From NCBI GenBank assembly GCA_016938155.1, contig JAFGVF010000159.1:1-16983 (forward strand): a DNA stretch of 16,983 nt. Reading direction: 5' to 3'. The first letter of the stretch is position 1; each line of letters begins with the position of its first letter. The DNA comes from Candidatus Cloacimonadota bacterium. Lineage in GTDB: Bacteria; Cloacimonadota; Cloacimonadia; Cloacimonadales; JAFGVF01. The translations under genes and the position numbers were made by a program. The notes under the pieces are model-generated. The model was not told the DNA's origin. It saw only the letters and a list, made by a program, of their open reading frames with translations, and did not search any database. Shown here one piece after another: positions 1 through 16,983 of this stretch.

Positions 1-50
1 AAACCGGAAATGAAATCAGTGCTAAGCTTGAACTGTCTCAATACCCATAA
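1..50 (+). other. possible 3' end of an upstream gene
   Basis: Frame 3 is open from the window edge to a TAA at 48-50 and reads as a plausible C-terminus (TGNEISAKLELSQYP). Frame 1 is also open, to a TAA at 79-81, but would run into the promoter-like sequence at 74-102. Too little sequence is present to decide whether either is real. Confidence 0.25.
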
Positions 51-73
51 CAATATTAATCTAAAAAAGTATA

Positions 74-102
74 TTGACTAAATTTTGCCAATAATACTTA
101 AT
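74..102 (+). promoter_or_regulatory. candidate sigma70-type promoter of the exported protein gene
   Basis: TTGACT at 74-79 and CTTAAT at 97-102 are separated by 17 bases, 33 bases upstream of the start codon at 135. The -35 matches consensus at five of six positions and the -10 at four of six. Assigned by eye only. Confidence 0.4.
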
Positions 103-134
103 TAACTGTTGATAGACTTATAGGAGATTACTTT

Positions 135-809
135 ATGAAAATTGACTTACAAATAAAGCCGCTTATCGTGATAGTGCTGTTAACTCTTGCTTTTACAATG
201 CTACTTGCACAGGAGAGGAGTATTGAAACCAACCGAAGAGAGGATTTTCTGAATAGTAGAGTAATGCTGTATAAGTATCAAATCGATTATCATCAGAATC
301 AAAGACTCTCACTTGGAATGAATATGCCCATGACTAATAACTACATCATTGACATGGAATTAGGAAGTTTCCCATGGGTTGTTCATGATAAATATAACGA
401 CAATATTTTCAATTTCTCTATATTCTCATTTATCGATGCAACGGGAATTCTGCTATTTACTGCCTTCCTTCCTAATGATTTGAAGGCTACTTATGGCTAC
501 CTACCAATTTGGCTGACTAACTCGTCACATAATTTTTATCTCAATGGCAAGCCTGATTTCGAATTTAATACAAAATCAAAGCAATCATTGAAACTTGCTT
601 TATTTGCCAAAAATAACACAAATTATTATATCTGGATGAGAAATCCCTGGTTTGAAATTTCTCCCGGTCTGGGTGTGAAGCTGTGTCTATCTGCATTTTC
701 TCTGGATATAGGATTCGAGAGGGACTACCGAATCAGGCGTAAAAAATGCAAATTCACTGATGGTGCTTTTGTTTCTGTATCCACATATTTTCCGATGAAC
801 CATAAGTAA
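135..809 (+). CDS. exported hypothetical protein
   Basis: Function not recognised. The 224-residue product starts with a short charged segment and a hydrophobic stretch (about residues 9-25, PLIVIVLLTLAFTMLLA), followed by AQ, consistent with an N-terminal signal peptide or membrane anchor. The remainder is rich in aromatic and alternating polar/hydrophobic residues (for example around 90-115 and 180-200: GVKLCLSAFSLDIGFERDY), which suggests beta structure, possibly a small outer-membrane or periplasmic beta protein. This is inference from composition, not from a family match. The ATG is preceded by GGAG at 122-125 and by a promoter-like pair at 74-102. No partner gene is in the same transcript: the next gene has its own promoter 115 bases downstream. 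A lipoprotein cysteine is not visible. Coding status is well supported by length, ribosome site and signal sequence. Confidence 0.75.
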   Translation: MKIDLQIKPLIVIVLLTLAFTMLLAQERSIETNRREDFLNSRVMLYKYQIDYHQNQRLSLGMNMPMTNNYIIDMELGSFPWVVHDKYNDNIFNFSIFSFIDATGILLFTAFLPNDLKATYGYLPIWLTNSSHNFYLNGKPDFEFNTKSKQSLKLALFAKNNTNYYIWMRNPWFEISPGLGVKLCLSAFSLDIGFERDYRIRRKKCKFTDGAFVSVSTYFPMNHK

Positions 810-870
810 CCAAATTTCATTTCCTGGAAACGCTCAATTCAGTGTCTCTATTGAAAACAGTGCAACGACC

Positions 871-900
871 CCCTGCTTCGTTATAAACTCCTTCTGATAA
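871..900 (+). repeat. dispersed repeat copy 1 (CCCTGCT..CTGATAA)
   Basis: This 30-base stretch in the 810-994 intergenic gap is similar to 3729-3759: CCCTGCT, then CG, TAT, AACTCC and CTGA are shared in order, with about five substitutions and one indel. Both copies lie in non-coding DNA. Confidence 0.4.
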
Positions 901-924
901 CTGGATAGTAAATATTCATTAAAC

Positions 925-953
925 TTGACATTAACAATACTGTTGCATATATT
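925..953 (+). promoter_or_regulatory. strong sigma70-type promoter of the EF-hand membrane protein gene
   Basis: TTGACA at 925-930, a 17-base spacer, and TATATT at 948-953. The -35 is perfect and the -10 matches five of six positions. A transcript would start near 960, leaving a leader of about 35 bases that includes the AGGAGG-like ribosome site at 981-986. Confidence 0.7.
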
Positions 954-994
954 ATGTAATGTAAAAAATTATTGTACTTCAGGAGGTATGAGAC

Positions 995-3109
995 ATGGGG
1001 AATAATCATGTTTGGCAATTTTCACGAGTTGGTGGAATAAATCGCGTAAATCTTACAAGTGGTGAGGATTTACTTCATCTTGATAGTCTGGATCAGAAAT
1101 TGTGGACAGCCTTGAGTTGTCCGGTTAATGGATTAGAAATTGATAGTCAGACTCTTAACCTCATTGATACAGACAATGACGGCAAGATCAGGGTACCGGA
1201 AATTCTGGCTGCCGTGAAATGGCTTTTACCCTTGATAAATAATGCTGACGATTTGATTAGTCGCAAAAAGTCAATGCCACTCTCAGCTATTAAACAAAGT
1301 ACACCTGAGGGCAAAACCCTTTTTGAGGCTGCCAAACAGATTCTTATAAATCTCGGTAAACCGGATGCAGCAGAGCTTAGCATTGCTGATGTTTCTGACT
1401 CTATTGCTATCTTTGCCAATACAAAGTTCAATGGTGATGGTGTCATCACAGACATTTCAACCGATGATGAAAAGCTCAAAGGTTTAGTCGGAAAGATTAT
1501 AACAGCAGTTGGTTCTGTTCAGGATAGAAACGGTAAAGCCGGTATATCTGAAGCTGAACTTAACAATTATATTGCACTTTGCACAACTTATTCCGCCTGG
1601 CTGGATAAGGCAGAAACTGATAAAGAGACTATTCTTCCATTCGGTGATAAAACAGAGGATGCTTTCAATCTATTCTCGGCCCTCAAATCTAAGATTAATG
1701 ACTATTTTCTCCGTTGTCGCCTGGCTGAGTTTGACCCTCAATCGGCTGTGATTTTGAATACACTTACAGAGGAATTTACAAGTATAAGTAAACAGGATGT
1801 ATCCACCCGACTTGAGACTATTGCCGAATTCCCACTCGCTAAGATTGAAGCGAATAAGCCCTTATCGTTCATCTCCCCTATAAATCCCGCCTGGGCTGGA
1901 AAATTAGGGAAACTGCAAACCCTGATGGAAGAGATTTCGGCAAAACCGGTTGAAAGCATTACCGAAGATGAATGGAAATCCTTAACAGATAAATTTGCAG
2001 CCTATAATGCCTGGAAAGCCGAGTTCAGTAGTGCCGGGGTATTAGGTGGAATCGAAGAAGTAAGAGAGTTTCTGGCATCCGATGAGAAAGAACGGCTTCT
2101 ATCTCTGATTCAACTGGATAAGGCTGAAGAAACCAAAGCTAATAGTGTTTTTACAGTAGAGAAACTGGTCAGATTCTACTGCCACATTTATACGCTTCTG
2201 AATAATTTTGTGACCTTCACAGATTTCTATTCACCTGATAAAAATGCTATCTTCCAAGCCGGAACCCTCTATTTCGACCAACGCAGTTGTGAGTTGTGTA
2301 TCAAGGTCTCCGATATGGGCAAACAAGCAAAAATGGCTGCCTCGAGTGGAATCTGCCTGGTATATTTTGATTGTGTTTCTAAAGTAAAAAATGAGAAGAT
2401 GACAATTGTAGCAGCATTCACTGATGGTGATGTGGATGCACTTGAGCTTGGACGAAATGCAATTTTCTATGATAATAAAGGACTGGATTGGGATGCAACT
2501 GTCGTAAAAATTGTCGATAATCCTATCAGCATCAGACAGGCTTTCTGGTCACCTTATCGTAAACTCGGTAAGTTGATATCCAAGCAGATGGAGAAGATGG
2601 CATCCGCCCAGGAAGCGAAGGTGGACAGTGCCTCAGCAGCAGGAGTAGCTGCCGGCAAACCGGCACCATTCGACATCGCAAAATTTGCGGGTATATTCGC
2701 AGCCATAGGATTGGCAGTTGGAGCAATCGGTACTGCTCTCGCCTCTCTCATTGGAGGATTTTTAGCCCTTGTCTGGTGGAAAATACCTTTAGTGTTGATC
2801 GGTATAATGCTTTTGATTTCCCTTCCTTCCATGTTTATGGCATGGATGAAACTACGCAAACGCAACCTTGCCCCTATCCTTGACGCGAACGGCTGGGCGA
2901 TAAACGCCAAAGCAACCATCAATATCCCATTTGGAACATCCCTAACTCATCTGGCAAAGCTGCCTAAGAATTCCAAACTGAACCTGCATGACCCATTCAA
3001 GAAAAAGAGAAATCCGATTTCTGTTATCATTATGATCCTGCTACTGATAGCGGTAGCTCTGGCACTATTGTGGAGATTGGATGTCATTTCCCGATTGGGA
3101 TTAATGTAG
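995..3109 (+). CDS. EF-hand protein with C-terminal transmembrane helices
   Basis: The 704-residue product is not a family I can name. A textbook calcium-binding EF-hand loop occupies residues 58-69 (DTDNDGKIRVPE, with D1, D3, D5, G6, I8 and E12). A second, degenerate loop is at 177-188 (DRNGKAGISEAE), and an acidic NGDG turn sits near 146-149. There is no N-terminal signal peptide. Residues of about 200-480 are soluble and mostly helical in character. Residues of about 563-620 hold two closely spaced hydrophobic helices (a Gly/Ala-rich one, then KIPLVLIGIMLLISLPSMF) followed by KLRKR. A last helix lies at about 675-694, ending a few residues before the C-terminus. The large N-terminal part therefore probably faces the cytoplasm, anchored by the tail. 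Start choice: ATG 995 with AGGAGG nine bases upstream. It is monocistronic: own promoter (925-953) and terminator (3133-3162). Calcium binding is an inference from the loop. Confidence 0.85.
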   Translation: MGNNHVWQFSRVGGINRVNLTSGEDLLHLDSLDQKLWTALSCPVNGLEIDSQTLNLIDTDNDGKIRVPEILAAVKWLLPLINNADDLISRKKSMPLSAIKQSTPEGKTLFEAAKQILINLGKPDAAELSIADVSDSIAIFANTKFNGDGVITDISTDDEKLKGLVGKIITAVGSVQDRNGKAGISEAELNNYIALCTTYSAWLDKAETDKETILPFGDKTEDAFNLFSALKSKINDYFLRCRLAEFDPQSAVILNTLTEEFTSISKQDVSTRLETIAEFPLAKIEANKPLSFISPINPAWAGKLGKLQTLMEEISAKPVESITEDEWKSLTDKFAAYNAWKAEFSSAGVLGGIEEVREFLASDEKERLLSLIQLDKAEETKANSVFTVEKLVRFYCHIYTLLNNFVTFTDFYSPDKNAIFQAGTLYFDQRSCELCIKVSDMGKQAKMAASSGICLVYFDCVSKVKNEKMTIVAAFTDGDVDALELGRNAIFYDNKGLDWDATVVKIVDNPISIRQAFWSPYRKLGKLISKQMEKMASAQEAKVDSASAAGVAAGKPAPFDIAKFAGIFAAIGLAVGAIGTALASLIGGFLALVWWKIPLVLIGIMLLISLPSMFMAWMKLRKRNLAPILDANGWAINAKATINIPFGTSLTHLAKLPKNSKLNLHDPFKKKRNPISVIIMILLLIAVALALLWRLDVISRLGLM

Positions 3110-3132
3110 AAATTTATCATAAATCGTTTATA

Positions 3133-3162
3133 GCCTTCCTGCTGATGCGGGAAGGCTTTTTT
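3133..3162 (+). terminator. rho-independent terminator of the EF-hand protein gene
   Basis: A 7-bp perfect stem GCCTTCC (3133-3139) / GGAAGGC (3150-3156), with a 10-base loop, is followed directly by TTTTTT. It sits 24 bases after the stop codon at 3109. Confidence 0.85.
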
Positions 3163-3216
3163 CATGGCAGGAAAATATTCAACTTTATATACCTACTTCG
3201 CACAGTGGTTTTATTC

Positions 3217-3240
3217 GTTCCCAAGCTGGGGCTTGGGAAC
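3217..3240. repeat. perfect inverted repeat GTTCCCAAGC / GCTTGGGAAC
   Basis: Two 10-base arms (3217-3226 and 3231-3240) flank a TGGG loop. There is no T-tract on either side, so it is not a typical terminator. It opens a palindrome-rich stretch. Confidence 0.7.
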
Positions 3241-3760
3241 TAGAATTAGGGGAAAAACTCAAGGGAGTTTGCAGGTTTATCGAGCCGTAGCTTTAACGAA
3301 GGTTGAAGCGATAGCGGACGTCCTTAGAAAGAGCACTCATACATTGACCGGGCTTTGACAAGAACTGATGACACACCTCCCCTAAACACCAACTTCAGTT
3401 GGTGGCTGTAAATCCGGATATATTATCATAACCTCTTCAGCGGTTTTTTGGCTCCTGTAGAAACTGCTGAAGCAGTTAAATAGGCTGTTTATGACCATAA
3501 GTCCCCCTACTCAAAAGTAGGAGTTAAGGGAAATGTCCCAACGCAGACCTTTGAAATGGTCGGCTTAAATTGCAATCTAGAGTTAGCAATCATACCGCAC
3601 GCTACCAGCTTGCGACACAAGTCGGTACGGGTGCCCCTTGTGGGTACCCGCTTTGGGCAGGCACCAGTCTTCGCCAAAGGCTACGCCCTGACAAGCAAGG
3701 CACTGCTCTACAAAAAAAACACGGAAGTCCCTGCTCCGCTATGAACTCCCGCTGAATAAA
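3241..3760. repeat. gene-free stretch with a series of short palindromes
   Basis: Part of the 892-base gap between 3110 and 4001. Hairpins read directly are: AAACTC/GAGTTT near 3256-3271; GCTTTAAC/GTTGAAGC (3289-3308, one G-T pair); CACCAACT/AGTTGGTG (3387-3404, 2-base loop); AACTGCT/AGCAGTT (3462-3477, 2-base loop); CCTACT/AGTAGG (3506-3521); and GACC/GGTC around 3546-3561. Further right is a GC-richer patch (about 3598-3745) with GGGTGCCC/GGGTACCC arms. Short open frames across it (for example 3556-3744) lack ribosome sites and protein-like composition. No gene is seen. A repeat copy similar to 871-900 lies at 3729-3759. Confidence 0.55.
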
Positions 3761-3805
3761 ATGGAAATTTCAGCAATTTTCATGCATATTCTATGCTATT
3801 ACAAG

Positions 3806-3939
3806 GCACTATCACAATAATTCTCCGAAATTGATGAGTTTCAGCTCTGAAACTGGTGACTCACTTATCTCCCAGCCCAAGGTTCGCCCAAGAGACTCGG
3901 GAGAATCGGATAAGTTTTGAGTCGTTATTGTGATAGTGC
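3806..3939. mobile_element. MITE-like element with 15-bp terminal inverted repeats
   Basis: GCACTATCACAATAA (3806-3820) is perfectly inverted as TTATTGTGATAGTGC (3925-3939), enclosing 104 bases. Inside is a nested structure: GTTTCAG/CTGAAAC around 3838-3854, and GACTC, TTATC and CCC segments (about 3857-3875) that pair with GGGA, GATAA and GAGTC (about 3898-3922). There is no coding capacity. No clear target-site duplication flanks it. It lies 62 bases downstream of the sorting-domain protein's stop codon. It could alternatively be a large structured RNA or terminator-like element. Confidence 0.45.
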
Positions 3940-4001
3940 ACTGATAGTGCATGATGATTTATTTGAATTTGGTTCGAAAAACCATAATAAAGGTAACCAG
4001 C

Positions 4002-5363
4002 TTATTTCAAATAGATCATTTTCCCGTTGCTGGTTTGTGTCTTTGTTACCAGTTTATAGAAATATACTCCAGAGGCAACCCGTCGATTCGAGCTGTCAGT
4101 CCCCTGCCAGTTAACAGTATGATTTCCTGAGGTCATGGTATCGCTTACCAGAGTATTTATCTTCTCACCTTTGATGTTATAAATATACATGGTTACTTTC
4201 TCCCGTTGCTTCAGATTAAAGCTGATGGTAGTCATAGAACTGAAGGGATTGGGATAATTGGTGCTCAACATAGGTATCGGACTGATCTCATTCTCTTCAT
4301 TGGCAACGGGTGAGTTTTCTATTAGGTATGGGTAACCCCAATTTGTTATGAGCCCGGTCGCCCATACATTTATAAAATCCCAACCTGCAGATGTGTAAGT
4401 TGCAGGGTTCAGCATCTCAATAGTCTGCAAACCAAGTACATTTGAATATGTTCCTCCAAAATAATACTCTGTATAGTCTTCAGCACCTGTTGATTCTTCA
4501 TCCCAAAAACAATTTGTGATATTTGAATTTGGATTAATCATGCCAAGTAATCCACCTGCGGTTGAATTTTGAATTTCTCCAGCGACATAGCAATTTGAGA
4601 TAAGATTCCCATTATAGCAATTCCCTATCAGTCCACCGTTATGATCTACTAAGAAATTGAGAATTCCATAGTAATAGCAGTTTGAAATTTCTGAATCTAA
4701 AATCAATCCCATCAAACCACCACAACTGTCATTACCAGTGACAGTAGCTTCTGAATAGCAACGAGATATCACACTATCTACTTGATTCCCAATCAAACCA
4801 CCCAAGGAAAATTCTCCTTCTATTACACCACTACTACTACAAAGTGTAATAGTTGAGTTAACTCCCCCACCGACTAAAAGACCACAGTTCATAGTGCAAT
4901 ACATCTCACTATCTACTAACTTCACAGCTTCTATATGGGCATTGTCAATATAACCGAACAGTCCTTTGTCACGGACAAGATCACCCGTTCTGTTGATATA
5001 GAGATTTGAGATAGTATGAAATCCACCATTATAGTTACCGGAAAAAGGTGTTAAGACCCATTCTTCATTATCACCCATAATTTTTAACCCAATTGGATTA
5101 AAACCAGCTCCATTATCCCAGTTCTCAGTATCACTTGCATCAATGTCAGCAGTTTGAATAAAATAAAAAGACAAATCAGGAGTTCCCCAGACATCCTGAG
5201 TGATAGATAACCAATATAGGTTCTCAAGATTGTCAATCTGATAAGGATTTGACTCTGTGCCTGCATCAGTATCATCGTAATTTGAGGGTGGAGTCGCAGG
5301 GGGTTCTGCTGTTAATAATGCTACTCCGATAAGTACTATTAGAAAAAACAATAACTTTTTCAT
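4002..5363 (-). CDS. secreted GLUG-repeat protein with C-terminal sorting domain
   Basis: The 453-residue product begins with a signal peptide (MKKLLFFLIVLIGVALLTA). Start: ATG 5363 is preferred over an in-frame ATG 48 bases upstream, because AGGAG lies at 5369-5373 and the signal peptide begins here. The central region (about residues 130-300) has GLUG-type beta repeats, each with a GGLIG/GGLLG/GGLMG core followed by ISNCY-like strands (SVISRCYS, EISNCYYYG, LISNCYVAG, NITNCFWDE). Such repeats form surface beta-helical adhesin-like folds. The last 87 residues are a sorting-type domain: NYPNPF, TTISFNL, YIYNIKGEKI, NWQGTDSSN, GVYFYKL and KMIYLK, as in type IX secretion cargo and FlgD-Ig-like tails. 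The product is therefore probably exported and cell-surface attached or released. No type IX machinery is visible in this window. A promoter lies at 5397-5424. A truncated relative of the last ~60 residues lies at 10993-11175. Confidence 0.88.
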   Translation of the reverse strand: MKKLLFFLIVLIGVALLTAEPPATPPSNYDDTDAGTESNPYQIDNLENLYWLSITQDVWGTPDLSFYFIQTADIDASDTENWDNGAGFNPIGLKIMGDNEEWVLTPFSGNYNGGFHTISNLYINRTGDLVRDKGLFGYIDNAHIEAVKLVDSEMYCTMNCGLLVGGGVNSTITLCSSSGVIEGEFSLGGLIGNQVDSVISRCYSEATVTGNDSCGGLMGLILDSEISNCYYYGILNFLVDHNGGLIGNCYNGNLISNCYVAGEIQNSTAGGLLGMINPNSNITNCFWDEESTGAEDYTEYYFGGTYSNVLGLQTIEMLNPATYTSAGWDFINVWATGLITNWGYPYLIENSPVANEENEISPIPMLSTNYPNPFSSMTTISFNLKQREKVTMYIYNIKGEKINTLVSDTMTSGNHTVNWQGTDSSNRRVASGVYFYKLVTKTQTSNGKMIYLK

Positions 5364-5396
5364 TACATCTCCTAAACAATAAACCTTCATTTGTTG

Positions 5397-5424
5397 ATTA
5401 TTACCAGGCAAATTATAAGGTCAA
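5397..5424 (-). promoter_or_regulatory. promoter of the GLUG/sorting-domain gene
   Basis: On the minus strand, TTGACC (5424-5419), a 16-base spacer and AATAAT (5402-5397). Both boxes match consensus at five of six positions. The implied leader to ATG 5363 is about 27 bases. This also supports the internal start codon, since the longer frame would begin within the leader. Confidence 0.6.
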
Positions 5425-5572
5425 GTGTTTTATACTCTGCAATCTTATAGCACGAGTGGACTCAAGCTTTACTTTGTACAGTGACTCCCCTGAGTTGCTG
5501 TGACAGTGAAGTTGACAATAACCTTACAATTCGAAAAGTCAAAACTATTTATAAGGTAATATGGGAGTAGCC

Positions 5573-7774
5573 TTACACAATCCCTTCGTTCTGCTTTTTA
5601 TTGAGATTATTCAGATAAATCAAGGAGCAGATCCTTAGTTGATCGTAAGAATACTTACCCTCAAACAAATCAAACACCGGTTTTAATCTCAGGATTTCCA
5701 TTTCTGAAAATAGCTTATAGGCTTTGTCGCAATCCTCTTTGTCCAGTTCCAGGAAGCTATCTAACGATTTGGTTATAACATGCCCCTCCATAAGAAAATC
5801 TCTGAAGTAATAGAAAACCCTTTCTCTCTTCACACCGAACTCTTTTTGAATCTCTTCTACCGAGAAACCCTGATTGTACATTTTAGCTGCGGTAAATGCT
5901 CTTGCTTCCCTTCTAGTTGTTTTAGCTATCTCCACTTGCATAAAATCAAGGTTATGCTCACTAAGCTTTGACTCTAAGTTATTCTTTTTACAGAATGGGA
6001 TAATAATCTCAAGTAACATGCTGCCATAATTATTTAGTTTCGCCCTGCCTATTCCACTTATCTGGATAAGCTGAGCCTCTGATTGTGGGTATGTTGCCGA
6101 TATCTCTTTGAGAGTTTTATCATGAAAAATGGTGTAGGGAGGTATCTCTTTTTCATCAGCCAGCTCTTTTCGCTTTTTTTTGAGTAGCTCAAACAACTTG
6201 TCATTATACTCTGTTATACCTGATTGGGAAGTGAATTTCACCGTCTCTTCTATAAGATGCCCCATAAACTTCTCTTCGTTCTTAAGGATTTTTTTAGCTT
6301 TATCCGTAAGCTTAACACTACCAAATTCCTCATCTAATACAACAATTTTGTTTCTTAGAAGCTGACGGTAAACAAACAGCCATTGTTTGAGAGATTGGTC
6401 TGTACCAATACCGTATGTTGAAAGCTCATCATGCTTTCTTTCAAGTATTGTCTTATCTTTTGACCCTCGAAGGATTTTTGAGATATAATGAGCTCCAAAT
6501 ACCTCATTTGTCCTGTAAACACATGAAAGAAACTTCTGAACAATGATTGTCAAGTCCTCTTTAGGTTTAACTTCTTTCACACAATTGTCGCATGTCCCAC
6601 AGTTTTCCTCTAAATGCTCTTCTCCAAAATAGTTTAAGATAAAGGAACGCCTGCAATTCTCATCTTCCACAAAATTCTCCATGGCCTCTAAATGGTTGTA
6701 GGCAACAATCCTTTCCCGTTCCTCTTTATCCTTAAGGAGAAACTTAATCTTGGCAATATCGTTGTAAGAAAACAGCAGAAGACAATAGGCATATTCTCCA
6801 TCTCGTCCGGCACGCCCTATTTGCTGATAATAGCTCTCAACATCTTTGGGCAGGTCATAATGGATCACACATCTCACATCCGGTTTATCTATTCCCATCC
6901 CAAAGGCAATTGTCGCTACAATGATATTGAAATCATCATTAATGAACTTATCTTGATTGTTCTTTCTCGTTTCACTATCTAATCCGGCATGATAAGGCAG
7001 AGATTTATAGCCGATTGCATTCAGCTTTTCCGAGAGCTGGTCAACTCCGTTTCTCGAGAAACAATATATTATAACCGACTGATTCTTGAATCTTTCAAGT
7101 GTGTCAATTACCTGGATAACCCCGTCTGTTTTTGTCTTTACTTCTATAAACAGATTCGGTCTGTCAAAGCTTGTTTTAAATAGTGAGAACTCACCCAATT
7201 GCAGATTTTTGGAAATATCAGCCTGCACCAGCGGAGTAGCTGTAGCTGTAAGGGCAATTGTAGGTGGATAATTCAGCTTGCTTCTTAATTCTGCTATTTG
7301 TCGGTATTCAGGTCTGAAATCATGTCCCCATTCTGAGATACAATGAGCTTCATCTACCGCAATCAGCGATATCTCTATCTGACTGAGAAGATCAAATGTA
7401 TGAGGTAACATGAGAGTTTCAGGAGCTAAATACAGAAGTTTGACTTTGTTTGATTTTATCTTGTTTTTAGTAAGAAAATACTCCTCTCGTGATAGAGAGC
7501 TATTCAGGAAAACAGCCGTGACACCAAACTGTTGGAGTTGGTTCACTTGATTCTTCATGAGTGAAATCAGGGGTGAGATAACAATAGCAGTACCATCTTT
7601 CATGAGAGCAGGTATCTGATAACAAAGAGATTTGCCACTACCGGTCGGCATAATCACAACACTATTTAAACCCTGAATTAGATTCTTAATAATATCTAAT
7701 TGGTATTTACGGAATTGTTTGTACCCAAATACTTCATAAAGAAGTTTTAATGCCTCCTGCTGTATGCCTTCCAT
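5573..7774 (-). CDS. recQ: ATP-dependent DNA helicase RecQ
   Basis: The 733-residue SF2 helicase unwinds DNA 3' to 5' in recombination and fork repair. Domains in order: motif 0 FRKYQ (residues 21-25); Walker A PTGSGKS (43-49); SPLISLMKNQ motif Ia (67-76); DEAH box (141-144) followed by CISEWGHDFRPEY, the RecQ aromatic-rich loop; TATAT motif III; QQIGRAGRDGE motif VI; the zinc-binding cysteines CRRSFILNYFGE...CGTCDNC (about 378-406); a winged-helix RQC domain (about 410-500); an HRDC domain (about 520-605, ending with ISGIGRAKLNNYG); and a C-terminal helix-turn-helix (GFSVEEIQKEFGVKRERVFYY). The last is a common extra module in Bacteroidota-type RecQ. Length is normal for the long RecQ class. 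ATG 7774 has AGGTGA upstream. All catalytic motifs look intact. It is transcribed alone from a promoter at 7842-7869. No DNA-repair partner is adjacent, so the context adds little. Confidence 0.96.
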   Translation of the reverse strand: MEGIQQEALKLLYEVFGYKQFRKYQLDIIKNLIQGLNSVVIMPTGSGKSLCYQIPALMKDGTAIVISPLISLMKNQVNQLQQFGVTAVFLNSSLSREEYFLTKNKIKSNKVKLLYLAPETLMLPHTFDLLSQIEISLIAVDEAHCISEWGHDFRPEYRQIAELRSKLNYPPTIALTATATPLVQADISKNLQLGEFSLFKTSFDRPNLFIEVKTKTDGVIQVIDTLERFKNQSVIIYCFSRNGVDQLSEKLNAIGYKSLPYHAGLDSETRKNNQDKFINDDFNIIVATIAFGMGIDKPDVRCVIHYDLPKDVESYYQQIGRAGRDGEYAYCLLLFSYNDIAKIKFLLKDKEERERIVAYNHLEAMENFVEDENCRRSFILNYFGEEHLEENCGTCDNCVKEVKPKEDLTIIVQKFLSCVYRTNEVFGAHYISKILRGSKDKTILERKHDELSTYGIGTDQSLKQWLFVYRQLLRNKIVVLDEEFGSVKLTDKAKKILKNEEKFMGHLIEETVKFTSQSGITEYNDKLFELLKKKRKELADEKEIPPYTIFHDKTLKEISATYPQSEAQLIQISGIGRAKLNNYGSMLLEIIIPFCKKNNLESKLSEHNLDFMQVEIAKTTRREARAFTAAKMYNQGFSVEEIQKEFGVKRERVFYYFRDFLMEGHVITKSLDSFLELDKEDCDKAYKLFSEMEILRLKPVFDLFEGKYSYDQLRICSLIYLNNLNKKQNEGIV

Positions 7775-7841
7775 CTTTTCACCTCATTCTCTTGTTCAGA
7801 CCCTTTTATTCTTGCCAATGGTTCCTTCATTCAGTATCTTT

Positions 7842-7869
7842 AATCTAAAATTGTTTTTATACTTGTCAA
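7842..7869 (-). promoter_or_regulatory. promoter of recQ
   Basis: On the minus strand, TTGACA (7869-7864), a 16-base spacer and TAGATT (7847-7842). The -35 is perfect and the -10 matches four of six positions. The leader to ATG 7774 is about 60 bases. Confidence 0.6.
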
Positions 7870-7937
7870 TAAAAAAACTTACCTTCGAGATTTCTATAGG
7901 AATTGTGAAGCCTTAGTGACTATTCAAGACTGTGACC

Positions 7938-8184
7938 GCGGACATCCCTGTCCGCAATCTCTTCAAGCTCTGGAAGAGCACCCCCATAGCCACCACTTTC
8001 AAGTGGTGGAATCGGTAAAACACCACTCTTCCCCTTCCCCCGCATTTCAATTTGAAATGCGGGGGAAGAACACCAAAGAAAAGATGCAGGCAGGGATGCC
8101 TGCGTTCCCAATGTAAGACATGCTTCCAGCTTGTCTACCGCGAAGTAGCTTTGCCGAAGTCTGGTCTTCAAACCCTCAGGTTTG
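7938..8184. repeat. dense cluster of mini-palindromes
   Basis: About 250 bases hold at least seven separate hairpins: GCGGACA/TGTCCGC with TCCC loop (7938-7955); CTCTTC/GAAGAG (7959-7978); CCACCACTT/AAGTGGTGG with 2-base loop (7990-8009); a 17-bp stem centred at 8051 (8034-8068, arms around CCCCGCATTTCAA); GCAGGCA/TGCCTGC with GGGA loop (8086-8103); GAAG/CTTC (8156-8169); and CAAACC/GGTTTG with CTCA loop (8169-8184). There are no T-tracts. Short open frames on both strands here are by-products of the palindromes. The GC content of the cluster is clearly higher than its surroundings. The remaining part of the 7775-8371 gap holds the recQ promoter and the hip operators. Confidence 0.7.
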
Positions 8185-8235
8185 ATTCCCCATCCCCTTA
8201 CCATCCTCACATACTGTACTCGGCATAAACAATCT

Positions 8236-8335
8236 GCAACATATTACCACTTATCCCTTCTTCCTCCACTTAATCTGCAATATATTGCTTATAAAGATTT
8301 ATATTGACACTTTCCACTAATCTGCAATATGTTGC
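8236..8335 (+). promoter_or_regulatory. three operator-like repeats upstream of hipBA
   Basis: Three copies of a 12-base palindrome, each preceded by AATCT or AAATCT-like sequence: GCAACATATTAC (8236-8247), GCAATATATTGC (8277-8288, perfect palindrome) and GCAATATGTTGC (8324-8335). Centres are 41 and 47 bases apart, four to four and a half helical turns. A fourth half-like site, GCAATATATG (8365-8374), overlaps the antitoxin start codon. Known HipB-type antitoxins autoregulate through palindromic operators in this position. That these are the HipB sites is inference. Confidence 0.65.
8304..8333 (+). promoter_or_regulatory. candidate hipBA promoter overlapped by operator 3
   Basis: TTGACA at 8304-8309 and TATGTT at 8328-8333 with an 18-base spacer. 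The -10 lies inside the third operator-like palindrome (8324-8335), so a bound repressor would block RNA polymerase. AGGAGG for the antitoxin is at 8352-8357. Confidence 0.55.
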
Positions 8336-8371
8336 TTATTAAGTTAAATATAGGAGGATAAACAGCAATAT

Positions 8372-8740
8372 ATGTCATATAATATAGACTTCTCAGTAGC
8401 ATCCTGTAAACAGATCGAGTCGGCACTATGTTCTCGATTGGAACAAATCAGACTCTCTCGGAATTTAACGCAATCTGAATTAGCGAATGAAGCCGGAGTA
8501 TCCGTAAGGACTATAACTAGAATGGAGAAAGGGGAAGGTATTTCCCTGAATACATTCATAAGAGTACTTACAGCTTTAAATATCCAACAAAACCTTGAAC
8601 TGCTACTTCCTGATCCCTCGGTACAACCAATTGAGCGAGTTAAGAATAATAATGGAGAGCGTAAAAGAGCTCGATCCAAGCAATCAACTAATGGTAAAAA
8701 GAACTGGGTATGGGGAGAAGAGGAGATAAACAATGGATAG
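8372..8740 (+). CDS. hipB: HipB-type antitoxin, XRE-family DNA-binding protein
   Basis: The 122-residue protein carries an XRE helix-turn-helix at about residues 22-75 (LEQIRLSRNLTQSELANEAGVS, then VRTITRMEKGEGISLNTFIRVL). A basic linker (ERKRARSK) and a C-terminal WVWGEEE tail follow. In the characterised E. coli HipB the flexible C-terminal tail, including a tryptophan, contacts the HipA toxin; a similar role here is inference. It would bind the toxin and repress the operon through the palindromes at 8236-8335. The start codon is 14 bases after AGGAGG, with an alternative view that translation begins slightly downstream unlikely because no other nearby ATG exists. The 3' end overlaps the toxin start by eight bases, a typical coupled antitoxin-toxin order. 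Confidence 0.88.
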   Translation: MSYNIDFSVASCKQIESALCSRLEQIRLSRNLTQSELANEAGVSVRTITRMEKGEGISLNTFIRVLTALNIQQNLELLLPDPSVQPIERVKNNNGERKRARSKQSTNGKKNWVWGEEEINNG

Positions 8741-10034
8741 TAATGCCAAAGTAAATCTTTGGGGAAGCACTATTGGTGCTATCTCATGGTTGGAAGATAA
8801 AGGGATAGGAGTCTTCCAGTATGATCCGGATTTTGCTGAAAGCAATATCCGGTTAGCACCTCTGATGATGCCGTTAAGTAAATCACCGTATTCTTTCCCG
8901 GTTCTGTCAAAAGAGACATTTAAGGGCTTGCCCGGGATGTTGGCGGATTCTCTTCCTGATAAGTTTGGAAATGCAATCATTGATGCCTGGCTTGCTTCAG
9001 AAGGAAGAACTAAAGATAGTTTCAATCCTGTTGAAAGACTTTGTTACATAGGCAAGCGAGGAATGGGAGCTCTCGAATTTGAACCATCTTTACATGATAC
9101 ATCGAAAGACTCATCTGCTTTGGAAATAGATAGACTTGTTGATTTAGCGAACAGAGTTCTTAATGAACGGTCAACTTTGGAGGGTGTGTTTTCCGGTGTG
9201 GATGATCATAAGGTAATTGAGGATATCCTAAGAGTCGGTACATCAGCCGGTGGAGCAAGGGCAAAGGCAATTCTTGTCTGGAATCCCACAACCAATGAAT
9301 TCAGATCCGGTCAGATTGATGTTGATTTCGGGTTTGAGCCTTGGATTATGAAATTTGATGGTATATCTAATTCAGCAGGCGGTACCTTTATTGATTCATC
9401 AGGTTATGGGAAAATTGAATATGCTTATCATCTTATGGCTATCGATGCCGGAATTGATATGACAGAATGCCGACTCCACTATGAAGGAGGACGAAGTCAC
9501 TTTATGACCCGGAGATTCGACAGGACAATTAACGGAGAAAAACTTCACATGCAGTCGTTAGGAGCTATGGCTCACTATGATTATCTGCAACCTGCAAGTT
9601 ATTCATACGAACAGGCGATTCAGGTAGCTAAAAGATTAAAGCTTTCCCAGGATGATCTAAACCAGCTCGTACTAAGGGCTATTTTCAATGTCATTGGCAG
9701 AAATCGGGATGACCATGTAAAAAACATAGCCTTCCTGATGAACAAAACCGGAGAATGGAAGCTTTCTCCTGCATACGATATGATCTATGCTTGGAATCCA
9801 ACCGGTGAATGGACCAGTAAACACCAAATGAGTGTTAATAGTAAACGAGAAAACATAGAAAGGTCAGATTTGATAGCCTTTGCTGATAAAGCCAATATCA
9901 AGCAGAGAAAAGCTAATGAAATGATAGATAAAGTTATAGTTACATTCCTAAAGTGGGGAGGTTTCGCTGAACAAGCTAAGATCAATGAAAGCAGGATTAT
10001 GGAGATTAAGAGGAATCTGTTAATAAGGTTGTAG
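8733..10034 (+). CDS. hipA: HipA-family serine/threonine kinase toxin
   Basis: The 433-residue product is the length expected for HipA (440 in E. coli). Features in order: an N-terminal couple_hipA-like region (residues 1-110; LWGSTIGAI, LPGMLADSLPDKFGN and NPVERLCYIGKRGMGALEF are characteristic); the glycine-rich ATP loop GTSAGGARAKA (169-179); the catalytic segment NRDDHVKN (324-331), with the HipA-type catalytic Asp and Asn; and the metal-binding Asp in LSPAYDM (D349). Family members of this branch usually read GGARPKA, so A replaces P here. All other key residues are present, so the kinase is probably active. Known HipA toxins phosphorylate glutamyl-tRNA synthetase and stop growth; the substrate here is unknown. 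The ATG has GGAGAAGAGGAG upstream and overlaps hipB by eight bases. It converges with the HNH gene, 28 bases apart. Confidence 0.92.
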   Translation: MDSNAKVNLWGSTIGAISWLEDKGIGVFQYDPDFAESNIRLAPLMMPLSKSPYSFPVLSKETFKGLPGMLADSLPDKFGNAIIDAWLASEGRTKDSFNPVERLCYIGKRGMGALEFEPSLHDTSKDSSALEIDRLVDLANRVLNERSTLEGVFSGVDDHKVIEDILRVGTSAGGARAKAILVWNPTTNEFRSGQIDVDFGFEPWIMKFDGISNSAGGTFIDSSGYGKIEYAYHLMAIDAGIDMTECRLHYEGGRSHFMTRRFDRTINGEKLHMQSLGAMAHYDYLQPASYSYEQAIQVAKRLKLSQDDLNQLVLRAIFNVIGRNRDDHVKNIAFLMNKTGEWKLSPAYDMIYAWNPTGEWTSKHQMSVNSKRENIERSDLIAFADKANIKQRKANEMIDKVIVTFLKWGGFAEQAKINESRIMEIKRNLLIRL

Positions 10035-10062
10035 TAAGAATCATTATCCTTACATGGTGTAG

Positions 10063-10788
10063 CTATTCTCTATTTTTTTCACCATCTAATATTGCCTTCA
10101 TAACAGGTTTTGCTCCTCGTCTTGAGTTGCATTGTAAACACGATGTAACGAGATTATCATAAGAGTTATCACCTCCTTGACTAACAGGTTGAATGTGGTC
10201 TATTGTCGCACTAAATCTTGTTAATTGCATATCACAGTAGTAGCATTTGTAATTGTCTCTTTCAAATATTCTTAACCTATTCTCAATGATATTATAATAA
10301 TCTAATTCTTTATGGGGATCAACAAAAGGTTGCTCAGTGATCTTTACTTCTGCAATTCTTTTTTGGCAGATTTCAATTTCTTCTGGCAAGACTAATTTAT
10401 ACAATGTTCCATCTCTATTCGTATCTCCAACCTTTTTTATCGCACCTTTTGTAATTAACCCATTTAATGCTTTTTGAACTGCACCATAACTAAGGCTTTC
10501 TGATTGCCCAGAACTAGAAGTTAACACTTGTTTTACGTTTCCCAACCCTCTTGTACTAACACGTATATATTCATTACCATTCTTAATTATAGAATGTCTG
10601 AATAAATACCAATAGATTCCAGCTTCATAGGGTAATAAGAGAGGTTGTAAATAATCAACGATTGATTCAACAATCTCTGGCAATTCGAAAAGATCAAAAG
10701 ATTCTTTAAACGATTCTCCATGTTTCATTTCTGATTTTCTTTGAATGTCATCAAGCAAAGTTTGTATTTTTCGTATCTCTTCTTTCAT
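10063..10788 (-). CDS. HNH endonuclease with N-terminal winged-helix-like region
   Basis: The C-terminal ~60 residues form a zinc-type HNH nuclease: CYYC (residues 182-185), IDHIQPVSQGGDN (D197, H198), DNLV with N212, and CLQCN (217-221). This is the McrA-like HNH layout with two CxxC pairs, and all metal and zinc ligands are present. The N-terminal ~150 residues resemble a winged-helix or replication-initiator-like DNA-binding fold (YEAGIYWYLFRHSII, then SYGAVQKALNGLITKGAIKKV), an inference from pattern only. The start is taken as ATG 10788, three codons inside a longer GTG-started frame (10797), because AAGGTG at 10800-10795 is well spaced for it; this gives 241 residues. It could be a homing, phage-derived or restriction-type nuclease. 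Its position next to hipBA and a RAYT suggests an accessory or defence role. No methyltransferase is nearby. Confidence 0.85.
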   Translation of the reverse strand: MKEEIRKIQTLLDDIQRKSEMKHGESFKESFDLFELPEIVESIVDYLQPLLLPYEAGIYWYLFRHSIIKNGNEYIRVSTRGLGNVKQVLTSSSGQSESLSYGAVQKALNGLITKGAIKKVGDTNRDGTLYKLVLPEEIEICQKRIAEVKITEQPFVDPHKELDYYNIIENRLRIFERDNYKCYYCDMQLTRFSATIDHIQPVSQGGDNSYDNLVTSCLQCNSRRGAKPVMKAILDGEKNRE

Positions 10789-10928
10789 AATATGCACCTT
10801 TTCTACAAAACAACATTGTGTGTAAATCTATAAACAGTTAATCTCATTTTTTATGACGCTAGCAAGTAATGTGTTCATTCGAATAACTACTCCCACAACC
10901 TGTGTATTTTTTAACATTTTTTGTCAAC

Positions 10929-10959
10929 AAAAAAACCTTTCCACTTTCGTGAAAAGGCA
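10929..10959 (-). terminator. rho-independent terminator with GAAA loop
   Basis: On the minus strand, GCCTTTTCAC, loop GAAA, GTGGAAAGG, then seven T residues. It lies 34 bases beyond the stop codon of the sorting-domain remnant at 10993-11175 and shares 23 identical bases with the tRNA terminator at 13017-13048. A TTGACA (minus, 10927-10922) directly follows and might serve the HNH gene, but no convincing -10 was found. Confidence 0.75.
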
Positions 10960-10992
10960 TAATAGTCGAAGCAAAGGTATAAAATCTAAACT

Positions 10993-11175
10993 ATTACAAA
11001 TATATCATTTTCCTCGTGCTGGATTGTGTGTTTGATACCAGTTTATAAAAATAAATCCCAGAAGAAACCCGTTGATTCGAGCTGTCAGTCCCCTGCCAAT
11101 TAATAGTATGAATCCCTGAGTCCAGGGTATCGCTAACTAGAGTATTTATCTTCTCGCCTTTGATGTTATAGATAT
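10993..11175 (-). pseudogene. detached C-terminal sorting domain (gene remnant)
   Basis: The minus strand encodes about 60 in-frame residues (NIYNIKGEKINTLVSDT, then SGIHTINWQGTDSSN, RVSSGIYFYKL, KMIYL, TAA). They align almost residue for residue with the C-terminus of the GLUG protein at 4002-5363. Nucleotide similarity runs from about 10990 to 11175 and then stops abruptly at a palindrome-rich stretch. There is no start codon, ribosome site, signal peptide or upstream body, so this is the 3' end of a former secreted-protein gene. Its frame is undamaged and its own terminator (10929-10959) survives, which suggests recent truncation. The NYPNPF part of the domain is missing. Confidence 0.8.
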
Positions 11176-11185
11176 TACTCTTGGA

Positions 11186-11343
11186 AGTACTGCTTTAGCC
11201 GTACTCCTGAATAATCTGAGGAGTTAAAGCTCTTCTTACTGTCCCCTTATCGCACTCGAATAATTCCTAAAACTAAGTTACGATTCGCTTTCCCCTATCT
11301 TTGTACATTCCTGCCCTCTAGGCCTGGAATGTACCAGGATAGG
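11186..11343. repeat. nested inverted repeats beside the gene remnant
   Basis: AGTAC/GTACT and CTCCT/AGGAG hairpins lie at about 11186-11225. A larger one spans 11294-11343: CCTATC (11294-11299) pairs with GATAGG (11338-11343), GTACATTCC (11303-11311) with GGAATGTAC (11326-11334), and GCC with GGC at its tip. There is no T-tract and no coding frame with protein-like composition. The rest of the 11176-11400 gap shows nothing I recognise. Confidence 0.6.
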
Positions 11344-11400
11344 ACTAAGAAAGGGACAGGATACTATTTGGAATTAAAGCAGTGAGATATGGGAGATATA

Positions 11401-11589
11401 GGAGTGCATCATCTGCGTTGATGCGGGATTTACTTTGGAGTGCATCGTCTGTGCCGATGCGGGAATTGGTTTTGGACTGCATCATCTGTGCCGATGCAGG
11501 AATTAGTTTTGGAACTGCATCATCTGCGTTGATGCAAGATTATCTGCCGACTTCGTCAGCAGGAATTGACACAGTCAATTCACTCCATA
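11401..11589 (+). repeat. REP/BIME array 1 (four A hairpins, B, C)
   Basis: Four tandem A hairpins begin at 11405, 11441, 11478 and 11516 (period 36-38): arms TGCATCA/TGATGCA or TGCATCG/CGATGCA around a TCTGYGY loop, each preceded by TTGGA-type sequence. They are followed by hairpin B (11544-11562, CTGCCGAC TTC GTCAGCAG) and hairpin C (11563-11581, GAATTGAC ACA GTCAATTC), then ACTCCATAA. The same order recurs in three further arrays around the RAYT gene. Just downstream at 11637-11654 is a GCGGACA/TGTCCGC hairpin with GGGA loop, matching one at 7938-7955. Confidence 0.85.
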
Positions 11590-11716
11590 ACTCCATAAAA
11601 ACCTACCAAGATCAGCTCATGAATAGATTCATCATTGCGGACAGGGATGTCCGCGTACCCAAATCTCCGAAATTCTTCTCTTCTTTGATCTTACAATCAC
11701 GTACGGTCATAGTGTT

Positions 11717-11871
11717 GCCCTTTAGGGAGTCTGGTCAAGACGAGTAGATGACGGTTTGGTAACCCGTAGGCCTCCCGTTGGCCACCCGTTGAAGGCAACG
11801 AATTGTCCACAAGTGGTGGATAACTTAGCTTAGAGAAGGAAAATCGTCTTGACCAGACTTCCTAAAGGGGC
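11717..11871. mobile_element. MITE-like element with ~26-bp inverted ends
   Basis: The left end (11717-11743, containing CTGGTCAAGACGA) is inverted at the right end (11844-11871, containing TCGTCTTGACCAG), with one mismatch and one extra G over about 26 bases. The ~100-base interior is non-coding and contains CGTTG/CAACG and TCCAC/GTGGA hairpins and three CCCGT repeats. No target duplication is evident. It lies between REP arrays 1 and 2. Open frames through it have no ribosome site. Confidence 0.55.
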
Positions 11872-11900
11872 GTAGGCATTCACTGATAGCTTGGGAGTGT

Positions 11901-12055
11901 TTGGAGTGCATCATCTGTGTTGATGCGGAAATTGGCTTTGGATTGCATCATCTGTGTTGATGCAGGGATTGCTTTGGGAGTGCATCGTCTGTGCTGATGC
12001 AAGTTTTTCTGCTGACTTCGTCAGCGGGAATTGACACAGTCAATTCACTCCATAA
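11901..12055 (+). repeat. REP/BIME array 2 (three A hairpins, B, C)
   Basis: A hairpins begin at 11907, 11944 and 11981 (period 37). Hairpin B is at 12009-12027 (CTGCTGAC TTC GTCAGCGG) and hairpin C at 12028-12046, followed by ACTCCATAA at 12047-12055. The array ends only four bases before the RAYT stop codon. Confidence 0.87.
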
Positions 12056-12058
12056 AAC

Positions 12059-12595
12059 CTAAAAGTCATCGTCTATATGGACTCTATCAATCGGATAATT
12101 CAGCATAATCTCTTGAGATTCTATATCTTCCGCTCTAAAACGATAAATGTAACTACCATATATCCATTTCTCAGGACTTTCTACATACCCATGTTTCACC
12201 GGATTATTCCAGATATAATTTAATCGACAGAAGTAGGATTTTTCATAAGTGATACAAGTGTCCCAATAGTTATGGAAGTATTTGCTCTCAATCCTGGGAA
12301 TATTATGACTTGATAACCAATTAGCAGTGAACCTGGTAAGATTGTGCATTAAATCAGACAATGTCTTAACATTTTCAGGAGCAGTTGCCATAAAATGAAG
12401 ATGATTATCTAAAATAACCCAATCTGCCAAATTCCAATTGAAATGCTGTATCGACTGTATAAGATATGCTAGAGTTGCATCTTTTGTTGAATCTGATTTA
12501 AGATATCGATGTCTTCCAAGAGTCGAGACTGTAATGAAATACTTAGCATCAGGAACAAAAAGATGTGGAGGATTATGCTTATATTCTTTATACAT
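12059..12595 (-). CDS. REP-associated tyrosine transposase (RAYT, Y1/HUH family)
   Basis: The 178-residue protein matches the IS200-like Y1 transposase fold of RAYTs. Residues H65-L-H67 in VILDNHLHFM form the HUH metal site. The catalytic tyrosine is most likely Y127 in RLNYIWNNPVKHGYV, whose NPVK(x)G signature is diagnostic for RAYTs. The KYFHNYWDTCI segment before it also fits. N-terminal YFITVSTLGRHRYL is the usual first strand. Known RAYTs are domesticated single-copy HUH nucleases that bind and cut REP hairpins as single strands. The gene starts at ATG 12595 with AAGGGG at 12606-12601. It is flanked immediately by REP arrays 2 and 3, whose GGAGT feet both point towards it. Motifs are intact and length is normal, so the protein should be functional. 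An overlapping 92-codon frame on the plus strand is a shadow. Confidence 0.93.
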   Translation of the reverse strand: MYKEYKHNPPHLFVPDAKYFITVSTLGRHRYLKSDSTKDATLAYLIQSIQHFNWNLADWVILDNHLHFMATAPENVKTLSDLMHNLTRFTANWLSSHNIPRIESKYFHNYWDTCITYEKSYFCRLNYIWNNPVKHGYVESPEKWIYGSYIYRFRAEDIESQEIMLNYPIDRVHIDDDF

Positions 12596-12614
12596 TAGTG
12601 CCCCTTATATTGGT

Positions 12615-12737
12615 TTGGTTTGGAGTGCATCGTCTATGCCGATGCGGAAATTTGCTTTGGACTGCATCGTCTATGCCGATGCAAGCTCTTCTGCTGGCTT
12701 CGTCAGCGGGAATTGACACAGTCAATTTACTCCATAA
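12615..12737 (+). repeat. REP/BIME array 3 (two A hairpins, B, C)
   Basis: A hairpins begin at 12626 and 12663 (loop TCTATGC, a variant of TCTGTGC). Hairpin B is at 12691-12709 (one T-to-G/A change, CTGCTGGC) and hairpin C at 12710-12728, then ACTCCATAA. It begins about 20 bases upstream of the RAYT start codon. Confidence 0.85.
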
Positions 12738-12845
12738 TTTACTCTACATAAATCCATAAATCCATACAACCAATATTGCAATCAATCCAAGCTATGTCAA
12801 ACATCTTTTTTAATCAATGAGCAAAAAGACCTCTGATTTGGAGTG

Positions 12846-13000
12846 GTTTGGAGTGCATCATCTGTGCTGATGCAAGAATTAGCTTTGGGAGTGCATCGTC
12901 TGTGCCGATGCAAGTTTTTCTGCTGACTTCGTCAGCGGGAATTGACACAGTCAATTTACTCCATACCCTTTGAGAATTGACACAGTCAATTCACTCCATA
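12846..13000 (+). repeat. REP/BIME array 4 (two A hairpins, B, C, extra C)
   Basis: A hairpins begin at 12854 and 12892, B is at 12920-12938 and C at 12939-12957, followed by ACTCCATA. A second, isolated C hairpin is at 12974-12992, also followed by ACTCCATA. The 12738-12845 gap between arrays 3 and 4 shows no gene or structure I can name. Confidence 0.85.
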
Positions 13001-13016
13001 GAACTCCATATTATGC

Positions 13017-13048
13017 AAAAAAGCCTTTCCACTTTCGTGAAAAGGCTT
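13017..13048 (-). terminator. rho-independent terminator of the tRNA-Asp transcript
   Basis: On the minus strand, AAGCCTTTTCAC, a GAAA loop, GTGGAAAGGCTT (12 bp with one G-T pair) and a T6 run. It begins four bases after the CCA end of the downstream tRNA. Confidence 0.9.
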
Positions 13049-13051
13049 AAA

Positions 13052-13128
13052 TGGCGGGAGCGACGGGACTCGAACTCGCGACCTTCTGCGTGACAGGCAG
13101 ACGTTCTAACCAACTGAACTACGCCCCC
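13052..13128 (-). tRNA. tRNA-Asp (GTC), second copy of the pair
   Basis: The minus strand folds as a standard 77-base cloverleaf. The acceptor GGGGGCG pairs with CGCTCCC (one G-T), the D-arm contains AGTTCAGTTGGTTAGA, and the anticodon arm CTGCC / TGTCACG loop reads GTC, decoding Asp. The T-arm contains GGTTCGAGTCC-like GAGTTCGAGTC, followed by discriminator G and an encoded CCA. It is identical over all 77 bases to the copy at 13168-13244. Confidence 0.97.
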
Positions 13129-13167
13129 AAAGGGTTTATCTTAAGAGCATGCGACCAATTTAAAAAC

Positions 13168-13244
13168 TGGCGGGAGCGACGGGACTCGAACTCGCGACCT
13201 TCTGCGTGACAGGCAGACGTTCTAACCAACTGAACTACGCCCCC
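13168..13244 (-). tRNA. tRNA-Asp (GTC), first copy of the pair
   Basis: Same 77-base sequence as 13052-13128, with anticodon GTC and encoded CCA. It is promoter-proximal, and a 39-base spacer separates the two copies. No terminator lies between them, so they are probably cotranscribed and end at 13017-13048. Confidence 0.97.
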
Positions 13245-13294
13245 GCATGGCTCTTATTATTCACTCTATGTACACATCCTTGATGCGTAAATGC

Positions 13295-13323
13295 AAGCTA
13301 TTTATCCTCCGATTTTATGTCAA
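13295..13323 (-). promoter_or_regulatory. candidate tRNA-Asp promoter
   Basis: On the minus strand, TTGACA (13323-13318), a 17-base spacer and TAGCTT (13300-13295), about 50 bases upstream of the first tRNA. The -35 is perfect but the -10 is weak. Confidence 0.4.
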
Positions 13324-13355
13324 ATAAAAATTACGGTAATCGAGAAAGAAAGGAT

Positions 13356-13617
13356 TTAACCTGCATTATGTGATTGAATACCAATCAGACGCAAGATGTT
13401 TCTTTTCTTAAATAAAGCGAATGCACCCATCACTTTGTTTCTGTAGAGAATTTGGTGTTTGTAACCTGAAACTGCTCCGATATAATTCTCAATATTTAAT
13501 ATCTAAACTGATTATATTCTCCAAACAATTTCCTTATAAAAGCATAAGGAGAGTATAAGGTGTTGTAACTGATAAATAGAGGGGAGTACGCGGTTTTTAA
13601 ATCGTCTTTAAGGTATT
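13356..13617 (-). pseudogene. possible frameshifted coding remnant
   Basis: This lies in the 389-base gap between the tRNAs and the glycosyltransferase operon. One minus-strand frame is open for 48 codons (13502-13356, containing IENYIGAVSGYKHQILYRNK and ALFKKRNILRLIGIQS) and ends in TAA. Just upstream, another frame is open for about 37 codons (YSPLFISYNTLYSPYAFIRK, then LFGEYNQFRY). Both read like protein, and a single frameshift near 13503 would join them. There is no start codon or ribosome site, and I do not recognise the family. It may be chance in AT-rich DNA. Confidence 0.22.
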
Positions 13618-13633
13618 ATGTAAAAATGAGGGG

Positions 13634-14896
13634 TTAGTCTTTCAAAACCTCACGGAGAAATTTATCAAGAATCGCAGTCTGGGAAGAGGAATGCAGAGGA
13701 GTCGTATCCTTGCTGTTTCTAATAGGAGTTCCCTCATGCCAGGCGGTGTAAAGCTTCTCCAGATAGTTCAGCATCACAGCATGATTGGTATAGCTACAGG
13801 TGATTCCGGTACCATAATCACGAAGCACTTGAGCGGCTGCTCCTTCTGATGGTCCAAAGCATAGGATAGGAGTTCCCGAGCCGATGTATTCAAACAGCTT
13901 GGTTGTAAGCATACCGCTGCTTCCGGTATAAGTGTTAATCGGCAAGAGTAGCAATTCGGCATTACGCATCTTATCCAGGGCATTCTTATGGGGAGTGAAG
14001 GGTTTGTAATTAATAAATTCAGCGAGATAGGGTCTATTCTCATAATCACCGGTCAATTCCAGTTCCACATCATCAACACCCTGAGTTTTTACGAACTCCT
14101 CAAGTGCTCGGATGAATGGTTCAAGAGTCTGTCCTTGAGTGATGGAACCAATGAACTTAATACGGAAATGTGTTGATATATGGTAGGGTATTTTTTCGAA
14201 TTTGTCTGCATCAAATCCATTAGGCAGAATCTCTTTTCTGCCTTCGGGTAGTTGCTCGGAAATCTGTTTAGATACAACGAGATTCAGGTCTGCTTCAGCA
14301 AGAACCTTTGTTTCCAATCGTTCGTTGGCAACTGTAATCATACTACTATGCTTTGCCAACTGCATGTAGAATATCTTTGACCATGGGTCTCTGAAGTCGG
14401 TAACCCAAGGGATATTGAACTGCTTCTTGAGTTTCAAGCCGACAAGATGAGTAGAGTGCGGTGGTCCTGTAGTAACAATCACATCATAATTATCGGAATT
14501 AAGCTCTTGTTCAGCTGCTCTAAGAGCATGCTTATTCCAGATCATCCGTGCATCAGGCACAACCAGATTCAGGCGTGCCCAATAAAGCATCTTCTTCCCT
14601 ATCGCATCGCTTTGATTGCTGTTTAGAGAACCGTAAGGGATGCTTTTCTCTTTACCACCCGTAAACAGATGAAAGAGAGAACCAAAGGTTGGGGTTTTTG
14701 TTCTGATAAGCTTCACATTTAGTGGTACTTCTGCCAATAGACTCTCATCTATGAAGGGATAGTCACCTTTTTCGGTCGTAATCACCGTGATCTGCCAGTC
14801 ATGAGCAGGCAGATATTTAAGAAATCTCAGCCATCTCTGCACGGCAGGTCCGCCTGCAGGTGGAAAGTAATAGGTTATCAGAAGCATCTTTTTCAT
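13634..14896 (-). CDS. glycosyltransferase family 4
   Basis: The 420-residue GT-B enzyme would transfer a sugar from a nucleotide-sugar donor during surface polysaccharide synthesis, in the cytoplasm or at the inner membrane face. The N-terminus MKKMLLITYYFPPAGGPAVQ, with its GGPA glycine loop, is the acceptor-side Rossmann start typical of GT4. DVIVTTGPPHSTHLVGLKL and DFRDPW (about residues 130-175) are common in this subgroup. The C-terminal donor domain has IKFIGSITQGQ and TKLFEYIGSGTPILCFGPSEGAA, the E-x7-E-like region. Start: ATG 14896 is chosen over an in-frame ATG 36 bases upstream, because it begins the conserved strand and its TAATG overlap with the preceding gene's stop indicates translational coupling. 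It is the last gene of a three-gene operon. No clear terminator follows. The sugar specificity cannot be read from the sequence. Confidence 0.92.
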   Translation of the reverse strand: MKKMLLITYYFPPAGGPAVQRWLRFLKYLPAHDWQITVITTEKGDYPFIDESLLAEVPLNVKLIRTKTPTFGSLFHLFTGGKEKSIPYGSLNSNQSDAIGKKMLYWARLNLVVPDARMIWNKHALRAAEQELNSDNYDVIVTTGPPHSTHLVGLKLKKQFNIPWVTDFRDPWSKIFYMQLAKHSSMITVANERLETKVLAEADLNLVVSKQISEQLPEGRKEILPNGFDADKFEKIPYHISTHFRIKFIGSITQGQTLEPFIRALEEFVKTQGVDDVELELTGDYENRPYLAEFINYKPFTPHKNALDKMRNAELLLLPINTYTGSSGMLTTKLFEYIGSGTPILCFGPSEGAAAQVLRDYGTGITCSYTNHAVMLNYLEKLYTAWHEGTPIRNSKDTTPLHSSSQTAILDKFLREVLKD

Positions 14897-16008
14897 TATA
14901 TTTTCTCGATTGTTTGGACGAATGGTTCCCAACTAAACTCGTTATTCTGTTGCTGATGATGAATATTGGCAGAAAACTGTCTATATTTTTCCTCAGAATA
15001 ATAACGGGTCACTGCCTCCACAATCGCCCGAGGATTTTCAGCGTCAATCAGATAGCCGTTATAGTTGTCCTGAATAATTTCACTCAATCCGCCCACATCT
15101 GTGGCTATAACGGGGGTACAAAACGAAAATGCCAACTGAGTTATTCCGCTTTGAGTAGCTGTTCGGTAGGGTAATACGCAGACATCGGCATTGAGAAAGA
15201 AGCTTTCCACCTCTTCATTAGCTATGAATCTATTCTGGAAATCAATGTACTCCCCTATCTTCAATTCCTCAATAATCTTTGTATATAACTCCGGTTCACC
15301 ATACACTTCTCCGGCAATTGTTAACTTTAGCTGCGGATTTGCCTTGATAATCCCCGGCATTGCCTTCAATAAAATATCCAGCCCCTTATAGGGTTTGATA
15401 TATCCGAAGAAAAGGAGACGGTTCTTAAGCTCATCCTTTGGCTTCAACTCATTCTCGCGATAGAAATCATAGTTCGGGTGTTTGAGTTTGTGAATCTTAT
15501 CCTTAGGAAACCAGGGAAACTTAGTGGTAAGGGAGTTGTAAACACTGTCCGACATCGTGATGCACTCGGTAGTTGACCTTAAGACATATTCCGTTAATTC
15601 ATTGGCAAAGAGCCATTTCTCATGGAACTCGATATTATCGAAGATACAGAGGGTTTTAATCCCGCTCTTTTTGAGTTTGGCAAGGATAAAACCAAAGGCG
15701 GGAGCGAAGAAGGGAATCCAGTATTTGAAGATAACCAGATCCGGTTTATCATTCAAAATTGTCTTTATGGTTTTTGGGAAAGTCAAGGGGTCATAGGGAG
15801 TCAGTACCGGTTTTATCTTCAGGTCAATCACTTTAGCACTCTTATCGACCTGCTCCTGACCGGGGAATAACAGTTTGGGATACTGCTTAATAAAGGAATA
15901 GATAGTAACATCGTGTCCCTGTTTGCCAAGCAGTTCTGCCAGAATGGCAATGAACTGGGCAATTCCACCCCGTAACGGATAGGCAGGTCCGAGAAAGCCT
16001 ATCTTCAT
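14896..16008 (-). CDS. glycosyltransferase family 4 (group 1)
   Basis: The 370-residue protein has the GT-B fold of GT4. The N-terminal MKIGFLGPAYPLRGGIAQF has the GGIAQ nucleotide/acceptor loop. DLVIFKYWIPFFAPAFG and CIFDNIEFHEKW lie in the first domain. The second domain starts at about residue 195 with RLLFFGYIKPYKGLDILLKA and contains LTIAGEVYG, VCVLPYRTATQSG and PVIATDVGGLSEII, the donor-binding segment. Length is normal and no key region is missing. ATG 16008 is preceded by AAGGA and overlaps the upstream gene by ATGA. The downstream gene overlaps by TAATG. With both neighbours it likely builds an O-antigen, LPS-core or capsule-like glycan. The exact donor and acceptor are unknown. Confidence 0.93.
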   Translation of the reverse strand: MKIGFLGPAYPLRGGIAQFIAILAELLGKQGHDVTIYSFIKQYPKLLFPGQEQVDKSAKVIDLKIKPVLTPYDPLTFPKTIKTILNDKPDLVIFKYWIPFFAPAFGFILAKLKKSGIKTLCIFDNIEFHEKWLFANELTEYVLRSTTECITMSDSVYNSLTTKFPWFPKDKIHKLKHPNYDFYRENELKPKDELKNRLLFFGYIKPYKGLDILLKAMPGIIKANPQLKLTIAGEVYGEPELYTKIIEELKIGEYIDFQNRFIANEEVESFFLNADVCVLPYRTATQSGITQLAFSFCTPVIATDVGGLSEIIQDNYNGYLIDAENPRAIVEAVTRYYSEEKYRQFSANIHHQQQNNEFSWEPFVQTIEKI

Positions 16009-16983
16009 GATTCCTTCAAAAGATTCACGATAGTATTGAACACGGTTTCAGGCTTAATAGTGCTCATGCACTCTCTTGGACAACTATTCTTGTAACAGCA
16101 GAGACACTCTTTTTCAGGCTCCAGTATGGTTCCGAGTCCATAAAGCTCAAACTCATGTTTGTTAAAGATATTATTGAGTAGCACAATGGGTTTCTCCAGT
16201 CCTATCGCAATATGCATCGCCATGGTAACTGAGGTCACGCATAGGTCAATCCGGTTAAATAGATGACAGAATTTCTCTAAGGGCATTGTTCCAAGATACA
16301 CAGCAGAGGAGTTTGCTTCGATGTAGCTGTTCAGCTCATCCTCTTCCGGTCCACCCAGAAGGAGTGGGAGATAACCATTTGCGGTTAAAATTTCAGATAG
16401 AGCAATCCAATTCTTCTCACCCCACAGTCTGGTTAACCAGCGAGTTCCACAACCTGTATTAAGTCCGATTATCGGCTTGTCTTTCGGTAGTTTAAAGTGG
16501 TATTCTCCATCGGTTAAATTGAAGATATATTTGTGTCCGTTGTACTTATAACCGCACAGCTCCAGTATCTCCTGAGGGTAACTTTTAGTATTAATCAGAC
16601 ACTCATCATCGAAGATACCTGTTCGCCATTTATGGGTAGAATCATTATCAGCCGGGATACACTTTCCAAATTCATTTGGAAGATAGCCCTTCTTCTGCTT
16701 TGCTTTGATAAGTGTTGCAAGTCCAAGAGCTTCCTTGTCCTTATCGAGATTGAAGAGTAAATCAAATTCCATGCTCTGAAGCCACAACACACTGTTTAAA
16801 TCCCATTTCAGGATAGTATTCACATAGTCCTTTGGGACAAATAGCGGATACTGAGTCAGCCAGATAATCTGGGCATTGGGATATTCCCTGCGGATCTCAT
16901 GCAGAATGGGGGTTGTCCGGATTACATCACCCGCAGCTCCCAATTTGATGATGAGTATCCTCTCTTTAAAGGGGATATAATAT
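16005..16983 (-). CDS. glycosyltransferase family 9 (heptosyltransferase-like), 5' end outside window
   Basis: The frame stays open to the right edge, reading YYIPFKERILIIKLGAAGDV, so the gene begins beyond 16983. A TTG at 16943 inside ILIIKLG is not a plausible start, since that strand is the first beta-strand of the family. GT9 hallmarks are KLGAAGDVIRTTPILHEIRR (N-terminal domain), IIGLNTGCGTRWLTRLWG (start of the donor domain), LPLLLGGPEED, LGTMPLEKFCHLFNRIDLCV and the TSVTMAMHIAIGLEKP segment. GT9 members such as RfaC and RfaF add heptose from ADP-heptose to LPS inner core, but other sugars are possible. The C-terminal cysteine cluster CLCCYKNSCPRECM is common in GT9 proteins of anaerobes. 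It is the first visible gene of the operon and overlaps the next by ATGA. Confidence 0.92.
   Translation of the reverse strand, partial: YYIPFKERILIIKLGAAGDVIRTTPILHEIRREYPNAQIIWLTQYPLFVPKDYVNTILKWDLNSVLWLQSMEFDLLFNLDKDKEALGLATLIKAKQKKGYLPNEFGKCIPADNDSTHKWRTGIFDDECLINTKSYPQEILELCGYKYNGHKYIFNLTDGEYHFKLPKDKPIIGLNTGCGTRWLTRLWGEKNWIALSEILTANGYLPLLLGGPEEDELNSYIEANSSAVYLGTMPLEKFCHLFNRIDLCVTSVTMAMHIAIGLEKPIVLLNNIFNKHEFELYGLGTILEPEKECLCCYKNSCPRECMSTIKPETVFNTIVNLLKES

Follow-up and report, generated by a model that had tools for sequence, protein, structure and literature searches.

A probable REPtron with GGAG-footed hairpins in a Cloacimonadota draft genome

Results

The locus and its surroundings

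The window, meaning the whole stretch of 16,983 nucleotides analysed here, is contig C417 of a draft genome of 2.38 Mb (427 contigs, 72% complete). Positions 11401 to 13000 contain four arrays of hairpins and a gene for a REP-associated tyrosine transposase (RAYT), located between the second and the third array (Table 1). Array 2 ends 4 bases from the RAYT stop codon. The Cloacimonadota setting, proposed from the sequence alone, is borne out by the RAYT protein, for which the best match among the named loci compared is that of Candidatus Zophobacter franzmannii (80%).

Table 1. Coordinates of features at the RAYT locus
Feature	Positions	Strand	Components and remarks
Stretch before array 1	11320..11389	+	81% copy (70 bases) directly before the dispersed pair on C49
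Array 1	11401..11597	+	A 11406-11424, 11442-11460, 11479-11497, 11517-11535; B 11546-11560; C 11563-11581; ACTCCATA twice
Array 2	11903..12054	+	A 11908-11926, 11945-11963, 11982-12000; B 12011-12025; C 12028-12046; ACTCCATA
RAYT gene, 178 aa	12059..12595	-	H65xH67, catalytic Y127, N131
Array 3	12622..12736	+	A 12627-12645, 12664-12682; B 12693-12707; C 12710-12728; ACTCCATA
Array 4	12850..13000	+	A 12855-12873, 12893-12911; B 12922-12936; C 12939-12957; ACTCCATA; lone second C 12974-12992 with ACTCCATA
Two tRNA-Asp genes, tandem	13052..13244	-	just upstream of RAYT, same strand; beside array 4

Rfam models at gathering cut-offs detected nothing in the window but the two tRNAs. A tRNA-Asp gene is also located just upstream of the RAYT at the related locus L063, and comparison of the two tRNA-Asp regions disclosed no matching protein gene apart from the RAYT; tRNA-Asp may be a site shared by these loci. 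Between arrays 1 and 2, inverted repeat arms of 26 bases enclose 100 bases in a MITE-like arrangement (11718-11869), and weaker copies of its inner part occur on C361, C76 and other contigs. At about 11030-11220 (- strand), where no ORF of at least 80 aa was found on that strand, a C-terminal sorting domain has left a remnant that contains no REP pair. Further off are a toxin-antitoxin pair of HipB-like and HipA-like proteins (8372-10034, + strand), an HNH endonuclease (10063-10797, - strand) scoring far below the cut-offs of IscB and Cas9 models, and a 704-aa protein (995-3109, + strand) with no Pfam match at E 0.001.

The RAYT protein

The RAYT is intact, as the sequence-only reading had it. 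Its frame is open over 178 aa, and the protein exceeds the cut-offs of NCBIfam NF047646 (REP_Tyr_transpos; 91.7 bits, cut-off 80) and Pfam Y1_Tnp (30.1 bits, cut-off 23). H65, H67, Y127 and N131 are invariant across 46 homologues, and Y127 and N131 align to Y115 and N119 of the E. coli RAYT. All three marks of a RAYT are thus present, the HUH motif, the catalytic Tyr and Y---NP, here in the form YIWNNP. The majority consensus of the HuH motif in homologues is NHYH, in the window protein NHLH, and homologues carry HNPPHLF near the N-terminus. The predicted structure (mean pLDDT 90.8) has its best solved match in 4er8, a complex of the E. coli RAYT and a REP hairpin (E 4e-10, TM 0.70/0.75), followed by the IS608 and ISDra2 transposases. 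Protein search with the RAYT gave one match in this genome; a second Y1 gene, on C250, was found by the Pfam profile alone. Homologues numbered 353 at E <= 0.001, with details taken from the best 120, and the plasmid collection contained no RAYT match.

Organization of the hairpin arrays

Exact pattern counts agree with the initially reported 11 A, four B and five C hairpins in four arrays of the same orientation, and an exact search revealed no further occurrence of the three patterns anywhere in the window. All four arrays lie on the + strand and show a single order, A(2-4)-B-C-ACTCCATA. Within arrays, A copies are spaced 36-38 bases from start to start, in accord with the proposed period of 37 bases; slippage or recombination is the probable source of these repeats. 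When positions 11301-13100 were resampled 300 times by a first-order Markov model, the B and C patterns never appeared (3 and 5 in the real sequence, by stricter patterns), and a loose A pattern appeared 0.17 times on average, at most twice, against six in the real sequence. The five C copies vary at only one position, and each is followed by ACTCCATA. GGAGT is present on the first A in all four arrays and in three of the seven inner A copies, the rest having GGACT (2), GGATT or GAACT. Its absence from four of the 11 A copies counts against reading the locus as a REPtron.

The A copies at 11442 and 12893 read, in their own direction, GGAGT + GCATCG-t-C TGT G-c-CGATGC, a stem of 8 bp interrupted by a single mismatch and capped by a TGT loop. 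On the opposite strand, C is GGAGT + GAATTGAC TGT GTCAATTC, with the same geometry and no mismatch. This form of A is identical to reverse-complemented C at 18 of 24 bases, with GGAGTG and the TGT loop in common, and two stem positions are changed on both sides. Because of the shared foot and loop, the 18 identical bases and the two-sided stem changes, A and C are, by sequence, two variants of one REP in opposite orientation, and together A...C form an inverted REP pair (REPIN or minimal BIME). The common foot and loop rule out that A and C are unrelated hairpins. The sequence-only reading had set a three-hairpin composite apart from the two-REP BIME; the A...C pair itself is ordinary, while the addition of B and of extra A copies stands.

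Hairpin B (GC[TC]G[AG]C TTC GTCAGC in the window) sits in the spacer of A...C. It is lacking in the five dispersed pairs of this genome described below, which rules it out as an obligatory part. Its core, GACTT[CT]GTC, occurs in five of the 27 fetched elements not classed as coding (L189, L193, L195, L202 and L226, from genera g23 and g28); four of them show A, B and C, and L226 has B and C only. The same core is present beside a broken RAYT gene in genome G041 (locus L028), and the three-hairpin unit therefore recurs beyond the genus of the window. In the sister genome G001, different hairpins take the place of B in two pairs (L052 and L057). B may serve as a binding site or may, as a spacer, help the two REPs to fold separately.

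Covariation within this genome comprises two pairs only, and 60 of 500 shuffles were equally high; as this is too small to count, it was tested across genomes. In 83 distinct REP monomers (67 fetched elements and the window), 86.4% of stem cells pair, compared with 65.8% after shuffling of the 3' letters (maximum 68.5% of 500). At least two Watson-Crick types occur at seven of the eight stem positions, in an alignment where two A copies of the window were shifted by one base. On this sequence comparison, the REP turns over across genomes while its foot, length and pairing stay.

Copies elsewhere and association with the RAYT

Copies were expected beyond the window and were found. C followed by ACTCCAT has 10 matches with up to three mismatches, five of them outside the window contig, and the reversed control has none. 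The five belong to pairs on C160, C346, C154 (two) and C49, the C160 pair with two A and the C346 pair with a damaged A arm. The pair on C49 is at the end of its contig, and the occurrence of repeats at contig ends suggests that copy number is undercounted in the draft. With four arrays and five dispersed pairs in a 72%-complete draft it is low, which counts against the REPtron reading; REPs usually exceed 100 copies (PMC2817692, in the part available). Four of the five dispersed pairs are in no open frame over 87 aa, and the C346 pair is crossed by a 210-aa frame overlapping another ORF. For two (L007 and L009), the nearest start or end of an ORF is no more than about 25 bases away.

Genomes with and without the RAYT were compared by running the pair covariance model R1 (E <= 1e-5) and a RAYT search (E <= 1e-20) on 106 genomes of the order. 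Pairs were found in 18, a RAYT of this clade in 10, and both in seven. Pairs are thus present in 7/10 RAYT genomes and 11/96 others (Fisher p 1e-4, relatedness uncorrected), so that the co-occurrence expected from the sequence alone is seen, although 11 of the 18 pair genomes have no detected clade RAYT. Genome G002, of the same family, has neither RAYT nor pair. RAYT genomes without a model match at this limit are G031, which has two weaker matches, G037, which has its own array of other sequence with the same feet, and G099. The match in G039 is not pair-like when read by eye. At L028, the clade RAYT is broken into two frames and a three-hairpin pair persists beside it. The 11 genomes, the broken gene of G041 and the G039 match count against the REPtron reading.

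A GGAG foot at related RAYT loci

We examined hairpin feet around 84 RAYT loci, composed of the best 80 of 497, three relatives (L025-L027) and the window; L023 and L024 (contigs already represented by L060 and L063) and L028 (broken gene) were left out. Near the gene (within 500 bases), 170 of 432 hairpins have GGAG as their foot, against 12 of 350 far from it (stretches 2.5-4 kb off); Fisher p is 3e-37 and is indicative only, as hairpins within one locus are not independent. The next most enriched feet, TGGA and GAGT, overlap GGAG. GTAG is not enriched (13/432 near, 12/350 far), nor is GTGG (6 and 7). The loci therefore show the conserved tetranucleotide 5' of a hairpin that characterizes REPs in general, with GGAG in place of the canonical GT[AG]G. 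Among 172 GGAG sites, T follows in 150 and the usual context is TnTGGAGT; GT[AG]GGAG, the sign of a GT[AG]G-GA head such as Pseudomonas REPs have, occurs in just three. Six loci read by eye have related repeats adjoining the RAYTs of relatives.

At least one GGAG-footed hairpin was detected in 60 of the 84 loci and at least two in 43; the 24 loci without one by scan count against the REPtron reading. In a tree from which six of the 84 loci were dropped (stops or under 130 aa) and to which E. coli was added, 10 of the 22 rows without GGAG fall in one clade of 15 rows, mostly Chloroflexota. E. coli rayT is a partial control that works only with two mismatches allowed: the main settings (one mismatch, 6-base foot) gave one hairpin and no GTAG, while two mismatches gave 10 hairpins, with GTAG at three within a 6-base foot and, within an 8-base foot, GTAG at 6/10 and GGAG at 0/10.

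At 22 loci of more distant RAYTs within the order, stretches 250-850 bases from the match hold 134 hairpins; of these, 23 have GT[AG]G and seven GGAG. Two genomes carry both kinds of RAYT. In G031, the clade member L026 has GGAG at 6/8 hairpins and the distant L047 has GT[AG]G at 6/7. In G019, L048 has GT[AG]G at 6/8, and the clade member L027 has GGAG at 0/8 by scan; read by eye, L027 has GGAGT...ACTCC feet within a perfect palindrome. Because G031 and G019 each have both kinds, the tag seems to go with the RAYT clade rather than with the genome.

The corresponding protein segment was inspected at the guide residues discussed for E. coli, W94, Q95, E100, H101 and R104 (PMC6006769, in part). 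At the Q95 column, 73 of the 78 clade proteins have H, Y or W, and the adjacent residue is missing; D stands at E100 in all 78, N-Y-W-D-x-C is nearly fixed, and R104 is retained in 38. The GT[AG]G-flanked L044 and L048 keep WQ and DHxxR; of 20 more distant RAYTs, 10-14 are gapped at key columns and only these two were used. The altered segment would fit a changed guide.

Pairs inside proteins of relatives

Among the matches listed (at least 57) for G025, G027, G035, G045 and G056, we fetched 57 pair places. By a strict pattern, one turn of a C-terminal domain (example, ..GQKIKTL-ECIDCVDAASSQMMHSI-xWNG..) contains at least 34 of the 57 in frame, and a few more on reading; by genome they are 13/15 in G025, 13/19 in G045, 4/9 in G035, 2/4 in G056 and 2/10 in G027. 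The in-protein pairs (within L171-L229) are mostly 54 or 60 bases long and belong to the secretion-tail (sorting) domain of many secreted proteins. In all six host proteins scanned, Por_Secre_tail, FlgD_ig or CHU_C was matched, and every protein had one or more of these above cut-off. FlgD_ig has 82 matches in G025 and 126 in G045, so a minority of these domains carry a pair. The turn is about 12 residues long without a pair and about 17 with it, and the pair has therefore replaced the turn, not lengthened it only. Many hosts are also related upstream (among the 561 pairings of 34 proteins, 155 at E < 1e-3), so that repeated insertion and spread by duplication both fit. In four further loci (L064, L065, L075 and L136), GGAG-footed hairpins are in frame inside the RAYT gene, between the HUH and Tyr motifs, with coding like that of the sorting-domain pairs. 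Literature search found no paper on REP pairs in sorting domains among the matches listed.

Discussion

The locus is very probably a REPtron, a RAYT surrounded by its cognate GGAGT-hairpin REPs, and the sequence-only proposal to this effect has gained from the RAYT identity, the REPs on both sides, the dispersed copies and the related repeats at RAYTs of relatives. The anatomy, the inverted-pair relation, the dispersal, the GGAG foot at related loci, the retained catalytic residues and the fold are computed results. We infer that the RAYT probably copies and moves the surrounding repeats by binding, cutting and transfer.

In this mechanism, the REP unit would be GGAGT with an 8-bp stem and a 3-base loop, and REPs would act as inverted pairs, A and C on opposite strands (GGAGT...ACTCC), and the spacer between them may contain B. 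A REP would fold in a single-stranded region (lagging strand), where the RAYT would bind the hairpin with its GGAG guide, cut at a nearby dinucleotide by HUH/Tyr127 chemistry while remaining joined to the 5' end, and transfer the piece, by which pairs would spread between genes. As GGAG and GTAG end in the same two guide bases (AG), the cut is predicted at CT, the E. coli dinucleotide.

The repeats could instead be relics, or stem-loops kept by the host as terminators, mRNA ends or supercoiling sites, no longer moved by the RAYT. The small number of copies found, the 11 genomes with pairs and no detected clade RAYT, and the position of L007 and L009 beside ORF ends suit this explanation, but the open RAYT frame with its catalytic residues, the variation of the foot with RAYT clade and the near-uniformity of the window C copies speak against it, and we consider it unlikely. 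Another explanation takes A...B...C as a folded junction in which GGAGT pairs with ACTCC, making one structured DNA or RNA and not two REPs. All three + strand units that were folded close in this manner (z of -4.3 for array 2, -4.2 for C49 and -2.9 for C154a), and this closed fold and the constant GGAGT of the outermost A, compared with 3/7 inner copies, agree equally well with a junction and with a REP pair. Pairing of the feet is, however, without compensatory change (helix 1, 0/5 pairs changed on both sides in this genome), the extra C of array 4 has ACTCCATA but no A of its own, and spacers range from 1 base (L171) to about 60 (L212), which together make a junction improbable.

It is hardly credible that the locus is an insertion sequence of IS200/IS605 type with the flanking hairpins as its ends. 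The Y1 HUH fold and the closeness to the IS608 and ISDra2 structures would be expected of such an element, but IS200 transposases have a Y---Q motif (PMC6006769, in part) and the window protein has Y---NP. Moreover, its top NCBIfam match is REP_Tyr_transpos, the genome has a single match, and neighbouring ORFs scanned (HNH, HipA, HipB-like, glycosyltransferases) include no TnpB.

Beyond the REPtron itself, we advance a broader and tentative proposal, which we hold to be nearly but not quite evenly balanced: a RAYT branch of many phyla would read GGAG and not GT[AG]G, with a matching change of the segment to [WF][HYW]-NYWDxC, and in relatives of the same order pairs would repeatedly have become the same sorting-domain turn in many secreted proteins, a mobile repeat supplying a standard protein part. 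The GGAG branch, which at least one genome has together with a GT[AG]G RAYT, would be a natural experiment on how a RAYT recognises its own REP and cut site, and the in-frame pairs would indicate that REPs can turn into lasting, recurring parts of proteins.

REPtrons, BIMEs and REPINs are already known, as are REPs within genes; the new point is the GGAG tag that replaces GT[AG]G. In the parts of the sources available, REPs flanking RAYTs carry GT[AG]G, with CnGA in class 3 and an "atypical" subclass 2.6 (PMC6006769), and REP recognition and cut site have been worked out in three systems, all with GTAG (PMC8266576). Among the literature matches listed, no RAYT paper has a word beginning with GGAG or GGAGT. 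In the available main text of PMC6006769, PMC3733652, PMC8266576 and PMC2817692, no word starts with GGAG, the letters occurring inside longer REP sequences.

One of the closest known systems is the E. coli REPtron (rayT/TnpAREP with Y and Z REPs and BIMEs; 4er8), in which inverted REP pairs flank the RAYT as they do here. Common to both are a hairpin with a 5' tetranucleotide, the fold, the HUH motif, the Tyr and the Asn, and the stem bulge described for E. coli REPs in the source text available is comparable to the mismatch in the A stem. The window differs in its tag, GGAG and not GTAG, in a tag-reading segment one residue shorter with Q95 changed, and in its 8-bp stems, tandem A copies and third hairpin B in the arrays.

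As far as the available text of Quentin et al. (2018) goes, the clade resembles TnpAREP subclass 2.8 (eight proteins, Cyanobacteria in their sample), which has NHYH, W[YH], a proline-rich N-terminus and some REP insertions. At the W[YH] site the clade has W or F, then H, Y or W, and the REPs of subclass 2.8 have 5' GT[AG]G in contrast to GGAG here, a comparison by description and not by sequence. Subclass 2.4 (available in part) has double-foot REPs and REPs in frame in the transposase; here too both ends are footed and the hairpins of L064, L065, L075 and L136 are in frame, although the foot of 2.4 is GT[AG]G...C[TC]AC with a WQ motif, and here it is GGAG...CTCC. Some REPs of Pseudomonas and Xanthomonas (subclass 2.5) read GT(A/G)G-GA-G..., with GGAG letters near the foot (PMC2817692, in part); their conserved head is GT(A/G)G, against the rarity of GT[AG]GGAG noted above. 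Short in-frame palindromes are also known from Rickettsia RPE and other in-gene REPs, with one site common to recB of two species (PMC3733652, in part), whereas in the relatives studied here one identical sorting-domain turn is involved in many proteins.
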